64,000 nucleotides of DNA from Candidatus Poribacteria bacterium. Lineage in GTDB: Bacteria > Abyssobacteria > SURF-5. The notes below the pieces were generated by a model that was not told the origin of the DNA, did not search any database, and saw nothing but the letters and a program-made list of their open reading frames with translations. This document shows, one piece after another, positions 1-64,000 of the stretch. The number at the start of each line of letters is the position of its first letter. The stretch's first letter is position 1. Made by a program: the position numbers and the translations under genes. The stretch spans positions 22,461 through 86,460 of the forward strand of contig JACRIR010000209.1 of assembly GCA_016215705.1 (NCBI GenBank), given 5' to 3'.

Positions 1-2
1 AG

Positions 3-956
3 GACGTGCCCATGAACATCGCCGAAGCGGCGCTGGACACTGATTTCTTTGTTAACCTGCCCGTCCTAAAGACTCATCAAGATGCGAGAGTCTCGCTCTC
101 CGGCAAGAACCTCAAAGGCTGCATGAGCCTGGCATCGAAGCGGTTCTTCCATGGCGAACACGGTACGATTCATTATCGCATCTCCCGCCTGATGGAGGCG
201 GTTCCCCAGCACCTTGTCATAATCGACGGCATTTACGCGATGGAAAAAGGTCCCGACGCCACTATCGGTACGGGGCGTCCAAAAGGTATCCTGGCGGCAT
301 CCACGGATTTCTTGGCTGCCGACGCCGTGGGTGTGCGCCTATTGGGCGCCGAACCGGCAGAAGCCCGGCATCTAAGTCTCTATGCCGAGCGCCATGGCAG
401 ATTGGACGTGCTTCAGACTCCGGACACTATAGAGGTTCGCGGCGAGCGCATCGAGGATCATGCCGAATACCTCGAATGGCGTTCCATAGCCGCTGAGGAT
501 ATGCCGGCTTCCGGACACACCGGCTATGAGGTCCGCGCATTCACCGACGCCGCGTGCTCACAGTGTTTCGCCAATTTGTCCGGGTCCTCACTGCTTCTTG
601 CCGCGCTCAGCCGCAACAAGGATTTCAACGACCTCGTGATCGTCTTCGGAAAAAGTTACAAGGAAGAGCGCAACTCGCCACGCACGCTCCTGTTCGGCAA
701 CTGCGCCATCAAAGCGAACAAAAGCCTTGATAAGGCCATGAAACTTGAAGGATGTCCCCCAAAGTTTTGGACTTCTTTCCTGTTCCTTACCGGACAAATG
801 AAGAGTGTGCCGGGCAGAGCGGCGTTCTATGCCCGCACTGCGTTGTGCCTTGCCAAAGGCGCCGCTGGAGTCGGTCTGCTTCCCTTGCCGAGGTTCGATG
901 TCTACAAGAACAAATCGGCATATGATATCAATCACTATAGGCTGTCAAGGAGTTGA
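3..956 (+). CDS. DUF362 family protein, 5' end cut by window edge
   Basis: The frame is open from the first bases and no convincing start is seen, so this is the C-terminal part (about 317 residues) of a longer protein. It reads like the DUF362 family: an N-terminal stretch with VNLPVLKTHQDA and the GKNLKGC segment, then VIIDGIYAMEKGP and an AADAVGVRLLG helix. These are the conserved DUF362 blocks around a likely metal or cofactor site. The last 130 residues contain a CSQC pair and a C-terminal hydrophobic stretch. DUF362 proteins often accompany Fe-S or redox enzymes but have no settled reaction, so none is assigned. The stop TGA at 954-956 is followed by 184 bp with no recognisable gene before the converging glycosyltransferase. 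The family call is fairly secure; the function is unknown. Confidence 0.75.
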   Translation, partial: DVPMNIAEAALDTDFFVNLPVLKTHQDARVSLSGKNLKGCMSLASKRFFHGEHGTIHYRISRLMEAVPQHLVIIDGIYAMEKGPDATIGTGRPKGILAASTDFLAADAVGVRLLGAEPAEARHLSLYAERHGRLDVLQTPDTIEVRGERIEDHAEYLEWRSIAAEDMPASGHTGYEVRAFTDAACSQCFANLSGSSLLLAALSRNKDFNDLVIVFGKSYKEERNSPRTLLFGNCAIKANKSLDKAMKLEGCPPKFWTSFLFLTGQMKSVPGRAAFYARTALCLAKGAAGVGLLPLPRFDVYKNKSAYDINHYRLSRS

Positions 957-1140
957 GAAAAGATCGGAACACGAATGGCGCTGGGCACGATGTTGGTCGC
1001 TATGGCGACTCGTTTGCTGGAAGGCGTCCCAGGGATTTGGAGTTGCTTGCCGAAAAGGGTACTGAGGTTCAGCATTTTGGCGCACACGGAAGGCCGTCGG
1101 TCCGGGGAGACTCTCAAGAGAATGACACGATCCGGGATGC

Positions 1141-3195
1141 TCATGGATTTCCGGCGGGCACATCGTAAATAAAAATGGAATAGCCGAGAACTTTCCTGGG
1201 TTTCAGCTTCTTGAGCCAGTCGTGGCAGTGTGGGTTGGCGAGATAGAGATTCTGGAGATAGGTGGCGCTTACAGCCCAGACGCCGGCAGAAGGCTCGCAA
1301 CCATTGAGGTCGGCGTTGCTAAGGCCATAATACTCGAGCACGCCCCGGGGACCGAAATACTTTATCTTCACGTCCCGGATTCTGTTTTCCTGCAAGTAGT
1401 TCATGAGATCGTTCAGATTCTGTCCCCAGTCGAGATTTGAATCCACAAGATATTTGTATCCTTTACTCGGCCCGCCGATCATCTCATTGAAGTATGCAAG
1501 ATAGTGTGGGTATATCCACGCCGCTGAGCCCGCGTACCAAACACACAGAATCGCGAGCGCTCGTTTCCATCGTTTGGATTCAAAGGAGGCAACCTTCCCG
1601 GCAAAAATGCAAAGGAGTGGAATCAATGGAAGGATGTATCGGATGCCTATGTTTATCCGAGATGGCAGGGAGAAGAAACCGATCATGATCAGGATTGAAA
1701 ACAAGAGGAAACGTTCGTCAAATGTCCCCTTCCCCCCTTTGCCAAAGGGGGACGAAATGGAGTTCTCCTTTACAGAAGGATGAATAGTCGACTCCCTCTT
1801 TGCAGAGGGGGGAACAGTCGAGTCGCTATTTACAAAGCAACGAATGGCCGGGCTGCTCTTTACAGAGGGAGGAATAGTGGAGCCCTGCTCTGCAGAAGAG
1901 GGGACAACCTTGTCTTGTGGGCAGCCTTCTTGACTCCCCTTATGCAAAGGGGGGGAGGGGGGATTTGGAGAACAGGCTCTCTTTCCTCCTTTTTCAAGAG
2001 AGAATAATTTGCTGAGTGGTCGGCTCGATTTCAGGCTCGCCCCGGCAGCCGCAACCAGGCATATGATAAACGGAATCGGAGTCTTGATGAGAAAAGCCAC
2101 CCAGTAGAAGTACCACCAGCCCGTTCGCGAGATTTCTCCAAACAGGAAATTGTCTTTCCACCCTTTTGCTGCCGCGAGCTGTGTATAAATTCCAAGGATG
2201 TATGAATATGCGGGAATGCGAATGCCACGCAAGGCCAGCGCATCGACTGCCTGCCAAAAAGGTTTTTCGGCGACCAGCCTCTCTGCCTGCGGTTTCAGCC
2301 ATTGCGGCATGAAGGGGGTTCCAAACTGGAAGCCGTAACCAGCCCAGACAACACAGGAAGCTATAAGTAAGATCAGCAGGAGGCATAGTAAATCCCCCCT
2401 CCCCCCCTTTGCAAAGGGGGGTAATGAAAACCTGATTCGGAGGGGGATTGCCTTTTCCACTCTCTTCAAAGGTGTCCCTGTTTCCTCTCCTCGCAAAGGT
2501 TCCCCTGTTTCTCCCCTTTGCAAAGGGGGGGAGGGGGGATTTACCAGCCGGAACAAGATAACTTCCAACAACAGAATCGGAATCAGAATGAGTCCCGTGA
2601 ACTTCGACAAAAGCGCGAGACCCAACGCCATGCCCGTAAGAACCATTCGCACGGCTGAAGGCGCTTGGAGGTATTTGTGAAATGAGTACAGCGCCAGCGT
2701 CATGGTGAACGCAAGCAGCATATCAGGCGTGGCAAGCTTACAGTGTGCGAGGATCGCCGGGCAAAGGGAATATAAAAACAGGGAAACCAGCGCTGCGCCG
2801 GAACCATAAATCTCTCTTCCCCAACGATACACCAGGAGCCCCAGCAGCGCCGAGAGAAAGACGAACGGAATGCGCGTAAGGAACATCATCAGGCGGGGAG
2901 ATTGGCCGGATTCGAATATGAGCGATGGGCCTATATAGCGGCGGTAGACGTATTCCTTGTCCTCGAATCTGTCGGGATCGAGTTTCAACGGCAGGAGAAG
3001 AAGGCTGTTGACGTAATAGGGAAGCGGCGGATGCAATTGGAGCGCCACAATCTCCCAGTTCCTGGTTTCCAGCAACTGCCGGCCAATACCGATATAACTG
3101 GGCTCATCCCACGTGAGCGACGCGCGCCGCATGCTGCCCACCGCAAGCGCGAGGTGAATTGCCAGTAGCGCGGCAACTGCGAGGCGGGTTCTCAT
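1141..3195 (-). CDS. GT39/PMT-like membrane glycosyltransferase with two in-frame repeat insertions
   Basis: This is an integral membrane GT-C enzyme of the dolichyl-phosphate-mannose mannosyltransferase/ArnT type, expected to move a sugar from a polyprenyl-phosphate donor onto a periplasmic acceptor. The acidic motif of the first periplasmic loop is visible (SLTWDEPSYIGIG), followed by about ten hydrophobic helices. The C-terminal domain has the HYLAYFNE and VDSNLDWGQN motifs usual in this family. The frame also extends 15 codons upstream to 3240, but those codons lie in the flanking repeat array. I therefore start at ATG 3195, directly before the signal-anchor MRTRLAVAALL. Two loops are enlarged by proline/glycine/lysine-rich stretches encoded by repeat elements (2390-2543 and 1721-1966), yet the frame stays open. 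Without them the protein would be about 550 residues, closer to the family norm. The acceptor is unknown. Confidence 0.85.
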   Translation of the reverse strand: MRTRLAVAALLAIHLALAVGSMRRASLTWDEPSYIGIGRQLLETRNWEIVALQLHPPLPYYVNSLLLLPLKLDPDRFEDKEYVYRRYIGPSLIFESGQSPRLMMFLTRIPFVFLSALLGLLVYRWGREIYGSGAALVSLFLYSLCPAILAHCKLATPDMLLAFTMTLALYSFHKYLQAPSAVRMVLTGMALGLALLSKFTGLILIPILLLEVILFRLVNPPSPPLQRGETGEPLRGEETGTPLKRVEKAIPLRIRFSLPPFAKGGRGDLLCLLLILLIASCVVWAGYGFQFGTPFMPQWLKPQAERLVAEKPFWQAVDALALRGIRIPAYSYILGIYTQLAAAKGWKDNFLFGEISRTGWWYFYWVAFLIKTPIPFIICLVAAAGASLKSSRPLSKLFSLEKGGKRACSPNPPSPPLHKGSQEGCPQDKVVPSSAEQGSTIPPSVKSSPAIRCFVNSDSTVPPSAKRESTIHPSVKENSISSPFGKGGKGTFDERFLLFSILIMIGFFSLPSRINIGIRYILPLIPLLCIFAGKVASFESKRWKRALAILCVWYAGSAAWIYPHYLAYFNEMIGGPSKGYKYLVDSNLDWGQNLNDLMNYLQENRIRDVKIKYFGPRGVLEYYGLSNADLNGCEPSAGVWAVSATYLQNLYLANPHCHDWLKKLKPRKVLGYSIFIYDVPAGNP
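1721..1966. repeat. Inverted-end repeat element inserted in frame (copy 2, ~245 bp)
   Basis: The element is bounded by inverted G/C-tract ends. The left end runs C-rich into TTTGCCAAAGGGGGA (1731-1752). The right end is CCCCTTATGCAAAGGGGG followed by GAGGGGGGATTT (1936-1965). Between them lies a degenerate tandem array of about 30-bp units. On the minus strand these translate as imperfect peptide repeats of the kind PPSVKxxSTI (PPSVKSSPA, PPSAKRESTI, HPSVKENSI). The whole element lies inside the glycosyltransferase gene, in a loop between membrane helices, and introduces no stop on the coding strand. Confidence 0.8.
2390..2543. repeat. Inverted-end repeat element inserted in frame (copy 1, ~154 bp)
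   Basis: The ends are near-perfect inverted repeats: AAATCCCCCC followed by a C tract and TTTGCAAAGGGG at 2390-2421, mirrored by CCCCTTTGCAAAGGGG, a G tract and GGATTT at 2513-2543. The interior holds degenerate units that read on the minus strand as PPSPPLQRGETG, EPLRGEETG, TPLKRVEKA and LPPFAKGGRGD. It sits in a membrane-protein loop with the coding frame kept open. PPFAKGG-type peptides are a familiar sign of widespread dispersed repeats of this kind in bacterial genomes. Confidence 0.85.
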
Positions 3196-3328
3196 GTCAT
3201 TCCGGGACCATTTGGTGTCATTCTGAGTCCTCGGTGTCACATTCTGAGCCCTTTGGTGTCATTCTAGCCCTCGGCGTCACATTCTGAGCCCTTCGGTGTC
3301 ATTCTGAGCGAAGCGAAGAATCTCCTTT
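3195..3328. repeat. Tandem ATTCTGAG-type repeat array, left flank of GIY-YIG gene
   Basis: Five units of about 19-22 bp, each built on GGTGTCA(CA)TTCTGAG separated by short CCCTC/CCCTT spacers, run from 3195 to the terminal unit CATTCTGAGCGAAGCGAAG (ending in AATCTCC near 3328). The array contains the dispensable N-terminal extension of the glycosyltransferase frame and the last ten codons of the GIY-YIG gene (3299-3328). Its inverse lies at 3626-3694. Confidence 0.85.
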
Positions 3329-3613
3329 CTCACACCAGCCATTGCTTAGGTCTTCCCATCGGGGGTTGACCGCTTCGATCAAGGCCATCTTCTTTGCTCG
3401 CAGCCAGCCTTTGATTTGTTTTTCACGCGCGATAGCTGCCTGAACGTCATCGGTTTCTTCGAAGAATACGAGGCGGGTGATATTGTATTTCTTTGTAAAA
3501 CCGGGCACGAGTCTTTCCTTGTGCTCGTTCACTCTTCTAACCAAATCACCAGTTACGCCCGTGTACAGACACCGTGATTTGTTGGTCATTATGTAAACAT
3601 AATAACGCTTCAT
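3299..3613 (-). CDS. Single-domain GIY-YIG nuclease, repeat-flanked
   Basis: This 104-residue protein is almost entirely one GIY-YIG nuclease domain (UPF0213/YhbQ-like group). VYI in YYVYIMTNK stands for GIY and YTG in CLYTGVTGD for YIG. The catalytic-type Arg is in DLVRRVNEHK, and the acidic helix FEETDDVQAAIAREKQIKGW and the NPRW tail are typical of the group. Such proteins use a divalent metal to cleave DNA; cellular targets are mostly unknown. The last ten codons (EKGDSSLRSE) are encoded by the terminal repeat unit, so the stop codon itself comes from the repeat. No strong ribosome binding site precedes ATG 3613. The gene is bracketed by inverted copies of one repeat family and may be mobile or mobilise those repeats. 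The domain call is secure; the biological role is inference. Confidence 0.88.
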   Translation of the reverse strand: MKRYYVYIMTNKSRCLYTGVTGDLVRRVNEHKERLVPGFTKKYNITRLVFFEETDDVQAAIAREKQIKGWLRAKKMALIEAVNPRWEDLSNGWCEKGDSSLRSE

Positions 3614-3625
3614 TGGAGTGCAAGA

Positions 3626-3694
3626 AGAGATTCTTCGCTTCGCTCAGAATGACACCAGAGGGTTCAGAATGATATTTTGCGCTCAGAATGGCAC
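3626..3694. repeat. Inverted right flank of GIY-YIG gene
   Basis: GATTCTTCGCTTCGCTCAGA (from 3629) is the reverse complement of the terminal unit of the left array. It is followed by two more degenerate inverted units (TTCAGAATGA near 3663 and GCTCAGAATGGCAC at 3681-3694). The nuclease start codon is about 15 bp inside this arm. Confidence 0.85.
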
Positions 3695-3767
3695 ATTACG
3701 CCCGCGATAACATAGATTTGTGTCTTGTTGCCAATCCAAAATCTAGAATCCAAAATCGAAAATAAGG

Positions 3768-4760
3768 TCACTTCTCCTGCAGCGTCTCTTCTATTTTCAT
3801 TCCGAAATGCCGGCCGCCTGCCTCGAGATGTACGAGCGTCTCCGTGCCCCTCTGCAGTGACGCTACAGAGACGGATTTGCCGCCGGGTTGGACGAGTCGA
3901 ATGGTTTCGGCGTTTTGCAGGATTGTCGACACGCGCTTGTCGCCAACCTCCGCGACCACGAGCACGAGAGGGCGTCTCTCGATCTTGCAGCGGCCGACGC
4001 TGGCAATCTGGGTGCTGCCCTTGTGGTCGACCACCATAACCTCGTCTCCGGTTGCCAGCTCTGAGAGATACCGCGTCTTGCCGTCAGGATTGAGTATATA
4101 GGCGTGGACCGGCCCGGCGTTCACGCGGAACGGCCGAGCGGCCACGTAGGGATTCTCCTCGGATTCCGATTGCACGAGAAAGAAGGCGTCGCTCGCGTTT
4201 CCGATAAGCATCCCCTGGCCAGGATTCATCTGGCTGCACGTGTCGATGCACACCCTGTCACCCATGCCAAGCAGCTTCGTCTCGACGACCGTCGCAGTTT
4301 CTATTCTAAGTGTAGGCATGATGCCGTGGATAATGTCGACAGTCTTGCCCACTTCGTTTGCGTCCTCGGTGAAAAGGACGACGCCGTCAACTCCCTTTTC
4401 CAGTATATTTACCGCAGTTCGGGCCGTCTTCGAGTCCTTGACTTCGACAAACAGGCCTCCACGCTGCGCGATAAGGTTTTCAAGCGGTATGATCGTCCAG
4501 TCCTTCATCCGCAAAATCAGAAGCTTGTCTTTAGGCGAACGGGCGGCCCGGACCTCGTCGTCCTTCCCGTTGACCTCGATGGACAAGACGTCTTTTCCGG
4601 GCTTTATATCGCCGTCCTCGGCTACCGTGGAAATCAGCCCGAGCTCTTTCACCCTGGCGGTGCATCCCCTCGGGACCACGACCGCGTCAGCCCCGCATTC
4701 GAGCGCGCGTATGACGATATCCTTGTTCCATGGGTCGGCGTTCACCCAGATTCTCTTCAT
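3768..4760 (-). CDS. aroB': 3-dehydroquinate synthase II (archaeal type)
   Basis: DHQ synthase II catalyses NAD-dependent oxidative deamination and cyclisation of 2-amino-3,7-dideoxy-D-threo-hept-6-ulosonate to 3-dehydroquinate, an entry to aromatic amino acid synthesis that bypasses DAHP. The 330 residues match the family along their length: N-terminal MKRIWVNADPWNKDIV, the central RVCIDTCSQMNPGQGML and IGNASDAFFLVQSES blocks, then PYVAARPFRVNAGPVHAYI. It lies 79 bp downstream of the ADH synthase gene (4840-5634) on the same strand, which supplies its substrate, so the two are almost certainly one operon. A GGAGAAG ribosome site precedes ATG 4760. The gap between the two genes is filled by a perfect palindrome. 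The canonical bacterial AroB is a different fold. Identification is very secure. Confidence 0.95.
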   Translation of the reverse strand: MKRIWVNADPWNKDIVIRALECGADAVVVPRGCTARVKELGLISTVAEDGDIKPGKDVLSIEVNGKDDEVRAARSPKDKLLILRMKDWTIIPLENLIAQRGGLFVEVKDSKTARTAVNILEKGVDGVVLFTEDANEVGKTVDIIHGIMPTLRIETATVVETKLLGMGDRVCIDTCSQMNPGQGMLIGNASDAFFLVQSESEENPYVAARPFRVNAGPVHAYILNPDGKTRYLSELATGDEVMVVDHKGSTQIASVGRCKIERRPLVLVVAEVGDKRVSTILQNAETIRLVQPGGKSVSVASLQRGTETLVHLEAGGRHFGMKIEETLQEK

Positions 4761-4797
4761 CGGCTACTTCTCCGGGAATTCCTTGCTCCTCTTTTCG

Positions 4798-4836
4798 TTA
4801 TTCGGGGACACGATGTCGCATCGTGTCCCCGAATAA
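4798..4836. repeat. GGGGACAC palindrome, copy 1
   Basis: Perfect 18-bp inverted arms (TTATTCGGGGACACGATG and its complement) around a TCG loop, between the two shikimate genes. It could fold in the mRNA and separate expression of the two genes. Relatives lie at 25693, 35785 and 41573. Confidence 0.9.
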
Positions 4837-4839
4837 CAG

Positions 4840-5634
4840 TTACTTCTCCAGGACCAGCTTTGCCTGCTTGGCGGTTGCTCCGTCGTGCACGATCTTGCCG
4901 ATCGCCTCGACAATCTTCTCCGGATTCCTGTGCTGGAAAGCGTTCCGGCCTATTGAAACACCGGCCGCGCCCGCTCTAAGCGCATTCTCGACCATGATGA
5001 AAAGCTGCGCATCAGTCTCGACCTTCTCGCCACCCGCTATGACGACTGGAACGGGGCAGCCCTTAACAACCTCCTGGAACGACTCGACGCTGCCCGTATA
5101 ATTGCACTTGACGATGTCCGCCCCAAGCTCTGCGCCTACCCGCGCCGCATGCTTCACATATTTCACATCGTATTCGCTTTCGATCTTCTTACCCCTCGTA
5201 TACAGCATGGCAAGGAGCGGCATCCCCCACTGGAAACATGTCGTGGACACTTGCCCGAAGTATTCCAGCATCTGTGTATCCTTCTCCGCCCCCAGGTTGA
5301 TGTGGATGCTCACGGCGTCGGCGCCCAGCCTGACTGCTTCCTCCACCGTGCATACGGGAACCTTAGTGTTCGGGTCGGGGCTCATTGAAGTGCTGGCTGA
5401 GAGGTGAATGATGAGACCGACGTCTTTGCCACTGCCCCTGTGGCCGACTGCAACGATTCCTTTGTGAATTATGATCGCGTTGGCGCCGCCTTCGACCACC
5501 TTATCTATGGTTGTCGGCATATCGACCAGGCCCGCAATTGGTCCCATCGTCGTCCCGTGGTCCATGGGCACAATCACTGTCCGGTGCGAATTCCTGTCCA
5601 AAATCCTCTCGAGTCTTATCTTCTTGCCAATCAT
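4840..5634 (-). CDS. aroA': ADH synthase (2-amino-3,7-dideoxy-D-threo-hept-6-ulosonate synthase)
   Basis: A 264-residue class I aldolase of the fructose-bisphosphate aldolase/ADH synthase family, making the first intermediate of the alternative shikimate route. Visible family motifs are [14 protein letters not shown] near the N terminus, IIIHKG, and the Schiff-base lysine in [11 protein letters not shown] (Lys176). The phosphate-binding end is VVIAGGEK plus [14 protein letters not shown]. The frame is open much further upstream (to 6078), but ATG 5634 is chosen because AAAGGA sits 5-6 bp before it and [12 protein letters not shown] is the usual N terminus; the upstream part is antisense to the divergent hydrolase gene. 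Adjacency to DHQ synthase II argues for the ADH rather than the glycolytic aldolase role. Residues alone do not exclude a plain aldolase. Confidence 0.92.
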
Positions 5635-5778
5635 AGCGATTCCTTTCACAAAGATTTTATGATTATATACGCTCTCAATAGTTCTCAAAAGCTCAATGAA
5701 CGAACGATATTCTACTCCATACCTGTCCGAAAAAGCAAAGAAACTCCTCAAATTCGGCCAATTTGCTATAATGTTTTC

Positions 5779-6741
5779 ATGCCCTATTCTCCTTACGGCT
5801 ATTACCTTTGGGATTTCTGGCTCATCCACGAACCACCCGACTATCATCTCTTCCATCTGCAAGCGCCCCGCAACCTGCCGGATCCCGAGTTGCGTCACAA
5901 CGCGGCCACAATCGGTCACGCGACCTCTTCCGATTTGCTCCACTGGACTGACAAAGGCGAAGTCATTGTTCCCGGCAAACCCGGCGAATGGGACGACCTG
6001 TCCGTATGGACCGGCAGCGTCATCAAGAGCGAGGGTCTCTATCATATGCTCTATACAGGTCGCTGTCACGCGGATCAAGGGGCAATTCAGCGAATCGGCC
6101 TGGCCCGCTCAGGGGACCTTTTCAATTGGGAGAAACATCAAGGCAACCCCATCATGGAGGCGGACACGAAGCATTACGAGAAGTTTGGCTCGTGCGGCTA
6201 CTACTGGGAATCGTGGCGCGATCCATACCTGCTCCATGACCCGGTCGGCCACTGCCATTACGCATTCATTACCGCGCGCACAAATCAGGGCGAGCTTGAT
6301 GAGAGAGGCTGCATCGCTGCAGCCAAATCGACAGACTTGTTTCATTGGGAAATCCTCCCACCGCTTTTCAGTCCCGGAAAGTTCACTGAGATGGAGGTCC
6401 CGCAAATTCTCGAATACGGAGGGAGAAATTATCTGCTCTTTTCAACTAACCCGTTCTGGTATGCGGCCAGCTATCTGAAGCGGACAGACCTCGTTCCGTG
6501 GGAGGGAGATCATTATGCTGTAGCTGATTCTTTTCTCGCTGAATATCGCATGGTCGGCGACGGCGTCCTCTCGCGCTCAAACGAACACGCATACGCCTCG
6601 AAGATCGTCATCGCTCCTTCAGGCGCGCTTGTCCTTTTGTCATGGCTTTCGAGATTGTCCGGCAGCGACGAGTTCGCAGGAGCGCTTTCGCGTCCGAAAC
6701 CCATCCGCTTCAGTGCCGACGGAACGCCGCACATCGATTAA
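5779..6741 (+). CDS. GH32/GH43-like five-bladed beta-propeller glycoside hydrolase
   Basis: A 320-residue protein with the layout of clan GH-J/GH-F propellers. Asp12 in YYLWDFWLIHEP is the candidate nucleophile or base. Arg147-Asp148-Pro149 in SWRDPYLL is the RDP transition-state motif. Glu206 in EMEVPQIL takes the place of the ECP acid. The repeated phrase ATSSDLLHWTDKG / ARSGDLFNWEKH / AAKSTDLFHWEIL is the blade pattern of this fold. No signal peptide is seen, so it probably acts in the cytosol or is a phosphorylase-like relative. ATG 5779 is used rather than the upstream in-frame GTG/ATG codons, which lie over the divergent shikimate gene. The 144-bp divergent gap to that gene should hold promoters for both. 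Specificity (fructoside, arabinoside or other) cannot be told. Confidence 0.75.
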   Translation: MPYSPYGYYLWDFWLIHEPPDYHLFHLQAPRNLPDPELRHNAATIGHATSSDLLHWTDKGEVIVPGKPGEWDDLSVWTGSVIKSEGLYHMLYTGRCHADQGAIQRIGLARSGDLFNWEKHQGNPIMEADTKHYEKFGSCGYYWESWRDPYLLHDPVGHCHYAFITARTNQGELDERGCIAAAKSTDLFHWEILPPLFSPGKFTEMEVPQILEYGGRNYLLFSTNPFWYAASYLKRTDLVPWEGDHYAVADSFLAEYRMVGDGVLSRSNEHAYASKIVIAPSGALVLLSWLSRLSGSDEFAGALSRPKPIRFSADGTPHID

Positions 6742-6845
6742 TCGAAAGGCGATAGGTGCAAGGCGAAAGGGTACGAGTCCAAAGAGAAAAGGGCGAAAGG
6801 GGAAAGAGCGAAAGGGAAACAAACAAGGTTCTCTCTTTCACCTCT
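6742..6845. other. Purine-rich degenerate repeat between converging genes
   Basis: About 100 bp of GGCGAAAGGGG/GAGAAAAGGG-like units between the hydrolase and the histidine kinase stops. No gene or clear hairpin terminator is seen. The mirror-type pyrimidine filler recurs at 44128-44340. Confidence 0.5.
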
Positions 6846-9464
6846 TCAAACAGGCAGTATGATCTCCACCGTGGTTCCTTCGTTGATCTTGCTTCTTATG
6901 TTCATGCTTCCATTATGCGCTTCCACGATCTTCTTGCAGATAGAAAGGCCCAGTCCTGTGCCCTTTGTCTTGGTCGTGAAGAAGGGCTGTTGGGCGTGCT
7001 CCAGATTCTCTTCACTTATTCCGCAGCCGCTGTCGGTGATAGAAACACTCAAGGTTCGCGTACCGGCGCATTCCTTGAAACCTGAACGTATCCAGATGTC
7101 GCCCCCTTGGCTCATCGCTTCTGTCGCATTAGAAAGGAGGTTTGCCAGAACCTGGACAATCTTTCCGGCGTCGACAACTATCTCCGCTCCTTCCTGATCC
7201 AGTTCGAGATGAACGGCAAAGCCTTGAATCTTACTGGTCACCGTAGTCAAAGCCTGTTTCACAATGTCACGGAGCGGCCAACGCAAACGTTCAAGCGCAA
7301 CCGGCCTTGAATGTTCCAACAAATCCTCGATGATACGGTTCAGCGAGGTAATACCATAATCAATTTCGTTCAAAATCTCCTGCCTGCTTTTGTTCTCATT
7401 CAGTTCTTTCCGGATAGTGTCAACTCCCATGCGAATATTCTGCAGGGGATTCCTGATTTCGTGAGCCACGACTGACACCATTCGGCCAATCGATGCAAGG
7501 CTTTCGGCTTGCTGGAGCTCCGCCACTTTTTTGCGGACTGTCGCATCGAGACTCTCCGAAAGGAGTCGGTAGCGTTCTTCAGACCCGCTCAATGCTCTCA
7601 GATACAGGCTGTTTCGCATGGCAATAGCGGCATGGTCGGCAAAAGCCGCTGCCAGCCGGGCGTCGTCAACGGTGAACCCCCCGGGCTTGTTCGCAAGCCC
7701 TATGATACCGACGGTGTTTCCGTCCAGAAGAAGCGGGGCGAAAAGAACGTTTTCCAGCTTTGCGTGGCCGGGTGGCAGAAATGTTGTCCATGTGGACTCT
7801 GGGAAATTGTTTTCATACACGGTTTTCCCCGAGCTATATGCTTGGCCGCGCAATCCTCGGATCGGCATCGGGGCGGAAGGGTCAACATTGCATGGCATTC
7901 CTCCTGCCTCCAGGAACACAACCTCGTTTTGCGTTCCATCCTCGCTCAGGAGGCCAATATATCCGCCGGTTGCTCCAACCAGGCTCCTGCAGGACTCGAA
8001 TATCGCCCTTGCGGCTTTCTCAAAATCCTGGTGTTCGAGGATAGAGTGAGAACTTCGGAGTAACGCCGAAGCCTCTTCGCTGTGTTTGCGCGATTCCTCA
8101 AGGGCTTTTCGAATTGTCTCTTCTGCCAAGTTGCGGTCGGTCGTATCGCGGACGACAGCGAGACCCCCCACGATTTCACCCAACACATTGAAGAGCGGAG
8201 AATAATGCGCTGCAAAGAATCCTTGCCGACCTGTCTCCGGCACGAGGTACGGCCTGTCAGATGTAAGGTTCGTCTCGCCTGCAAGCGTTTTGGCGAAGTA
8301 TTTGTCTTCCTCTGTCTCCTTCAAGAACGGGAAGACATCGAAAGCGCATCTGCCGAGGGCCTTTTCCTTGCTGACTCCGCTGATACGTTCCATTCCGGGA
8401 TTCCATACGGTGTATCGGAATTCACGGTCAAAGGCGAGGATGCCGTCAACGCTGCTGTTGATCAGATGTTCGGAGAATTCCTTTTCGGCTCGCAGTTGCT
8501 CTTGAGCCTTCTTGCGTTCGGTAATGTCATCAATGGCGAGGAGAATCGTGCCGGCGCCTACGCTTTTTCGATAAATCTGGCGGCCATTAAGTACCATCAC
8601 TCTGCGACCGATGCCCGTGAATGTGTTTTCTACCTCGAAGTCTTCGAAATGAGTTCTGTTTGACAAGATATCTTTCAACAATTCCTGCAGTTTGGGAATG
8701 TTCCACTGACCGCTTCCAAGATCGGAGACAAGCCTATTAATTGTTTCTTCTTCTGAAACCCTGAATGTCTTATAGAAAGCCCGATTAGCCGAAACGACTC
8801 GCAGGTCAGCATTAAGAACAAGGAGAGGTTCTCGCACAGTTTCTACAATGCTCTCGGCGTAGGCTCGTGCCTGCTTCGCTTCATCTTCCGCCTTCTTGCG
8901 CTTGCTGATATCTCGAATCAGCCATCGCACGCCCGTCAATACGCCCTGTTGGTCTCCAATAGCGGTTGCGGTTATTGCAGCATAGAAGACAGCCCCTCTT
9001 CTCGGCTGCATGCGCACTTCCCAATTCTCCACTCGATCAACCTGCGCGTGCCGGGAAAGACGAGCGAGAAAAGATTTTCGCTCCCCTTTGGCCAGAAAGA
9101 GAACCAACGGTTTGCCGATAAGAAATTTCTGCGTGACGTTCAGCAAGGCCGAGGCGCCACGATTGGCCTCTAGGATGATGTGGGCGGCATTGGTTACTAA
9201 GTAGCCGTCCGGAGCAAACTCGAACAACTCCTGATAGCGATGCCGTTCTGCCTCGGCGGTCTGGCGGGCAGCGGCAAGTTCCTCATTTTGCTGGCGAAGT
9301 TCCTCGTCCGCGACCTCTAATTCTTCCAGAGTGTTCATCAATTCTTCGATGACTTCCGGCAAGACATCGTCCCTTCGAATCTCCGCGCCAGTGCTGCGAC
9401 TACTCAGTTCCGTGACCCGTCGTCGCAACTCTCCTATCTTGCGATCAAATTCGGAATATTCCAT
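6846..9464 (-). CDS. Multi-PAS/GAF sensor histidine kinase
   Basis: An 872-residue soluble hybrid-type sensor. It starts with a coiled coil (EELRQQNEELAAARQTAEAE, about residues 30-70). PAS domains follow at about 72-195 (FAPDGYLVTNAA), 205-320 and 330-450, the second and third ending in the DITERKKA/DTTDRNLA linkers. A GAF domain lies at about 475-625 (GATGGYIGLL). HisKA carries the phospho-acceptor His668 in VVAHEIRNPLQN, and HATPase_c has N, G1 and G2 boxes (NLLSNATEA, DSGCGIS, GTGLGLSICKK). No receiver domain and no transmembrane segment are seen, so it senses a cytosolic ligand or redox state. It is the last gene of the minus-strand run after CheB and CheR-PAS, 246 bp downstream, and its coiled-coil N terminus resembles the CheR-PAS linker. 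No response regulator is present in the window. Confidence 0.93.
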   Translation of the reverse strand: MEYSEFDRKIGELRRRVTELSSRSTGAEIRRDDVLPEVIEELMNTLEELEVADEELRQQNEELAAARQTAEAERHRYQELFEFAPDGYLVTNAAHIILEANRGASALLNVTQKFLIGKPLVLFLAKGERKSFLARLSRHAQVDRVENWEVRMQPRRGAVFYAAITATAIGDQQGVLTGVRWLIRDISKRKKAEDEAKQARAYAESIVETVREPLLVLNADLRVVSANRAFYKTFRVSEEETINRLVSDLGSGQWNIPKLQELLKDILSNRTHFEDFEVENTFTGIGRRVMVLNGRQIYRKSVGAGTILLAIDDITERKKAQEQLRAEKEFSEHLINSSVDGILAFDREFRYTVWNPGMERISGVSKEKALGRCAFDVFPFLKETEEDKYFAKTLAGETNLTSDRPYLVPETGRQGFFAAHYSPLFNVLGEIVGGLAVVRDTTDRNLAEETIRKALEESRKHSEEASALLRSSHSILEHQDFEKAARAIFESCRSLVGATGGYIGLLSEDGTQNEVVFLEAGGMPCNVDPSAPMPIRGLRGQAYSSGKTVYENNFPESTWTTFLPPGHAKLENVLFAPLLLDGNTVGIIGLANKPGGFTVDDARLAAAFADHAAIAMRNSLYLRALSGSEERYRLLSESLDATVRKKVAELQQAESLASIGRMVSVVAHEIRNPLQNIRMGVDTIRKELNENKSRQEILNEIDYGITSLNRIIEDLLEHSRPVALERLRWPLRDIVKQALTTVTSKIQGFAVHLELDQEGAEIVVDAGKIVQVLANLLSNATEAMSQGGDIWIRSGFKECAGTRTLSVSITDSGCGISEENLEHAQQPFFTTKTKGTGLGLSICKKIVEAHNGSMNIRSKINEGTTVEIILPV

Positions 9465-9709
9465 GTCTACAACCTAACCGGTATTGGATGCTCCATTCAT
9501 TTGCCGACAAGAGAAAGAGAACAACTCAACTCAACTCAACTCAGGCTGGTGTAACATTAATATAACAATATTGAGTCTTGCATCATCCTTGTCCGGAAGC
9601 AAGTAAGACGTTACTCGCCATGGTGAGCCCTTTTCCCTCCAATCCTTCAGTCCCTTTTGGCCTCCGCCTCTTTTAACCGGAACCATGAACTCGGAACCAT
9701 GAACCCTCC
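9465..9709. other. Spacer with AACTC microsatellite and AACCATGAA units
   Basis: The gap between the kinase and cheR-PAS contains four tandem AACTC units (about 9523-9543) and two GGAACCATGAAC units (about 9678-9706). The AACCATGAA motif returns as a longer array at 54507-54572. No terminator is evident, so read-through from cheR into the kinase is possible. Confidence 0.5.
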
Positions 9710-11578
9710 TTAATGTGTCTCCCCCTCCTCCATCAATATGATGACGCCTTCGATTTCCTTCGTGGCGCCGATCAAAGGCGAGCTGGTCACATGGCATTGT
9801 ATCGCCTTGCCACGACGGCTTATGGCGTCCACGGTCGCTTCGTGAATGTCGGTTTCTCCGGCAAGCACTGCGCGAATGAGTCCTTTCAGTTGCTCGACCG
9901 GCAGCCCGATATCCAGATTCAGGAGGAACTGGTCCTTCACCTCATCGGCCCGCAGTCCCCACAAGTCTTCCGCCTTCTTGTTCCAATTGGTGACTTTGAG
10001 GTTTCGGTCCACGACAACTACTCCCATGCGTACCCCGCCAATAATGGATTCGAGGAAAGCGTTCATCTGATTCAGCATATCGGTGCGCTCGCGCAGCTCG
10101 TCATTGATCGTGTTCAGTTCCTCGTTGGTGGCTTGCAGTTCCTCGTTCATGGTTTCCATTTCCTCGCTGGAGGACTGGAGTTCCTCATTTGTGGTCTCGA
10201 GTTCTTCGACGGTAGACTGCAATTCCTCGTTTGTAGTCTCGAGTTCCTCGCTCGAGGATTGGAGTTCCTCATAGGCGCTCTCAAGTTCGTTCGTGGACTG
10301 TTCGCACTCGCGCTCCAACTGATTATAACGAGTTACGTCGGTGAATGTCATGCTCACGCCAAGGGAGATTCCGCTGCTGTCAAACAGAGGCACTAGATAG
10401 ATATCCAAATACTGAGGTTCCCTTTCGGGGAAAGTTCGTTCCACGTTTGTGATGTAGACCGATCTCATCTCCGAATAAGCCTGTTTGATACGCGAACGGA
10501 GTTCCAACGGCCGATACGAAACTTCCAGTTCGTGAAAGGGTCGGCCCACATCCCTGATGTCCAGTCCGAACAGAGACAATGCTTCGGCATTCGCCATCGT
10601 CAGGTTCTCATTTTGGTCCACGACCATCTGCGCCGATGGAGCTCTCTCGAAGACAGCTTCCTGCAGTTGGGGGTACGGAGCCTGAAGCTCACGCGCCGCG
10701 GCGCAGCCGGCTTCGACCACGACTGGCGCGCGTCCTTGCAGACGGATAGCGCCGGGTGTCTTCTTGAAAATGCGGTATTTCAGGTTTGTCGGCACAAAGA
10801 GATTCGTGTGCGTGAGTATCATTTCCGCCTTACCCAGAAAGAGGAACCCGTCGTCATTGAGGGCGAAGTGCAGGCGGCTTAGTATCTTATTCTGAGTCTC
10901 GGAGTTGAAATACATAAGGGTATTGCGGCAAACGAGCAGGTCGATGCGCGAGATAGGAGAGTCCTTCATAACGTCATGAGCCCCGAAAATAGCAGAACGG
11001 CGAAATTCAGGCGAGAAGGCGTGACGGTCTTGTGCTCGGGTGAAGTATTTGTCTTTGAATTCGGCGGGGAACCCCTCCATTTGCGCGTCGCTGTAAAGCG
11101 CATGGCGCGCTTCATTCAAGGCGTTTTCGTCTATATCCGTGGCATATATCTTAACTCGTTTCTTGAACTGCTCCGCCCCCAAAGCTTCCGCAAACACGAT
11201 GGCAAGGCTGTAAGCTTCCTCGCCCGAGGCGCAGCCCACACTCCACACTCGGATGGGCTCCCCTTCCGGTTTTCCCTCGATTATCTGCGGGACAACTTCA
11301 TGCGCAATGTATTCCCATGCGGGCGCATCCCGGAAAAAACTGGTCACGTTTATCAGAATCGTATTGAACAGATGGGCGAACTCGTCGGGGTGTACCTCGA
11401 GGTAATCCATGTAATCGCCGTAGTCTTGTTTGTTCACCGTCTGCATTCTCTTGTTGACACGGCGCATCAGGCTCGTTCGCTTGTAACCGGTGAAGTCGAA
11501 CCCGCGCTCCCTTTTTATGAATTCAAGGAGAGCTTCAAATTTGGGGTCGTGCGCAGGGTCCTTCTTCTGGTCGGTCAT
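9710..11578 (-). CDS. CheR-type methyltransferase fused to coiled coil and PAS domains
   Basis: 622 residues. The CheR N-terminal all-alpha domain (about 15-65, GYKRTSLMRRVNKRM) is followed by the SAM-dependent methyltransferase domain (about 75-270), with VWSVGCASGEEAYSLA for SAM binding and LLVCRNTLMYF late in the fold. Then come a PAS domain (about 310-420), a striking coiled coil of EELxTxN heptads (about 430-500) and a terminal PAS domain (about 505-620). This is the CheB/CheR-PAS architecture found in non-chemotactic sensory proteins; here the CheB half is a separate upstream gene. Its ATG overlaps the cheB stop by 4 bp (ATGA), indicating translational coupling. Since no MCP, CheA or CheW lies nearby, the methyl acceptor may not be a classical chemoreceptor. 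Confidence 0.93.
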   Translation of the reverse strand: MTDQKKDPAHDPKFEALLEFIKRERGFDFTGYKRTSLMRRVNKRMQTVNKQDYGDYMDYLEVHPDEFAHLFNTILINVTSFFRDAPAWEYIAHEVVPQIIEGKPEGEPIRVWSVGCASGEEAYSLAIVFAEALGAEQFKKRVKIYATDIDENALNEARHALYSDAQMEGFPAEFKDKYFTRAQDRHAFSPEFRRSAIFGAHDVMKDSPISRIDLLVCRNTLMYFNSETQNKILSRLHFALNDDGFLFLGKAEMILTHTNLFVPTNLKYRIFKKTPGAIRLQGRAPVVVEAGCAAARELQAPYPQLQEAVFERAPSAQMVVDQNENLTMANAEALSLFGLDIRDVGRPFHELEVSYRPLELRSRIKQAYSEMRSVYITNVERTFPEREPQYLDIYLVPLFDSSGISLGVSMTFTDVTRYNQLERECEQSTNELESAYEELQSSSEELETTNEELQSTVEELETTNEELQSSSEEMETMNEELQATNEELNTINDELRERTDMLNQMNAFLESIIGGVRMGVVVVDRNLKVTNWNKKAEDLWGLRADEVKDQFLLNLDIGLPVEQLKGLIRAVLAGETDIHEATVDAISRRGKAIQCHVTSSPLIGATKEIEGVIILMEEGETH

Positions 11579-12207
11579 GTGGCGTCACCTCTCATCACGA
11601 GAGTCACAATGGCTGACGAAATTTCGGGCAGTGGCAATACGAAGTCCACGTCTCCCGTCTGAATGGCTGCGGCCGGCATGCCGAAAAATTCCGAGGTTTC
11701 CTCATCCTGCGCAATCACGGTTCCCCCCATCTTCTTTATAGCACGCACGCCCATCGAGCCGTCACTGCCTGTGCCTGTTAAGACTATGGCGATCGCACGC
11801 TCCTTGTGACTGGCGGCTACCGATTCGAATAGCAGGTCGGCCGAAGGCCGAACGAAATGGACCAACTCCGACTCGGTGAGTGAGAGGGAACCATCGGTGT
11901 TCACGAGGAGATGCCGGTTTGGGGGCGCAATATAGACGGTGCCGGCCGTCAATACATCGTCTTTCTCCGCCTGTTTGACTCGCAAAGGCGTGTGCCGGGA
12001 TAATATGTCGGCCATCAGGCTGCGGTGTCTCGGATCAAGGTGTTGGACCACAACAATAGCGGCCGCAAAATCCATGGGCAACCCGCGTAGAACATCCTCG
12101 AGCGCCCTCAGCCCCCCCGCTGATGCAGCTATGGCCACGATGTCAAAACCTGCGCCCGAGAAAAAAGATACCTTCTCTGCTTTGCCTGTTTTCTCACGCT
12201 TCATCAT
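11575..12207 (-). CDS. CheB-type methylesterase catalytic domain (no receiver)
   Basis: A 210-residue protein consisting of the CheB effector domain only. The catalytic triad is visible: Ser29 in AIAASAGGL, His56 in VVVQHLDPRH and Asp149 in TGTGSDGSMG. The usual N-terminal receiver domain that controls CheB by phosphorylation is absent; instead about 20 charged residues precede the domain. This receiver-less form is typical of genes placed beside CheR-PAS proteins. It starts the minus-strand sensory operon and is divergent from the tat operon across a 279-bp gap. The reaction would be hydrolysis of glutamyl methyl esters or deamidation of glutamine on a receptor. The partner is unknown. Confidence 0.92.
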   Translation of the reverse strand: MMKREKTGKAEKVSFFSGAGFDIVAIAASAGGLRALEDVLRGLPMDFAAAIVVVQHLDPRHRSLMADILSRHTPLRVKQAEKDDVLTAGTVYIAPPNRHLLVNTDGSLSLTESELVHFVRPSADLLFESVAASHKERAIAIVLTGTGSDGSMGVRAIKKMGGTVIAQDEETSEFFGMPAAAIQTGDVDFVLPLPEISSAIVTLVMRGDAT

Positions 12208-12352
12208 TTATGCGCCTTGAGAGCCTCTAATTCAGATCAGCCGGACGGCACCGCGCGGAGAATTGGAAACTGTAGCGACTACCCTCACCTCACTTTTTGT
12301 TATTCTATCACAGATCTTGTCAAGAATAAACTGTCCGGGACTGTTCGCCAAT

Positions 12353-12381
12353 TTGCAAACGGTGTCGAACGGTGCTAAAAT
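12353..12381 (+). promoter_or_regulatory. Predicted sigma70 promoter of the tat operon
   Basis: TTGCAA (12353-12358), a 17-bp spacer and TAAAAT (12376-12381, five of six matches to the -10 consensus). It would start transcription near 12388, about 100 bp before tatA. Confidence 0.5.
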
Positions 12382-12406
12382 GGAAATGTTGGAACGTTGT
12401 GAAAGG

Positions 12407-12436
12407 CGCCTGACGCCGAACGTGTCAGGCGTTTTT
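12407..12436 (+). terminator. Intrinsic-terminator-like hairpin in the tat leader
   Basis: CGCCTGAC (12407-12414), a 9-nt loop and GTCAGGCG (12424-12431), followed directly by TTTTT (12432-12436). It lies about 20 nt after the predicted start point and 50 bp before tatA. It could be an attenuator for tat, or the terminator of a very short leader RNA. Confidence 0.7.
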
Positions 12437-12486
12437 CACCAAAAAGGGTGCAAGAAATGAAATCTGAGAGTAGGGAGGTGAGTTGA

Positions 12487-12690
12487 TTGCTCGGCAATAT
12501 CGGCCCGACAGAACTGATTCTCATACTGCTTATCGTCATGCTTATTTTTGGGACAAGCAGAATCACCGGCATCGGTAAATCGCTCGGTACTGCGATACGC
12601 GATTTCAGAGATAGCATGAAGGGCGAGCCTCCGCAAAAAGAAAAGTCGCCGGAACAGAGCCCCAAGGAAACTGGCAAGTCTAATGAATGA
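12487..12690 (+). CDS. tatA: Sec-independent translocase TatA
   Basis: A 67-residue protein with one N-terminal membrane helix (ELILILLIVMLIFG), a short hinge and an amphipathic helix (ITGIGKSLGTAIRDFRDSMK), then a charged, proline-rich tail: the standard TatA/TatE plan. The start is TTG 12487, preceded by GGGAGGTG six bases upstream; no ATG suits. The usual FG hinge dipeptide is present as FGTS. TatA oligomers form the channel that moves folded twin-arginine proteins across the inner membrane. It overlaps tatC by 8 bp, and the twin-arginine sulfatase at 56010-57647 is a likely substrate. Confidence 0.93.
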   Translation: MLGNIGPTELILILLIVMLIFGTSRITGIGKSLGTAIRDFRDSMKGEPPQKEKSPEQSPKETGKSNE

Positions 12691-13399
12691 CGTGAAGATG
12701 ACCTTCATCGAGCACCTTGCGGAGCTCAGAATAAGGTTGATGAAGGGGCTTGGCGCGATCGCAGTCTTCTCGGTTCTTGGATATCTTTTCCGCGGACAAA
12801 TCCTGGCAGTAATCAAGAAACCGCTCGGCGAGGCGATTCAGCTTCATGCGTTCGACCTTTTTGAGCAGTTCTACGCGTCGTTGAAGCTTGCGTTCTATAC
12901 CGGCCTTTTCTTCGGATTGCCTTTTTTCGTCTACCAGATTCTCATGTTTTGTCTGCCTGCCCTGAGACCGAGCGAAAGACGAATGGTCGTTGGCGGGCTC
13001 ATCTCCGGCGTTGTACTCCTCTATGGCGGGATAATCTTCTCATATATCCTGATACTGCCGCAGCTCATGGCCCAGCTCTCCCGTTTTTTCTCGACAGGCG
13101 TCGAGCAGACCTTTTCTTTGACCATGTACGTTGACAAGGTTTTCCATTTTGTTATCGCGTTTGGCCTGGGATTCCAAATGCCCATAGTGCTTGTGGTGCT
13201 CGTGCGTGTCGGCGTGATCTCCGTGGAGACACTGCGGAAAAACAGGAAATATATGATAGTCCTGATCTTCGTCGTTGCGGCTGTTCTCACTCCGCCCGAC
13301 GTGATATCACAAATGCTGTTGGCAATTCCTCTCATGTTCCTCTACGAGGTGAGCATCTGGGTCTCCATTTTGCTCGGAAGGGGTGAGCGCTCGGCATGA
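12683..13399 (+). CDS. tatC: Sec-independent translocase TatC
   Basis: A 238-residue polytopic protein with six predicted helices, the twin-arginine signal receptor of the translocon. The family N terminus FIEHLAELRIRLMKGL and the first loop before FYASLKLAFYTGLFFGLPFFVYQ are clear, as is the FGLGFQMPIVLVVLVRVG segment with its conserved glutamine. It starts within the last codons of tatA and its stop overlaps the tatB start (ATGA), so the three genes are translationally coupled. The length is typical. Confidence 0.95.
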   Translation: MNDVKMTFIEHLAELRIRLMKGLGAIAVFSVLGYLFRGQILAVIKKPLGEAIQLHAFDLFEQFYASLKLAFYTGLFFGLPFFVYQILMFCLPALRPSERRMVVGGLISGVVLLYGGIIFSYILILPQLMAQLSRFFSTGVEQTFSLTMYVDKVFHFVIAFGLGFQMPIVLVVLVRVGVISVETLRKNRKYMIVLIFVVAAVLTPPDVISQMLLAIPLMFLYEVSIWVSILLGRGERSA

Positions 13400-13761
13400 T
13401 GGGTATCGGACCGATGGAGATAGTGGTTATCCTCGTGGTGACCCTCCTCGTGGTTGGCCCGGAGAAAATGCCGGAATTAGCCCGCTCTCTCGCAAGGCTG
13501 ATGCGCGACGTCCGCAGAATGATGGATGATGCGCGCGGCCAGATCGAAGAGATCACTCGCGAGGAACTCTTAAACAAGAAAGATGTCGACTCGTACTATC
13601 GCGATGTCGTTGACACCGTGAAAAAGTCGATCGATGCGCCCGATATCGATACTATCGGCCAGGAGATCAACAAGGAGATGGAAAAGGCCATCCAACAATT
13701 GGAAAAAGAACCCGAGGAACCGCCAAAACCGGAAAACCCGCCCGCGCAACCCTCGCCGTAA
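13396..13761 (+). CDS. tatB: TatB-like Sec-independent translocase component
   Basis: A 121-residue protein with a single N-terminal helix (MEIVVILVVTLLVVG), then GPEKMPELARSLARLMRDV, which carries the Pro-Glu-Lys-Leu/Met-Pro hinge typical of TatB, followed by a long charged helical tail ending in a proline-rich segment. TatB docks on TatC and receives the twin-arginine signal. The gene order A-C-B differs from the enterobacterial A-B-C. Assignment as TatB rather than a second TatA rests on the GPEKMPE motif and the longer tail. Confidence 0.88.
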   Translation: MMGIGPMEIVVILVVTLLVVGPEKMPELARSLARLMRDVRRMMDDARGQIEEITREELLNKKDVDSYYRDVVDTVKKSIDAPDIDTIGQEINKEMEKAIQQLEKEPEEPPKPENPPAQPSP

Positions 13762-13800
13762 AGAGGCGAAAGGGGAAAAAGAAGGAAGGAAGAAAAACTC

Positions 13801-14469
13801 CTAACCCCGGGTGCCCACGCCCGCCGCGCCTTGTTTGGGCCGCAGGGTGAAGGCATAGAAGTTATACGGATAACTGTAATCGACGTGGTGGACGTCAACA
13901 AAATTAAAATCGACCCGCAGCGCATCCTCAAATGTCCTACGGTCTTTGATGCATTTCCCTCTATCAAGCTTACATATTATTCGGGCGGGAATATCCAGAA
14001 CGTTTTCGGGCAACATGCAATCCACAATCACCACGATAGCCTCGCTTTTGCAGACACTGGCGATTTCCTTGAGGGCCTTTTTCATGCTCTCCATGTCAAT
14101 ATGATGAAAGATAACAATGCTGAATACGAAGTCGAAAGTTTCTCTCTTAAAGGGTAAAAGGGTAACGTCTCCACAAACGAATTGCAGCCGCTTTTGCGAC
14201 TTGCCTGCGAGATACTTCGGATTGATATCGAGCGCGTAGTAGTTGCTCTCGAACAAATGAGCGTACCTCCCTGTGCCGCACCCGACGTCAAGGATTCTTC
14301 CCCGCGCGTTCTCAGCAAGAAGCCTTTCAATATGCTTCAACGCTCTTTTCCTGCCAATCGAAAAGATTTCTTGGGAAAGATCATATATAAACGGAATCTC
14401 AAGGACTTGGTATATCTTCCGAGACAGCCTCTGGATCAGTCCCTGGTCAGGTTTTCTTTCGGATGCCAA
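13801..14469 (-). CDS. Class I SAM-dependent methyltransferase
   Basis: 222 residues with a Rossmann-type SAM site: motif I ILDVGCGTGRY near residue 60, an acidic residue in YALDINPKYL, GDVTLLPFKRETFDFVFS and a post-motif FHHIDM. There are no membrane segments, so it is cytosolic. It starts at TTG 14469 with AGGGAGGA 8 bp upstream. It is the last gene of the minus-strand block with two YfhO proteins and a GT-C enzyme, so a role in methylating a sugar or lipid-linked glycan is likely. The substrate is not evident. Its stop converges on tatB 40 bp away with no hairpin between. Confidence 0.85.
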   Translation of the reverse strand: MASERKPDQGLIQRLSRKIYQVLEIPFIYDLSQEIFSIGRKRALKHIERLLAENARGRILDVGCGTGRYAHLFESNYYALDINPKYLAGKSQKRLQFVCGDVTLLPFKRETFDFVFSIVIFHHIDMESMKKALKEIASVCKSEAIVVIVDCMLPENVLDIPARIICKLDRGKCIKDRRTFEDALRVDFNFVDVHHVDYSYPYNFYAFTLRPKQGAAGVGTRG

Positions 14470-14533
14470 CGCAAGAGTCCTCCCTGTTTCAACCTGGTCT
14501 GGCGAGGTCGGATTTGGGCTTCTTCACACAGGT

Positions 14534-17440
14534 TCAATGTGGCGCTAATTTTATCCGGCACTCGCGCATCGATGTATCTATTCTCACGGGCACAATGTCG
14601 AACCTGTCCGATGACCCTGCCATGAAAACGAGTTTGTTATACACCGGCTTCATGCGACCGTCGGGAACAAGCTGCAGGAATCTGAAGCTGTGGTCTCCTT
14701 TCGCAAGCTTGAGAATCGCCTGCGCTTCCCATCGATCATTCTCCGGTGGGGGAGATTCGGAAGCCGTATTGAATACCCTGACCGTGAATTCATTGTCAAC
14801 AAAGAGTTGATATGCCTGGGGCGGGAACTCCATCAGCAGATCATAGATTCCATCTTCTTCCAAATGAATCTTCGTCTCAAGGAGTTGAGGCGTCTGGAAA
14901 TTCGTCTTTCCTTCTGTGCCTTCCACGGTTTGCGGATTATAGGGTGTAATTGGCTCAAAGGGCCGGCGAAATCCTTCGACGTGCTTGCTCGATGCCAACG
15001 GCGCGTAACAGAAGACCAGAATCAGAACCAGCGCAACGCCTTCGCGATATTTCCGATCTGAGAGGAGAATTCCAAAAACAGAAAGCAGTCCCATGATACT
15101 GAGAGCTAACCCGAGATAGAATGCGCGCGGCTGATAAGAGAAGGTTACCGTGTGTTTTCCGGCCGGAACGGGAACGCCGCGGAAGACGTAGTTTGTCCGG
15201 TATATTCTCACCGGTTCTTCATCGACGCTTGCTTTCCATCCCGGGAAGAAGACCTCGCTCGAGAAAAGGAAACCCGGACGCGGAATGTCAATTTCCACCC
15301 TGACAAACTCGTTTCGGGATTCAATCATCCTGGCTTCATTCTTGATCTGCAATAATCTGTCCGTTTCGTTGACGGCCCTCTCCGTTCTCCCACTCCTCAA
15401 TGCGGAAAACTCATGCGGCAGGTCTTCCTCGATGTAGTTCCTGTTCAAGGGGTCAAACTCGGGGGAAAGCATTCTCTCAATGATGTCGGCGCGCGGGAGT
15501 TTCTCCACCCCGTAGACAACGAAATGCCTCGGGAGGAAAAACTCCACCCCGAATCTGGTGTTCAACAAACTCCTGACTCGCCTGCTTTCCCGCGTTTTCA
15601 AGAAGAAATAATTCGTGTCAAACAGGCTCCCTTCATAACCAGTCATGGAATAGGGGGGATTGTAACTGGGCAGCGTGCTGTTGACGCAGAGGAAAGGCTG
15701 GATCATGAGACTGTCGATCCTGCCTATTCTCTCCAACTCCGGCGCCGGAATGTGGTAGTAGTTCGCGTTGAGACGATTGGTTAGTTGAGACCTCGCATCC
15801 TTGATCCCGGGGTCGGTCTTGCTGTAGTAAGCGAAACCGACCCGCGGGCCGGCTTCCTTGCGAAAAGTGGAATGCGACAAGTCTGCGACCACTATTGCCA
15901 CCGCGAGCCAGGGAAAGATGCGGCTTTGCCTTCCCCTCCGGAAACCGGATAATAGAACAATCAGCGCCAGGAATGAGACGATGGCCCACACGGTATAATC
16001 GTGGCGGTAGAGTCGGCTTTGCATGTAAGGCGCGAGCCCGGGAAAGAGCCAAATAATCGCACAGATTGTCAAGAGCGCTGCGACTGCGCTCATTACGGCC
16101 AATTTGACATTATTCGGAACCGTCCCCTTCCCTGTCAGCGTGTCCATCCCATAGCCTGAGAGCGCTGCGACGCAAAACATGTTTAATATTAGAGTTCTTC
16201 CCGGATTCGTGAGCCCCTTGAACAAAGGAACGTAATCGTACACAAATCTCTGAAGCGGAAGACTGAACGCGGATTTTGTCGAGTACACGGCTGTTATCAG
16301 AATGGCGAAGACAAAAAACTTCTTATGCTTGTATCGCTTGTCTTGGGATATAACTCCAACGAACGCGAGAATGAGCGACAGCAGTCCCACATAATGATCT
16401 CTCTCCGTATATGCGATGGAAGGCAAAATGTAGCCCAAGACAGTTTGTGCGGGTGTGCATCCGTAAATCAGCGTTTCGGCCAGGTCGAACCCACCCTGCC
16501 TGTTATAGTGCGAAATATACTCCAGGCCGGGCAGCAACTGAACGGAGACAAGACAGATTGCCAGAGCGATTGCCACGCCAAAGTATAGAAGGGCCAGGGC
16601 ATATTTCTTTCTGTCAAAGTAGGAATGATGAATCTGTTCCGCAATTGCGTTGGTGCGTAGGGCCGCTGTGTGCGCGGATTTGTTCTCAGAGGACTCCCGG
16701 CCTGTGTCGGACTTTGGCCCGCGAACAAGGCGCCCACACAATTGTGCGACGGAGTCATGCTTCTCGACGAGGGCGAAAGCAAGAATGAGGGCAATGAATC
16801 CCACGGAATAAATGAAATTCGCCGGGTAGTTTGCGAAGTATGACATGGCAAATAGCAGGGAAAGACATGCGATATGTCTCCTGCGGGGCTGTTGAAGCAG
16901 CCTGAATGCGAATAGAACCAGCAACGGGAGCCACATGATACTGTGCGCCGCGCCCGCAGTCCTCATTATATCTTCCAGCCGCAGATTGAATCCCCATACA
17001 ATAGCGCCCACCAGAGCGCCCCATCTGTTGATCTTCAGGTCCCTCATGAGAAAGTAGAAAAAGCAGCCGGTCAGTCCCTTCGCCGCAAAAAGATAGACGA
17101 TGAATCTGCAAAACGGCAGTATGTGGTCAGGGTTATTGAACTTGGACAAGGCAATGGTGAGTGGATAAAGGACGCCCGAGAGGGGAGAGGCAAAATATGG
17201 CGCCCCAAACCCCCAGTTCGGGAGCCATAGCCCGAGTTCTCCGTTGAGCAAGAGGCCGGTGCTCGCGGCAAGGATATTGTACGTCTGGACGAAGTCGTTC
17301 CCGAAAGGGTAAATCTTCGGAAACGGTCCAAAGGCAAAGAAGACGTTCCAATTGACGAGGAGAGGGAGGAAGAGTATCAACGCCACGGGGGCGAGATCAA
17401 ACTTATATTCTCCGATGGCCTGGCTTATCCGCGTTTTCAA
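14534..17440 (-). CDS. YfhO-family polytopic membrane protein with extra C-terminal domain
   Basis: About 968 residues. The N-terminal 550 residues carry roughly a dozen membrane helices with a GT-C-like first periplasmic loop (FGNDFVQTYNIL). The periplasmic C-terminal part contains the YfhO hallmark SSEVFFPGWKASVDEEPV, then GKHTVTFSYQPRAFYLGL. YfhO proteins are thought to add sugars to cell-envelope polymers such as lipoteichoic acid in Firmicutes; the donor here would be a polyprenyl-phosphate sugar. After the last helix pair an additional beta-rich domain of about 170 residues follows, absent from the neighbouring paralogue. I prefer TTG 17440, preceded by CAGGAG six bases upstream, to the more distal TTG 17455. 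A second YfhO gene lies 114 bp upstream. Confidence 0.83.
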   Translation of the reverse strand: MKTRISQAIGEYKFDLAPVALILFLPLLVNWNVFFAFGPFPKIYPFGNDFVQTYNILAASTGLLLNGELGLWLPNWGFGAPYFASPLSGVLYPLTIALSKFNNPDHILPFCRFIVYLFAAKGLTGCFFYFLMRDLKINRWGALVGAIVWGFNLRLEDIMRTAGAAHSIMWLPLLVLFAFRLLQQPRRRHIACLSLLFAMSYFANYPANFIYSVGFIALILAFALVEKHDSVAQLCGRLVRGPKSDTGRESSENKSAHTAALRTNAIAEQIHHSYFDRKKYALALLYFGVAIALAICLVSVQLLPGLEYISHYNRQGGFDLAETLIYGCTPAQTVLGYILPSIAYTERDHYVGLLSLILAFVGVISQDKRYKHKKFFVFAILITAVYSTKSAFSLPLQRFVYDYVPLFKGLTNPGRTLILNMFCVAALSGYGMDTLTGKGTVPNNVKLAVMSAVAALLTICAIIWLFPGLAPYMQSRLYRHDYTVWAIVSFLALIVLLSGFRRGRQSRIFPWLAVAIVVADLSHSTFRKEAGPRVGFAYYSKTDPGIKDARSQLTNRLNANYYHIPAPELERIGRIDSLMIQPFLCVNSTLPSYNPPYSMTGYEGSLFDTNYFFLKTRESRRVRSLLNTRFGVEFFLPRHFVVYGVEKLPRADIIERMLSPEFDPLNRNYIEEDLPHEFSALRSGRTERAVNETDRLLQIKNEARMIESRNEFVRVEIDIPRPGFLFSSEVFFPGWKASVDEEPVRIYRTNYVFRGVPVPAGKHTVTFSYQPRAFYLGLALSIMGLLSVFGILLSDRKYREGVALVLILVFCYAPLASSKHVEGFRRPFEPITPYNPQTVEGTEGKTNFQTPQLLETKIHLEEDGIYDLLMEFPPQAYQLFVDNEFTVRVFNTASESPPPENDRWEAQAILKLAKGDHSFRFLQLVPDGRMKPVYNKLVFMAGSSDRFDIVPVRIDTSMRECRIKLAPH

Positions 17441-17553
17441 CGAGAACTCCTGCAAGTCTTCCGATACTGATTTCCGGGTCGGTTATTCAACAACTGTGCC
17501 GGTGCGAATTTCTGCGCATATTATTCTCGCTCATAATTGCTGGATAGATTCGG

Positions 17554-19719
17554 CTATACATGTCTTCTCTTCTGTGAAGTCCATGAGATGAGAAAAAAGG
17601 CTGCCATAAGCCCAAGGCCGGCAGCGGACATCCAGGCTCCGACAAGCAGACTTCTCGGTCGAAAAGAAAACTCTACATCGTGCCTTCCCGCGTCAACGAC
17701 ACAACCCATGAAATCCCCATAGACTCGCACTACCGGCCTCTCCCTTCCATCCACGCTTGCTTGCCAGCCTTTATGATAACTTTCGGACAGAATCAGGAGT
17801 TGTTTTGTTTCGGCCAGAGTCGCGACTCGAATCTTGCCAGGATGATCATGCGTGATGGTCGCCTTGCCCGGCGTACCCTCCTGCAGCGCAACCGACGAGG
17901 GAACGAGCGCCGTAGTTTCGACATCGATAGTATCGATGTCACTCTTGGGGTCAGAACCGACGAGCGCCTGTGCAACCAGTCTTGCCCTTGGAAGCGGAGC
18001 AGGCACTTCCGCTCCATAGACGCTTCCACTCAACGCATACAGCCCTTGCTTGTGTTTCTCCCAAACCCAATGCACGTTTGCCACCCGCAAACGTGCGAGA
18101 CTCATAGGTTCAAGTTGTTGCCTGGGCGGTATGCAGACAAACCCGCCCGCAATTCGGACCCCTTTCATGAGCCAGACGTTGTCGTCCGACATGAGACGGT
18201 ACCGCGAGACGTCGGGAGGCGTTGGCGCAAAACCGTAGAAGCCTTCGAGCTTTGTTCCCGGCTCATTATCCCGGATATAAGTCAACCCGTAGATACCCTG
18301 ATCCGCGACGGCGAACAGAATCATCCCTGCGAAGGCCCATCGTTTTCCGCGCGCCGCCATAATAATAATTGCGCCCGCCAGGATCATGAGAAGCGGATCG
18401 GAGAGGATAAGGTTTCTCGATGCGACACCCGAAGCAAAGTGTTGAGCCAATGTCGGGGTCTTTTCGGCCTTGGCAAGGAGAAAGAGTACGGCGAGCGATA
18501 TGCTTGCGAGGGGGGCCAGCCCCAGCGGCCAAAGCTTCCTCCATGCGAGTCGGCCGCAAGATTGCACAATCCTTGAGATGTCCGTATAGGCAATGGATGC
18601 CCCAATGGCCAAGGCAAGTTGAAACAGCAGGATATACCGGCAGGGCGCGCGAAATGCTCCAATAACCGGCACGAGAGTCTGGAGCCGATACAGATAGCCG
18701 TGCTGCCCCAGGGAAAGAATTCCCGACAAGGTGGCCAACCCGATGACTCCCGTCGCAAGTGTCCGCAAAGCCCCCAACTCCTTTCTACGGACTATGAGCA
18801 GGGCCAATAATATCACTGGAAGTGTCCCTATATATATCTTTAGTTCATATGGGATTCCACGAAACGCAAAGTCGTTGAATGAATATGGCGACAACAATTG
18901 CAATATGTGAATCGGGCGCAGACTGGGCCAGTAACGAGACCATGCTGGGTCAGTCCGACTAGTAATAGAAAGGGCGTCCCATGACGGTATAAGTTGAATG
19001 CCGCCCGCCAACACGCCGAGCAACTTGGCGATTCCAAGCGCCGAAAGCCGCCCCCAACACCGAAGCGAGAGAAGCAGGAGGAGTGTATACAAGGCTTCGG
19101 CCGACGATGAAATCCAGAAGACCTGGGGATGACCCAGAAGCAGTTGGGATGCTGTGAACAGTCCCACGCCTAACTTGGCAAATGCCACTTGGCGCCCATC
19201 GATCCCCCGCAACGCAACATCGATTGAAAACAAAAGCCAGGGAATATGCGCAGCGACGGAAACGGCATTATAATGCACATAGTGCAACAGGTTAAACCCC
19301 GAGAATGTAAATACGAGTGCCCCAAATACACTCGCGTCGCGCGGAATCTGCCAGCGTCGCAAGAATAAGAACATGCCAGCCATCATGAAAGGATAATTGA
19401 GAAGCATCTCAAGGTTGAATGCTGCTCCGAACGGAAATATGCTGTAGAGAATCAGATGAAGGGGGTGGAGCATGCCCGCTCCACCGTCGCCATGGAGGTA
19501 GAATCCACATAGGACACTTGGAAGCCACAGGAAGCTGTCGCCTGACGCCAGACTCTGCGCATAGAAAAAGCGCATGGGGAGATGGTATCTGCTAAGGTCA
19601 TCGTGTTTGTAGACTTGACCCTTGAACAAGGGCAGTCCGAGCAGACAAAGAATGATTAAACCCGCCGCCAGCCCCAGCCAAAAAGAACGGTTCTCTGTTC
19701 TGCGTTCATCCATATTCAT
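17554..19719 (-). CDS. YfhO-family polytopic membrane protein
   Basis: 721 residues with about twelve helices and an N-terminal loop KHDDLSRYHLPMRFF holding the acidic pair expected of GT-C folds. The C-terminal periplasmic beta domain carries the YfhO signature LSESYHKGWQASVDGRE and HDVEFSFRPRSLLVGA before a final helix. It is a diverged paralogue of the gene downstream, without the extra C-terminal domain, and should act in the same envelope glycan pathway. Two in-frame ATGs (19719 and 19713) are possible and neither has a clear ribosome site. The acceptor is unknown. Confidence 0.83.
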   Translation of the reverse strand: MNMDERRTENRSFWLGLAAGLIILCLLGLPLFKGQVYKHDDLSRYHLPMRFFYAQSLASGDSFLWLPSVLCGFYLHGDGGAGMLHPLHLILYSIFPFGAAFNLEMLLNYPFMMAGMFLFLRRWQIPRDASVFGALVFTFSGFNLLHYVHYNAVSVAAHIPWLLFSIDVALRGIDGRQVAFAKLGVGLFTASQLLLGHPQVFWISSSAEALYTLLLLLSLRCWGRLSALGIAKLLGVLAGGIQLIPSWDALSITSRTDPAWSRYWPSLRPIHILQLLSPYSFNDFAFRGIPYELKIYIGTLPVILLALLIVRRKELGALRTLATGVIGLATLSGILSLGQHGYLYRLQTLVPVIGAFRAPCRYILLFQLALAIGASIAYTDISRIVQSCGRLAWRKLWPLGLAPLASISLAVLFLLAKAEKTPTLAQHFASGVASRNLILSDPLLMILAGAIIIMAARGKRWAFAGMILFAVADQGIYGLTYIRDNEPGTKLEGFYGFAPTPPDVSRYRLMSDDNVWLMKGVRIAGGFVCIPPRQQLEPMSLARLRVANVHWVWEKHKQGLYALSGSVYGAEVPAPLPRARLVAQALVGSDPKSDIDTIDVETTALVPSSVALQEGTPGKATITHDHPGKIRVATLAETKQLLILSESYHKGWQASVDGRERPVVRVYGDFMGCVVDAGRHDVEFSFRPRSLLVGAWMSAAGLGLMAAFFLISWTSQKRRHV

Positions 19720-20091
19720 CTGTACTACTCATTTTCAAAATCACAAATTCTTGTCGTGATTTCTTGCACGAACCTAACGCATATTAGTCACACGGGCGCA
19801 ATGAATTGCGCCCCTACAGACACGAATCAAGATGCTCCGTAGGGGCGCGATTCATCGCGCCCGATTCGTGCTGTTTGGTTGCGGCTATGCTGCGCTGTAC
19901 TACTCACGTTCGAAATCATGAATTCGTGTCGCAATTTCCTCTTCTTCTTTTTCGTAAAATCCGTGTCCATCCGTGTGCATCTGTGGCTAAGATGCCTCTT
20001 TTTCTTCTTCTCCCCAAATCCGTGGAATCCGTGAAATCCGTGGTTCCCTTTGTTTCTTCTTTTGTTTGGTTGCGGCTCTGCCGCGCTATGT
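19720..20091. repeat. 372-bp gene-free spacer packed with repeats
   Basis: It contains two palindromes of one family (GGGCGCAATGAATTGCGCCC at 19794-19813, and TAGGGGCGCGATTCATCGCG from 19840), facing each other around 26 bp. It also has two copies of GTTTGGTTGCGGCT (near 19873 and 20066) and runs of ATCCGTG-type units (19960-20045). No gene is seen. Confidence 0.75.
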
Positions 20092-21660
20092 TCATCTGCG
20101 GTTAATATCACTGTTTCGGCTTATCGCGTAGATGCGAATCGCCGGGCCGCGCGATCTGCCGGCTTCGCTCGGCCATTCACGCAAAAGCGGAAACTTGAAC
20201 AACGGATCGTAGGAGCGAAAGCCAAACGCGCGATACCTCGGCCACTGCATTTCGCTTATGACGACGTAGTCATAGTTCAGAACTATTTCCTCGAATGGAA
20301 TTCGACTGATCGTCCACGCCCATCCCGTCCTGAACTTTCCGGCGAAATACAGTTGCGGACAGTATGCCTCGTACAATATGCGCGAGCCCGCAGGAACAGC
20401 CGCAGTTATCCATTCGTATGCCAGCGTTCGATTGTCCGGCCGTCTCATCTCTTGCCATGTCGCGCGTGTCCTTTGAAACAGAATCCAACCGGCGAGAACG
20501 AAAACGATAATCAAGGGTAACTTGGCGCGGACCGCTGTTCGTTTCCTCTCCAAAGCTGACAACGATGTCCCGAAGGCGCCCCACACTCCTACTGCGGTCA
20601 GGCAACAGAGAGCCGGAAGCGATGGGAGAAGATGACGCGGGAAATATACCTTGGCAGTGCTGACCATTCCCAGAAATAAGATTGACGCAGCGCCGGCCAG
20701 AGCGAGCGGCTTCCTGGTAGTTATCTCTCGAGCCGCAAGCGGAGAGAGCAAGGCGAATAAGACAAGAAATGAATGCTGATTGAGAAGGCTATTGATTGCC
20801 TTAAAAAGGCTTACCCCTTGATCTGCGCCGGGATGACCGGATGAATAGTGCACGAAGTCATAGGGCATTCCTACAGCGGGGTCGAGAAAAGTCTTGATGT
20901 CCAGAATGGAGTATGGCGTGGTTACGACGAAAACGGCAATAGACAGCAGTACGGCAAGCGTGAGCCTGCTCAGGACCCAACGAAACGGTTTCCTGACAAG
21001 CCATATGGCCAGAGGAACAGCAAAAAGAACCGCTGCGCCGTTGTATTTGGAGCCCGCGGCCAGTCCGCCAAATATCACGGCGCTCCAGAGATGGCGCTCT
21101 CTGCATTGCCCTCGCTCTGCCGAATCTGTAAAGGCTACCAGTTGCATCAATGACGCAGTGACGAAAAAGGCCATAGGCATTTCCAGTGTCACATAAGCTG
21201 CGCTTTCACGAACAAGGTTGCTCCCGATGAATGTGAGCCCTGCCAGTGAAGCTAAGAGGGGTGAAGTCATACGCGACGTAAGCCGCAGAATCAGATAGAG
21301 CGTGCCTAAGGAGAAGCAAACCGTCGCAATGCGCGCGGTGTGGTAAATATCGAACACTTCGGGATTTACCCCGCGCACGCTCAGGGGCAGACACAACGGG
21401 AGAGGAGCGTCGAAAAGAAACTGGAGAAGCTTCAGGATGCCCGCATGCGCGTAGATGACTAGCGACGGGTAATGGAACCAATGTGGATTCAAATCTCCCG
21501 TCAGCGCCATCCGCGCCGCTCGACTGATCACATCGGGCTCATCCGCATGATAGATGAATGGGGCGTTGATGTTCGAGTAGCTCCCCCAGTACACTGCTGC
21601 AAACGCAAGCAACGCTACATGCGTCGCGAACGAGGAGTAATCACGCCGGGCGGTTATCAA
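20092..21660 (-). CDS. GT39-like GT-C membrane glycosyltransferase
   Basis: 522 residues with about eleven helices. The first periplasmic loop has the acidic motif FIYHADEPDVISRAARMA, followed by the FHYPSLVIYAH segment, typical of bacterial PMT/ArnT-like enzymes that use polyprenyl-phosphate sugars. Further family features are the long loop after helix 2 and the ETLKFYLPRHL-like stretch (STAKVYFPRHLLPSLPA) late in the protein. The tail is a short soluble domain. Translation starts at TTG 21660. It lies 16 bp after the methyltransferase 21677-22618 on the same strand and so belongs to the YfhO block. Sugar and acceptor are unknown. Confidence 0.82.
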   Translation of the reverse strand: MITARRDYSSFATHVALLAFAAVYWGSYSNINAPFIYHADEPDVISRAARMALTGDLNPHWFHYPSLVIYAHAGILKLLQFLFDAPLPLCLPLSVRGVNPEVFDIYHTARIATVCFSLGTLYLILRLTSRMTSPLLASLAGLTFIGSNLVRESAAYVTLEMPMAFFVTASLMQLVAFTDSAERGQCRERHLWSAVIFGGLAAGSKYNGAAVLFAVPLAIWLVRKPFRWVLSRLTLAVLLSIAVFVVTTPYSILDIKTFLDPAVGMPYDFVHYSSGHPGADQGVSLFKAINSLLNQHSFLVLFALLSPLAAREITTRKPLALAGAASILFLGMVSTAKVYFPRHLLPSLPALCCLTAVGVWGAFGTSLSALERKRTAVRAKLPLIIVFVLAGWILFQRTRATWQEMRRPDNRTLAYEWITAAVPAGSRILYEAYCPQLYFAGKFRTGWAWTISRIPFEEIVLNYDYVVISEMQWPRYRAFGFRSYDPLFKFPLLREWPSEAGRSRGPAIRIYAISRNSDINRR

Positions 21661-21676
21661 AGCAGTCTCTTAATAC

Positions 21677-22618
21677 CTATCGGATTCTCTCAAATAGCGC
21701 TTCTATATCCGACACAAGCAGATTGTCTAGACATGTGGTCTTGCTCTTGAAGCATGAAGGGAATCTGGCAATCAAATCCATATGCAAGGGATTGTACGTT
21801 TCGCGATATCTCACCTTTCTCAGTTTGTGGGAGTACCGGTTCCACAGTCCGCGATAGTCTTCCACTGACCATTTGTTCAGTTCGTTCAAAGTGACCGGCG
21901 ACAATCCTCTCGTGCGTGTGAAGTCCTCGAGTAACTCTTTGGGAAAAAGCAACTGGTGGTAGGGAACAGTGATTGATCTATAGCCATGTGAGCCTTTCGG
22001 AGACATATACAAAGGTCCAAAGACGAGATAAATATATCCACCCTTCCTGACCACACGTACGGCTTCCTGCAGGACCAACTCAGGCTCAGGAAAGTGCTCG
22101 AATGCGTTATAGGAAAAAACGAAATCGAACGTTTCATCATCAAACCGCAGATGCGCGGCATCCATTTGCAGAAACTTGGCGCCTTCACTGGCCGCTCTCT
22201 CATCGAATCCGTCGGCTCTGATGTCGATGGCGGTCGCCATTTTGCCGTGCCGCTTCAGAAAGTAACTCGTCATTCCATCCCAACACCCAAGCTCCAGAAA
22301 AGAATTCATGGTATCCGCTCTGTCTTTTACCAGTCTCAAGATTTCCCCCGCCCTGTCTCTTCCTCTCTTTTCTTGGCTTTGGGGATCGCGACCGTAGCTC
22401 GTGGAAAAGGGATATTCATCTTGCAGCGATTTCAAGACGTCCAGCCCCAGCCATGCGGGTGTCACCGTCGATTGATCAAGAATACTCCTGATTCCCCGCG
22501 TCCTCAGTTTTGTGAAGAGAAGTATTAATTTGTCAAAAACTCTCTTGGGAATGAATTTCAGGAGGAGGGGCCGCAGTATTGGCGAAGAGGCCATCCTCTG
22601 AAGAATCGTTTGAATCAT
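21677..22618 (-). CDS. Class I SAM-dependent methyltransferase
   Basis: 313 residues. A basic N-terminal helix region of about 60 residues precedes the methyltransferase domain, which has FLELGCWDGMTSYFLKR as motif I, AIDIRADGFDERAA, MDAAHLRFDDETFDFVFS and an AFEHFPEPELVLQE motif. This is the Methyltransf_11 pattern common in polysaccharide clusters. It is the first gene of a minus-strand block (methyltransferase, GT-C, YfhO, YfhO, methyltransferase). Nothing shows the substrate, but a sugar or lipid-linked intermediate is likely. The GGAxGA-type ribosome site before ATG 22618 is weak. Confidence 0.85.
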   Translation of the reverse strand: MIQTILQRMASSPILRPLLLKFIPKRVFDKLILLFTKLRTRGIRSILDQSTVTPAWLGLDVLKSLQDEYPFSTSYGRDPQSQEKRGRDRAGEILRLVKDRADTMNSFLELGCWDGMTSYFLKRHGKMATAIDIRADGFDERAASEGAKFLQMDAAHLRFDDETFDFVFSYNAFEHFPEPELVLQEAVRVVRKGGYIYLVFGPLYMSPKGSHGYRSITVPYHQLLFPKELLEDFTRTRGLSPVTLNELNKWSVEDYRGLWNRYSHKLRKVRYRETYNPLHMDLIARFPSCFKSKTTCLDNLLVSDIEALFERIR

Positions 22619-22980
22619 CCTGCGGTCCTTCTTATTCGCTAAATCCGGAGGCTGCCGCCCGCAAACATACGGCCTTCTCTTGCGCCTCTTCCGTGATCAA
22701 TAACATCACGCATGTCCTTGACCTTACTAAGATTAGCCTAACCTAACTTGCAAAGTCAAGCGCCGATCGGCGCAAATCCGGTGGTTGCGGGATTGCGGGT
22801 GCATGCTTGACAAATCGTGTCTTATACTCTATTTTGAGATTGCCGCACACCAAGTGGATTCCCGCTTTCAGGGGAGTGACACAGAAACAAACATGCGGAT
22901 CGCTTCAGGTTCCTTTGAGAATCACGACGGAGATTCCAGGAATCGGGAAAAACAGTACAGAATCATGCGTGAGGCCCATA
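22619..22980. other. Divergent 362-bp spacer with promoter and repeat fragment
   Basis: The divergent gap between two methyltransferase genes. It holds the promoter at 22807-22835 and a fragment of a dispersed repeat (GATTCCCGCTTTCAGGGG, about 22858-22875). No additional gene is evident. Confidence 0.5.
22807..22835 (+). promoter_or_regulatory. Predicted sigma70 promoter
   Basis: TTGACA (22807-22812), a 17-bp spacer and TATTTT (22830-22835). The -35 box coincides with the first possible TTG codon of the downstream reading frame, which is one reason to reject that codon as a start. Confidence 0.5.
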
Positions 22981-23850
22981 GTGAAACTCTGTCTTGAATG
23001 TGGATGCCGCCACACAGCCGATGACTGGAAGTGCCCGGCTTGCGGACACACGCCGGAATTCAACCACGGATACCCTGTTTTCGCGCCCCATATGATCGAG
23101 GACACGAACGGCTTCAAAGCAGAGCTTTTTGCTCCCTGCGCCCAACTCGAGACGGGACATTTCTGGTTCGAGGCGCGGAATGCTTTGCTTATTTGGGTTT
23201 TGCACAAGTATTTCCCCGGTTTCAAGAGCTTCTTGGACATAGGCTGCGGCACCGGCTTTATCTTGTCAAGAATCCAGAAGGAGTTTCCGCTCGCGCGTCT
23301 TGTAGGAAGTGACATATACACCGAATCGCTTGCCCGCGCGAAATCTCGCGTTCCAGACGGCGCATTCTTCCAAATGGATGCGCGCCATATTCCCTTTGAG
23401 AATGAATTTGACATAGTTGCCGCCCTTGATGTGCTTGAGCACATCGAAAGAGACGAATCTGTCCTCATCCAAATGTTTCAGGCGACCGCGCCGGGCGGAG
23501 GGATCATAGTCGCCGTTCCGCAGCACCGATTCCTTTGGAGCCCCATCGACGATTACAGTTGTCACAAGCGCAGATATTCGCGCAATGAGTTGGTCGAAAA
23601 AGTGTCGAATGCCGGATTTGAGGTAACGCGCGTGACAAGCTTCGTCTCGCTTCTTCTTCCAATGATGATGTTGGTCCGTATAAAGAAATCGAAGAATCCG
23701 CATATCCACGACCCTCTTGAAGAATTGAGAATAAGAGGGTTCCTGAATACTTCGCTGACCACGATAATGACCCTTGAACGATTCCTTATCAAGGGAGGGC
23801 TTTCCTTTCCAGCCGGTGGCTCTTTGCTTATGGTCGCAAGACATCCGTGA
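22981..23850 (+). CDS. Zinc-ribbon class I SAM methyltransferase
   Basis: 289 residues. An N-terminal zinc ribbon (CLECGC then CPACG) precedes a methyltransferase domain with FLDIGCGTGFILSRI, VGSDIYTESLARAK, MDARHIPFENEFDIVAALDV and LEHIERDESVL. The C terminus has one hydrophobic helix pair (VSLLLPMMMLVRI). This is the ribbon-plus-Methyltransf_11 design common in cell-surface glycan clusters. The frame is open to 22807, but that part translates a promoter and a repeat fragment. GTG 22981 with GAGG just upstream gives a protein beginning right at the ribbon (VKLCLECGC). It faces the UDP-sugar dehydrogenase gene in the same direction, 578 bp away. Confidence 0.85.
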   Translation: MKLCLECGCRHTADDWKCPACGHTPEFNHGYPVFAPHMIEDTNGFKAELFAPCAQLETGHFWFEARNALLIWVLHKYFPGFKSFLDIGCGTGFILSRIQKEFPLARLVGSDIYTESLARAKSRVPDGAFFQMDARHIPFENEFDIVAALDVLEHIERDESVLIQMFQATAPGGGIIVAVPQHRFLWSPIDDYSCHKRRYSRNELVEKVSNAGFEVTRVTSFVSLLLPMMMLVRIKKSKNPHIHDPLEELRIRGFLNTSLTTIMTLERFLIKGGLSFPAGGSLLMVARHP

Positions 23851-24428
23851 AGCATTCAGACACACGGATTCAAGCGGGCAAGCGATGGGAGTTGCCACCC
23901 CCTTCAAGTTGTCTTCTTTGAGCCTCGACGATGAATAAACGGCATGTCTCTGCGAACATCAGACCATCACGACTTTCGATGGAATGTTTGACCCATACTA
24001 GTGCCTTCGGTAAAATCACACTGTAAGGACAGCCCTGCTGCGGCTACTCGGTTTCTCATAATGGCCGTGCTCACAAGGTTAAGTGGGAATCTCTTACTGG
24101 GTTACGGAATCGCAGGCCTCCGCTCCAGCGATTCCTTGACATCGGAATTTTTGGTGTGATAACATCAGGCTTCAGAACGCAACGGCGGTGGCGCGGAGGT
24201 GCGCTCCTCGCCCCGCCGATTACTTTTGGTGGAGTTAGTTGGCGACTGTGGTATCAATGTCGTCGTGCGGGATGTTTGCCGTACCAAGGTTGTCATTCTG
24301 AGCAAAGCGAAGAATCTCGGGGGAAATCGTTCAATATGCTCCTCAAAGAGGATTCTTCGCTTCGCTCAGGATGGCGGTGAGGACGTTGGTCTCGCATATC
24401 CCAATAGTCTAGGATACAGGCAAAACAA
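23851..24428. other. 578-bp spacer with hairpins and a repeat element
   Basis: No convincing gene. It contains a hairpin GGAATCGC/GCGATTCC (about 24106-24135), a possible -35/-10 pair (TTGACA 24136-24141, then TAACAT 18 bp on), a GC-rich hairpin near 24190-24220 and the inverted repeat element at 24292-24375 just before the dehydrogenase. Confidence 0.55.
24292..24375. repeat. Nuclease-free miniature copy of the GIY-YIG flanking repeat
   Basis: GTCATTCTGAGCAAAGCGAA (24292-24311) and its inverse GATTCTTCGCTTCGCTCAGG (24351-24370) face each other around about 40 bp. The arms match those bracketing the GIY-YIG gene at 3299-3613, here with no coding capacity between them. Confidence 0.85.
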
Positions 24429-25688
24429 ATGACGAAGAAAGTTTGTGTTCTCGGCCTTGGCTACGTAGGTCTGCCCACAGCGTGCATGTTTGCCGTACAG
24501 GGCTACCACGTTGTCGGTGTCGACGTAAAGCGCGAAGTTGTTGAAACCATCTCGAAGGGCTCGATCCACATAGAAGAAGCCGGCCTGAAAACGATGCTTC
24601 AGGCCGCAATAAACAGCCGGAATCTGGTTGCCCGAAACGAAGTCGAACCCGCAGACGTATTCATCATCGCAGTCCCGACTCCGCTTGCGCCGGACAAACG
24701 CGCCGATGTCAGCTTCGTGGAAAGCGCCGCCCGTTCGATTGTTCCTGTGCTGGCGCGCGGCAATCTCGTGGTCCTGGAGTCCACAGTCCCTCCCGGGACA
24801 ACCAACGGTCTACTTTGCCGAATCCTTTCTGAGACGGGTCTGAATCCGGGTGTCGATTTCCATGTTGCGCACTCCCCGGAACGCGTGCTTCCGGGCAACG
24901 TTTTTAGCGAACTGGTGTCAAACGACCGCGTCATAGGTGGAATCACTCCCGAATCGGCCCAATTGGCGCGTGATCTGTACATGAGCTTTGTCGAAGGAGA
25001 GATACTCCTGACCGATTCGACTACGGCCGAGATGGTGAAACTCACCGAGAACACTTTTCGCGATGTGAATATTGCCCTCGCCAATGAACTTGCCTTGATA
25101 GCAGCGGAATATGGTGTGGACATATTCAGCGTCGTCGCTCTTGCTAATCGGCACTCGCGTGTCAATGTTCATCAGCCTGGGCCGGGAGTCGGCGGCCATT
25201 GCATCCCGGTTGATCCGTGGTTCATCGTCGAGAATTCTAATGAGGCGGGAAAACTCATCAGACGCGCGCGAGAACTTAATGATTCGATGCCGGAGCGTAT
25301 TGTGCAACTCGTCGAACATGTCGTCGGGCCGGCTCAAGACGCCAAGATCAGCGTCTGGGGCGTCGCCTACAAGGGAAACGTGGATGACACCCGCGAGACG
25401 CCGGCGGCGCCTATAGTTCATCTGCTGAGAAAGCGAAACTATAAGATTAGCATATTCGATTTTCATGTCAGGAATTTCGAGTGCGAGATTGACAGCCTCG
25501 AGAGCGCGGTCAATGCGTCCGACGCTATTCTGCTGTTGGCGGACCATAAAGAATTCAAGTACCTCGATCCTCACGTGATCGGACAGAAAATGCGGCGCAG
25601 AATCGTCATAGATACGCGCAACTGTCTCGATCCCGCGAAATGGAAGGGCGCCGGCTTCGATTTCCATCTTCTGTGGAAGAAACTGTAG
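24429..25688 (+). CDS. wecC: UDP-N-acetyl-D-mannosaminuronate-type dehydrogenase (WecC-like)
   Basis: A 419-residue member of the UDP-glucose/GDP-mannose dehydrogenase family: NAD-dependent four-electron oxidation of a nucleotide sugar C6 to the uronate. Seen are the Rossmann motif VLGLGYVGLPTACM, VPTPLAPDKRADVS, the AHSPERVLPG block, the central helix TAEMVKLTENTFRDVNIALA and the catalytic Cys258 in GVGGHCIPVDPWF. The C-terminal NAD/UDP domain starts with VWGVAYKGNVDDTRETP. The sequence resembles the UDP-ManNAc branch rather than UDP-glucose dehydrogenase, but the substrate is inferred. It heads the long plus-strand glycan operon, so a hexosaminuronate is likely part of the product. A palindrome with T-run lies right after the stop. 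Confidence 0.9.
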   Translation: MTKKVCVLGLGYVGLPTACMFAVQGYHVVGVDVKREVVETISKGSIHIEEAGLKTMLQAAINSRNLVARNEVEPADVFIIAVPTPLAPDKRADVSFVESAARSIVPVLARGNLVVLESTVPPGTTNGLLCRILSETGLNPGVDFHVAHSPERVLPGNVFSELVSNDRVIGGITPESAQLARDLYMSFVEGEILLTDSTTAEMVKLTENTFRDVNIALANELALIAAEYGVDIFSVVALANRHSRVNVHQPGPGVGGHCIPVDPWFIVENSNEAGKLIRRARELNDSMPERIVQLVEHVVGPAQDAKISVWGVAYKGNVDDTRETPAAPIVHLLRKRNYKISIFDFHVRNFECEIDSLESAVNASDAILLLADHKEFKYLDPHVIGQKMRRRIVIDTRNCLDPAKWKGAGFDFHLLWKKL

Positions 25689-25692
25689 GGGG

Positions 25693-25732
25693 AAAATTGG
25701 GGACACCATGCCGCATGGTGTCCCCGATTTTC
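25693..25732. repeat. GGGGACAC palindrome, copy 2
   Basis: AAAATTGGGGACACCATG and a nearly complementary CATGGTGTCCCCGATTTT around CCG, starting 5 bp after the dehydrogenase stop. With the flanking A and T runs it could act as a bidirectional terminator. Confidence 0.9.
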
Positions 25733-25777
25733 CAAGTCGCCTGCGCGGGATTGATGAAAACGACAGACCTATAAGCC

Positions 25778-26752
25778 ATGAAGAATTCGGACGAAATCTA
25801 CTGCACCGTCGTTTCTCCTATGTTCAATGAGGAGGCCAACATCGCTTCTACGGTAGCTGCCATCGAAAAGGTGATGGCCCGTATCGGCAAGCCGTGGGAA
25901 CTCATTCTCGTCAATGACGGCAGCACCGATCACACACAGGCCGCCGCCGAAAAAATTTGCCGCGAGAAACCGTTCGCGCGCTTGCTCTCATACATGCCCA
26001 ACAGAGGAAGGGGCAAAGCGCTCCGGACCGGTTTCTCAGAGGCAAAAGGGCGATTCATCATAACAATAGAATCAGACTTGAGTTGGGACGCATCGCTCAT
26101 GCCCGAGATGCTGCGGATTCTGGAGGCGGGCGAATTCGACCTGGTTTTGGCGTCACCGTATACTCAAGGGGGCGCAGTCGAGGGGGTGCCCCCAGCCCGC
26201 CTGATGATCAGTCGCATCGGCAACACGATTCTCAGTATGGTGGTTCCGGGCAATTTCAGGATGGTCACGCAGATGTTCCGTGCATATCGGCGTGAAGTTC
26301 TCGATTCGCTTGAACTCGAATCGGACGACAAGGAAATCCATTTGGAAATCCTGTCAAAAGCGCTCGCGCTGGGATACCGCGCCCGGGAGATACCCGCGGT
26401 TCTTCGCTCTAGAAGAGCGGGCAGGTCCAAGTTCAATTTCGGCAAGACGGCTGCGTCGCACCTTGCCTTTTCATATTTTGAGAAGCCCATTCTGTTGTTC
26501 GGTCTCACCGGTTTCGGTTTCCTGGCGCTCGCTCTCATTATCGGTCTGTATCTCGTGATCGAGTTCTCACGAGGAAGGCTCAACCCTGACCGGCCACTGA
26601 TGACGTTGCTCGTCATACTCATTGTCGGGGGACTCCAATTCGTATCGCTGGGCCTTGTCGGGACCCAGATAGTTCAGCTTCGCAAGGAGGTCTACCGCAT
26701 CCAGATGGAGAATCGAAGGCTGGAAAGGCAGATCACTCGTGAAAGAGGCTGA
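25778..26752 (+). CDS. GT2 polyprenyl-phosphate sugar synthase (DPM1-like) with C-terminal helices
   Basis: 324 residues. The GT2 domain (about 1-225) has SPMFNEEANIASTV, LVNDGSTDHT, the PNRGRGKALRTGF segment and the metal-binding acidic motif ESDLSWDASL. Two membrane helices (about 235-260 and 275-300) anchor it, and a short C-terminal coiled coil (QLRKEVYRIQMENRRLERQ) follows. This plan is that of enzymes transferring a sugar from a nucleotide donor to polyprenyl phosphate. The product would be the donor for the GT-C and YfhO enzymes elsewhere in the window. It starts the overlapping string of glycosyltransferases; the next gene begins 8 bp after its stop. Confidence 0.87.
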   Translation: MKNSDEIYCTVVSPMFNEEANIASTVAAIEKVMARIGKPWELILVNDGSTDHTQAAAEKICREKPFARLLSYMPNRGRGKALRTGFSEAKGRFIITIESDLSWDASLMPEMLRILEAGEFDLVLASPYTQGGAVEGVPPARLMISRIGNTILSMVVPGNFRMVTQMFRAYRREVLDSLELESDDKEIHLEILSKALALGYRAREIPAVLRSRRAGRSKFNFGKTAASHLAFSYFEKPILLFGLTGFGFLALALIIGLYLVIEFSRGRLNPDRPLMTLLVILIVGGLQFVSLGLVGTQIVQLRKEVYRIQMENRRLERQITRERG

Positions 26753-26759
26753 GGTGGCA

Positions 26760-27938
26760 ATGCCCGGGCCGATGCGCCATTCAGTCTGTCTGCTTACCAA
26801 CGCCTATCCCGATTTCCCTGACTCCAACCGGGTGGTATTCCTTCGGAACCTCGCACAGTTGCTCGCACGGAAAGACTGGTCGGTCACAGTCGTTGCCCCC
26901 CGCATATTCTCCGCGAGCCGCCCCTTTGATGCGGAAGGTGAAATCGAAATTCACAGGTTTTCCTCTTTCATGGGCGGCAGACTGCTGGTCGAATACCCGC
27001 GTACGCCGGCTTTCCGGCTGATTGGATACATGGCGGCAGGACTCTTATCCGCCGTCCGTTCCGTTCACGCAAGAAAATGTGACGTAATCCACGCGCACTG
27101 GGTTATCCCGGCGGGAGTGATAGCCCTAATGGCGGGATGGCTCTGCAGAAAGCCTGTCATCGTGACCGCCCACGGCTCCGATATCCTTCTTGTCTCTCAA
27201 AGGAATCCGATCATGAAGTGGTTCTCCGGCTTCGTGCTGAAACATGCTGACGCGGTCACCTCGGTTGCGAAACACCTGACAGACGTCATTGTCGCAATGG
27301 GGATCCCGCGCGAGAAAATCCTGACGTTCCCGATGAGTGTAGTAACAGAAGCATTCACTGATAATGGCCCCGTGCACCAGGGCTGGATTGGTGAGATGGT
27401 GATTTTCAGCAATAGGAGCCTGTATCCTGTTTATGATGTTGAGACACTGGTGGAAGCCACTCCCGCCATCCTCGAGAAATTTCCCCACGCGCGGATTGCC
27501 ATCGCGGGCGAAGGCCCGGAGTCTCAAAGAATCGCATCTGTCGCCGGAGATTCAGGCGTTGGCGATCGAGTCCGGTTCATGGGGAGCATAGCTCACGAAC
27601 ACATGCCCGAATATCTTCGGGCCGCATCAGTTTATGTTTCGACTGCATTGTCCGACGGCGCATCGGTATCGCTGCTCGAAGCTATGGCATGTGGAACGTT
27701 TCCCGTCGTCGCCGACATCCCGGCCAACCGGGAATGGATCAAGGACGGAGAAAACGGTTTCCTGTTTGCCCCGGGCGATGCTAAGGCGCTCGCCCGCAAG
27801 ATCGAGGACTGCCTCGGCCGGCCCGCGCTTAGAGAACGGGCGCGTGAAACAAATGCACGAATCATCAATCAGAGGGCTCAATGGAATTTGAACGTAGAGA
27901 AGCTGCTCGCGCTATACGAGAAAGCTACGATTCGATAA
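26760..27938 (+). CDS. GT4-family glycosyltransferase
   Basis: 392 residues, a two-Rossmann GT-B enzyme. The N-terminal acceptor domain shows LTNAYPDFPDSNRVVFLRNL and VIHAHWVIPAGVIA. The C-terminal donor domain has IAIAGEGPESQRI, RVRFMGSIAHEHMPEYL and the GT4 signature SDGASVSLLEAMACGTFPV with the retaining-enzyme glutamate. I start at ATG 26760, preceded by GAGGTGG, rather than at an upstream GTG. It is cytosolic or peripheral and should add one sugar to the lipid-linked repeat unit. Its last 58 bp overlap the next gene. Donor and linkage cannot be read from sequence. Confidence 0.88.
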   Translation: MPGPMRHSVCLLTNAYPDFPDSNRVVFLRNLAQLLARKDWSVTVVAPRIFSASRPFDAEGEIEIHRFSSFMGGRLLVEYPRTPAFRLIGYMAAGLLSAVRSVHARKCDVIHAHWVIPAGVIALMAGWLCRKPVIVTAHGSDILLVSQRNPIMKWFSGFVLKHADAVTSVAKHLTDVIVAMGIPREKILTFPMSVVTEAFTDNGPVHQGWIGEMVIFSNRSLYPVYDVETLVEATPAILEKFPHARIAIAGEGPESQRIASVAGDSGVGDRVRFMGSIAHEHMPEYLRAASVYVSTALSDGASVSLLEAMACGTFPVVADIPANREWIKDGENGFLFAPGDAKALARKIEDCLGRPALRERARETNARIINQRAQWNLNVEKLLALYEKATIR

Positions 27939-29164
27939 TCAAGGCGGACAAGGGAAACGGCCTGCGCATTTTGTTCCTCGCGCTGACCGTGGACGTCGGC
28001 GCCTATCAGGGTGACAGCACCCACGTCATCGAGTTGATCTCGAATCTGCGACAGATGGGACATCGCATCCGCTGGATCGCGCGACAAAGCCGCAACCGTG
28101 AGACGTGGCCCGACCCGCTTTTCCACTGCGTCAGTCGCGCACCCAAGCCGAACAGCGACTTGCTTCGATTGATTCAACTCTTGTTCTCAATGGCGCGGGG
28201 CGCATACTACATATTTCGTCATACACGCAGTTGTGACCTCATGTACTCGCGCGACCGGTTCTCCCTCTTGCTCGCGCTGATTCCCTCGCGAATCTTTCAC
28301 AAACCGCTGGTTTACGAAGTCAACGGCTTGACCAGCGAGCAACGCAAAATGCATGGCGGCCATTTTCTCAATAGACTGTATGTCCGGTTGTTGGAAACAC
28401 TCGATGAGGTCGCTTTCAAAAATGCTGTCTCCGTTGTCTGCGTGACCGATGCCATCAGGGACTTCTATTGCGCGCGTCACCATGATTATGCCGACAAATT
28501 CCGGACCGTAAACAACGGCGTCAACACGAAACTTTTCCGTCCGCTGCCGATTGGCGGTGAGGTCACCGAGTTGAGAAAATATCTCGGATTCGATGAGGGA
28601 GATGAGGTTGTCGCCTACGTCGGGAACCTCGCGCTATGGCAGGGCGTCGAATACCTTGTGCGAAGCGCCCCCATAGTCCTCAAAGAGAACCTCGCAGTCA
28701 AATTCATGATCGTGGGAAATGGTCCCACATATTCTCAATGCCTGGCTCTGGCTGATGAGCTAGGGGTCGGTGACAAATTCAAATTTGTTGGAAAGGTCGG
28801 CTACACTTCGTTGGGACACTATGTCAACGTGGCCGATGTATGTGTCGCCCCTTACACTCGAGAGATTCCAAACTGCCCCATCAAAATCTATGAGTATCTC
28901 GCGTGCGGGAAACCCGTTGTCTGTTCGGATATTCCGGGAGTCAATAACCTCAAGAGAGCCGACGTTCTTGTTTTTGTCGAGCCCGAAAACCCACAAGCTC
29001 TGGCCTCGGCCCTCCTGAAAGTCCTTGCAAACCTGAATCTCAGGACTGCTCAGCGAGAGCTTGGGCCAAAGGCGGTGGCTGGCTATTCTTGGGTGGACAC
29101 CGCAAGCAAAGTGGCTGCGATTTGCAGCGAAGCCGTGAGGAAAACCCTTGCAACACCAGCCTGA
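27881..29164 (+). CDS. GT4-family glycosyltransferase
   Basis: 427 residues of GT-B fold. The N-terminal domain contains LALTVDVGAYQGDSTHVIEL, the typical glycine-rich acceptor loop, and VYEVNGLTSEQRK. The C-terminal domain has VAYVGNLALWQGVEYLV, FMIVGNGPTYSQCLALA and VAPYTREIPNCPIKIYEYLACGKPVVCSD, the GT4 EX7E-type region. ATG 27881 overlaps the previous gene by 58 bp but is preceded by AGAGGG, so translational coupling is plausible; a shorter start after the charged leader cannot be excluded. It belongs to the same sugar-assembly operon and ends within the flippase start. Confidence 0.87.
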   Translation: MEFERREAARAIRESYDSIIKADKGNGLRILFLALTVDVGAYQGDSTHVIELISNLRQMGHRIRWIARQSRNRETWPDPLFHCVSRAPKPNSDLLRLIQLLFSMARGAYYIFRHTRSCDLMYSRDRFSLLLALIPSRIFHKPLVYEVNGLTSEQRKMHGGHFLNRLYVRLLETLDEVAFKNAVSVVCVTDAIRDFYCARHHDYADKFRTVNNGVNTKLFRPLPIGGEVTELRKYLGFDEGDEVVAYVGNLALWQGVEYLVRSAPIVLKENLAVKFMIVGNGPTYSQCLALADELGVGDKFKFVGKVGYTSLGHYVNVADVCVAPYTREIPNCPIKIYEYLACGKPVVCSDIPGVNNLKRADVLVFVEPENPQALASALLKVLANLNLRTAQRELGPKAVAGYSWVDTASKVAAICSEAVRKTLATPA

Positions 29165-30671
29165 CGGTTCCGAAAGAAGTCTTCACGATAAGACTGTGTC
29201 GGGTCTCCTTTGGAGCGCCTTGAGCCGGGTCGGACAACAGGCAGTGCAGTTTGCCATTGCGATTTTGCTGGCGCGCATGCTCACCCCTGAAGAGTTCGGT
29301 CTGATAGCCATGATTACCGTATTCACCGGCTTCGCAGCCTTCTTTAGCGAAATGGGATTCGGCGCGGCAATCATACAGAGACAGGACATCGAGCAGAGAC
29401 ACCTAAGCTCCATTTTCTGGCTCAATGTTGCGGCAGGATTGATTCTCACCGCTATCGTCATGGCTCTTGCTCCTTTTATAGGCTACTTCTATGGAAATCC
29501 GATTCTTATCCCTCTCACATTGGCAATCTCGCTGAACTTTGCCATCGGCTCGCTCAAGGTCGTTCAAAATGCTCTGATAACCAAGAATCTGGACTTCAAG
29601 CGCATGACCACAATCGAAATCCTCGCCATCTCGGTGGCGGGCGCCATTGCCGCGGGGATGGCTATTAAGGGATTCGGTCCTTGGAGTCTCGTGGCGAATT
29701 CTTTGTCCGCAACAATCGTGTCGGTAGCCGCCATATGGTACGTATCCGATTGGAGGCCGCAGTTCGTGTGGGATTGGCGGGCGATAAAGGAACTGCTCGG
29801 ATTCAGCGCAAACCTGACGGGTGGGAGAGTCATAAACTATTGGACCCAGAACATCGATAATATGCTCATCGGCAGATACCTTGGCGCCATCCCGTTGGGT
29901 GCTTATGACCGTGCGTTCGGTTTGATGATGCGGCCGCAATACGAAGTTGCAGCCGTGTTGTCAAATGTGATGTTTCCCGCATTATCAATCATTCAGAACG
30001 ACAAAAGGAGAATCAAAGAAATCGTCCTCAAAGCCGGCCGGGCGATTGCGCTCGTTACTTTCCCCATGATGATGGGGCTGCTGGTGGTGGCGAGGCCCTT
30101 TGTCCTCACTTTATATGGAGAAAAATGGGAGGGAGCAATCCTTATCCTTCAGATTTTCTGTCTCGATGGTATGGGGAGGTCTCTCTGGTCTACGGCAGGG
30201 TGGATTTATCTCACCCAGGCTCGGACTGACCTTTTGTTCCGATGGTTGCTTCTGGCAGGCGTTGTCAAAATAGCGAGCATTATCATCGGTCTGCATTGGG
30301 GCGCTGTAGGCGTGGCTGCCGCCATAGTTCTCAGCGGCTACATTATTCTCTGGTATCCATCGTGGGCGATTCCGGGCCGCCTCATCGACTTGACGTTCCG
30401 CGAGGTGTTGAGGAACGTTGCTCCAATCTTCTCCTGTTCCGCCGCAATGGCGTTGGCCGTGGCGCTTGTCGGACTCCTCTTGCCGACAATGTGGCCGCCG
30501 TGGGCAAGGCTCGCGGCTCAAGTTCCACTCGGGATGGCTCTTTACACTATTCTGTTGCGCTCCTTCAGAATACAGGCATATAGTGAGGCCAAGAAGCTGG
30601 CAATTGAACAATGGAATATGCGCTACAAAGCTCGAGGCGTCGCAGTCATTGAACAAGATCAAATACACTGA
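29148..30671 (+). CDS. Wzx-type polysaccharide flippase (MOP superfamily)
   Basis: 507 residues with about fourteen hydrophobic helices and the WzxC-like N-terminal pattern LLWSALSRVGQQAVQFAIAI and MLTPEEFGLIAMITVFTGFA. Later conserved blocks are FSANLTGGRVINYWTQNIDN, LIGRYLGAIPLGAYDRAF and VMFPALSIIQNDKRRIKEI. Such proteins move lipid-linked oligosaccharide repeats from the inner to the outer leaflet of the cytoplasmic membrane. The start is TTG 29148 with GAGG upstream, overlapping the preceding GT4 gene. Presence of a flippase within the glycosyltransferase string points to a Wzx/Wzy-like route, though no Wzy polymerase or chain-length regulator is recognised in the window. Confidence 0.9.
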   Translation: MQHQPDGSERSLHDKTVSGLLWSALSRVGQQAVQFAIAILLARMLTPEEFGLIAMITVFTGFAAFFSEMGFGAAIIQRQDIEQRHLSSIFWLNVAAGLILTAIVMALAPFIGYFYGNPILIPLTLAISLNFAIGSLKVVQNALITKNLDFKRMTTIEILAISVAGAIAAGMAIKGFGPWSLVANSLSATIVSVAAIWYVSDWRPQFVWDWRAIKELLGFSANLTGGRVINYWTQNIDNMLIGRYLGAIPLGAYDRAFGLMMRPQYEVAAVLSNVMFPALSIIQNDKRRIKEIVLKAGRAIALVTFPMMMGLLVVARPFVLTLYGEKWEGAILILQIFCLDGMGRSLWSTAGWIYLTQARTDLLFRWLLLAGVVKIASIIIGLHWGAVGVAAAIVLSGYIILWYPSWAIPGRLIDLTFREVLRNVAPIFSCSAAMALAVALVGLLLPTMWPPWARLAAQVPLGMALYTILLRSFRIQAYSEAKKLAIEQWNMRYKARGVAVIEQDQIH

Positions 30672-31293
30672 GGTCAAGCTCTATAAGCTTCCTGTCTTGC
30701 CCCCGGTCGCCTTGGTGAAAGCAGAATTCCAAAAGATACACCCGGGCGCCGGACTAGGACTGATGCGGGAGTCAGACTACAGAAGACTCTCATACGTTTA
30801 CTCCTGTATCAAGCATTTCGGTTCCGTGCTGGACATAGGCGTTGCCTCCGGACAGTTCATGAATATTCTCGCAATGTCCGGCAAATTCAAAAGGGTTTGT
30901 GGAATTGATATCGAGCAGCATTCGAAATATGCAAGGTTCACTGATTCCTACGAAATCCATACCGCCGGCGTTGACAATATGCCGTTCGGGGAAAAGGAAT
31001 TTGACGTTGTTACTTGTATGGAGGTTCTGGAGCACTTGGATAGCGACACATTTCAGAAGGCCCTCGGCGAAATCCGCCGAATCTGCCGCTTGCAACTGAT
31101 TGTGACAGTCCCCCTCAATGAGGACCCTTTGCCGCCGTATCATCGACTGAGGTTTACCGAGGAGGATGTCGCCCGTTACTTTCCTCATGCAGGCTATCGT
31201 TTGCTGATAAGACATCCGCCACGCAGATTATCGTGGTTGTTGAATAGGCCGCCACTTATGTCCTGGCTCCTGATCGAGGAGAACTACGCCTAG
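30649..31293 (+). CDS. Class I SAM-dependent methyltransferase
   Basis: 214 residues from TTG 30649, overlapping the flippase end by 23 bp; GTG 30715 is an alternative. The frame is open further upstream, but that part only shadows the flippase. Motif I is degenerate (VLDIGVASGQFMNIL) but followed by CGIDIEQHSKYARF, DNMPFGEKEFDVVTCMEVL and EHLDSDTFQKAL, so the Methyltransf_11 fold is clear. The C-terminal part resembles enzymes that methylate sugar hydroxyls in O-antigen clusters. The substrate is inferred only from the operon. Confidence 0.8.
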   Translation: MNKIKYTEVKLYKLPVLPPVALVKAEFQKIHPGAGLGLMRESDYRRLSYVYSCIKHFGSVLDIGVASGQFMNILAMSGKFKRVCGIDIEQHSKYARFTDSYEIHTAGVDNMPFGEKEFDVVTCMEVLEHLDSDTFQKALGEIRRICRLQLIVTVPLNEDPLPPYHRLRFTEEDVARYFPHAGYRLLIRHPPRRLSWLLNRPPLMSWLLIEENYA

Positions 31294-31300
31294 GATCAGC

Positions 31301-32512
31301 ATGAAAATCCTTCACGTTTTTTATGACATCGGCCGTCTGTCGGGCTATCAGATAAGAAGCAAATGCATCGTAGCCAATCAGCAAAAGCTGGGCCTGGACG
31401 TCAACGTCGCTTATCTTCCGAGGCGACCGGGCAATCGCGTCGAGACGGTTTTTGGCGGCGCACCCGCCTTCGGCCCTGACATTCCGCGAAATCTGAGGCG
31501 CTTGTTTGACTCAGAGACGCCCGTTCATATGCCGGAGGCGTTGCAGCGTTTTCTCACGCGGCGTTTGCTAAGGCTGCGGATAGGAGAGATTGCAGATACG
31601 ACGCGACCGGATATCATCCATGCGCATTCATCCTGGATGTCTGCCGCCCAGGGTTTTGCTGTGGCGCGAAAGCTTGAGATTCCCTTTCTGTACGAAATGC
31701 GAGGTCTGTGGGAAGAAGATACAGCGCTGGAACAAAAAGGCAGCAAGTTGGGTTTCAGCTATCAGTATTTCAGAGCTCGCGAGAATCATCTTATTCGAAA
31801 TTCTGACGCAGTAGTTGTTTTATCAGAAGGACTCAAGAAGGAGGTTGTTTTACGTGGCGCAAACCCTGAATGGGTCGGCGTTGTGCCAAACGGGGTTGAT
31901 ACCGATGAGTTTGTGCCGAGACCGCGTGATTCGCAGTTGGCCGAATCCCTCGGTTGCGGCGCAAGAACAATCGTCGGCTATGTCTCTTCTCTGCGGTTGC
32001 TCGAGGGGATACGGTACTTCATCGAGGCGCTGCCCAAAGTCGATAAGCAGGCATTCGCCCTCATAGTCGGCGATGGCCCTGAAAGAGATGCGCTCGAGAA
32101 ACTCGTCAGCGACCTCGGCATCAATGACAGAATCAAGTTCACCGGCGCAGTTCCGCACGCGGAAATAAAGAGGTATTACTCGATCATAGATATCTTTGTT
32201 GTTCCGCGAATCAATGTAAAATCATGCCATATTGTCACTCCCCTGAAACCGCTCGAGGCAATGGCTATGGGCAAATGCGTCGTCATGAGCGACGTCGGAG
32301 GGCTGAGAGAGTTGGCAAATGGAGACGAGACGGCAGTCTTCTTCAAACCGGAAGACAGCAGCGACCTCGCTGAAAAGCTCAATATGCTCATCGCGGACCG
32401 GGGATATCGACAGAAGCTCGGTGAAAACGCGCGCCTGCATGTCGTCGAAAGAAAAGATTGGCGCAAGGTCGTAAAGGCATACCTCCCACTCTATGAGAAA
32501 TTGGTCAGGTAA
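31301..32512 (+). CDS. GT4-family glycosyltransferase
   Basis: 403 residues, GT-B fold. The acceptor domain includes FYDIGRLSGYQIRSKCIVAN, IIHAHSSWMSAAQGFAVAR and FLYEMRGLWEE. The donor domain shows VGYVSSLRLLEGIRYFIEAL, ALIVGDGPERDALEKL and a late VTPLKPLEAMAMGKCVVMSD signature that positions the retaining glutamate. ATG 31301 is preceded by AGGATC. It lies 7 bp after the methyltransferase and partly overlaps the frame of the next GT4 gene. Cytosolic assembly of the glycan repeat is the expected role. Confidence 0.88.
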   Translation: MKILHVFYDIGRLSGYQIRSKCIVANQQKLGLDVNVAYLPRRPGNRVETVFGGAPAFGPDIPRNLRRLFDSETPVHMPEALQRFLTRRLLRLRIGEIADTTRPDIIHAHSSWMSAAQGFAVARKLEIPFLYEMRGLWEEDTALEQKGSKLGFSYQYFRARENHLIRNSDAVVVLSEGLKKEVVLRGANPEWVGVVPNGVDTDEFVPRPRDSQLAESLGCGARTIVGYVSSLRLLEGIRYFIEALPKVDKQAFALIVGDGPERDALEKLVSDLGINDRIKFTGAVPHAEIKRYYSIIDIFVVPRINVKSCHIVTPLKPLEAMAMGKCVVMSDVGGLRELANGDETAVFFKPEDSSDLAEKLNMLIADRGYRQKLGENARLHVVERKDWRKVVKAYLPLYEKLVR

Positions 32513-32573
32513 GCAGCGCCGGGAGCAGCCCGGGAATGCGCAAACTCGCAATGGCGATCATACGAGCGATGTC

Positions 32574-33734
32574 ATGAACATCTGCATGTTGTTCCAGGAA
32601 TATTATCCGTCTGACTTCCGCATTGAAAAGGAAGCGCGCACACTTATCGGAGCGGGCCATAAGGTATTTCTCATTTGCCAGCGCAGGAAATCCGAACCAC
32701 CTTATGAGACGGTTGACGGCCTGCGCATATATCGAGTGGACGAATACCCCCTGCGAGGTGATCTGCTGTTCTTTCAAACTTTGTACTACAATCCGCGTCG
32801 GTTCCAAAGACTTTGCGAAATCATAGATTCTGAAAACATTCATGCGCTTCATGCGCACGACCTGCCGACCGTCCTTACAGCGGCTCGAGCCGCGAAGAAA
32901 TACGGTCTCCCGCTTGTTTTCGACATGCGTGAAAACTATCCGGTCGGTATCCTCTACTGGAAGAAGCGGCGACCCTGGCATCTTCTTGTGAGCAACGTCT
33001 GGCTCGCCAGGCTGGCCGAAAGAATCTGCATAAGACTGGCCGACCGCATTATTGTGGTAAGTGACGAACAATGGGATCGCATGGTCTCCTTTGGAGCAGG
33101 CGATAAAACACGTATTATCATGAATACCGTTGATCTGTCATTCCTTCATGCCAACGTGTCCAAAACTACGCCGAAACCGTTGCAGGGTTTTGTCGCCGTT
33201 TATACCGGCATGTTGAATCGTCACAGAGGACTTGATACTGTCATTTCGGCGATGCCCCTGGTTCGCAAATCTGTTCCTTCGGCAAGATTGAAAGTGGTCG
33301 GTGACGGCAACACCAAACCGGAATTAGAAAGACTGACAGAGCAACTCCATCTCAACGACTATGTTGAATTTCTCGGGTGGGCCGATATTCCAACAATGTA
33401 CGGACACATACAAGAAAGCAGCGTCGGCGTCATACCACATCGAAAGAATCCGCATACGGATTCAACTATCCCAAACAAATTGTTCGACTACATGGCCTTG
33501 GGAAAACCTGTCGTCGCGTCTGATCTCAAACCACTGCGGCGAATAATAACTGAAACTGATTGCGGTCGCATATTCCAGCCGGACGATCCGAAATCATGTG
33601 CTCAAGCGCTTATCGAGTGCAGCGACTTATCGCGTGCAACGGCTTTTGGGAAAAACGGCCAGAGATTCGTGGCCACAAAGTACAATTGGCAGACGGCCGC
33701 AAACACTCTCCTGGACGTCTACAGATCTTTGTAA
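32574..33734 (+). CDS. GT4-family glycosyltransferase
   Basis: 386 residues from ATG 32574 (the frame opens at 32493, but the extra 27 codons overlap the previous gene and lack family similarity). The N terminus MNICMLFQEYYPSDFRIEKE starts the first Rossmann strand. IHALHAHDLPTVLTAARAAK is typical of this subgroup, and the donor half has AVYTGMLNRHRGLDTVI, LKVVGDGNTKPEL and VGVIPHRKNPHTDSTIPNKL followed by FDYMALGKPVVASD. It is close to the WcaL/ALG2-like group of GT4 enzymes. It is the fourth GT4 gene of the operon. Confidence 0.88.
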   Translation: MNICMLFQEYYPSDFRIEKEARTLIGAGHKVFLICQRRKSEPPYETVDGLRIYRVDEYPLRGDLLFFQTLYYNPRRFQRLCEIIDSENIHALHAHDLPTVLTAARAAKKYGLPLVFDMRENYPVGILYWKKRRPWHLLVSNVWLARLAERICIRLADRIIVVSDEQWDRMVSFGAGDKTRIIMNTVDLSFLHANVSKTTPKPLQGFVAVYTGMLNRHRGLDTVISAMPLVRKSVPSARLKVVGDGNTKPELERLTEQLHLNDYVEFLGWADIPTMYGHIQESSVGVIPHRKNPHTDSTIPNKLFDYMALGKPVVASDLKPLRRIITETDCGRIFQPDDPKSCAQALIECSDLSRATAFGKNGQRFVATKYNWQTAANTLLDVYRSL

Positions 33735-33745
33735 AGGCGCTTCAA

Positions 33746-35728
33746 TTGGCAAATAAACCCAAGAAAAGAAGAAGTTTTCCGCAACCGTCGAGCGTGCCGG
33801 CAAGCAGTAAACCCAAGTCCGGCCCGCGTCACAGCCTGCAAACTGCCATTGTGGCCCTAATCCTGCTTGCGAGCATATTCCCTTATCTCAACATCTTCAA
33901 GAACGATTTTGTCGGATACGATGATCAGAATCTGATTCAGAATAATAGGGAAATTCATAGCCTCACGCCGGAAAACGTCGCCCATATGTTTGTCCCGCGC
34001 ACGCGAGGCAATTACCAACCGATCCGTACGCTCTCCTATGCGGTCGACTACGCTGTTTGGGGTGCGCGCCCCTTCGGATTTCACCTTGCAAATCTGCTTC
34101 TCCATGTCGTGACGGTCGTTGGAGTGTGGTTGCTGATTCGCCATTTGATGCCGGAACCCCTTCCCTTTCTTGCCGCATTGATTTTCGCGGTTCATCCCAT
34201 TCATGTCGAGAGCGTGACGTGGATGTCGGCGCGCAAAGACGTGCTTTCGCTGGCTTTTTTCCTGCTTGCAATCCTCGCCTACGAGAAATCACAAGACAAA
34301 CAAGGTTGCGAATACGCCACGCAACCGTTGCAAGATATGAAACGACCCCGCAGGGACATGGCTCGCCGTTCCCCGGCGAACGGAATCAACGATTCTCGGA
34401 CCGCTTCCCTTCCCTTGTACCTGGCCTCGATTCTCTTTACCGGCCTGGCGCTCCTCTCGAAATTGACGGCGCTATCCCTGCCTCTTTGCATTTTGCTGCT
34501 CGAAATCTGCCGCGACGGCTGGCCGAAGGTCGGCGGATTCGCTCGAAAAGTCGTCCGCCTTGCGCCGCACATTCTGCTGGCATGCGCCGTAGTCATATTG
34601 AACTTCATGCGCTTCGGAGTCGCATCATCACACGGCGATGCGCTCGCGGGTCTTGAGGGAACGTCCGGCGCATTAACGCACGACATAAGGCTGAGCATGC
34701 CGCTCGTCGTCTGCCGATATATCGGCCTCCTTATCTTGCCTTATGGTTTGGTCACTCACTATGATGTGGCTCAGATATCGCAAATCTCTGACTTGCGGGC
34801 TTTCATTCCCATTCTAGCGCTCGCCGCAATGATTGTGTTCGGCGCTCTTTGCTTCATCAGGGGCCGAAGAGCACAGGCCTTCGGTATTGGCTGGTTTGTC
34901 ATTACCTTTCTGCCGACGTCCAACATCTTTCCAACGGCTTCAATGATGAACGACCGCTACATGCACATTCCGTCCGTTGGGTTCGCAACGCTGCTTGCAA
35001 TGGCCTTGTCGTACCCGGCGATAGGGATGTCTAAGAATCGGATATCGACGATCAGGATGATCACGATCATGCCCGCCGTCATCATCGTATTGCTGTTCTC
35101 CGTTCTCACGATTCGCCGTAATGCCGACTGGCGTGACACAACGGCTCTATTCACCCGTACTCTTCGCATGAACCCCAGGAGCGTCCAGGCCCGTCTCACT
35201 CTCGGGGCAATGAGCGCCAAGTCTGGCGATTATGACTCCGCCATCAAGATGTATCGTGATGCGCTTGAAATAGAGCCGGGTGATTATCGCGTTCTCTATA
35301 ACCTCAGCATATCGTATCAGAAGGAGGGTCTGAATCTTTTGGCCGTCAAGGCCCTCGAGGAATCGCGTGAGTCAAACCCGGATTTTCTGCCAACGCGGTT
35401 CAACCTCGCTGTGGCCTATCATGAGCAAAGGCGCTATGAACAAGCCATCGCGGAGCACAAGGAAGTTCTTCGGCTTTCCCCCGTAAACGCCGCCTCCCAC
35501 GGCGACCTCGGTCGCATCTACTCTGAACTCGGCGACATGCAAACAGCCCTTAAGGAACTGAACCTGGCCTTGAGCATAAAACCAGACCTGATACCCGCTC
35601 TCATCGACAGGGCGGATTTGCTTGTTCGGCAAGGTCGGCGTGAAGAGGCTGAGATGGACTTTCAGCGACTTGAAGCTCTGGGGGTCAAAACCGGGGATTT
35701 GCGGCGTTCAATGCCAATGTCAAATTAA
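33746..35728 (+). CDS. TMTC-like membrane protein with TPR repeats
   Basis: 660 residues from TTG 33746, with AAAGG upstream. After a basic leader, about ten membrane helices follow. The first large loop has the GYDDQNLIQNNREI acidic motif and RPIRTLSYAVDYAVWG-like sequence (PIRTLSYAVDYAVWGARPFG), then HLANLLLHVV and VHPIHVESVTWMSARKD. These are the signatures of the DUF1736/TMTC family, whose animal members are ER O-mannosyltransferases. The C-terminal 150 residues form four or five TPR units (about 510-655), which would face the periplasm. It closes the plus-strand operon and could glycosylate proteins or polymer, using polyprenyl-phosphate sugar. An inserted stretch of 45 polar residues after helix 5 lies in a loop. 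Function by analogy only. Confidence 0.83.
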   Translation: MANKPKKRRSFPQPSSVPASSKPKSGPRHSLQTAIVALILLASIFPYLNIFKNDFVGYDDQNLIQNNREIHSLTPENVAHMFVPRTRGNYQPIRTLSYAVDYAVWGARPFGFHLANLLLHVVTVVGVWLLIRHLMPEPLPFLAALIFAVHPIHVESVTWMSARKDVLSLAFFLLAILAYEKSQDKQGCEYATQPLQDMKRPRRDMARRSPANGINDSRTASLPLYLASILFTGLALLSKLTALSLPLCILLLEICRDGWPKVGGFARKVVRLAPHILLACAVVILNFMRFGVASSHGDALAGLEGTSGALTHDIRLSMPLVVCRYIGLLILPYGLVTHYDVAQISQISDLRAFIPILALAAMIVFGALCFIRGRRAQAFGIGWFVITFLPTSNIFPTASMMNDRYMHIPSVGFATLLAMALSYPAIGMSKNRISTIRMITIMPAVIIVLLFSVLTIRRNADWRDTTALFTRTLRMNPRSVQARLTLGAMSAKSGDYDSAIKMYRDALEIEPGDYRVLYNLSISYQKEGLNLLAVKALEESRESNPDFLPTRFNLAVAYHEQRRYEQAIAEHKEVLRLSPVNAASHGDLGRIYSELGDMQTALKELNLALSIKPDLIPALIDRADLLVRQGRREEAEMDFQRLEALGVKTGDLRRSMPMSN

Positions 35729-35784
35729 GAAAATCGGAAAAATGATGCGACATTAGGAAAGGTAGAGAACGCGATGCGACACTG

Positions 35785-35828
35785 AGAAAAATCGGGGACA
35801 CGATGCCGCATCGTGTCCCCGATTTTTC
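35785..35828. repeat. GGGGACAC palindrome, copy 3
   Basis: AGAAAAATCGGGGACACGAT and its inverse around CCG, perfect over about 21 bp per arm, ending in TTTTTCT. It sits 57 bp after the TMTC-like stop and is well placed as an operon terminator. Confidence 0.9.
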
Positions 35829-35859
35829 TTAATCCCGTACCGTCTTGCGGCTTTTCTCC

Positions 35860-35896
35860 ATGCCGTACCGTCCTCCAAATCCTCTCGGTACGGCAT
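35860..35896. repeat. Inverted pair ATGCCGTACCG / CGGTACGGCAT
   Basis: Two perfect 11-bp inverted arms (35860-35870, 35886-35896) around 15 bp; a third partial CCGTACCG lies at 35835. It immediately follows the GGGGACAC palindrome. Confidence 0.75.
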
Positions 35897-35933
35897 CTCG
35901 TCCCCGATTCTCCACTTCAACACGATGTCCTCC

Positions 35934-35961
35934 GTAGGGGCACGGCGCGCCGTGCCCCTAC
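35934..35961. repeat. Perfect 28-bp GTAGGGGC palindrome
   Basis: GTAGGGGCACGGCG joined directly to its complement CGCCGTGCCCCTAC, 20 bp after the end of the acetyltransferase gene. Same family as the palindromes at 19794-19862 and 48935-48986. Confidence 0.85.
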
Positions 35962-35981
35962 AGCAATTATCGGACAGATTC

Positions 35982-36914
35982 TCAGTTCCTTCCTGACAAC
36001 GGCCGGCGACTCAACTCCTCCGGCGTCGAGTATATTGTTATCCCCTCCCGCATAAGCCTGACAAGGTGATCGAAGAATCCGCGCGCCTGGGTTTGCCACG
36101 AGGATGCCGATCCGATCTTGCCGGTCGTCAGCAGGCCCGCCGCTCTGAATTCCTGCCAGAAGTAAGCGCGCAAGTCCTCGCGTTCCTTCTGGTCTATTCG
36201 TTGCTTGACGTAGTGTGGGTCTAACGGCCTGACGCGTACCACCACCAGATTTCCGCTCCAGTCGCGGCATCTCAAGTCGTACGTGGCCTGCACTCTGACC
36301 GGCAACGGGAACTCATCTTTCATCGTATCTTCAAGAGCATGATAGTAGGCCACCGGCGCCAATGATACCCCGAGACCCAGAACCTTGCCGTTCAGTTTCA
36401 GTATCCGGTCCCAAGGAGAGTCAGGGCCGAAAGTGGAAGGGGCAAGATGGTGAGATTCCGTCACGTATTTTGCATGATGGCCTACGGCCGAAACAGAGTG
36501 TGTAGGATGAATGCTCCGTTGTATATTGGGAAACTTAAGAAAGGCTGACGGTATGGCGCCAAGATATGTCCCGTGACGGCGCGGGTCAAACATGTATTTG
36601 TCGGCTGCGAGACAAGTGTTGTAGCAGCTATGCTCCAACATGTGGTAGGTTGGAATGACGAGCGTCCCGCTCGGTGTCACGGTCTCGAAGAGCGCCTCCA
36701 GAACCGTTTGCGCTCCACCATCAACGTATCCGAGACTTTTCAGCGACGAGTGCACCAGGACAACGTTGTCCTTCACGATTCCCAATGCGTGCAAATCATC
36801 GATGAGCCGTCGTTTGGAGATAGCCGGCTGAGAATTCTTGATCTGACGGCGTCGGATGGGCTGTATAAGCCTATCCTTTGCTTCCTTGAGGCGCACCCGC
36901 AGTGCCCAGAGCAT
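35982..36914 (-). CDS. AAC(3)-family N-acetyltransferase
   Basis: 310 residues of the aminoglycoside 3-N-acetyltransferase fold. The family blocks LHALGIVKDNVVLVHSSLKS, the GGAQTVLEAL helix, GTLVIPTYHML and the catalytic-type stretch IQRSIHPTHSVSAVG are seen, followed by SPWDRILKLNGKVLGLGV. It transfers acetyl from acetyl-CoA to an amino group. In a glycan cluster the substrate is more likely an amino sugar on a nucleotide or lipid carrier than an antibiotic. ATG 36914 is coupled to the upstream alpha/alpha-toroid gene (4 bp gap, GAGG overlapping its stop), so the two proteins probably act on one molecule. Antibiotic resistance is possible but not suggested by the context. Confidence 0.88.
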   Translation of the reverse strand: MLWALRVRLKEAKDRLIQPIRRRQIKNSQPAISKRRLIDDLHALGIVKDNVVLVHSSLKSLGYVDGGAQTVLEALFETVTPSGTLVIPTYHMLEHSCYNTCLAADKYMFDPRRHGTYLGAIPSAFLKFPNIQRSIHPTHSVSAVGHHAKYVTESHHLAPSTFGPDSPWDRILKLNGKVLGLGVSLAPVAYYHALEDTMKDEFPLPVRVQATYDLRCRDWSGNLVVVRVRPLDPHYVKQRIDQKEREDLRAYFWQEFRAAGLLTTGKIGSASSWQTQARGFFDHLVRLMREGITIYSTPEELSRRPLSGRN

Positions 36915-36918
36915 TTCC

Positions 36919-38118
36919 TCAAACCCCTTCTCTTTCCCTTACCGCTTTCTCCAACATGTTTGCGTCTACAAAGAACTTGCAGGCCCAATTGGGAAACTCA
37001 TACTTCAAATAACCGCCGTCCACAGGAAACGACCCCTTTATTGCGCCCCGCTTCTCGGACGAGCCTTCACATATCATGCTTCGCCGGACATAACGGGTCA
37101 AGGCGTATGCGGCATCCCGGTATCGTTCATCTCCCACAAAATCGAATAGCATCAGAAAGCAGATGGCGATTTGTACGCTTCCCGTCAGGCAAGCCCAGTT
37201 CGCCGCGCTTCTCCAATCAGGATAAAGCCTGCCTGGCAGGAAGCCATCCTCTCGCACAGCGCTGAGAACACCATCGGCCGTTTTGCGGGATGACTCTAAC
37301 AGGACAGCGTCCCGGTTGAACCTGTAAAGCTCAAGAATACCCCTCAGCGCGTAACCCAACGTATGTGTCAACGGTCTTGTGGGATCGCCGGTGCAACACC
37401 TTTCAAACCAGCCATTGTCTCTTTGCAACTTCAGCGCCCACTTTACGTTTGCAGTCGCGGAATCAGCGTAAGGTTTGTCCTGCTCTAAACGCGCTGCCTC
37501 CAATATTGCCCATGCGACGTGCGTGTCGTACGCTTTCTCACCCCTAAAGCGAACCCCGGGCTGGTTCCTGCGCCAGGCCCCATCTTTATCTTGTGTCTTG
37601 ACCAGCCAATCGGCCGCTCGAATCATTGGCTCGCGATATATGTCTCCGAATTCGCGGACACCGCTCGCCAGACCGAGCAGGATTTGGCCGGTGTCAAACG
37701 TCGCAGGGAGAGGCGGCGTCGCCCCGATGAGTCCTGCTTGGAAGCACCCGTCAGGAAATTGAATTGAGACGAGCCAGTCAAGCATGCGTTGAGCCCGCTG
37801 GCGCGCCCACGTGTTGCCACTGAGTCCGGCGTACGCCAACATGGTCGGCACGATGTAGCCGGTTGTCTCAGGATACGATGCCGCCCAGCCTTCGATGAGG
37901 CTGTAACGCGCAGAAACCCCGCCGTCATGCGAAGTGGAACAGTCTTGAGCAAACCTGAGCCAATTCGCTCCGAGTTCGATCGCCTTTTCAATGCCGGGAT
38001 CTTCTGAAGGAAGCCCGAGTCGGTCGCGGCGGGCTTCAAGCCTTGCATTCTCAGGCAATGTATATTTGATCAGTTTTGCGGCAATCCAACGGAGAGATTC
38101 GCTGGTCTTTCTGAGCAT
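36919..38118 (-). CDS. Alpha/alpha-toroid protein with QW-like repeats, glycan cluster
   Basis: 399 residues, no signal peptide. It appears to form an (alpha/alpha)6 barrel: repeated helix pairs separated by motifs such as QFPDGCFQAG, TQDKDGAWRR and LQRDNGWFER, which recall the QW motifs of prenyltransferase/squalene-cyclase folds and the loops of polysaccharide lyases and C5-epimerases. Conserved-looking aromatic and acidic residues occur in GWAASYPETTGYIVP and FDTGQILLGLA. ATG 38118 is chosen over an earlier start (38154) in a poor context. It is coupled to the AAC(3) gene downstream. The function is not recognised; a hydrolase, epimerase or lyase acting on a sugar polymer or lipid-linked glycan is the best guess. 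Confidence 0.7.
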   Translation of the reverse strand: MLRKTSESLRWIAAKLIKYTLPENARLEARRDRLGLPSEDPGIEKAIELGANWLRFAQDCSTSHDGGVSARYSLIEGWAASYPETTGYIVPTMLAYAGLSGNTWARQRAQRMLDWLVSIQFPDGCFQAGLIGATPPLPATFDTGQILLGLASGVREFGDIYREPMIRAADWLVKTQDKDGAWRRNQPGVRFRGEKAYDTHVAWAILEAARLEQDKPYADSATANVKWALKLQRDNGWFERCCTGDPTRPLTHTLGYALRGILELYRFNRDAVLLESSRKTADGVLSAVREDGFLPGRLYPDWRSAANWACLTGSVQIAICFLMLFDFVGDERYRDAAYALTRYVRRSMICEGSSEKRGAIKGSFPVDGGYLKYEFPNWACKFFVDANMLEKAVREREGV

Positions 38119-38389
38119 AAGCGCAGCCTGAAATCGGCCCCCCCAACTGCACAATCGAGCAAATCAATCACGAAACATTTGCAGTATACACGCGCAAGAA
38201 AAGCCATGTCAATGCCGGATTAAGGGATAAGTGCGCCAAATAAGAGGTGCTGAGTCTGCCCCGAGTTTGACAGGCCAACATGGTTCGACTATAATTTCAA
38301 AAACAGGCGTTTGTGTTTGCCGTAGTTGCAACCAGCCGCTATCACGCAACAAAAACCTCGGATTTCAAGAACTTGCACAAACTATTCTG

Positions 38390-39778
38390 ATGCGTAAAAT
38401 CCCCCGTTTCAAGATATTCCTTCTTCTCGCGCTGTCTGCAACCCTCCTGCAATGTGCTGACAGGCCACAAGTTTCAGTCAAGAACGAGATGAATGTTCTC
38501 CTTATTACAATCGATACTCTTCGCGCCGACCATCTCGGCTGCTACGGCTACACTCAGCACGTTTCGCCCTCTATTGACGCCTTGGCCCATAGGGGAGTTC
38601 TATTCAGCAACTGCATAAGCCAATGCCCCATGACCCCTACGTCGCACGCTTCCATACTCACTGGTCAGGATCCCTACCGTCACGGCGTGCGTGAGTTCCT
38701 CAGCAAAAGACTCAAGCGAGATACTCCCACTCTGGCGACCCTTCTGAAGAATGCCGGCTATCAAACCGCTGCCTTCGTCAGCGCATACTCTCTTGAGAAA
38801 CAAAAATATGGGCTGGACAACGGGTTCGATGTTTATGACCAGAGTTTCTGCGAGGAGCAAGACGCCGAACACTTCGACCAGGAAAAACAAAGGGTTAATT
38901 CTCAGCGCCAACAGAACCCGGTGCAGAGAAGGGCCGACCTGACCGCGTCTCTTGCCGTGGACTGGTTGCGCCGGATTGACAAGCGCCCGTTCTTCCTGTG
39001 GGTCCACTACTTTGATCCTCATGAGACTGTCCTCGTGCCTCCAATCATTCCCGGTCTCTTCGAGTATTCGGTCAAGGGCCCACTGACTCCTGTTCATCTG
39101 CAAATGTATGATGTCGAGATAAGGTTCGTGGACTTGATACTTAATACTTTGACCAGCGAGCTCTTCAAAATGGGATTGGGACAAAACACCTTGATTGTTC
39201 TGACTTCCGACCACGGGCAGGGGCTTGACAACCACAACTACGAGTACCATACTCGCGCTCTCTACCAGGAACAAATCCATATTCCCTTGATCCTTGCCGG
39301 CAAACCGATACCCGTCGGCGTGAAAGTGGATGCTCTCGCCAGGTCGACGGACATCCTTCCCACCGTGCTTGATATCCTCGGCTATCCGGATGATAAGATT
39401 CCCCTCAACTTTGACGGCAGGAGCCTGCGAACTTTCTGGGAAAACACAGGTCGCGAAAAACCCGCTGAAGTCACGGCATACAGCGAAACTTTGTATTCAA
39501 AACTCAGAAGCGGCGGCTCGCCTATGTATTCGATGATTGACGGCGACATGAAGCTGATCTATCACGCCGAAGCGCAATATAAGAACGAAATGTATGACCT
39601 CGCCCGCGATCCGCTCGAGATGAACAACATATTCACTCAGCAGCCGAAGCATGCGAAAAAACTGATCGGAGAAATCAATTCTCTGCTGAAAGGAACCACG
39701 ATTTCCACTCAACGGGCAAAAGCCGGGCAGGACAAGGATTGGGAGAACAAGCTGAAATCTCTCGGATATATGAACTAG
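38390..39778 (+). CDS. Sulfatase-like alkaline-phosphatase superfamily protein, Thr in place of Cys
   Basis: 462 residues from ATG 38390 (the longer frame from 38231 lacks family similarity). The N terminus is hydrophobic and ends in TLLQC (Cys22), a poor lipobox, so it may be a lipoprotein or membrane-anchored. The superfamily fold is clear: NVLLITIDTLRADHLGCYGY with metal ligands, HASILTGQDPYRHGVR, LIVLTSDHGQGL for the second metal site and YDLARDPLEMNNI near the end. In the core motif the sequence is TPTSHASILTG, so Thr82 stands where sulfatases have Cys or Ser, and His replaces the motif Arg. Formylglycine cannot form, so phosphatase, phospho- or phosphoalkyl-transferase chemistry with a Thr nucleophile is more likely. 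It is divergent from the toroid gene and overlaps the next gene tail to tail by 4 bp. Confidence 0.85.
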   Translation: MRKIPRFKIFLLLALSATLLQCADRPQVSVKNEMNVLLITIDTLRADHLGCYGYTQHVSPSIDALAHRGVLFSNCISQCPMTPTSHASILTGQDPYRHGVREFLSKRLKRDTPTLATLLKNAGYQTAAFVSAYSLEKQKYGLDNGFDVYDQSFCEEQDAEHFDQEKQRVNSQRQQNPVQRRADLTASLAVDWLRRIDKRPFFLWVHYFDPHETVLVPPIIPGLFEYSVKGPLTPVHLQMYDVEIRFVDLILNTLTSELFKMGLGQNTLIVLTSDHGQGLDNHNYEYHTRALYQEQIHIPLILAGKPIPVGVKVDALARSTDILPTVLDILGYPDDKIPLNFDGRSLRTFWENTGREKPAEVTAYSETLYSKLRSGGSPMYSMIDGDMKLIYHAEAQYKNEMYDLARDPLEMNNIFTQQPKHAKKLIGEINSLLKGTTISTQRAKAGQDKDWENKLKSLGYMN

Positions 39779-41538
39779 TGTAAGGAGTATAAGTTCTCTA
39801 GCGCCTCTTTCAGCGCTTCCGGCCGACGCGGCGATACTTCGCCGCCCTCATAAACGAGAAACGGGGAACCAACATATCTCTCCCAATCCCTCTGATATCG
39901 ACTGTCCTTCCCGACTATCCCAAGTTGCTTCACCCTCCGCCAGCGCTCGGCGCAAACCTGATCCTGCAACGAGCGCTCCGGAAAGTAAATATGCCCGCCC
40001 AGTGCGCCAATCTTGAAGTATGCTGATTTCCCATAGGACAGCGCCCCATAGGGTATCATCTCGACGGTTACGATTCGGACGGCGTCGAGCGACTCGTCGC
40101 CATAGAACAGGCGCAGAGCGTACTTGAGATTGTCAAACCTGAAAACGAGCGCACCCTCAACGGAATCGGGAACATTAAGGAAGAAAAACGTCGTTCCGGA
40201 TCCCGGGGCCGGGTAGATTTGCGTCGTCTGCTCAACGACGTCACCCGCAATGTCGGAAGCATGCTTCCATATGGTCTGTCTTTGTTTGAGATAATAGCAG
40301 CTTGTGCCGGCAAAAGCGATCGCTAGGACGCATCCGAGAACAATTGAATATCTCCTCGATCTCGGGGCCGCCGACTCAGAAAGCCCGAACAAAGCGACCG
40401 AAATCAATATCGCCGCCGCACTCGATCCTAGAACCATGTGTCTCTCCGATGGCACCAGTCCCAGGCAGAGGACCGGCGCGGCGCTCACCATAATCCACCA
40501 TAAAAGGAACGTTGCCCTGAATCTCTTCAGGATCAACGGAACGACTACAACTGCCAGGATGGTGACTCCTCCGACTACCGGAAAAACCACTCCATTTCCT
40601 GCAAGCCTGTCGAACCAGTTTAGCGCTAAAGCCCAGTCGATTGGGGACAGGGTCATAATGAGTGAGTACCACAATCCGACTATCAGAATTCTCCAGTCGA
40701 AGGCGGTCAGCGCGGGCGGCAAGTGTACCTGCCGCATTACCACGTGTCGGACGGCCACAAAAAGGACGCCAAGCGCAATAAATGGCAGACAGCTTGTCGC
40801 GCTTCTCATTATTGCGTTTAGCAAGCGGGAATACACGTCCGCTGTCGTCGGACCAGGACTCTCGCTCTGGCAGGGATGACCTCGATGTTCTCGAATGACT
40901 TGTGTATTCCCTCCGGCTATTGCCCCATCTCTGACAGGGTTGCTCGCTCCCAGGAGCATGTCATAGATAAAGACAATTATCGGGAGAGAAATAGCTGATT
41001 CCTTTGTCAGCAACGCGCATGCGAATAAGACCAGTGAGCACGCATATGAGGGCGTAGAACGATCCTGCCGCCATCGAATGAAACATATGAGCGATGCCAA
41101 CGTGAGAATATTTTCAACAGCCCCATTAATGCTCGATATCCAGAAAATAGCTTCGGCGTGCACGCTCGAGGTCAGGAATATGACTGCCGAGACGAGGCCC
41201 AACAGCCATCTGCCCGTGATACGCAATCCCAAAACGTAAACCTCAAAACACAGAACAGCAAAACAAATGAGGCTCATCATGTGGTAGCCACCCGACCACA
41301 AATGAAACACTCTTCCTAATAACTCGAAGAAGACTTTGATTCCTGGCCGATAGTAGAGGCCCCACGACGGCCTCAGAAATTCCGAAAGCCCTTCCCGCCA
41401 GCCGACACTTTCTTGATGGAGCGCATGATAGATCACGTTGTAATCATCGGAATTGAACCCATGCTTTATCGTCCCACCTAAAAGAATGAAGACTAAAGTG
41501 AAAAGCAGGAAAAGGAAGACGGCTTTTTTCAGTCCCAC
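39775..41538 (-). CDS. Polytopic GT-C-like membrane protein
   Basis: 587 residues with about eleven helices. The first periplasmic loop carries the acidic pair HGFNSDDYNVIYHAL and then RPSWGLYYRPGIKVFFELLG, the pattern of oligosaccharyl/mannosyl-transferase-like GT-C proteins related to the TMTC-like protein at 33746. SSVHAEAIFWISSINGAVEN matches the second conserved loop of that group. The C-terminal 150 residues are soluble and presumably periplasmic. GTG 41538 has AGAGGG upstream. The gene ends a minus-strand block with two methyltransferases and a GT2 enzyme. Sugar and acceptor are unknown. Confidence 0.75.
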   Translation of the reverse strand: MGLKKAVFLFLLFTLVFILLGGTIKHGFNSDDYNVIYHALHQESVGWREGLSEFLRPSWGLYYRPGIKVFFELLGRVFHLWSGGYHMMSLICFAVLCFEVYVLGLRITGRWLLGLVSAVIFLTSSVHAEAIFWISSINGAVENILTLASLICFIRWRQDRSTPSYACSLVLFACALLTKESAISLPIIVFIYDMLLGASNPVRDGAIAGGNTQVIREHRGHPCQSESPGPTTADVYSRLLNAIMRSATSCLPFIALGVLFVAVRHVVMRQVHLPPALTAFDWRILIVGLWYSLIMTLSPIDWALALNWFDRLAGNGVVFPVVGGVTILAVVVVPLILKRFRATFLLWWIMVSAAPVLCLGLVPSERHMVLGSSAAAILISVALFGLSESAAPRSRRYSIVLGCVLAIAFAGTSCYYLKQRQTIWKHASDIAGDVVEQTTQIYPAPGSGTTFFFLNVPDSVEGALVFRFDNLKYALRLFYGDESLDAVRIVTVEMIPYGALSYGKSAYFKIGALGGHIYFPERSLQDQVCAERWRRVKQLGIVGKDSRYQRDWERYVGSPFLVYEGGEVSPRRPEALKEALENLYSLH

Positions 41539-41572
41539 GCGCGCCCTCTCAGAGAACTGCTGTTTGTTCCTT

Positions 41573-41606
41573 AATTGGGGACACTATGCCGCATCATGTC
41601 CCAAAA
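41573..41606. repeat. GGGGACAC palindrome, degenerate copy 4
   Basis: TTGGGGACACTATGCCGCAT followed by CATGTCCC, with several arm mismatches, in the gap between the GT-C protein and a methyltransferase. Confidence 0.7.
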
Positions 41607-41660
41607 CAAGGATAGCCGTGTGTCTCGCAATAGACAAACCCGTGCATCGGGTTAGGGCTC

Positions 41661-42395
41661 CTAATGCTCTTTTGTCGCAAGCAAAAGCAACGAAAGCCCG
41701 AATGGCAAGTCACAGCGTCCCAGCAGCCAGCGCTCCATTCGCATCGCTCCCAACAGAAGCTGGTTCAGCAATCGCAGGTCTTCATGATATTTTATTCGAT
41801 AGTTTGCCGAAGCCTTCCTGAGTCTTCCGAAGGTGAGCCTCGCAAGCGCAACCGGCCCAAAAAGAAGAGTATTGAAATAGCTGACGCGTTTTACCCTGAA
41901 GCCCGCAGACTCTACTTTCCCGAGCAGTTCCTTCTTCGAGTATCGTCGCTTGTGGTGGAGTGCGGCGTCATGAGCGCTCCACAGACTCTCATACGCGGGA
42001 ACGCTCACGAGCAGATTTCCTTTAGGCGCTGCGACTCTGAACACTTCGCGGAGCACGGCATTATCGTCCTCACAATGCTCGAGCAAGTCGGCCGCAATCA
42101 GCAATCCGAATGCGCCCGACTTGAAGGGAAGCGCCCCTGCGTCGGCCCGGCAGAGTCTCGAAATGCCCGTGCCGCGGCAGTAAGCGAGCGCGCCCATGTT
42201 GCAGTCCATCCCGAAGATGCGTCCTGCCGCCGTGAATCGTTTCATCATGAGACCGGAGCCGCATCCGATGTCCAGGATCGGCCTGTCTTTCAACGAGTCG
42301 GTTTGTGCGCTGGAAAAGAGAATATCGCGTGTGCCGACAAACCACCAGTGATTCTCGCCCAGCCGGAACAACTGAGCGTACTCCCCAGGATTCAT
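41661..42395 (-). CDS. Class I SAM-dependent methyltransferase
   Basis: 244 residues: FRLGENHWWFVGTRDILF at the N terminus is the usual lead-in of this Methyltransf_11 subgroup, then ILDIGCGSGLMMKRF, GMDCNMGALAYCRG, ADAGALPFKSGAFGLLIAAD and LLEHCEDDNAVLREV. PAYESLWSAHDAALHHKRRY is a characteristic later block. The ATG overlaps the stop of the preceding methyltransferase gene (ATGA), so both are made together and may act in succession on the same glycan. The C terminus is hydrophobic and may touch the membrane. Confidence 0.87.
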   Translation of the reverse strand: MNPGEYAQLFRLGENHWWFVGTRDILFSSAQTDSLKDRPILDIGCGSGLMMKRFTAAGRIFGMDCNMGALAYCRGTGISRLCRADAGALPFKSGAFGLLIAADLLEHCEDDNAVLREVFRVAAPKGNLLVSVPAYESLWSAHDAALHHKRRYSKKELLGKVESAGFRVKRVSYFNTLLFGPVALARLTFGRLRKASANYRIKYHEDLRLLNQLLLGAMRMERWLLGRCDLPFGLSLLLLATKEH

Positions 42396-43291
42396 TCGAC
42401 CTGCTCCATTCTTATGCCGTACACTAGCATAATGTCGAAAGGATTGATATATACCACGCGGTCACCCAGCCCAAGCGAGCGGGTCAGCCACCCCGCGACT
42501 CTCTCCACCGTTGAGCTATACAGCCCTGCTCTCTTTATGAAGAAATCCACGTCTATATATTTCCCCACGTGTTCCAGGCGAACGGTCTCAAATCGGGACT
42601 TGGCGAGCAGGCGCTTCAATGTTCCGGGAGTGAAATAGTACAGGTGTTCCCCCTGTTTGATCCCCATCCAACTTGAACGCCACACTCGAGCAGGGACACT
42701 TGCGATGTTCGGAGTAGTAAGCGCGAGGAGCCCACCGGGCCTCAGAAGGCTGTGTGCCTTTTTGAACTCCTCTGCCGGATCAGGGCAATGCTCGATATAG
42801 TCCCACATGGTGACAACGTCAAAGCTCGCTGGCTCCATGTCGGCATTGGCCAACAAGCCGCAGAACACGTCCACACCAAGGTTCTTGCGCGCAAAGTCGC
42901 ATGCGAACTCCGATATCTCGACCCCCTGCGCGCGCCAGCCGAGCTCCCTTGCTACCTCGAGTGAGAAACCGGTTGCGCAACCGATGTCCAACAACCTTCC
43001 CTTGCGATGGGTCCATCCCTCGATTTCCTTGAGACGTCTGTGGAACGTTCTCGAAATCTTTTCGCGGTCGGCGATGTAATCATCATAGCCCACGGCCCCC
43101 GAATCAGCGCTCCGGAAGTATGACTCAGAGTAAAGCTGCCCCATCTCCTGCGAGTCGGGGATATTGTCTGCTCTCACGAGTCCGCATCCATCGCACTTGA
43201 GTAGCCCGAGATTGGGATACACGTATCGGGCTGAACCGGACCCGCAGAGGTTGCACGGTTGGAAGTCAATCACTTGACGGTGGGAGTTCAT
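42392..43291 (-). CDS. Zinc-ribbon class I SAM methyltransferase
   Basis: 299 residues from ATG 43291, which has GGAAGAAG upstream; an ATG six codons earlier is possible. The N-terminal ribbon CNLCGSG ... CDGCGLV is followed by a segment SEYFRS-like (YSESYFRSADSG) and the methyltransferase core LLDIGCATGFSLEVA, GVEISEFACDFARKNLG, DVVTMWDYIEHCPDP. The C-terminal third (from FTPGTLKRLLAKSRF) matches sugar C-methyl or O-methyltransferases in polysaccharide clusters. It overlaps the GT2 gene upstream by 26 bp and the next methyltransferase by 4 bp. Confidence 0.87.
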   Translation of the reverse strand: MNSHRQVIDFQPCNLCGSGSARYVYPNLGLLKCDGCGLVRADNIPDSQEMGQLYSESYFRSADSGAVGYDDYIADREKISRTFHRRLKEIEGWTHRKGRLLDIGCATGFSLEVARELGWRAQGVEISEFACDFARKNLGVDVFCGLLANADMEPASFDVVTMWDYIEHCPDPAEEFKKAHSLLRPGGLLALTTPNIASVPARVWRSSWMGIKQGEHLYYFTPGTLKRLLAKSRFETVRLEHVGKYIDVDFFIKRAGLYSSTVERVAGWLTRSLGLGDRVVYINPFDIMLVYGIRMEQVE

Positions 43292-44015
43292 AGCGCTTCT
43301 TCCAGTCATTGATGCGCACCCTTACGATCTCGCAGATCATCGGAAAAGTGTCTCGCAGGACGCTGACTCTTGTGAGAGGTGAGTTCTTCCAACTAACTGC
43401 GACCTCGCCAACGCGAAACCCGAACTTCCTGGCAAGGTAAAGAGCCTCCACGTCGAAACCAAAGCCGTTGGTGCGCGCAGCCGAAAAAATGGTTGTCGCT
43501 GACCCATTCTTGAAATACTTGAACCCGCATTGGGTGTCCAGAATGTCCGGTATCGCCAACAGGCGGACCAACCGGTTGAATACCTTGCCGCTCAATTCTC
43601 TGTACCAGGGACGCCAACCAATGATTGCCGATTCCGTCAGAGCCCTTGAGCCGACAACCACATCCAGCCCCCTTGAGGCATGCTCTTCGAGTGTCTCCAA
43701 CTCCGCTATCGGGGTGGCAAGGTCCGCATCAGACAAAAGTACGCTATCAGACCGCGCTTTCAGCATGCCAGCGCGGACGGCAAAACCCTTTCCCCGATTC
43801 GGATGATAGCTGACAAGTCTTACTCCACCATCTTTCTCCGCGTATGCGCCCACGGCGCTATCAGTTGAGTCCGTGCTTCCATCGCTCACAACAATTATCT
43901 CATAGTTTAATCTGCGCTCTTTGAGGTAAGCGGATATGGCTTCAATCGTGGGGCCGATGCGTCCAGCTTCATTGAAAGCGGGAATCACTACGGAGAGGTC
44001 CAGCTTGTGGGTCAT
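43266..44015 (-). CDS. GT2 polyprenyl-phosphate glucosyltransferase-like (ALG5-like)
   Basis: 249 residues from ATG 44015 (the extra 35 codons of the longer frame are not family-like). LSVVIPAFNEAGRIGPTIEA, VVSDGSTDSTDSAV, HPNRGKGFAVRAGMLKARSD, LLSDADLATPIAELETL and LDTQCGFKYFKNGSAT are the blocks of the dolichyl-phosphate glucose synthase subgroup. No membrane helix is evident, apart from a hydrophobic stretch after residue 150. It would load a sugar on polyprenyl phosphate for GT-C enzymes. It starts the minus-strand block ending at the GT-C protein 39775-41538, a natural user of its product. Confidence 0.88.
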   Translation of the reverse strand: MTHKLDLSVVIPAFNEAGRIGPTIEAISAYLKERRLNYEIIVVSDGSTDSTDSAVGAYAEKDGGVRLVSYHPNRGKGFAVRAGMLKARSDSVLLSDADLATPIAELETLEEHASRGLDVVVGSRALTESAIIGWRPWYRELSGKVFNRLVRLLAIPDILDTQCGFKYFKNGSATTIFSAARTNGFGFDVEALYLARKFGFRVGEVAVSWKNSPLTRVSVLRDTFPMICEIVRVRINDWKKRYELPPSSD

Positions 44016-44500
44016 GGAAAGAAAACTCGCGCCATTGCATCTCTTATCAATGTGATCCTCTTCTTTCGATTCTATGCAACAAACTGACATCATTATAATT
44101 GCGGCCTGAGATTGTGTCAAATAACGAGATTCTTAGCCTTCACTCCGCATCCATCATTCCTTGTCATTTCCCCGTTCCCTCTAATGTTGCTTCTTCTATT
44201 CTCCCTCTTTAGCCGACTTTCGACCTTCGACTTGTCTAATTCCCTTTCGTCCTGCTCCTTCTCATTCATCATTCATCATTGCATGTCGCCCCCCTTCGCC
44301 TTTTCCCCCTCAGCTTTCGCCTCTTACCCCGTCACTTTATATTTGACATATTTAAAGTCGTATGTTATACTTATGCCGATTTGGACATTAGGCCGCTCGC
44401 CTGCTAAAATGCGTGATTACGCAATATAATATGGCCAAAATAAAAATTGTATGGGGGCACGGCGCTTTTGCGGTTGGGATAACGAAAGGAGTTCGGTCTC
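44016..44500. other. 485-bp spacer: pyrimidine-rich filler and HU promoter region
   Basis: From 44128 to 44340 the plus strand is almost all C/T with CTTTCG, CTCCTT and TCATTCATCATTCATCAT runs; no gene is present. The last 160 bp contain the near-consensus promoter at 44343-44371, a second TATAAT (44425-44430) and the HU leader. Confidence 0.6.
44343..44371 (+). promoter_or_regulatory. Near-consensus sigma70 promoter of the HU gene
   Basis: TTGACA (44343-44348), exactly 17 bp, then TATACT (44366-44371). The best promoter match noticed in the window, in keeping with high expression of a nucleoid protein. Confidence 0.7.
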
Positions 44501-44800
44501 ATGACGAAAAGGGAGTTGGTAATTGAGGTCGCCAGGAAGCTCGGCTTCACCCAGAACGACGTAGGACGGGTGGTCCAAGAGGCCTTCGATGTAATTACCG
44601 AATCGCTTGCCCAGGGTAAACGCCTTGAAATCAGAAACTTCGGAGTATTCGAAGTTAAGACCCGCGACGCCCGTATTGGCCGTAATCCGAGAACAGGCGA
44701 AGAAGTGCCTATCCCGGAAAAGCGCGTTGCCACATTTAAGCCGGGCAAACTCATCAAAGAGAAAGTGGAGAATTCCCGCCCAGAACCGGCTGCGCAGTAG
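44501..44800 (+). CDS. HU/IHF-family nucleoid DNA-binding protein
   Basis: A 99-residue protein with the complete HU/IHF fold. The N-terminal helices contain TKRELVIEVARKLGFTQNDV, then LEIRNFGVFEVKTRDARI leading to the DNA-intercalating arm GRNPRTGEEVPIPEKRV, and the final helix FKPGKLIKEKV. The Pro in the arm tip (NPRTG) bends DNA. A nine-residue tail ENSRPEPAAQ follows the fold. GAAAGGAG precedes ATG 44501. It stands alone behind a strong promoter, 48 bp before thiE. HU and IHF subunits cannot be separated by eye; a homodimeric HU is the simpler reading. Confidence 0.95.
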   Translation: MTKRELVIEVARKLGFTQNDVGRVVQEAFDVITESLAQGKRLEIRNFGVFEVKTRDARIGRNPRTGEEVPIPEKRVATFKPGKLIKEKVENSRPEPAAQ

Positions 44801-44848
44801 CACAAAGAGTCCCGCTTTGAACAGTAAGGCATTACAGCAGGATTATAC

Positions 44849-45520
44849 GTGTGTCCCGTTTCCAATACCCAAAACTCTTTCCCCTCACTTGAGTTATATG
44901 TAATAATCGATGAATGCCTTCTCTCGACGACTCGTGTCGAAGACGCTCTCGAAAAAGCGCTGATGGGGGGAGCTGACGCAATCCAATTCCGCGCAAAACG
45001 GCTTTCCAAGCGCGGCTACTATGAAATGGCGGTCAGACTTCTATCTCATGCTCGACACATGAGCAAACCGTTCTTCGTCAATGACCATCTCGATGTGGCG
45101 CTTGCCATTGGGGCTGATGGTGTGCATCTTGGACAGGATGACTTCCCGTGTCACGCCGCGCGACGATTGACGCCGAAAGGAATGATGATCGGCGTGTCCT
45201 CTCACTGTGTCGAACAAGCGATTAGGGCTGCTGCTGACGGCGCCAACTACATTGCAGTTGGCCCTGTTTTCCCGACGACTACCAAGGATAAGCCCGAGCC
45301 TGTCGTGGGACTTGGAATGATTTCCAAGGTCAAGGCTCGCATAGGCGCTGTCCCCCTAGTCGCCATCGGGGGAATCAACAGAGACAACGTCTCGGAAGTG
45401 GTTCGGTCAGGAGCCGACGGCGTCGCTGTCGCCTCGGCTGTGGCGCTGGCGTATGATCCCGTCGCCGTGGCAATGGAACTAAAACACAGAATCCGTCTCG
45501 AACGAGAACGAGTCTGCTAG
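44849..45520 (+). CDS. thiE: Thiamine-phosphate synthase
   Basis: 223 residues of TIM-barrel ThiE, joining hydroxymethylpyrimidine diphosphate and thiazole phosphate to thiamine phosphate. Family motifs are complete: LYVIIDECLL, DAIQFRAKRLSKR, FVNDHLDVALAIGADGVHLG, QDDFPCHAARRL, IGVSSHCVEQA, the phosphate loop YIAVGPVFPTTTKDK and VAIGGINRDNV. The start is GTG 44849 with no strong ribosome site. No other thiamine gene is nearby and no TPP riboswitch was recognised upstream. The usual QxR motif reads QFRAK, consistent with the family. Secure. Confidence 0.95.
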   Translation: MCPVSNTQNSFPSLELYVIIDECLLSTTRVEDALEKALMGGADAIQFRAKRLSKRGYYEMAVRLLSHARHMSKPFFVNDHLDVALAIGADGVHLGQDDFPCHAARRLTPKGMMIGVSSHCVEQAIRAAADGANYIAVGPVFPTTTKDKPEPVVGLGMISKVKARIGAVPLVAIGGINRDNVSEVVRSGADGVAVASAVALAYDPVAVAMELKHRIRLERERVC

Positions 45521-45709
45521 AATAGTCACATCTCGAAGCCTTCTTTTGCAGAACCGCCAGGAGCCTGGCAGCCGCTTTGTGGGTTGGTTGGGAAAGAAAG
45601 GTGAAGTCGGAAACCGGAAGTAAGTCTGTTTTCTTCTTTCCGGAGTTTCCCCTTCTCCTTGTTCCTTTCGTCTTTCGCCTATTCCTCAAAGGAGGGGAGA
45701 TACCTGTCT

Positions 45710-46843
45710 ATGCCTTTGCCATGCAAAACTCTCACGCCTCTCATTGTTGCTTGCGCCTTATTCATAAGTGCGTGCGGCCGTAGTCCCGGGGCAGGAGAAC
45801 TCGAGTTCAAAACGACAAAAGTGACACGGGGCGATATTGAACATCGTGTCATTGCAACGGGAAAGATCAAGCCCCTGTCGAAAGTGGAAATAAGATCGAA
45901 GGTCGACGGCATCATCAAGACGATCGCCGTTGATGAAGGCGACCACGTATCGAAAGGACAAATCATCCTCGAGCTTGACAAGGATATTCTCTCCTCAAGA
46001 GTCAAGGAGGCGCAAAGTTCTCTCGAAAGAGCCCAAGCAAGATATGAGCAGGCCCGGATCGAAGCCTCCACAAGTGAAATGGACTCCGTTCAGAAGAGAT
46101 ACGATCGCCTGAAGAGGCTTTTTGAACAGGGTCTCGTGCCGGAACAGCAACTGGAAGATGCCGAAACCGCTCTTACGATTGCGACAGAGACCCATAAGGC
46201 AAGACGGACAGCTATCTCGATGGCGAAGGCGGAATTGTCCGCGGTCACGGCGGCGCTCGAGCGCGCGGAAAACGAACTGAGTTATGCGACAATCGTTTCG
46301 CCGGTCGATGGCATAGTTCTGAGTCGCGACGTAGACGTGGGAGGAGCCGTTGCATCGGTAGTTTCGACCATGGGCACGTTGCTCATGACCCTTGGCGATG
46401 TCCGGGAAATGCATCTAGTTGGAGACGTTGATGAAAGCGACGTCGGCCTGGTTCGCGAGGGAATGCCGGCGCGGATTACCGTCGAATCATACCCCGGCAA
46501 GAAGTTTCAAGGCACTGTCAAGACGATATCGCCTCTCGGCGTCGAAAAAGACAAAATCATGAACTTCGAGGTCGAAGTAACCATCGAGGCGAATGACGTG
46601 CCGCTCAGGTCTAACATGACCGCAGATGCCGAGATTATCATTGAAGAACATAAGAATGTGCTGTTACTGCCGCAGAATGCCATCCGCTACAAGCGGGAAC
46701 AAAGCTTTGTGGAAGTGCCCGACTCCAAAGCGGATACCCACAAGCGCGCTGTGGATGTTGCGCTCGGGATTACCGGTACAAACTTCAGCGAAGTGCTCTC
46801 GGGCCTGAAAGAGGGCGATGAGGTCATCGTATCGGGCCAATGA
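45710..46843 (+). CDS. MacA-like periplasmic adaptor lipoprotein (HlyD/RND-MFP family)
   Basis: 377 residues from ATG 45710; the frame extends 17 codons further up into spacer sequence. A signal peptide ends at LFISAC (Cys22), indicating a lipoprotein rather than a single-helix anchor. The barrel-sandwich half-motif [20 protein letters not shown] and [11 protein letters not shown] is followed by a long coiled-coil hairpin (about residues 85-195) and the second half [19 protein letters not shown]. The C-terminal beta-barrel includes [11 protein letters not shown]-like [11 protein letters not shown]. Its stop overlaps the ATPase start (ATGA). It would link the inner-membrane permease to the outer membrane. 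No TolC gene is in the window. Confidence 0.9.
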
Positions 46844-47529
46844 ACAACTCTCTGATTTCACTCAAGAACATTACAAAAGTCTATAACTCCTCCGAGGTGG
46901 AGGTGCACGCCTTGCGCGGTGTTTCCATCGACATTCAAAAGGGTGAATTCGTTTCCATCATAGGGCCGTCCGGCTCCGGCAAGACTACTTTGATGGATAT
47001 CATTGGCTGCCTGTCTCGACCCACTTCCGGAGAATACTATCTCGATGGCAACAATGTCAGCAATCTCGACGACGACACTCTCGCCGAGTTGCGCAACAAG
47101 AAGATAGGATTCGTCTTTCAAACGTTCAACTTGTTGCCGCGACTGACTGCCCTTCAAAACGTCGAGCTTCCCCTCATCTACGGTGGCGTTACTTCAAAGG
47201 AACGAGTCCGGCGGGCCAGAGAACTTCTGGAGTCCGTTGGTCTCGCGGATCGTATTCACCACAAGCCCAGCGCCCTCTCCGGCGGCCAAATACAGCGTGT
47301 GGCCGTGGCGCGGGCGCTCGTCAACCGGCCCTCTCTCATCTTGGCCGACGAGCCCACCGGCAACCTTGACAGTAAGTCCGAAGCTGAAGTGACAGCAATA
47401 CTCAGAGAACTTCACGAAAAGGGAAACACTATTGTCATTGTAACCCATAACCCGGCCGTGGCCGAGCAGGCAAAAAGGATTGTCTCCGTCAAGGACGGCC
47501 AGATTATCTCGGACACGCCAAAACAATAA
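46840..47529 (+). CDS. MacB/LolD-type ABC transporter ATPase
   Basis: 229 residues, single nucleotide-binding domain: Walker [10 protein letters not shown] near residue 40, Q-loop [20 protein letters not shown], signature [15 protein letters not shown], Walker [14 protein letters not shown] and switch His in [12 protein letters not shown]. This is the LolD/MacB/FtsE subgroup, whose ATPases drive mechanotransmission through FtsX-type permeases. It is coupled to the MacA-like adaptor upstream and 149 bp before the first permease. Substrates of such tripartite pumps are peptides, lipids or lipoproteins. Confidence 0.93.
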
Positions 47530-47540
47530 CCGACATGGGC

Positions 47541-47640
47541 CTAACCTGAAACCCGAAACTTGAAACCTGAAACGGCCGGCCGGAACCCGAAATCCCGGAC
47601 ATTCAACGCAACACGCAATACGTAATACGCAACACGAAAG
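47541..47640. repeat. Degenerate AACCTGAAACC / ACGCAATACG tandem repeat
   Basis: Within the gap between ATPase and first permease: units such as AACCTGAAACCCGAAACTTG (47544-47563) and then ACGCAATACGTAATACGC (47612-47629). Low-complexity filler that recurs in kind elsewhere in the window. Confidence 0.6.
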
Positions 47641-47678
47641 CATGTTTTTTTGCAGAGCGGATCAGGTGCGTCTCTAAT

Positions 47679-48917
47679 ATGAATCTCCACAACATCATTG
47701 CTCAGGCATTTCAGAGTCTCGCCACAAACAGGTTGCGCTCTGCGCTCACCATGCTGGGAGTCATATGGGGTACCGCCTCGGTCGTCTTCTTGTTGGGATG
47801 GGGTAAAGGCTTCATCAACGTGATGGAAACCGAGACGCGCGCAGGCGGTGACGGTTACGTTGTGTTCTGGGCGAAACGGGCTCGTTCTGAGACCGCCGGG
47901 CGAAAGGGGGCGCGCCAACTTACCTTCGAACTGAAGGAAATTGATGTCGTTCGCAATCATTGCCCTTCAGTGAGATATGTTACTCCAACCAGGAGAGTGT
48001 TCGGTCTCACGAAGTATGAGAATAGGCTGAAAAGCGGACAAATCTGTGGTGTCAACGCGGACGCATTTAATATTTACAACCTGAGTGTCGAGGAGGGCCG
48101 TTTCCTTCAGCCCGACGACGTAAAATATCAAAGAAGAGTCATTGTCCTTGGCGCTGATCTGAAAGAGGCTCTGTTCCCTCCAGGTCTCTCGGCGATAGGG
48201 CGTACAGTCAACATCATGGGCATCTCCCTCGAGGTAATCGGGACATTGAAGAAAAAAGGAGACGTATTGATCATGATGTACGGACCCGATGATGAAAAGG
48301 CTTATGTGCCGATCACTTCCATGCTGCAATATGTTGCCGGCGCCAGAGACATAGGCCAGATTGATTTCCAGCCGAAAGACCCTTCTGCGAGCAAGGCATG
48401 CATCCGGGAGGTCAAAACAGCGCTCGCAAAAGAACTCAACTTCTCGCCCGATGACGACGAAGCGCTTGAAATATTCGACGTCACAGGCTTGATTAGCTCT
48501 TTGGACACAATGTCGCTCATTCTGGCTGTGTTTGTGACTATGGTCGGCGTGATTACTTTGTTCGTCGGCGCGGTAGGCGTCATGAATATCATGCTCATTA
48601 GTGTCACTGAAAGAACCCGCGAGATCGGGATATGCAAGGCCATCGGCGCAAAACGAAAGCATATCCTGACGCAGTTTCTGGCGGAAGCTATGACGATAAC
48701 AGTTGCCAGCGGCATTATCGGAATCTTGTTGGGATGCGCGGTCAGCCTCATATTCGCCGCTGTCCCACGGCCCAAGATTCTCGCGGCGCCGGAAATCTCG
48801 TTTCTTACGCTATTCATCAGTTTCATTGTAATGGTTTTTGTCGGATTGTTCGCGGGCGTTGTGCCCGCGCTCCGCGCTGCGAACATGGAGCCAGTCGAAT
48901 CGTTGCGATACGAATGA
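47679..48917 (+). CDS. FtsX/MacB-type ABC permease
   Basis: 412 residues. Helix 1 follows the family N terminus AFQSLATNRLRSALTMLGVIWGTASVVFLL. Then comes a periplasmic MacB_PCD domain (about 45-270), and three C-terminal helices of the FtsX domain with GAVGVMNIMLISVTERTREI and GICKAIGAKRKHILTQFLAEA. It ends with GVVPALRAANMEPVESLRYE, the classic tail. It pairs with the ATPase upstream and with a second, related permease 82 bp downstream, suggesting a heterodimeric transporter. Confidence 0.92.
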   Translation: MNLHNIIAQAFQSLATNRLRSALTMLGVIWGTASVVFLLGWGKGFINVMETETRAGGDGYVVFWAKRARSETAGRKGARQLTFELKEIDVVRNHCPSVRYVTPTRRVFGLTKYENRLKSGQICGVNADAFNIYNLSVEEGRFLQPDDVKYQRRVIVLGADLKEALFPPGLSAIGRTVNIMGISLEVIGTLKKKGDVLIMMYGPDDEKAYVPITSMLQYVAGARDIGQIDFQPKDPSASKACIREVKTALAKELNFSPDDDEALEIFDVTGLISSLDTMSLILAVFVTMVGVITLFVGAVGVMNIMLISVTERTREIGICKAIGAKRKHILTQFLAEAMTITVASGIIGILLGCAVSLIFAAVPRPKILAAPEISFLTLFISFIVMVFVGLFAGVVPALRAANMEPVESLRYE

Positions 48918-48934
48918 ACATTTTCCTGAATATG

Positions 48935-48986
48935 TTCGTAGGCGCGAAATTCATTGCGCCCTTGTAGGTGCGAATTTATTCGCACA
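48935..48986. repeat. GTAGG(C)GCG palindrome pair
   Basis: GTAGGCGCGAAATTCATTGC running into GCGCC, and then TAGGTGCGAATTTATTCGCA, two short palindromes of the family also found at 19794-19862 and 35934-35961. They fill most of the gap between the permease genes. Confidence 0.7.
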
Positions 48987-48999
48987 ATTGAATTGATGT

Positions 49000-50241
49000 A
49001 TGTTCCTTCTTGAATCCATAAACCAGGCATGGCAGCTACTCAGGGCCCACAAGGTCCGAACCGGACTGACTATGTTCGGAATCATATGGGGAATCGCCTC
49101 AATGATCATCCTTGTCGGCATGGGGAGATCGTCGCAGAGACTCTTCTACCACGAATTCCAAAAGATAGGCCAGAAAATGATCGTTGTCTGGGCCGGTCAA
49201 TCCAGCAGCGGCCTCAGCGGGATCAAAGGAGGACGACCGATACGATTCACGATCGACGATGTCAAGGCCATCAAAGAACACTGTCCCAGCGTGGAAGTAG
49301 TTAGTCCTCAGGTCGGGATCGGATATCTGGATGCCAAACTCGGCAACGAATCCGTGCCTTCTGATGTCTTTGGGGTCGACGATAACTCGCAAACCATTCG
49401 AAGTATGGATATCGCTCATGGAAGGTTTATCGGTCAGGATGACGTAGAACTTGGCCGTCGAGTCTGCGTATTGGGCGCGAAGATCAAGAAAAAGCTTTTC
49501 GGTGACCAGCCGGCAGTAGGGGAATCCATCCGATTAGCCGGATTGAGCTTTAGCGTGGTCGGCGTGATGGCGGAAAAAGGGGATCAGTTAAGTCGCGCCA
49601 GCGCCAGTCTCGATGACGAACAAGTGTCGATTCCCTACACCACTGCCCAAAAACTGTTCACGGGATCGAAGTATTTCTACATGATATATTTCCAGCCATA
49701 TTCGTTGACGCAAGACAAAGCAGCCCGTGAAGAGGTTCGTCAAACACTCAGCTTTCGGCACGGGTTTACTCTCGATGACAAGGATGCCGTCCATATGTTC
49801 GGAACGGCGGATATGATTGAGAGAGTTTATGGTGTCACCGTTGGAATGCAAATTTTTCTCGGCGCTGCCAGCGTCGTTACCCTTTTGATCGGTGGAATCG
49901 GCGTCATGAACATCATGTTTGTCTCTATCAACGAACGCATCAGAGAGATCGGCATCATCAAGGCGGTTGGCGCCAAGAAACGGCAGGTCTTTTTGCAGTT
50001 CCTCGTCGAGTCGGTGTTCGTCACCTTTATCGCCGGCTCCATAGGCGTCCTCATTGGATGCTCGATTTGCTTCATTCTTGGCATGTTCAAGCTGCCACGC
50101 CTCGTCGCCGCGCCGGAAATTGATCCGCTTGTAATGGCAATCTCGTTTCTTACGATGACTCTCGTAGGAATCATGTCAGGCATTCTTCCCGCGCTGAGAG
50201 CCTCCCGAATGCAAATCGTCGAGGCCCTCCGGTTTTATTAA
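49000..50241 (+). CDS. FtsX/MacB-type ABC permease
   Basis: 413 residues with the same plan as the preceding gene: AWQLLRAHKVRTGLTMFGIIWGIASMIILV at the N terminus, a periplasmic MacB_PCD domain, then GGIGVMNIMFVSINERIREI, GIIKAVGAKKRQVFLQFLVES and the tail GILPALRASRMQIVEALRFY. The two proteins are clearly diverged duplicates. Having two separate half-permeases instead of one homodimeric MacB implies a heteromeric channel, as in LolCE. The gene ends 130 bp before the AsmA-like gene. Confidence 0.92.
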   Translation: MFLLESINQAWQLLRAHKVRTGLTMFGIIWGIASMIILVGMGRSSQRLFYHEFQKIGQKMIVVWAGQSSSGLSGIKGGRPIRFTIDDVKAIKEHCPSVEVVSPQVGIGYLDAKLGNESVPSDVFGVDDNSQTIRSMDIAHGRFIGQDDVELGRRVCVLGAKIKKKLFGDQPAVGESIRLAGLSFSVVGVMAEKGDQLSRASASLDDEQVSIPYTTAQKLFTGSKYFYMIYFQPYSLTQDKAAREEVRQTLSFRHGFTLDDKDAVHMFGTADMIERVYGVTVGMQIFLGAASVVTLLIGGIGVMNIMFVSINERIREIGIIKAVGAKKRQVFLQFLVESVFVTFIAGSIGVLIGCSICFILGMFKLPRLVAAPEIDPLVMAISFLTMTLVGIMSGILPALRASRMQIVEALRFY

Positions 50242-50276
50242 TGTTCACCGATTCGCGCGCAAGCAATGTCCGAAAC

Positions 50277-50306
50277 GTCATTCTGAGCCAAACGAAGAAT
50301 CTCCTG
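50277..50306. repeat. Half copy of the GIY-YIG flanking repeat
   Basis: ACGTCATTCTGAGCCAAACG followed by AAGAATCTCC: one arm only of the ATTCTGAG family, without the inverse partner, 65 bp before the AsmA-like start. Confidence 0.75.
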
Positions 50307-50370
50307 TTTCGGGCACGGAGAATTCTAAGATGATGCTATTCGTGGTCTCCAACATCGGCCATACTGCACT

Positions 50371-53082
50371 ATGAGTCCAAATAGAAAGAAGAGCGTCATT
50401 GTCTTCTCTGCCCTTGTCGTTTTCCTCGTAATTGTTCTCCTCATCTCGCGCATGTTTTCTCAAGAATGGCTCAACCATAAGCTCATGGCTTCGTTGCCCG
50501 AGGGAGTGACCGCCGACTCAATTCACGCAACCTTTTCCGGAAAGATTGTCGCAAAAGGGCTGCAAGCGCACACAGCAGCGGGGAAGGAACCCTTGCTCTT
50601 TAGTGCGGATGAAGTGCGAATTCAACTGAATCGTCTTGCTCTAATCAAACAGGTGATTCTCCCACAGCACGACCTCAAAACCTTTCCGCTGCGCCTGACC
50701 TCCACTCTCAATCAAGGGCAGATCGCAAGAGATGGATTCAGGCGGAAATACGAATCATTTGCTGAACTCTACAAGAATTTCCTCAACCTGCCTTGGCGCG
50801 AAATCAAGGTTGACCGGGGGCGTTTAACCGCTGGCGCACTCGAGGCGGAATCGCTCGTAGCCGGGCCTATCGGTTTAATCGCTGACAGACAACTCGGTCG
50901 CTCGGCGAACATGAAATTGACAATTGACCGCGTGGCTTTCGACCAGGGCTCGGCAAATTCCCCCTTGGAAGGTTTGCGTGTCGTCGCCAGGCTGTCCGAA
51001 AATGGCATCGTCCTCGAGAACTTCCAACTCTTCTCAGGCTCGGCAAGACTTCGAGCCTCGGGAGAGATGTCAGACATCAAGAATCTCATCGGCCAACTGA
51101 TCCTCGATTCGTCCACGGACGCCGGATTCCTTAAAGCCGTCCTCAACAGAGAGATGCCGTTTTTCTCAGCCCTCACAACGACTGCTAAACTGGACTTCCG
51201 GGAGAGTAAATGGCATCTTGCGGCAAAGATGACCCCCGAGACTCCCTCCTATCAGGCGTTGCGAAACCTTGAGATCGTTGCCGATGGCCAGGTCGGCGAC
51301 ACGATCAGCGCTCAGAACGTGACCATCCGGAATGACTTGCTGCAAATCTCTTGCAGGGGGAATCTGCTCGATCAGCGCAGTTTGAACATTGCTCTTCAGT
51401 TGAGAACCGTTCCGCTGGCTCTGCTCAATCCAACATCAACAATCAACGTCGCCCGGAGCGCTTGGCTTGTTAATGGGAATCTATCTGGCAGTCTTGCAAC
51501 ACCAATTTTTCGAGGAGCCTTCGTTTCTCAGCCCGGCCCCGCAACTGCAGGCGACAGCGCAAAGGGCAGCATGGAGTACGAGAATGGGAATCTTACCTTC
51601 AGAAACCTCGACATTCGGACCGTCTCGGGAAGGCTTCAGGGCGAAGCGACCATTGAGTTCGGAAGGGAGAAGCCAATCAAGGGCAGACTCGCGCTGACGG
51701 ACCTTGCACTGGAGGATTGTTGCAGGCGATCCGGAATCGCAGCGTCTGTCAAGGGAACAGCGGGCGGAAGACTCGAAATCAGTGGCAACCTCAAACACCC
51801 GCTTGTGAATGGCTGGATCAAATCAGAAAACGTCAGCGTTGGAGGAACGCTCGTCGCGCCCGTCGAAGTTGATTTTGCTCCCAACCTGAACAGTATCGAC
51901 ATCTCCGGGAAGGCGCTTAATGAATTGGTCAGCTTTACGGCGCAAACCTCTCCCGAAAACGTCAGTCAAGTCGGCGGCAAGATCGTCTTCAAGGAAATCA
52001 ACTCGAAAGACCTCACTCGCGTTCTGGGAAAAGACCTCTTTTATGGCGCGACGTTTTCGTGCGTTGGCAGCAGCAAATTCTCGTTGGACATCAATGAGCC
52101 GCGCCACGCGAGGCTCAACTTGACGTTGAACAAGCTTAAGATCGAACACGACGGCGCCAGGTTCGTCAGTAGTGAGGCGGTCGTCGCGCGTATCAGTGAT
52201 TCCACAATCAAAATTGAGAAAATGAACCTAAAAGCTGCACCTGGGGGCATGGTCGATATTTCGGGCGCAGTGGAACTAATCCCTAATGCTAAACCGCTCC
52301 TTAACCTTCACGCTCGAGCAGTCGGGTTTCCCCTCTCCTATGCGGGAAAATATCATGAACTGCTGAAATCGGCGCAGGGCAACGGCGACGCCGAGATAAA
52401 CATAGGCGGCGACGCGGGCAAGCCCATCTTTTCCGGCAGGCTCATGACCTCAAACTCGACTGTCAAGCTGCCATTTTTCCAATCACCGTCAGCAGTTCAG
52501 CATGCGACGATTGAGTTTAGTGAGAACAATTTAGTTGGGAAACCGGTAAGACTCAAGGTTGGCGACGGTTCGATATCAGGCTCCTTCTCTTATCGCAACC
52601 CCATGCTTGCGGTCAACGCCGATTTCGTGAATCTGAAAGGTTTGGAACTAAGCAGACTGTTGCCGGCGCAATTCCTGACCACTCTGGATTCACGATGGGA
52701 TGGAACAGTCACTCTGTCCGCGGATACTCGAACTCCGCAGACTCTGACAGGAGCAGTAGCGCTTGGTAAAATCGAAGCCCTCGTTGCAGACCATACTTTC
52801 GCGCTCGGGCGGCGTGGCAATATCCGCCTGTCGCAAGGGGTTCTCGAGTTTCCGGATTTGGCTTTTGTCGACACCCTCACGGGTGGTGTCTTTTCTGTTT
52901 CGGGAAGAATGGAACTTTTCGGAAAACGGAACGTGGACATCCGATTGCTGGCTTCAAACGCAGACCTGTCGCTCTTCAAGGCTCTGTCAAAGGTTGACAA
53001 TCTTCCCGGCAAGGCGAATGTGGAATTGACCATGCGCGGTCCCGCAGACCATCCGCAGATTACCGTTACCGTGCGGAGGTAA
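50371..53082 (+). CDS. AsmA/TamB-like envelope protein
   Basis: 903 residues. One N-terminal signal-anchor helix (VIVFSALVVFLVIVLLISRMF) is followed by a long, monotonous beta-strand-rich periplasmic region with repeated short strands and turns (for example GALEAESLVAGPIG and FSGRLMTSNSTVKLPFFQSP). That is the make-up of the AsmA/TamB/DUF748 family of bridge-like proteins that carry phospholipid or help outer-membrane assembly. The C terminus LPGKANVELTMRGPADHPQI is the usual AsmA_2-like repeat (NLPGKANVELTMRGPADHP); the protein stops soon after, lacking the DUF490 tail of TamB. It follows the MacAB-like operon in the same direction. Family call moderate; role by analogy. Confidence 0.78.
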   Translation: MSPNRKKSVIVFSALVVFLVIVLLISRMFSQEWLNHKLMASLPEGVTADSIHATFSGKIVAKGLQAHTAAGKEPLLFSADEVRIQLNRLALIKQVILPQHDLKTFPLRLTSTLNQGQIARDGFRRKYESFAELYKNFLNLPWREIKVDRGRLTAGALEAESLVAGPIGLIADRQLGRSANMKLTIDRVAFDQGSANSPLEGLRVVARLSENGIVLENFQLFSGSARLRASGEMSDIKNLIGQLILDSSTDAGFLKAVLNREMPFFSALTTTAKLDFRESKWHLAAKMTPETPSYQALRNLEIVADGQVGDTISAQNVTIRNDLLQISCRGNLLDQRSLNIALQLRTVPLALLNPTSTINVARSAWLVNGNLSGSLATPIFRGAFVSQPGPATAGDSAKGSMEYENGNLTFRNLDIRTVSGRLQGEATIEFGREKPIKGRLALTDLALEDCCRRSGIAASVKGTAGGRLEISGNLKHPLVNGWIKSENVSVGGTLVAPVEVDFAPNLNSIDISGKALNELVSFTAQTSPENVSQVGGKIVFKEINSKDLTRVLGKDLFYGATFSCVGSSKFSLDINEPRHARLNLTLNKLKIEHDGARFVSSEAVVARISDSTIKIEKMNLKAAPGGMVDISGAVELIPNAKPLLNLHARAVGFPLSYAGKYHELLKSAQGNGDAEINIGGDAGKPIFSGRLMTSNSTVKLPFFQSPSAVQHATIEFSENNLVGKPVRLKVGDGSISGSFSYRNPMLAVNADFVNLKGLELSRLLPAQFLTTLDSRWDGTVTLSADTRTPQTLTGAVALGKIEALVADHTFALGRRGNIRLSQGVLEFPDLAFVDTLTGGVFSVSGRMELFGKRNVDIRLLASNADLSLFKALSKVDNLPGKANVELTMRGPADHPQITVTVRR

Positions 53083-53115
53083 ACTCAATGAATGGAACCA
53101 CACCCTCCCACATCC

Positions 53116-54483
53116 TCACGTGGTTCCCTTACCCTTCGGCACGTATCCCAGCGGTGCGCCCGGTGGTATGAGTGGCTCCTTTTGGACGCTCTCATTGAAT
53201 TCGATGAGAAGCAGACCCATGTGGAACGCCACCCACGAATGGAGATGCGGATAATTGAGCCGTTTTCTCTCCTTCGGATCTACGATAAGGTTTACAAGAT
53301 TCGGGTTGGGGATCGGCAAAGCAGGATCTGTATAGTATCGCTGCTCCATTAGCTTCACCTTGAAATTACGCCACTTCGCGCCGTAGAGGGTGGGGCCGTT
53401 CCAAAAAAGAAACCCCTCACGGTTGGAATTCTCCTGCCCGCCTTCAAAGAACGCCCGCTGATCCACCCCGTCAATCACCCGGTCCGTCGGCGGCTCACAG
53501 CCCGCCCATCTGAGCAGAGTCGCGAACATATCGGTGATGTGAACGACTTCGTTGCTCTGCCGGCCAGCAGGCACCCTGCCCGGATAGCGAATCAAACACG
53601 GCGTTCGCAGCGAGCCTTCCATCCCCGTGAAATACGAGCCCTCGAAGAACCCGGCAGTGCCTCGCCAGGGCTCTTTCTCCTCGGGACCATTGTCGCCGGA
53701 GAACACCACAATCGTGTTGTCGGCGACTCCGAGTTCATCCAGGTAGTCGAGCAGCACGCCAAAATCCGAGTCGAGCTCGAGCATGGAATCGGCGAAGTTG
53801 TCATTGCCCGTCTTCCCTTTGAATTCGTCGCGCGGGACCGTCGGGAAATGCAGCATCGAGTGGCAGAAGTAGAGAAAGAAGGGTTTGTCCGCGTTGACGC
53901 TCTGCTTAAGGAAGGCCTTGGCGCGCTTCATGTACTCGACGTCGATATTGCGGCGAGCCTCGATGGTCAGTTGCTCGACCGCCCGTATGTCTTCTCCTTT
54001 GCGGCCTTCGAGAACGTATGAAATAGGGTCGCGCTTCGGGTCATACCACGGGTCATCCGGCCAGAGAGACTCGTCGTAGCTGCGCGGTATGCCGTACCAT
54101 TCGTCGAAACCATGCTCAATCGGCCACCGCCCTTTCTCTGCGCCGATGTGCCATTTGCCATAAAGCGCCGTGGCGTAACCCGCCTCGGACAAAATGTCGC
54201 CCATTGTTCGCTCCCACGCAACAATGCCTCCGCTCGTGCCCGCGAGTGCTACCGTATGTGTGCCCGAGCGAATGGAATAGCGGCCTGTCATTAACGCCGA
54301 GCGGGTGGGCGTGCACTGCGCCTCTGGCGCAAAGTTGAGAAGCTTGATCCCTTCGGTGGCGAATTGATCGAGGCGGCGTGTCTCAACTCCTCGCAAAATC
54401 CCGCCCCCGTAGCAACCCAGTTCGCCGAATCCGAGGTTGTCGCACAAGAAATAGACAATGTTCGGACGTTTGGGATGTTCCAT
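53116..54483 (-). CDS. Cys-type sulfatase (arylsulfatase family), no signal peptide
   Basis: 455 residues. The sulfatase signature is intact: Cys57 and Arg61 in QCTPTRSALMTGRY, so formylglycine can form. Metal ligands are visible in NIVYFLCDNLGFGELGCYG and VVFSGDNGPEEK, with YGKWHIGAEKGRWPIEHGFD as the second signature. It begins directly at the fold (MEHPKRPNIVYF), with GGGAGAG upstream of ATG 54483, so no export signal is seen; it may act in the cytosol or depend on a partner for export. It is downstream of the maturase on the same strand. The natural substrate is unknown. Confidence 0.92.
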   Translation of the reverse strand: MEHPKRPNIVYFLCDNLGFGELGCYGGGILRGVETRRLDQFATEGIKLLNFAPEAQCTPTRSALMTGRYSIRSGTHTVALAGTSGGIVAWERTMGDILSEAGYATALYGKWHIGAEKGRWPIEHGFDEWYGIPRSYDESLWPDDPWYDPKRDPISYVLEGRKGEDIRAVEQLTIEARRNIDVEYMKRAKAFLKQSVNADKPFFLYFCHSMLHFPTVPRDEFKGKTGNDNFADSMLELDSDFGVLLDYLDELGVADNTIVVFSGDNGPEEKEPWRGTAGFFEGSYFTGMEGSLRTPCLIRYPGRVPAGRQSNEVVHITDMFATLLRWAGCEPPTDRVIDGVDQRAFFEGGQENSNREGFLFWNGPTLYGAKWRNFKVKLMEQRYYTDPALPIPNPNLVNLIVDPKERKRLNYPHLHSWVAFHMGLLLIEFNESVQKEPLIPPGAPLGYVPKGKGTT

Positions 54484-54506
54484 GGTTTCTCTCCCGTCTC
54501 TCGACT

Positions 54507-54572
54507 AACCATGAACCACTAACCACTAACCACTAACCACTAACCATAAACCATGAACCATGAACCATGAAC
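54507..54572. repeat. AACCACTA/AACCATGA tandem array
   Basis: Four CTAACCA(CTA) units then four AACCATAA/AACCATGA units in tandem in the gap between sulfatase and maturase. The same AACCATGAAC motif occurs twice at 9678-9706. Confidence 0.8.
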
Positions 54573-54614
54573 TCCGCGCGCTCCGCGCGGCTTCCTTTCG
54601 TCTTTCGCCTTCTA

Positions 54615-55988
54615 TTATCCGTGACAGCGCTTGAACTTAAGTCCGCTGCCGCATGGGCAAGGGTCGTTTCGGCCTGCTTTCGCGAGCTTTGCCTTCAGTC
54701 GGGCATCTTCCACTGCAAGCATTTGCATGACTTCTGCTGGCGCGCGCCGTTGCTTCAAGAGTTCTGCCATGAGCTTCATCGGGCGGGCGATGTGCGTAAA
54801 GAATGCTTTCAAACCGGCGCATAAGTAATTGAGTCCGGTGGCGCCGTCCGGTGTTTCGCAAAACCGGTTTTTCGGGCACTCCCCATTGCAGGCAAACAAC
54901 ACGACACATTCACGGCAACAGCGGGGGAGAGCGTCTCGTTTGTCCAGCCCGAACCTGTGCTGCTTGTCTGAAGCTGCAAGCTCAATCAGCGGCTGCTCCA
55001 TGATGTTGCCAAGGTAATGCTTCGGTTCCACAAAATGATCGCAGGAATAAAGGTCGCCGTTATGTTCCAAAACCATAGCGAACCCGCAGGTCGAAGCCGT
55101 TGTGCATATGGCGGACGGCGCTCCTGCCCACGACGCAAGCGCTGCGTCAAAATGGTTCACGAAAATACGACCTACGTCCTTTTGGATCCATTCGTCAAAG
55201 ATTGCGCATAGAAAACGGCCGTACTGCTCAGGCCCGACCGACCGTTCCGTGACCGTGTTACCCTCCACGAATCCCGTCTCATTGTCTCGCTCGACAATTG
55301 GAATGAACTGGATAAAGCGTGCGCCGACCTCATCACGAAAGAACTTGTAGACTTCCACCGAATGATCGGCATTAGCCGCATTGACTGTGGCCAGGATATT
55401 GAATTCCACTTTGTGCTGATGCATCACCTGAACGGCTCGCATCACTTTGTCGAATACCGGCCTCCCTGTTTTGTCCATCCTGTAGGCGTCATGCAGTTCC
55501 CTCGGTCCATCGAGGCTGAGGCCGACTAGAAACTGGTGCTCATGGAAGAAGCGAAGCCATTCCTCGTCGAGAAGGACGCCGTTCGTCTGAATGGTGTTCT
55601 GAATGGCAACGCCGGACTTTAGATGTTTTCTTTCGTACTCGATGGACTTGCGGAAGAAATCGAGTCCCATCAACGTCGGCTCGCCACCCTGCCACGCAAT
55701 AGTGACGGACTGCTCGCCGCAAGCCTCTATCACCTGGCGGATATAGCTCTCAAGTACCGCGTCGCCCATCCGGAAATTGCTCCCCGGGTACAGATTCTCC
55801 TTCTTCAAGAAAAAGCAATACTGGCATCCCAGGTTGCAGACTGCGCCCGTAGGCTTCGCCATGATGTGAAAAGGAGTGTCAGCCACAGAGTCCACCGGGA
55901 CAACCGAGTTCTTAATCGAAATTGCGCATATGAATTCCCGCCCGCATATCCGCGGTTGCTGCACAACCGAAGAGATTGGATAATCCAA
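54615..55988 (-). CDS. Anaerobic sulfatase maturase (radical SAM), with SEC-C tail
   Basis: Radical SAM enzyme that oxidises the active-site Cys or Ser of sulfatases to C-alpha-formylglycine without oxygen. The Cx3Cx2C cluster is Cys51, Cys55, Cys58 in AVCNLGCQYCFFLKKENLY. SVTIAWQGGEPTLMGLDF and QTNGVLLDEEWLRFF are the anSME-specific blocks. The C-terminal auxiliary-cluster cysteines are in SCDHFV and CCRECVVLFACNGECPKNRFC. The protein ends in a SEC-C zinc motif (NDPCPCGSGLKFKRCHG). The annotated TTG 55988 lies inside an AATCCAAAATC repeat, so the true start may be a GTG near 55964 or 55886. It sits between two Cys-type sulfatase genes, its likely clients. Confidence 0.93.
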   Translation of the reverse strand: MDYPISSVVQQPRICGREFICAISIKNSVVPVDSVADTPFHIMAKPTGAVCNLGCQYCFFLKKENLYPGSNFRMGDAVLESYIRQVIEACGEQSVTIAWQGGEPTLMGLDFFRKSIEYERKHLKSGVAIQNTIQTNGVLLDEEWLRFFHEHQFLVGLSLDGPRELHDAYRMDKTGRPVFDKVMRAVQVMHQHKVEFNILATVNAANADHSVEVYKFFRDEVGARFIQFIPIVERDNETGFVEGNTVTERSVGPEQYGRFLCAIFDEWIQKDVGRIFVNHFDAALASWAGAPSAICTTASTCGFAMVLEHNGDLYSCDHFVEPKHYLGNIMEQPLIELAASDKQHRFGLDKRDALPRCCRECVVLFACNGECPKNRFCETPDGATGLNYLCAGLKAFFTHIARPMKLMAELLKQRRAPAEVMQMLAVEDARLKAKLAKAGRNDPCPCGSGLKFKRCHG

Positions 55989-56009
55989 AATCTAAAATCC
56001 AGGACGGAC

Positions 56010-57647
56010 TTATGTCTTCCATCCCCTCGGATTCTTGAGGAATTCGTTTTCCCACCGTTTCATCAGTTCCAGCATCTGTCTTCCGACGTCCGGATACTTC
56101 TTAATAAGATTATAACTTTCTCCGGAGTCCATCTCCAAATTATATAGCAACGGCCACGAGCCGAGCGCGGGGACCGAAATATCCGTTCCTTTTGGCCTAT
56201 ACTCGTACCCGCCCGCTATGCCGCCAAATGTGGTGTGAGGTTTGTCCAGTGGAACCGGCCACACGTACGAATTGATGTATCGGAAATACTTCCATTTCCC
56301 CGCCCTCACACCCTCGAGCTCGTTGTAATGGAAAAAGAACAGAGCCTCATGAGGCGACTCTGTCTCGGCGCCTGTAAGAAGGTCCCAGATGTTCTTCCCG
56401 TCAATTTCGCGGTCAGTCGGCAGTTCCAGTCCGGCCAGAGACATAAACGTCGGATAGAAATCTATATTCATTGAAGGCGCTCCGCAAGTACTCCCTGCCG
56501 CGATTCTTCCCGGCCACCTGGCTATGAGCGGAACCCGATAGCCTCCCTCGAAACTCTGGCCCTTTCTTCCCCTCAAGCTGCCGGGACTGCCGGCATACCA
56601 CGGGCCGTTGTCGCTGGTGAAAAGGACAAGTGTGTCCTCCTCCAACCCGTTTCTCTGCAGGCAATTCATGATCTCGCCGACGCTCCAGTCAACCTCTTCA
56701 ATCGTGTCTCCAAGTCGGCCTCCCTCAGATTTGTCCTGAAATCTCTCGGACGGGATGCAAGGCTGGTGCGGGTCCTTATGGCACAAATACAGAAAGAAAG
56801 GCTTATCCTTGGAACGCTCTATGAATTGTATCGCCTCGTCGGTAAAAACGCCGGTGTATTGCCCCTGCTCGATGCCGACATCCTTCACGACTTCTTTCTC
56901 GTTTCGCCAGAAAGCAACCGGCCATTCGTCGTTCGCACTATTGAAGCCGGTGTAGTAATCGAACCCGTGTTTGCTCGGCAAATACTCCGGGCGCTCAGTG
57001 AAATCTCCTAGATGCCACTTCCCGATGCATGCGGTTTGGTACCCGACAATCTTCAGCGCTTCGGCAATCGTGATCTCGGACGCCGGAAGACCGCTCACAA
57101 GACTCTCTGCTCCCTGCAAATCCAAAGCGCCCAGTGAGCCAAACGCGGTTCCCGCGCCCCTCCGCAATTTTCTGAGAAATGTATCCCTTCCCGGATGAAT
57201 CGGGAACGTCACGCCGGTCCGGTGCGGATACCGGCCGGTCAGAAGTCCCGCGCGCGAAGGCGAACACAAAGCGTTTGATGAATAAAAGTCCGTGAAGCGC
57301 ATTCCATCATTCGACATTTGGTCGATGTGCGGCGTCTTGAGGACCTTGCCGCCATAGCACCCCAGATCGCCGTACCCCAAGTCATCGGTCAGAATCACAA
57401 TGATATTCGGCCTTTTGCCGCTGAATCCCTGAACCTCTTTGATCACGTTGCCGACCGGCAGCGCGTCTCTTTGAGGATCGATATAAGTATCCGGACCGAA
57501 AGCAAACCGTGCTCCAGGATTCTTCTTTCTTGAGGAGTTACAGTATAAACCAAGCCCCCCGAGCCCGACCGCCGCTGCGCCCACTGCCCCAAGCTTCAAT
57601 AACCGCCTTCTGCTCACCGGTTTTTTCCCCATGGATTCGTCTGACAC
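56010..57647 (-). CDS. Tat-exported Cys-type sulfatase
   Basis: 545 residues. A twin-arginine signal SRRRLLKLGAVGAAAVGLGG opens the protein, so it is exported folded through the Tat translocon encoded at 12487-13761. The sulfatase signature is NALCSPSRAGLLTGRYPHR with Cys128 as the formylglycine site and Arg132 after it. NIIVILTDDLGYGDLGCYGG and LVLFTSDNGPWYAG supply metal ligands, and IGKWHLGDFTERPEYLPSKH is the second signature. Translation starts at GTG 57647, with GAGAGGAGG upstream. The maturase lies 22 bp downstream on the same strand, so the enzyme is probably matured in the cytosol before export. Desulfation of an extracellular polysaccharide is likely. Confidence 0.94.
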   Translation of the reverse strand: MSDESMGKKPVSRRRLLKLGAVGAAAVGLGGLGLYCNSSRKKNPGARFAFGPDTYIDPQRDALPVGNVIKEVQGFSGKRPNIIVILTDDLGYGDLGCYGGKVLKTPHIDQMSNDGMRFTDFYSSNALCSPSRAGLLTGRYPHRTGVTFPIHPGRDTFLRKLRRGAGTAFGSLGALDLQGAESLVSGLPASEITIAEALKIVGYQTACIGKWHLGDFTERPEYLPSKHGFDYYTGFNSANDEWPVAFWRNEKEVVKDVGIEQGQYTGVFTDEAIQFIERSKDKPFFLYLCHKDPHQPCIPSERFQDKSEGGRLGDTIEEVDWSVGEIMNCLQRNGLEEDTLVLFTSDNGPWYAGSPGSLRGRKGQSFEGGYRVPLIARWPGRIAAGSTCGAPSMNIDFYPTFMSLAGLELPTDREIDGKNIWDLLTGAETESPHEALFFFHYNELEGVRAGKWKYFRYINSYVWPVPLDKPHTTFGGIAGGYEYRPKGTDISVPALGSWPLLYNLEMDSGESYNLIKKYPDVGRQMLELMKRWENEFLKNPRGWKT

Positions 57648-58000
57648 GAGAACCTCCTCTCTGAACCTCTTCTCCTTTCAGGCACAAACAAACTACACTA
57701 TATCACATCGTCGTAAAGCAATAGAAGAAGACTGAAAAACAAGGGTGTGCGACATAAGAATTGGTCAAGACCGCCTTTTATGTCGCACACCCGAAGAACA
57801 AATGGAAACGAATCAGCAGAATTATTCGATCACTGAGCTTGACTCAAACCTTCCAGATGCGGTAATATGGTTATACATGGAAAACAATATTGTCTCACCT
57901 TATCAATTGCGAAATTAGCCTGTAGCATATTTGGAGAAATGAAGTCAAACCTGTTTAAGCCTTCTCAAGGAGGCGTTTTCCTTGCCGAAGGCCGGTCAGG
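57648..58000. other. Divergent 353-bp spacer with palindrome and promoter
   Basis: Contains the inverted repeat at 57743-57792 and a possible plus-strand promoter: TTGACT (57839-57844), 18 bp, TAATAT (57863-57868), which would serve the polysaccharide deacetylase. No gene is seen. Confidence 0.5.
57743..57792. repeat. 15-bp perfect inverted repeat GGGTGTGCGACATAA
   Basis: GGGTGTGCGACATAA (57743-57757) and its complement TTATGTCGCACACCC (57778-57792) around 20 bp. TGCGACA-like words also occur near 35754 and 35775, beside the GGGGACAC palindrome. Confidence 0.85.
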
Positions 58001-60067
58001 ATGACTTCCAAAAAGAACATGTTTCATATTGATTCAATGAACCTTGGCCGCTTCTTGCACAAAAGGACGCGCCTTCGCGTGCCTGCGCCCGCGATGCCGG
58101 TAATTGCAGCGTTCGCGCTCGCACTGGCGGGTGCGCTTATTCTCATTCCGACAATCGCACACGCTGCCCAATCTGGCGTAGACTATCCAGGTGGAGTGTC
58201 ACCCGATACAGCGATAGTCAGACAGATAATAGAATTCTCTGTTCATGTCCAGAACGTCGGAAACGAAACAATAGAAGATGTGTGGCTCGATCTCGGCATT
58301 TATGACCCGTCCGACGCAAAAGTTGAGGGCACTCACACGGATTATGTCGATCCGGAGACACAGAGCCTCGGTCTCATATATTGGTACGGACAGGGAAGCT
58401 CCCTGCCTCCCGGCACAATCTTGCAGTACTCGGCTGGATACTGTCTGGGGCAGAGCGCCACGGGGGTCTCTTATTCACCCGGAAACTATAGGTTGAGGTA
58501 TCGTGCGTGGAAGGGACAGCCTGGAAGCCTCGGCGCTGAACCTCTTGGTGATCTCCGCGAGGATCCTCTTGTGATTAGTCCGATTTCGACGCCCAATCTT
58601 TCCATTCCTATCCTAATGTATCACCGAATAGGTGATATCGCGCCGGATGAATATTGGGTTCTGCGGGATGAGTTCGAGTCTCAGATGAAGACGCTCGTTG
58701 CTTACGGCTATCAGCCGGTCTTGACCGAAGACATTTACAACTACAACTATCATGGAGGCGCTCTGCCTGCGAAACCCGTCGTCATCACGTTCGACGACGG
58801 ATACGAGAATGTGTATACTCACGCCTATCCGGTGATGCTGCAAGAAGGCCTGTTCGGCGAGGTCTATATAGTGACCAGTGTGACCGAATCCTCCCCCTCT
58901 GTCCGGCGATTCAGTTCCTTATTCACGGGCATCAAAGGCCAGTGGAACCCTCATTTGACGTGGCCGGAAATAATCGAAATGGCCGAAGGCGGGATGGTTT
59001 TTGGCTCTCATACAAGGACGCACCGCGACTTGACCACGCTGTCCGACGAAGAGCTGGAATCCGAACTCCTGGGTTCGCAACAGGACTTGTACTCGCAAGC
59101 CGGCATCGAGACCACGTCCTTCTCATATCCCTATGGCGCGGCAGACGACGATGTTAAGGTCCATCAACTGCTGGCTCGATACGGCTACTCGACGGCCGTC
59201 TCCGCCTGGGATGGATTATGCCAAACTCAAAATGCTGATCCGCTTGACTTGAAAAGGGTCCGCGTCTACGGTCCCCACCCGGCAGCCGACCCCGGCAGCA
59301 ACGGCGTCTCAGTCAATTACGACCCGACTCACCCTGGCGATTTTTTCATGAGAAAGCTCGACCCCTCATTCCATCTGCCTGATATCGCCATAGAGTCAGT
59401 GGAGTTCCTGGATAGCGCCGGCAATTCTCGCGGAAACAATACATTCAAGGAAGGCGAGACCGTGACAGTCAGAGTTCTCGCGCGTAACGATGGGCAGGGC
59501 GCGAATGTTATCCTATCCTTGAGTCTGGACAATGACGGCGGATTGGAACCCGTTGTGTACGACAGCCATCAAATCAACCCGCCTCAAGACATACGCAGAT
59601 ATTTTCCGACGACAATCACCGACAGCCCGGTAGCCTTTGATTTCCACTGGCAAATTCCGGCCGGCGCCACGGAAGGCGCGTATGACTGCATGGTCGAGTT
59701 TCGCGACGAAGCCCATGTATTGGGATATGCGCTGAGCGGATGGGTCGAGGACATATTCACAGTTTGCAGGAGCATACATCTGCTCGGGCCTCTCGATGGC
59801 TCCAATCTGCAGACTCCAGTCACGTTTTCTTGGACTGCCGGATGCAACAACCGCTTTGTCGTGGATTTCTCTTTTGACCCGACGTTTGCGAGCACCCTGA
59901 GATCGACACGAGTATTGACAACTTCTTCGTTCTCAGTTCCGGCCTCGACATGGAACAGAATCCCCAAAAACAAGATAATCTATTGGAGGGTTAGAGGCGC
60001 TGACGCAGCCGTATCGCCCGTCCGGATTGAGACTAGCCGGGAGACTTGGTGGTTCGTAAGGTATTAG
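58001..60067 (+). CDS. Secreted polysaccharide deacetylase (CE4) with CARDB-like domains
   Basis: 688 residues. A long basic n-region precedes a signal peptide (AFALALAGALILIPTIAHAAQ). A CARDB-like beta domain (about 55-190) is followed by the NodB/CE4 domain (about 200-430). In that domain PILMYHRIG, VVITFDDGYENVYTH with the catalytic and metal Asp, FGSHTRTHRDLTTL with the metal His pair, and TTSFSYPYGAADDD are seen. A second CARDB-like domain (about 465-575, TFKEGETVTVRVLARNDGQG) and a fibronectin-like tail ending in SRETWWFVRY complete it. CE4 enzymes remove N- or O-acetyl groups from chitin, peptidoglycan or xylan. The GH10 xylanase 162 bp downstream makes acetyl-xylan a fair guess, but exopolysaccharide deacetylation fits as well. 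Confidence 0.9.
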   Translation: MTSKKNMFHIDSMNLGRFLHKRTRLRVPAPAMPVIAAFALALAGALILIPTIAHAAQSGVDYPGGVSPDTAIVRQIIEFSVHVQNVGNETIEDVWLDLGIYDPSDAKVEGTHTDYVDPETQSLGLIYWYGQGSSLPPGTILQYSAGYCLGQSATGVSYSPGNYRLRYRAWKGQPGSLGAEPLGDLREDPLVISPISTPNLSIPILMYHRIGDIAPDEYWVLRDEFESQMKTLVAYGYQPVLTEDIYNYNYHGGALPAKPVVITFDDGYENVYTHAYPVMLQEGLFGEVYIVTSVTESSPSVRRFSSLFTGIKGQWNPHLTWPEIIEMAEGGMVFGSHTRTHRDLTTLSDEELESELLGSQQDLYSQAGIETTSFSYPYGAADDDVKVHQLLARYGYSTAVSAWDGLCQTQNADPLDLKRVRVYGPHPAADPGSNGVSVNYDPTHPGDFFMRKLDPSFHLPDIAIESVEFLDSAGNSRGNNTFKEGETVTVRVLARNDGQGANVILSLSLDNDGGLEPVVYDSHQINPPQDIRRYFPTTITDSPVAFDFHWQIPAGATEGAYDCMVEFRDEAHVLGYALSGWVEDIFTVCRSIHLLGPLDGSNLQTPVTFSWTAGCNNRFVVDFSFDPTFASTLRSTRVLTTSSFSVPASTWNRIPKNKIIYWRVRGADAAVSPVRIETSRETWWFVRY

Positions 60068-60228
60068 CATTCTGCCCTCGCACCGTAAGTCTGTCTTTCG
60101 AGAGATTTGATGTTTCTTCGTAGAAGTGCGGCATGCTGCGCCATTGCTCCAGCGAGTGACTGAACGCATTCCTGAATAAATGCAGAATTCTGGGACGAAC
60201 CGCAGGAATATTCCCGACTGATCTGCTA

Positions 60229-61290
60229 ATGAACGCACGAAGACTCATCATCACCCTGATTCTTCTCCTATTGCTAACCTCTTGCGCTCCTGCAACCGTC
60301 TCAACCTTGCGCTCCTGCGCAGCGGCACACGGAATGGAAATCGGCTCGGCGGTCGCCGCCGAACTGCTGCAGAACGATCCCGCTTACGCCAGAATCCTCT
60401 CACGCGAATTCAGCATGCTTACGCCGGAAAACGCCTTGAAGTTCGATTCAGTACATCCCGACCGCAACACCTACGACTTCAGCGATGCGGATGCCATAAT
60501 CGCCTTTGCAGAATCGCACGGCATGAAAACGCGCGGCCATACGCTCGTGTGGCATGAACAGTTGCCTTCCTGGTTGATAGAAGGCCGCTGGACACGCGAT
60601 GAGTTAATCGCCATCCTCCGCGAGCATATTACTACGGTTGTTGGGCGCTATCGGGGCAGAGTTGCAGCATGGGATGTCTTGAGCGAAGCAATTGATGACG
60701 ATGGTTCGCACAGAGACACATTCTGGCTTCGAGGCCTAGGACCTGACTATATGGAATTGGCCTTTCAATGGGCGCATGAGGCCGACCCCGCCGCGCTCTT
60801 GTTTTACAATGACTACGGAGGTGAAGGCGCGGGACCGAAGGCGGATGCAATCTATGCGCTGGCGCGTGGTCTTGTTCAAAAAGGTGTACCTATACACGGG
60901 GTAGGTCTCGAGATGCACGTGGGGCAAGACTGGCATCCGGCTCCTGCTGAAGTGGCCGCAAACATGCAGCGGCTTGCAGACCTCGGGCTTCAGGCGCACA
61001 TAACTGAAATCGACGTGAAGATAAGAAATCCTGCGACTGAGAGGGACCTTGTCGCACAGGCGCGAATATACCGAAAAATGCTGGAGGTGTGCCTCTCCGC
61101 CGATAACTGTAAATCCTTCACATTCTGGGGATTCACAGACCGCTATTCATGGATACCGGAGTTCTTTCCGGGATGGGATTCGGCGCTCATCTTTGACAGG
61201 TCATACCGTCCCAAGCCTGCGTACCGCGAGATTCTCAACAGCCTCCGCAAGAATCCGACAAAGCGGATTACAAGTGGAACGAAGAATTGA
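60229..61290 (+). CDS. GH10 endo-beta-1,4-xylanase lipoprotein
   Basis: 353 residues. A lipoprotein signal ends in LLTSC (Cys19). The GH10 TIM barrel shows IGSAVAAELLQ, REFSMLTPENALKFD, TRGHTLVWHEQLPSWL, the acid/base Glu153 in AAWDVLSEAI, LLFYNDYGGEG, GVGLEMHVG and the nucleophile Glu260 in HITEIDVK, then FTFWGFTDRYSWIPEF. In most GH10 enzymes the residue before the acid/base is Asn (WDVxNE); here it is Ser152, a substitution that may change the -1 subsite or specificity. The predicted site is the outer leaf of the inner membrane or the outer membrane. Neighbours are a deacetylase and a membrane protein. No carbohydrate-binding module is present. Confidence 0.93.
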   Translation: MNARRLIITLILLLLLTSCAPATVSTLRSCAAAHGMEIGSAVAAELLQNDPAYARILSREFSMLTPENALKFDSVHPDRNTYDFSDADAIIAFAESHGMKTRGHTLVWHEQLPSWLIEGRWTRDELIAILREHITTVVGRYRGRVAAWDVLSEAIDDDGSHRDTFWLRGLGPDYMELAFQWAHEADPAALLFYNDYGGEGAGPKADAIYALARGLVQKGVPIHGVGLEMHVGQDWHPAPAEVAANMQRLADLGLQAHITEIDVKIRNPATERDLVAQARIYRKMLEVCLSADNCKSFTFWGFTDRYSWIPEFFPGWDSALIFDRSYRPKPAYREILNSLRKNPTKRITSGTKN

Positions 61291-61416
61291 AACCCGAATG
61301 CTCGATGAGCCCTCTGCTTACGTGGCATCCGTTGTATAATAAACGCGTTTCTGACATTGCCTGTCGCGACCATCTGAACATTATGAACAGGTTACCTGTT
61401 GAGGAGGAAATAACGA

Positions 61417-62253
61417 ATGGGATGCGTCAAGTTCTTGGCCTTTGCCATTGTTACGCTTTTGCTCTTATGTCCGGCCAATCTCGCCTACGCGCAAGAAATG
61501 GCTACCATCTCTGCAGAAGGAAACGCGGTCAGCGTCTTAGTAATCCTGAGCGTCATCATCTTTCTTTTCGGATTATTCTCGGGCCACGATTGGACGCTGT
61601 TCGCTTTCCGTACGGCCAATCTCGACAATCCTGAGTATTATTCCAGGTATGCAAAATTCTCGGTCACCTTTCTGTCGGCGCTCATAACATGGACTGCCGG
61701 AAGACACGCATTCAGCGCGTCGGATGCCACGAGACTCGCGATCTCTTACTCCTTCATTGTTCTGGGAGACATCATCTTCTCTTTCAATGTGCACTCGATC
61801 TGGGGAGTGTTCTCATTTGCGCTCGCCCATTTTCTGCTGATCCGCAGAAACGCCTTCGGTCTTTCCGCCTGGCCGGCGCAGGGAGCGATGTGGATGCTAC
61901 TGGTCGCTATTGTAGGGGGTTCCTTATTAACCATGCTTCTCGTGTTCTATCCCAAGCTCAAACACAACAAGCCGTATTTTGCTCTGCTGACCGGCTACGC
62001 GCTCATCATGGGAGGCTCCCTCTGGGCGGCGCTTACTGCGTTGAAGATCGGATTCTTCCCTCACGCGAACGCAATCCTGATCGCCTTGGGAGTGACCTTC
62101 TTTTTCTTGAGCGACGTCTGCGTGGGATTCTATCGTTCGCTTCCAGTCGGTTACAGCCGGGTTTTCGCCACGTATTTGACATGGGTCTTCTACGCGCCGG
62201 CTCTTGTCCTGACGGCGTTAAGCAGTTATGACCTGAATAGGGTCTTCCAGTAA
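61417..62253 (+). CDS. YhhN/TMEM86-like membrane protein
   Basis: 278 residues: a cleavable-looking signal (FAIVTLLLLCPANLAYAQ), then about eight helices. SYSFIVLGDIIFSFNV, LAHFLLIRRNAFG, YALIMGGSLWAALTAL and LGVTFFFLSDVCVGFYRSLP resemble the YhhN/TMEM86 group, to which lysoplasmalogenase belongs. The conserved Asp residues of the family appear in GDIIFSF and LSDVCVG. Good GAGGAGG ribosome site nine bases before ATG 61417. The first 70 residues after the signal are not part of the usual family. Catalytic role is inferred from weak resemblance only. Confidence 0.6.
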   Translation: MGCVKFLAFAIVTLLLLCPANLAYAQEMATISAEGNAVSVLVILSVIIFLFGLFSGHDWTLFAFRTANLDNPEYYSRYAKFSVTFLSALITWTAGRHAFSASDATRLAISYSFIVLGDIIFSFNVHSIWGVFSFALAHFLLIRRNAFGLSAWPAQGAMWMLLVAIVGGSLLTMLLVFYPKLKHNKPYFALLTGYALIMGGSLWAALTALKIGFFPHANAILIALGVTFFFLSDVCVGFYRSLPVGYSRVFATYLTWVFYAPALVLTALSSYDLNRVFQ

Positions 62254-62470
62254 GAAGTAACGAGGGGGCCGGGGCCACACTTCCACTAGGCTGGCTCGTC
62301 TCTGTTGGGCAACGCGTCCTTATGCGAGTTACACTGCCGCGAAAGAAGTATCTTTTCCCTCGCGTCTCAATGAATCGATATGGATTCTCGCTTCCACTGA
62401 AAAGACAAGCCTCTGCATTTGCGCCATTTGTTTGGAATTCATGCGATTCGTGTTCCAGGTTCGTGTTCGC

Positions 62471-63853
62471 TTATTTCCTTCGGCCGTTTCTTGCGAACTC
62501 AATGAACGGATGGAACAAATGGTTGACCCCGTCCGCAATGTTCAACTCTCGAACGCTTGCGAAGATTCTTGCAAGCTGGCCGGTCTCCGACTCCTCGGTC
62601 TCCCGAACATTCCTGAATATGTTCCGGCTCAAGAAGCGTCCCGTTGCGGAGACAAAGAAAATCAAATGAATCGGAAGAAGCTTCCACGAAAGAAACGAAG
62701 TGTTTGAGCCTGCAAGTGACTTCAGTACGGCCCCCGCGATAACAGGGCTCACCGCCACCCCAAGTCCCGCGATGGTATTGTAGGCCGAAAGGTACAGTGC
62801 CTTGTTCTCCTTCGGCGATACCTGCAAAAGCATGTTGTTCATGCAAAGATTGATGCCCGCCCAGAAGAGACCGGCAACCGTGTTTATGAAGATCGGAAAC
62901 GCGCGACTCTGAGGCGTGACCAGCATCCATGCCAGAGGAATGAACGCGGTCACCAGCGTTCCCAGTCGGATTATGGGTTTGTTTCTGACCTTGTCGGAAA
63001 CACCGCCCCACAGTCGCATGCCTAGCAAATCCGCCAGGGCCGCCGTCATGTTCAGCGCTGCCACAAACGTGTAACTGTACCCCATGTCCCTCAGAAAAAA
63101 GAGGGTGAAAAAAGGAGCGGCAAAATGAACGGAGAAATTCCATGCAAACGCAAAAAGAACAAACCTCCTGAAATTGGCGTCCTTGAGGGGAAGGAATGCG
63201 TTTTCCCGGAACGACCCGTTCGCCACCGTCTTCTTCCCTTGTGGCTCTGCAACACGTCTGAGAAAGCGCAGGCTCCAGACACCGGAGAAAACAGCCGAAG
63301 CAAAAATGATGCTGAATCCCAACGCCAAACCTTCCTGAAAGTGACTCTTGAGGTAGTCGAGAGAGTTTCCAAAAAGCACCAAAGCCATCATCCCGGCGGC
63401 GCTGCAAAGCATGTTCCGGATGCCGAAGAACCGGCCCCGTATATCTTCGGGCACAAGGTCCGACATGAGTGAAAGCCATGACACTGAGCTTACGGAATTA
63501 CAGGCGCAGGAGAACAGAATCAGGCAAAGCACAATGAGAATCTTCAGGGACGCCGGCGAAATCGGCAGAAGCGCCGCAATCAGCACCGGAAGCCACGTCA
63601 CGCGCGCAATCGCAGAACTCCAGAACCATACCTTCTTTCTCCCGCCTCTCTTTTCCATGAGATGCGAGGCAGGGACTTGAAACACCGCAACCATGAAAGG
63701 CATCGCGCCCAACAGTCCGATCATGAACTCGTCCATGCCCAGATAGAGGGCGAAACCCGTGAGGAACACTCCCGTCGTTAGCGTGGTGAACACGTGCGCG
63801 AGCACGCCCTCGTAAACTGAATTCTTGAGGTTGTCTTTTTCCTTGAGTTCCAT
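62471..63853 (-). CDS. MFS transporter
   Basis: 460 residues from ATG 63853; the longer frame to 63916 begins with a TTG inside a hairpin. Twelve hydrophobic helices in two halves are predicted. LMSDLVPEDIRGRFFGIRNM is the MFS loop 2-3/8-9 style motif, and SWLSLMSDLVPE plus ALADLLGMRLWGGVSDKVRNKPII is the repeat in the second half. The overall pattern is that of the many uncharacterised single-component MFS exporters. No substrate is indicated by the neighbours: a YhhN-like gene converges on it. The gap between the two stops is 217 bp. Confidence 0.88.
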   Translation of the reverse strand: MELKEKDNLKNSVYEGVLAHVFTTLTTGVFLTGFALYLGMDEFMIGLLGAMPFMVAVFQVPASHLMEKRGGRKKVWFWSSAIARVTWLPVLIAALLPISPASLKILIVLCLILFSCACNSVSSVSWLSLMSDLVPEDIRGRFFGIRNMLCSAAGMMALVLFGNSLDYLKSHFQEGLALGFSIIFASAVFSGVWSLRFLRRVAEPQGKKTVANGSFRENAFLPLKDANFRRFVLFAFAWNFSVHFAAPFFTLFFLRDMGYSYTFVAALNMTAALADLLGMRLWGGVSDKVRNKPIIRLGTLVTAFIPLAWMLVTPQSRAFPIFINTVAGLFWAGINLCMNNMLLQVSPKENKALYLSAYNTIAGLGVAVSPVIAGAVLKSLAGSNTSFLSWKLLPIHLIFFVSATGRFLSRNIFRNVRETEESETGQLARIFASVRELNIADGVNHLFHPFIEFARNGRRK

Positions 63854-63890
63854 TGATTCCCGCCGATACTCGTGCGCCAAATACACGAAA

Positions 63891-63912
63891 AGCCATCGCA
63901 TGCGCGATGGCT
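63891..63912 (-). terminator. Terminator-like hairpin in the MFS leader
   Basis: AGCCATCGC and GCGATGGCT (9-bp perfect stem, 4-nt loop) followed on the minus strand by TTTTCG. It lies between the extended -10 promoter at 63956 and the MFS start, so it could attenuate the gene or end a transcript entering from outside the window. Confidence 0.6.
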
Positions 63913-63955
63913 GCAAGAGGCTTCCTTCTCATATGTCCTGCCAAACGCCGAAAAT

Positions 63956-63964
63956 ATTATACCA
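63956..63964 (-). promoter_or_regulatory. Extended -10 promoter of the MFS gene
   Basis: On the minus strand TGGTATAAT: a perfect TATAAT preceded by TGn. No -35 match is seen, as is usual for extended -10 promoters. Confidence 0.5.
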
Positions 63965-64000
63965 TATTCATGGGAATTCCGCGAGGAAAGAACGGGAATC

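Follow-up and report, generated by a model that had tools for sequence, protein, structure and literature searches.

In the reading that we consider fairly likely, the hairpin repeats bracketing a small GIY-YIG nuclease gene in the window (the whole 64-kb stretch of DNA analyzed) make up a REP/REPIN system that is served by this nuclease in place of a RAYT (HUH) transposase. Nucleases of this family are probably what spreads a very common class of bacterial repeats, for which an enzyme had long been missing. We observed an association of gene and repeats, specificity between nuclease clade and repeat, covariation in the stem, dispersal of a 28-nt unit, co-occurrence across genomes, and sites that are polymorphic for insertion of the gene-bearing unit.

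The initial annotation described a single-domain GIY-YIG gene bracketed by inverted repeats, which the open reading frame, a profile match to PF01541 (GIY-YIG; E 9.4e-15), and the inverted arms confirmed (Table 1). An alignment of 45 homologues showed Y7, Y17, G19, R27, H31, E64, and N83 to be invariant, and Y7, Y17, R27, E64, and N83 provide the catalytic Tyr, Tyr, Arg, Glu, and Asn that define the domain of the superfamily. The AlphaFold model (mean pLDDT 90.4) also matched the fold, with UPF0213 (Foldseek E 5e-5; VIA Z 7.7 to 1zg2), SLX1 (VIA Z 6.2–7.0), and I-TevI (6.1) among the matches. The protein is a member of the GIY-YIG superfamily and, judged from its sequence, a predicted nuclease. 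Neither the profile match nor the model contained a separate DNA-binding domain, no phage homologue was found, and PHROG and PADLOC gave no match.

Table 1. Positions of the nuclease gene and its repeats in the window
Feature	Position	Strand	Basis or remark
GIY-YIG nuclease gene, 104 aa, single domain	3299..3613	-	ORF list and PF01541 match
Full REP unit TGTCATTCTGAGCGAAGCGAAGAATCTC, downstream arm of gene	3297..3324	+	Edges set by drop in conservation among 35 own-genome copies
Full REP unit, upstream arm, in opposite orientation to the downstream arm, with tags outward	3627..3654	-	Repeat comparison
Five tandem half-REPs, outer side, before full unit	3195..3296	+	Tag plus first stem strand, period 18–22
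Two degenerate half-REPs, outer side of upstream arm	3655..3694	-	Repeat comparison
REPIN without gene, 29-bp spacer	24291..24377	24291–24318 + and 24348–24377 -	Core search
Solo REP, CGTC tag	50276..50303	+	Core search

Besides UPF0213, the fold matches with the highest Z were HIGLE and SLX1, both structure-selective nucleases. The window protein shares its fold with UPF0213-type single-domain GIY-YIG proteins (PDB 1zg2) and SLX1, but sequence identity to 1zg2 is only 26–29%, and unlike those proteins it has neither an SLX4-type partner nor a RING domain and its gene is flanked by hairpin REPs. The fold matches would suit an SLX1-like host factor that acts on REP hairpins by resolving or policing them and moves with REPs because proximity is favored, without causing their spread. 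We consider this quite unlikely, since the patchy distribution of the gene, its horizontally spread tree, its empty sites, and the genomes with multiple copies look like those of a mobile rather than a housekeeping gene.

The inverted arms (3280–3337 and 3614–3671) are 58 nt each and 86% complementary. The end of the gene lies inside the repeat array, as first proposed, but the overlap comprises the final eight codons and the stop, read through a single REP unit, and not ten codons; the 13 bp between the start codon and the upstream unit (3614–3626) were correctly given. Half-units begin at 3195, 3216, 3235, 3257, and 3275, followed by the full unit at 3297. This bears out the reported count of five tandem units against three, the other arm having two degenerate units and a full one. 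The number of units does differ between copies, as had been suggested.

The repeat is a TGTC/CGTC-tagged REP, a 28-nt hairpin of the form [C/T]GTC-ATTCT-GA-GCGNAGC-GA-AGAAT-CTC. In the nuclease clade of the window, the commonest layout is a C/TGTC tag followed by an outer stem of 5 bp that encloses a GA/GA internal loop and, innermost, the GCGNAGC mini-hairpin. We refer to repeats of this kind, which have a triloop and end in a CTC tail, as class A. In a stem-agnostic search, the outer 5-bp stem was fully paired in 167 of 200 copies (re-dealt partners: mean 39, maximum 52), and 179 of 200 had the GNA loop; the reversed-sequence control gave 0. DNA mini-hairpins with GNA or GNNA loops on G–C stems, d(GCGNAGC) among them, are known to be exceptionally stable (PMC4686876). 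In folding calculations, class A DNA scored no better than shuffled sequences; the nearest-neighbor model presumably ignores GNA loops and tandem G.A pairs, and we gave this result no weight in either direction. The hairpin covaries in its stem and has the stable GNA loop on just one of the two strands, which suggests that the substrate is structured DNA and not a homing site. The class A repeat sequence did not occur in the literature searched.

The core occurred five times in the window at ≤3 mismatches (0 expected): in the two arms, in an inverted pair (24293/24351), and as a single copy (50278). The initial annotation had noted two solo copies; further copies do exist, but only one of the two is solo. 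Genome-wide, we counted 228 cores (control: 0) for one GIY-YIG gene, and all four of the close neighbor pairs among sampled own-genome loci were inverted, so that the repeat shows the REPIN trait of many copies, often in inverted pairs. The view that these further copies arose from the nuclease unit by internal deletion does not hold: they are sharply bounded 28-nt REPs of a 228-copy family with the gene at one copy site only.

Inverted repeats and the gene recur together across homologues, as had been anticipated, and most of the homologues are flanked. A hairpin REP was present within 150 bp upstream in 76 of 97 homologues, downstream in 77, and on both sides in 62, and the 5'/3' matches exceeded every shuffled control in 82 of the 97 loci. 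Against our reading, the canonical outward-tag arrangement with both arms was found in only 50 of 120 loci, and the direct arrangement in 19. Many of these genomes have abundant intergenic REPs, and such repeats, acting as terminators or supercoiling elements, might flank small genes by chance. This hitchhiking is extremely unlikely: hairpin REPs occurred in only 47 of 819 distant windows of the same loci (5.7%), as against 78–79% at the gene, and the specificity described below holds inside single genomes.

The clade of the nuclease corresponded to the class of the repeat in 107 of 107 cases, with no exception. GWxR-type nucleases were accompanied by GA-loop REPs (class A, 82/82), WxRxWK-type nucleases by continuous-stem REPs (class B, 12/12), and xGSR-type nucleases by ATTGC REPs (class C, 13/13). 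Genomes with two clades obeyed the same matching: G022 (L041, B; L062, C), G095 (L145, A; L168, C), and G091 (L146, A; L170, B). The matching also agreed by eye in N. gonorrhoeae, A. lipoferum, Shinella, Novosphingobium, Sphingobium, Planktothrix, and S. meliloti, and related nucleases with their own matching repeats occur across many bacterial phyla. The class C repeat has a CCA tail and an interrupted stem.

A super-family of CGTC-tagged REPs, including Neisseria dRS3 and CGTC-1, was reported in 2013 without a dedicated transposase; in that work, Di Nocera et al. saw CGTC REPs on the flanks of no tyrosine transposase gene (PMC3733652). Our repeats share its unpaired CGTC (or TGTC, CCTC) tag followed by a stem starting with AT, and classes B and C also its CCA-type tail. 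Class B fits the form of the super-family (uninterrupted 8–9 bp stem, 4–5 nt loop, CCA tail); class C differs in its interrupted stem, and class A in its GA/GA internal loop, triloop, and CTC tail. In fact, class B repeats are dRS3/CGTC-1 REPs, and exactly these flank the nuclease genes of A. lipoferum and Neisseria. CGTC REPs flank a GIY-YIG gene in N. gonorrhoeae, A. lipoferum, and Shinella, and variants of them do so in Sphingobium and Novosphingobium. In contrast to the 2013 account, which included no mobility gene, each class here has a cognate GIY-YIG gene. The matching assigns a specific candidate enzyme to each class of CGTC-type REPs, dRS3 included, and makes the question of the enzyme testable with purified protein and short oligonucleotides. 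We give an even chance to the broader proposal that the whole CGTC/TGTC REP super-family, from Neisseria dRS3 to the hairpins of Chloroflexi, Planctomycetes, and Cyanobacteria, is spread by GIY-YIG nucleases dedicated to this task. They would read single-stranded GNA/GNNA mini-hairpins, and a short motif that follows the catalytic Glu (GWxR, WxRxWK, or xGSR) would decide which class is read. Non-autonomous DNA would then be spread by a nuclease alone, without a transposase.

Orthologous sites lacking the gene exist in Azospirillum and Shinella. With most homologues flanked as well, neither of the observations that the initial annotation named as refuting its view was made. In A. lipoferum the unit lies between sufB and sufC; in three relatives at ~94% identity (A. 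oryzae, A. ramasamyi, and B510) nothing but a short gap separates the two genes, and the comparison of Shinella WSC3-e with H4-D48 agrees with a gene-lacking site. Within one genome, L108 and L114 have ~590 bp in common, including both arms, in unrelated surroundings; this shared segment extends past both arms, indicating that arms and gene moved together. Target-site duplications were not evident in Azospirillum or L108/L114, pairs too diverged for certainty. The pair L110/L112 was rejected as a recent transfer, as there are Ns at the left boundary of L112, which may be mis-binned. Between the congeners G069 and G071, whose intergenic DNA is too diverged to place REP junctions, five of the six sites compared showed clear presence or absence of REPs, and at the remaining one G069 keeps a decayed remnant. 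The syntenic G069 site lacks the GIY-YIG copy found at G071 C48, but that copy adjoins 5 kb of other extra DNA. At the window locus, G001 and G002 keep the aldolase–DHQS pair without an adjacent GIY-YIG gene or REP, and the other neighbor is not conserved.

The main rival is a homing nuclease exploiting REPs: the repeats would spread by other means, and the gene would cut REP or REPIN sites and be copied in by break repair, hence its position between REPs of the class that it can cut. Like free-standing GIY-YIG homing endonucleases (I-TevI, Seg type), which share its fold (see the I-TevI match above), the window gene is small and acts as a mobile element. Class matching and co-occurrence are equally expected from a nuclease invading pre-existing REPs, REP-rich genomes without the gene exist, and Legionella GIY-YIG genes have been labelled homing endonucleases, with flanking mutation hotspots reported (PMC12308824). 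Nevertheless, the REPs beside the gene are whole units at unrelated sites and not halves of one cut REP, the segment shared by L108 and L114 runs past both arms, the gene-lacking Azospirillum relatives have no REP at the sufB–sufC gap (although intergenic sequences there have diverged), and the protein, unlike I-TevI and Seg, has no DNA-binding domain after the catalytic one and no phage homologue that we could find. We regard homing as a minor but real chance.

Repeat numbers agreed with the matching. By p values that treat genomes without phylogenetic correction, class A repeats were enriched in genomes with class A nucleases (p 3e-6 in a 77-genome phylum) and not in those with other clades (p 0.35). 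Class C repeats likewise showed enrichment in class C genomes (p 6e-5) and none in genomes having only class A nucleases (p 0.55), their copies being undercounted by a gapped pattern requiring GGCAATCC, which replaced an over-specific pattern with a fixed inner hairpin. Two REP-rich genomes, G015 (54 copies) and G033 (30 copies), had neither a detected GIY-YIG gene nor Y1_Tnp, suggesting that the gene is not needed for upkeep, was lost, or was missed in the draft.

RAYT/REPIN systems (REPtrons; TnpA_REP, HUH-Y1) resemble ours in having one or a few enzyme genes per genome between mass-dispersed hairpin REPs, and in their inverted REP pairs. The two groups of RAYT are matched to REPs with interrupted and perfect palindromes (PMC8266576), and the enzyme groups here are likewise matched to interrupted and perfect hairpins. 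Here, however, the bracketed enzyme is an unrelated GIY-YIG protein with no HUH or tyrosine chemistry, the tag is CGTC/TGTC rather than GTAG, and gene-lacking orthologous sites exist; no HUH-Y1 gene is bracketed in the window. Given the precedent of RAYT–REP systems (PMC2817692, PMC8266576) and three Y1_Tnp matches in the own genome, Y1/HUH transposases (RAYT or IS200/IS605-like) might mobilize the REPs in trans, with the GIY-YIG gene as a passenger. This is very unlikely: the core was absent (≤5 mismatches) from all three Y1_Tnp loci, two of them cut by contig ends, Y1_Tnp presence did not predict repeat number (p 0.19), the two repeat-rich genomes above lack it, the tag is not GTAG, Di Nocera et al. 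found no tyrosine transposase gene between CGTC REPs (PMC3733652), and exact clade-to-repeat matching is not expected of a passenger.

Two inverted REPs form a REPIN, whose spacer, in one or a few copies per genome, holds the nuclease gene. For a nuclease-driven REP/REPIN system, we infer the following catalytic route. The enzyme may recognize the folded hairpin, either in single strands at replication forks or as a cruciform, and nick at or near it; repair of the break or of the freed strand would then place a copy of the REP, of the REPIN, or of the unit with the gene at another intergenic position. To our knowledge, GIY-YIG enzymes do not perform strand transfer, and the proposed integration step would thus be without precedent in the family. 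We found no prior link between GIY-YIG and REPs in the literature searched, with preprints and most subscription papers outside its scope. If our reading is true, HUH and GIY-YIG, two unrelated folds, independently came to spread hairpin repeats, with a parallel split into interrupted and perfect hairpins, and an abundant repeat mis-read as protein ends would be accounted for. The GCGNAGC mini-hairpin has so far been mainly a tool of chemistry and aptamer work, and its natural use would be notable in itself. The tandem half-REPs may be by-products of copying that stalled or aborted at the inner hairpin; half-REPs of the same type were present upstream of 48 of the 405 REPs at GIY-YIG loci.

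We analyzed the repeat that brackets the GIY-YIG nuclease gene of the window. In the same genome (5.47 Mb, 270 contigs), the conserved hairpin part of this repeat (core) occurs in 228 copies at three or fewer mismatches (reversed control: 0), and only one GIY-YIG match was found. Thirty-five aligned copies share sharp edges, with conservation running from C/TGTC to CTC, and close neighbor pairs in the sampled loci were inverted with their tags outward in 4 of 4 cases. The family has the anatomy of REPs (tagged hairpin repeats) and REPINs (two inverted REPs); therefore, the gene-free copies in the window, where no core match is expected by chance, are members of a dispersed, sharply bounded family and not, as the initial annotation proposed, deletion products of the nuclease unit. 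The nuclease gene fills the spacer of one REPIN.

Nuclease gene, its REP arms and gene-free core copies in the window
Feature	Position	Strand
GIY-YIG gene, single-domain, 104 residues	3299-3613	-
Full 28-nt unit TGTCATTCTGAGCGAAGCGAAGAATCTC, downstream arm of gene	3297-3324	+
Full 28-nt unit TGTCATTCTGAGCGAAGCGAAGAATCTC, upstream arm of gene	3627-3654	-
Gene-free inverted core pair	24293/24351	
Single core	50278	

The arm tags face outward; the upstream arm lies 13 bp from the start codon, and the downstream unit encodes the final eight codons and the stop. Half-REPs (tag plus first stem strand) continue in tandem beyond both arms, five on the left and two degenerate ones on the right, so that the five and three units counted previously correspond to five half-units on the left and two half-units plus the full unit on the right. 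The listed GTG start of the adjacent 699-aa membrane protein (1141-3240, minus strand) falls within this array, and translation probably begins at the ATG (MRTRLAV..) just within the array edge. The same protein carries in-frame low-complexity inserts (NPPSPPLQRG.., SLPPFAKGGRGDL..), which look like another dispersed repeat family inside coding sequence.

A scan of genome contigs returned 516 relatives, from which 80 loci in more than 15 phyla were taken; 25 of 60 sampled genomes had a homologue. Of 97 loci, 76 had a C/TGTC hairpin in the 150 bp upstream of the gene, 77 in the 150 bp downstream and 62 in both; the background, taken from windows over 700 bp distant at these loci, was 47 of 819. 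Where both flanks were scored, arms were inverted with outward tags at 50 loci, direct at 19, inward at 12 and in the remaining order at 3. A search of mainly open-access literature found no prior link between GIY-YIG genes and REPs. A 2025 study of Legionella evolution counts intergenic regions by GIY-YIG genes among its mutation hotspots and reports that almost half of the long-range junctions connect hotspots (PMC12308824).

Repeats were classified by structure alone into class A (GA/GA internal loop; the window's type), class B (continuous stem; dRS3-like ATTCCCGC..GCGGGAAT, or ATGCTGAA..TTTCAGCAT) and class C (ATTGC stem). The class A pattern TGTC N5 GA N7 GA N5 C, searched in nuclease loci without a stem requirement, gave 200 matches (reversed sequence: 0). 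The outer N5 were fully paired in 167 (re-dealt partners: mean 39, maximum 52), through varied stems (ATTCT/AGAAT, ACCCT/AGGGT, ATTCC/GGAAT, ATTTC/GAAAT, ATACT/AGTAT and more). GNA loops occurred in 179 of the 200, and GNNA loops were frequent in class B; on two or more G-C pairs, such loops form DNA mini-hairpins of extraordinary stability that resist nucleases, with a melting temperature of 78 °C for d(GCGAAGC) (PMC4686876). An energy model gave no excess stability for class A. The loop strands differ (GNA on one, TNC on the other), an asymmetry suggesting recognition of the TGTC strand. Additionally, among the 405 REPs at nuclease loci, 48 had a same-orientation half-REP upstream (expected by simple counting: well under 1%), often at 20–22 nt and often in tandem, with locus-specific spacers; on the other side, the corresponding test used a looser criterion and stayed at the chance level of that criterion. 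Half-REPs stop at the inner hairpin or at the GA internal loop, as would fit recopying of DNA after a stall or cut at the inner hairpin.

Nuclease classes, set by residues after the catalytic Glu with motifs defined after inspection, matched the repeat classes: GWxR-type with class A in 82 of 82 (ten by eye, missed by regex), WxRxWK with class B in 12 of 12, and xGSR with class C in 13 of 13. In several genomes with two clades (G022, G091, G095), each clade had its own repeat class. Class changes on the nuclease tree were few (0 of 200–500 shuffles as low). Two loci (L123, L126), although placed among the class A nucleases on the tree, had a WxRxWK-like motif and continuous-stem repeats, seemingly an independent change of motif and repeat alike. 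By eye, the matching also held in Neisseria gonorrhoeae (dRS3, a CGTC REP, on both sides of the gene), Azospirillum lipoferum, Shinella, Novosphingobium, Sphingobium, Planktothrix and, with CCTC-tag variants, Sinorhizobium meliloti.

Class A and class C repeat numbers followed the matching nuclease clades (all p values without phylogeny correction). In 77 genomes belonging to a single phylum, the median number of class A repeats was 10 with a class A-like nuclease (n = 9) versus 0 in genomes without a detected homologue (n = 56; p = 3e-6), and there was no excess alongside other clades (p = 0.35). Class C repeats were more numerous in genomes with a class C nuclease (p = 6e-5), an increase that A-only genomes did not show (p = 0.55). 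The class A link recurred in 60 relatives (p = 1.7e-4; 1.4e-3 without the window's genome), where the presence of Y1_Tnp, the transposase type of known REP systems (RAYT), had no effect on repeat number (p = 0.19), again uncorrected. Orphan populations occurred in two genomes (G015, G033); in the former, which is 99% complete, a variant hairpin, CACTCTGAGCGAAGCGAAGAGTC, is present in 54 copies, and neither a GIY-YIG homologue nor Y1_Tnp was found. Clade specificity and co-occurrence would be explained equally well if the nuclease homed into REPs that something else spreads, the main rival to a REP-spreading nuclease.

Gene and arms appear to move together. In A. lipoferum 4B, the gene with two REPs per side occupies a 617-bp stretch between sufB and sufC, whereas in A. 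oryzae, A. ramasamyi and strain B510 (operon identity about 94%) the gap is 87–129 bp with neither gene nor REP; likewise, Shinella WSC3-e has a unit that H4-D48 lacks at the same place. Two loci of one deltaproteobacterial genome (L108, L114) share about 590 bp including both arms at 89% identity in unrelated surroundings, with the loop base identical in both arms of each copy. Beyond the arms, at distances of about 20 nt and 55 nt, their homology ends (about 1352 and 1938) in another imperfect inverted sequence, GCGYTAACTTAA, which may mark an older host element or the true ends of this unit. Arms were more alike within than between loci. Across about 64 kb of synteny between two congeners, 5 of 6 REP sites were present in G071 only, and the sixth is a remnant in G069, which also carries three units in exact tandem (C1 634587-636032, 562-bp period). 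Protein identities of 60–75% between phyla and a phylum-mixing tree indicate horizontal spread of the gene. Homing accounts less well for these REP-free Azospirillum sites, for the joint movement of arms and gene, and for whole REPs, not halves, at gene flanks.

These results support a REP/REPIN system with GIY-YIG as the enzyme. The simplest proposal for how the nuclease could spread REPs is that it would cut at folded hairpins, after which the break would be repaired or the freed strand captured. The AlphaFold model of the window's nuclease (mean pLDDT 90.4) best matched UPF0213 BH0048; next in VIA-align came the structure-selective nucleases HIGLE and SLX1 (Z 6.2–7.1, modest as below 8), then I-TevI, and the family assignment rests on PF01541. 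The nearest functional parallel is RAYT REPtrons, in which interrupted and perfect palindromes likewise go with separate co-evolved groups (PMC8266576), but the enzyme and tag differ, so the present system is not one of them. The nuclease-linked repeats belong with or next to CGTC REPs, which according to Di Nocera et al. do not flank tyrosine transposase genes and have no known dedicated transposase (PMC3733652).

Several loci had further features. The genus of G071 has composite intergenic gaps (L193; C11 14230-14670 and 23150-23720) with REPs beside CCCCCTTGTAAAGGGGGATGGGG, ACCTTGCGGGTGCTCCGCGCACGGCGAA and TTCAAGAACGCGA.. On Planktothrix agardhii plasmid p1 (L249), a GIY-YIG unit has an MmeI-type restriction gene on one side and DISARM drmA on the other. 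On a Sphingomonas parapaucimobilis plasmid (L259, 1451-1934), the sufB-sufC gap used by GIY-YIG in A. lipoferum holds a DUF559 nuclease gene bordered by CCCCTCCCCTTCAGGGGAGGGG / CCCCTGAAGGGGAGGGG repeats; gene and repeats may form a parallel system of small nuclease and repeat.
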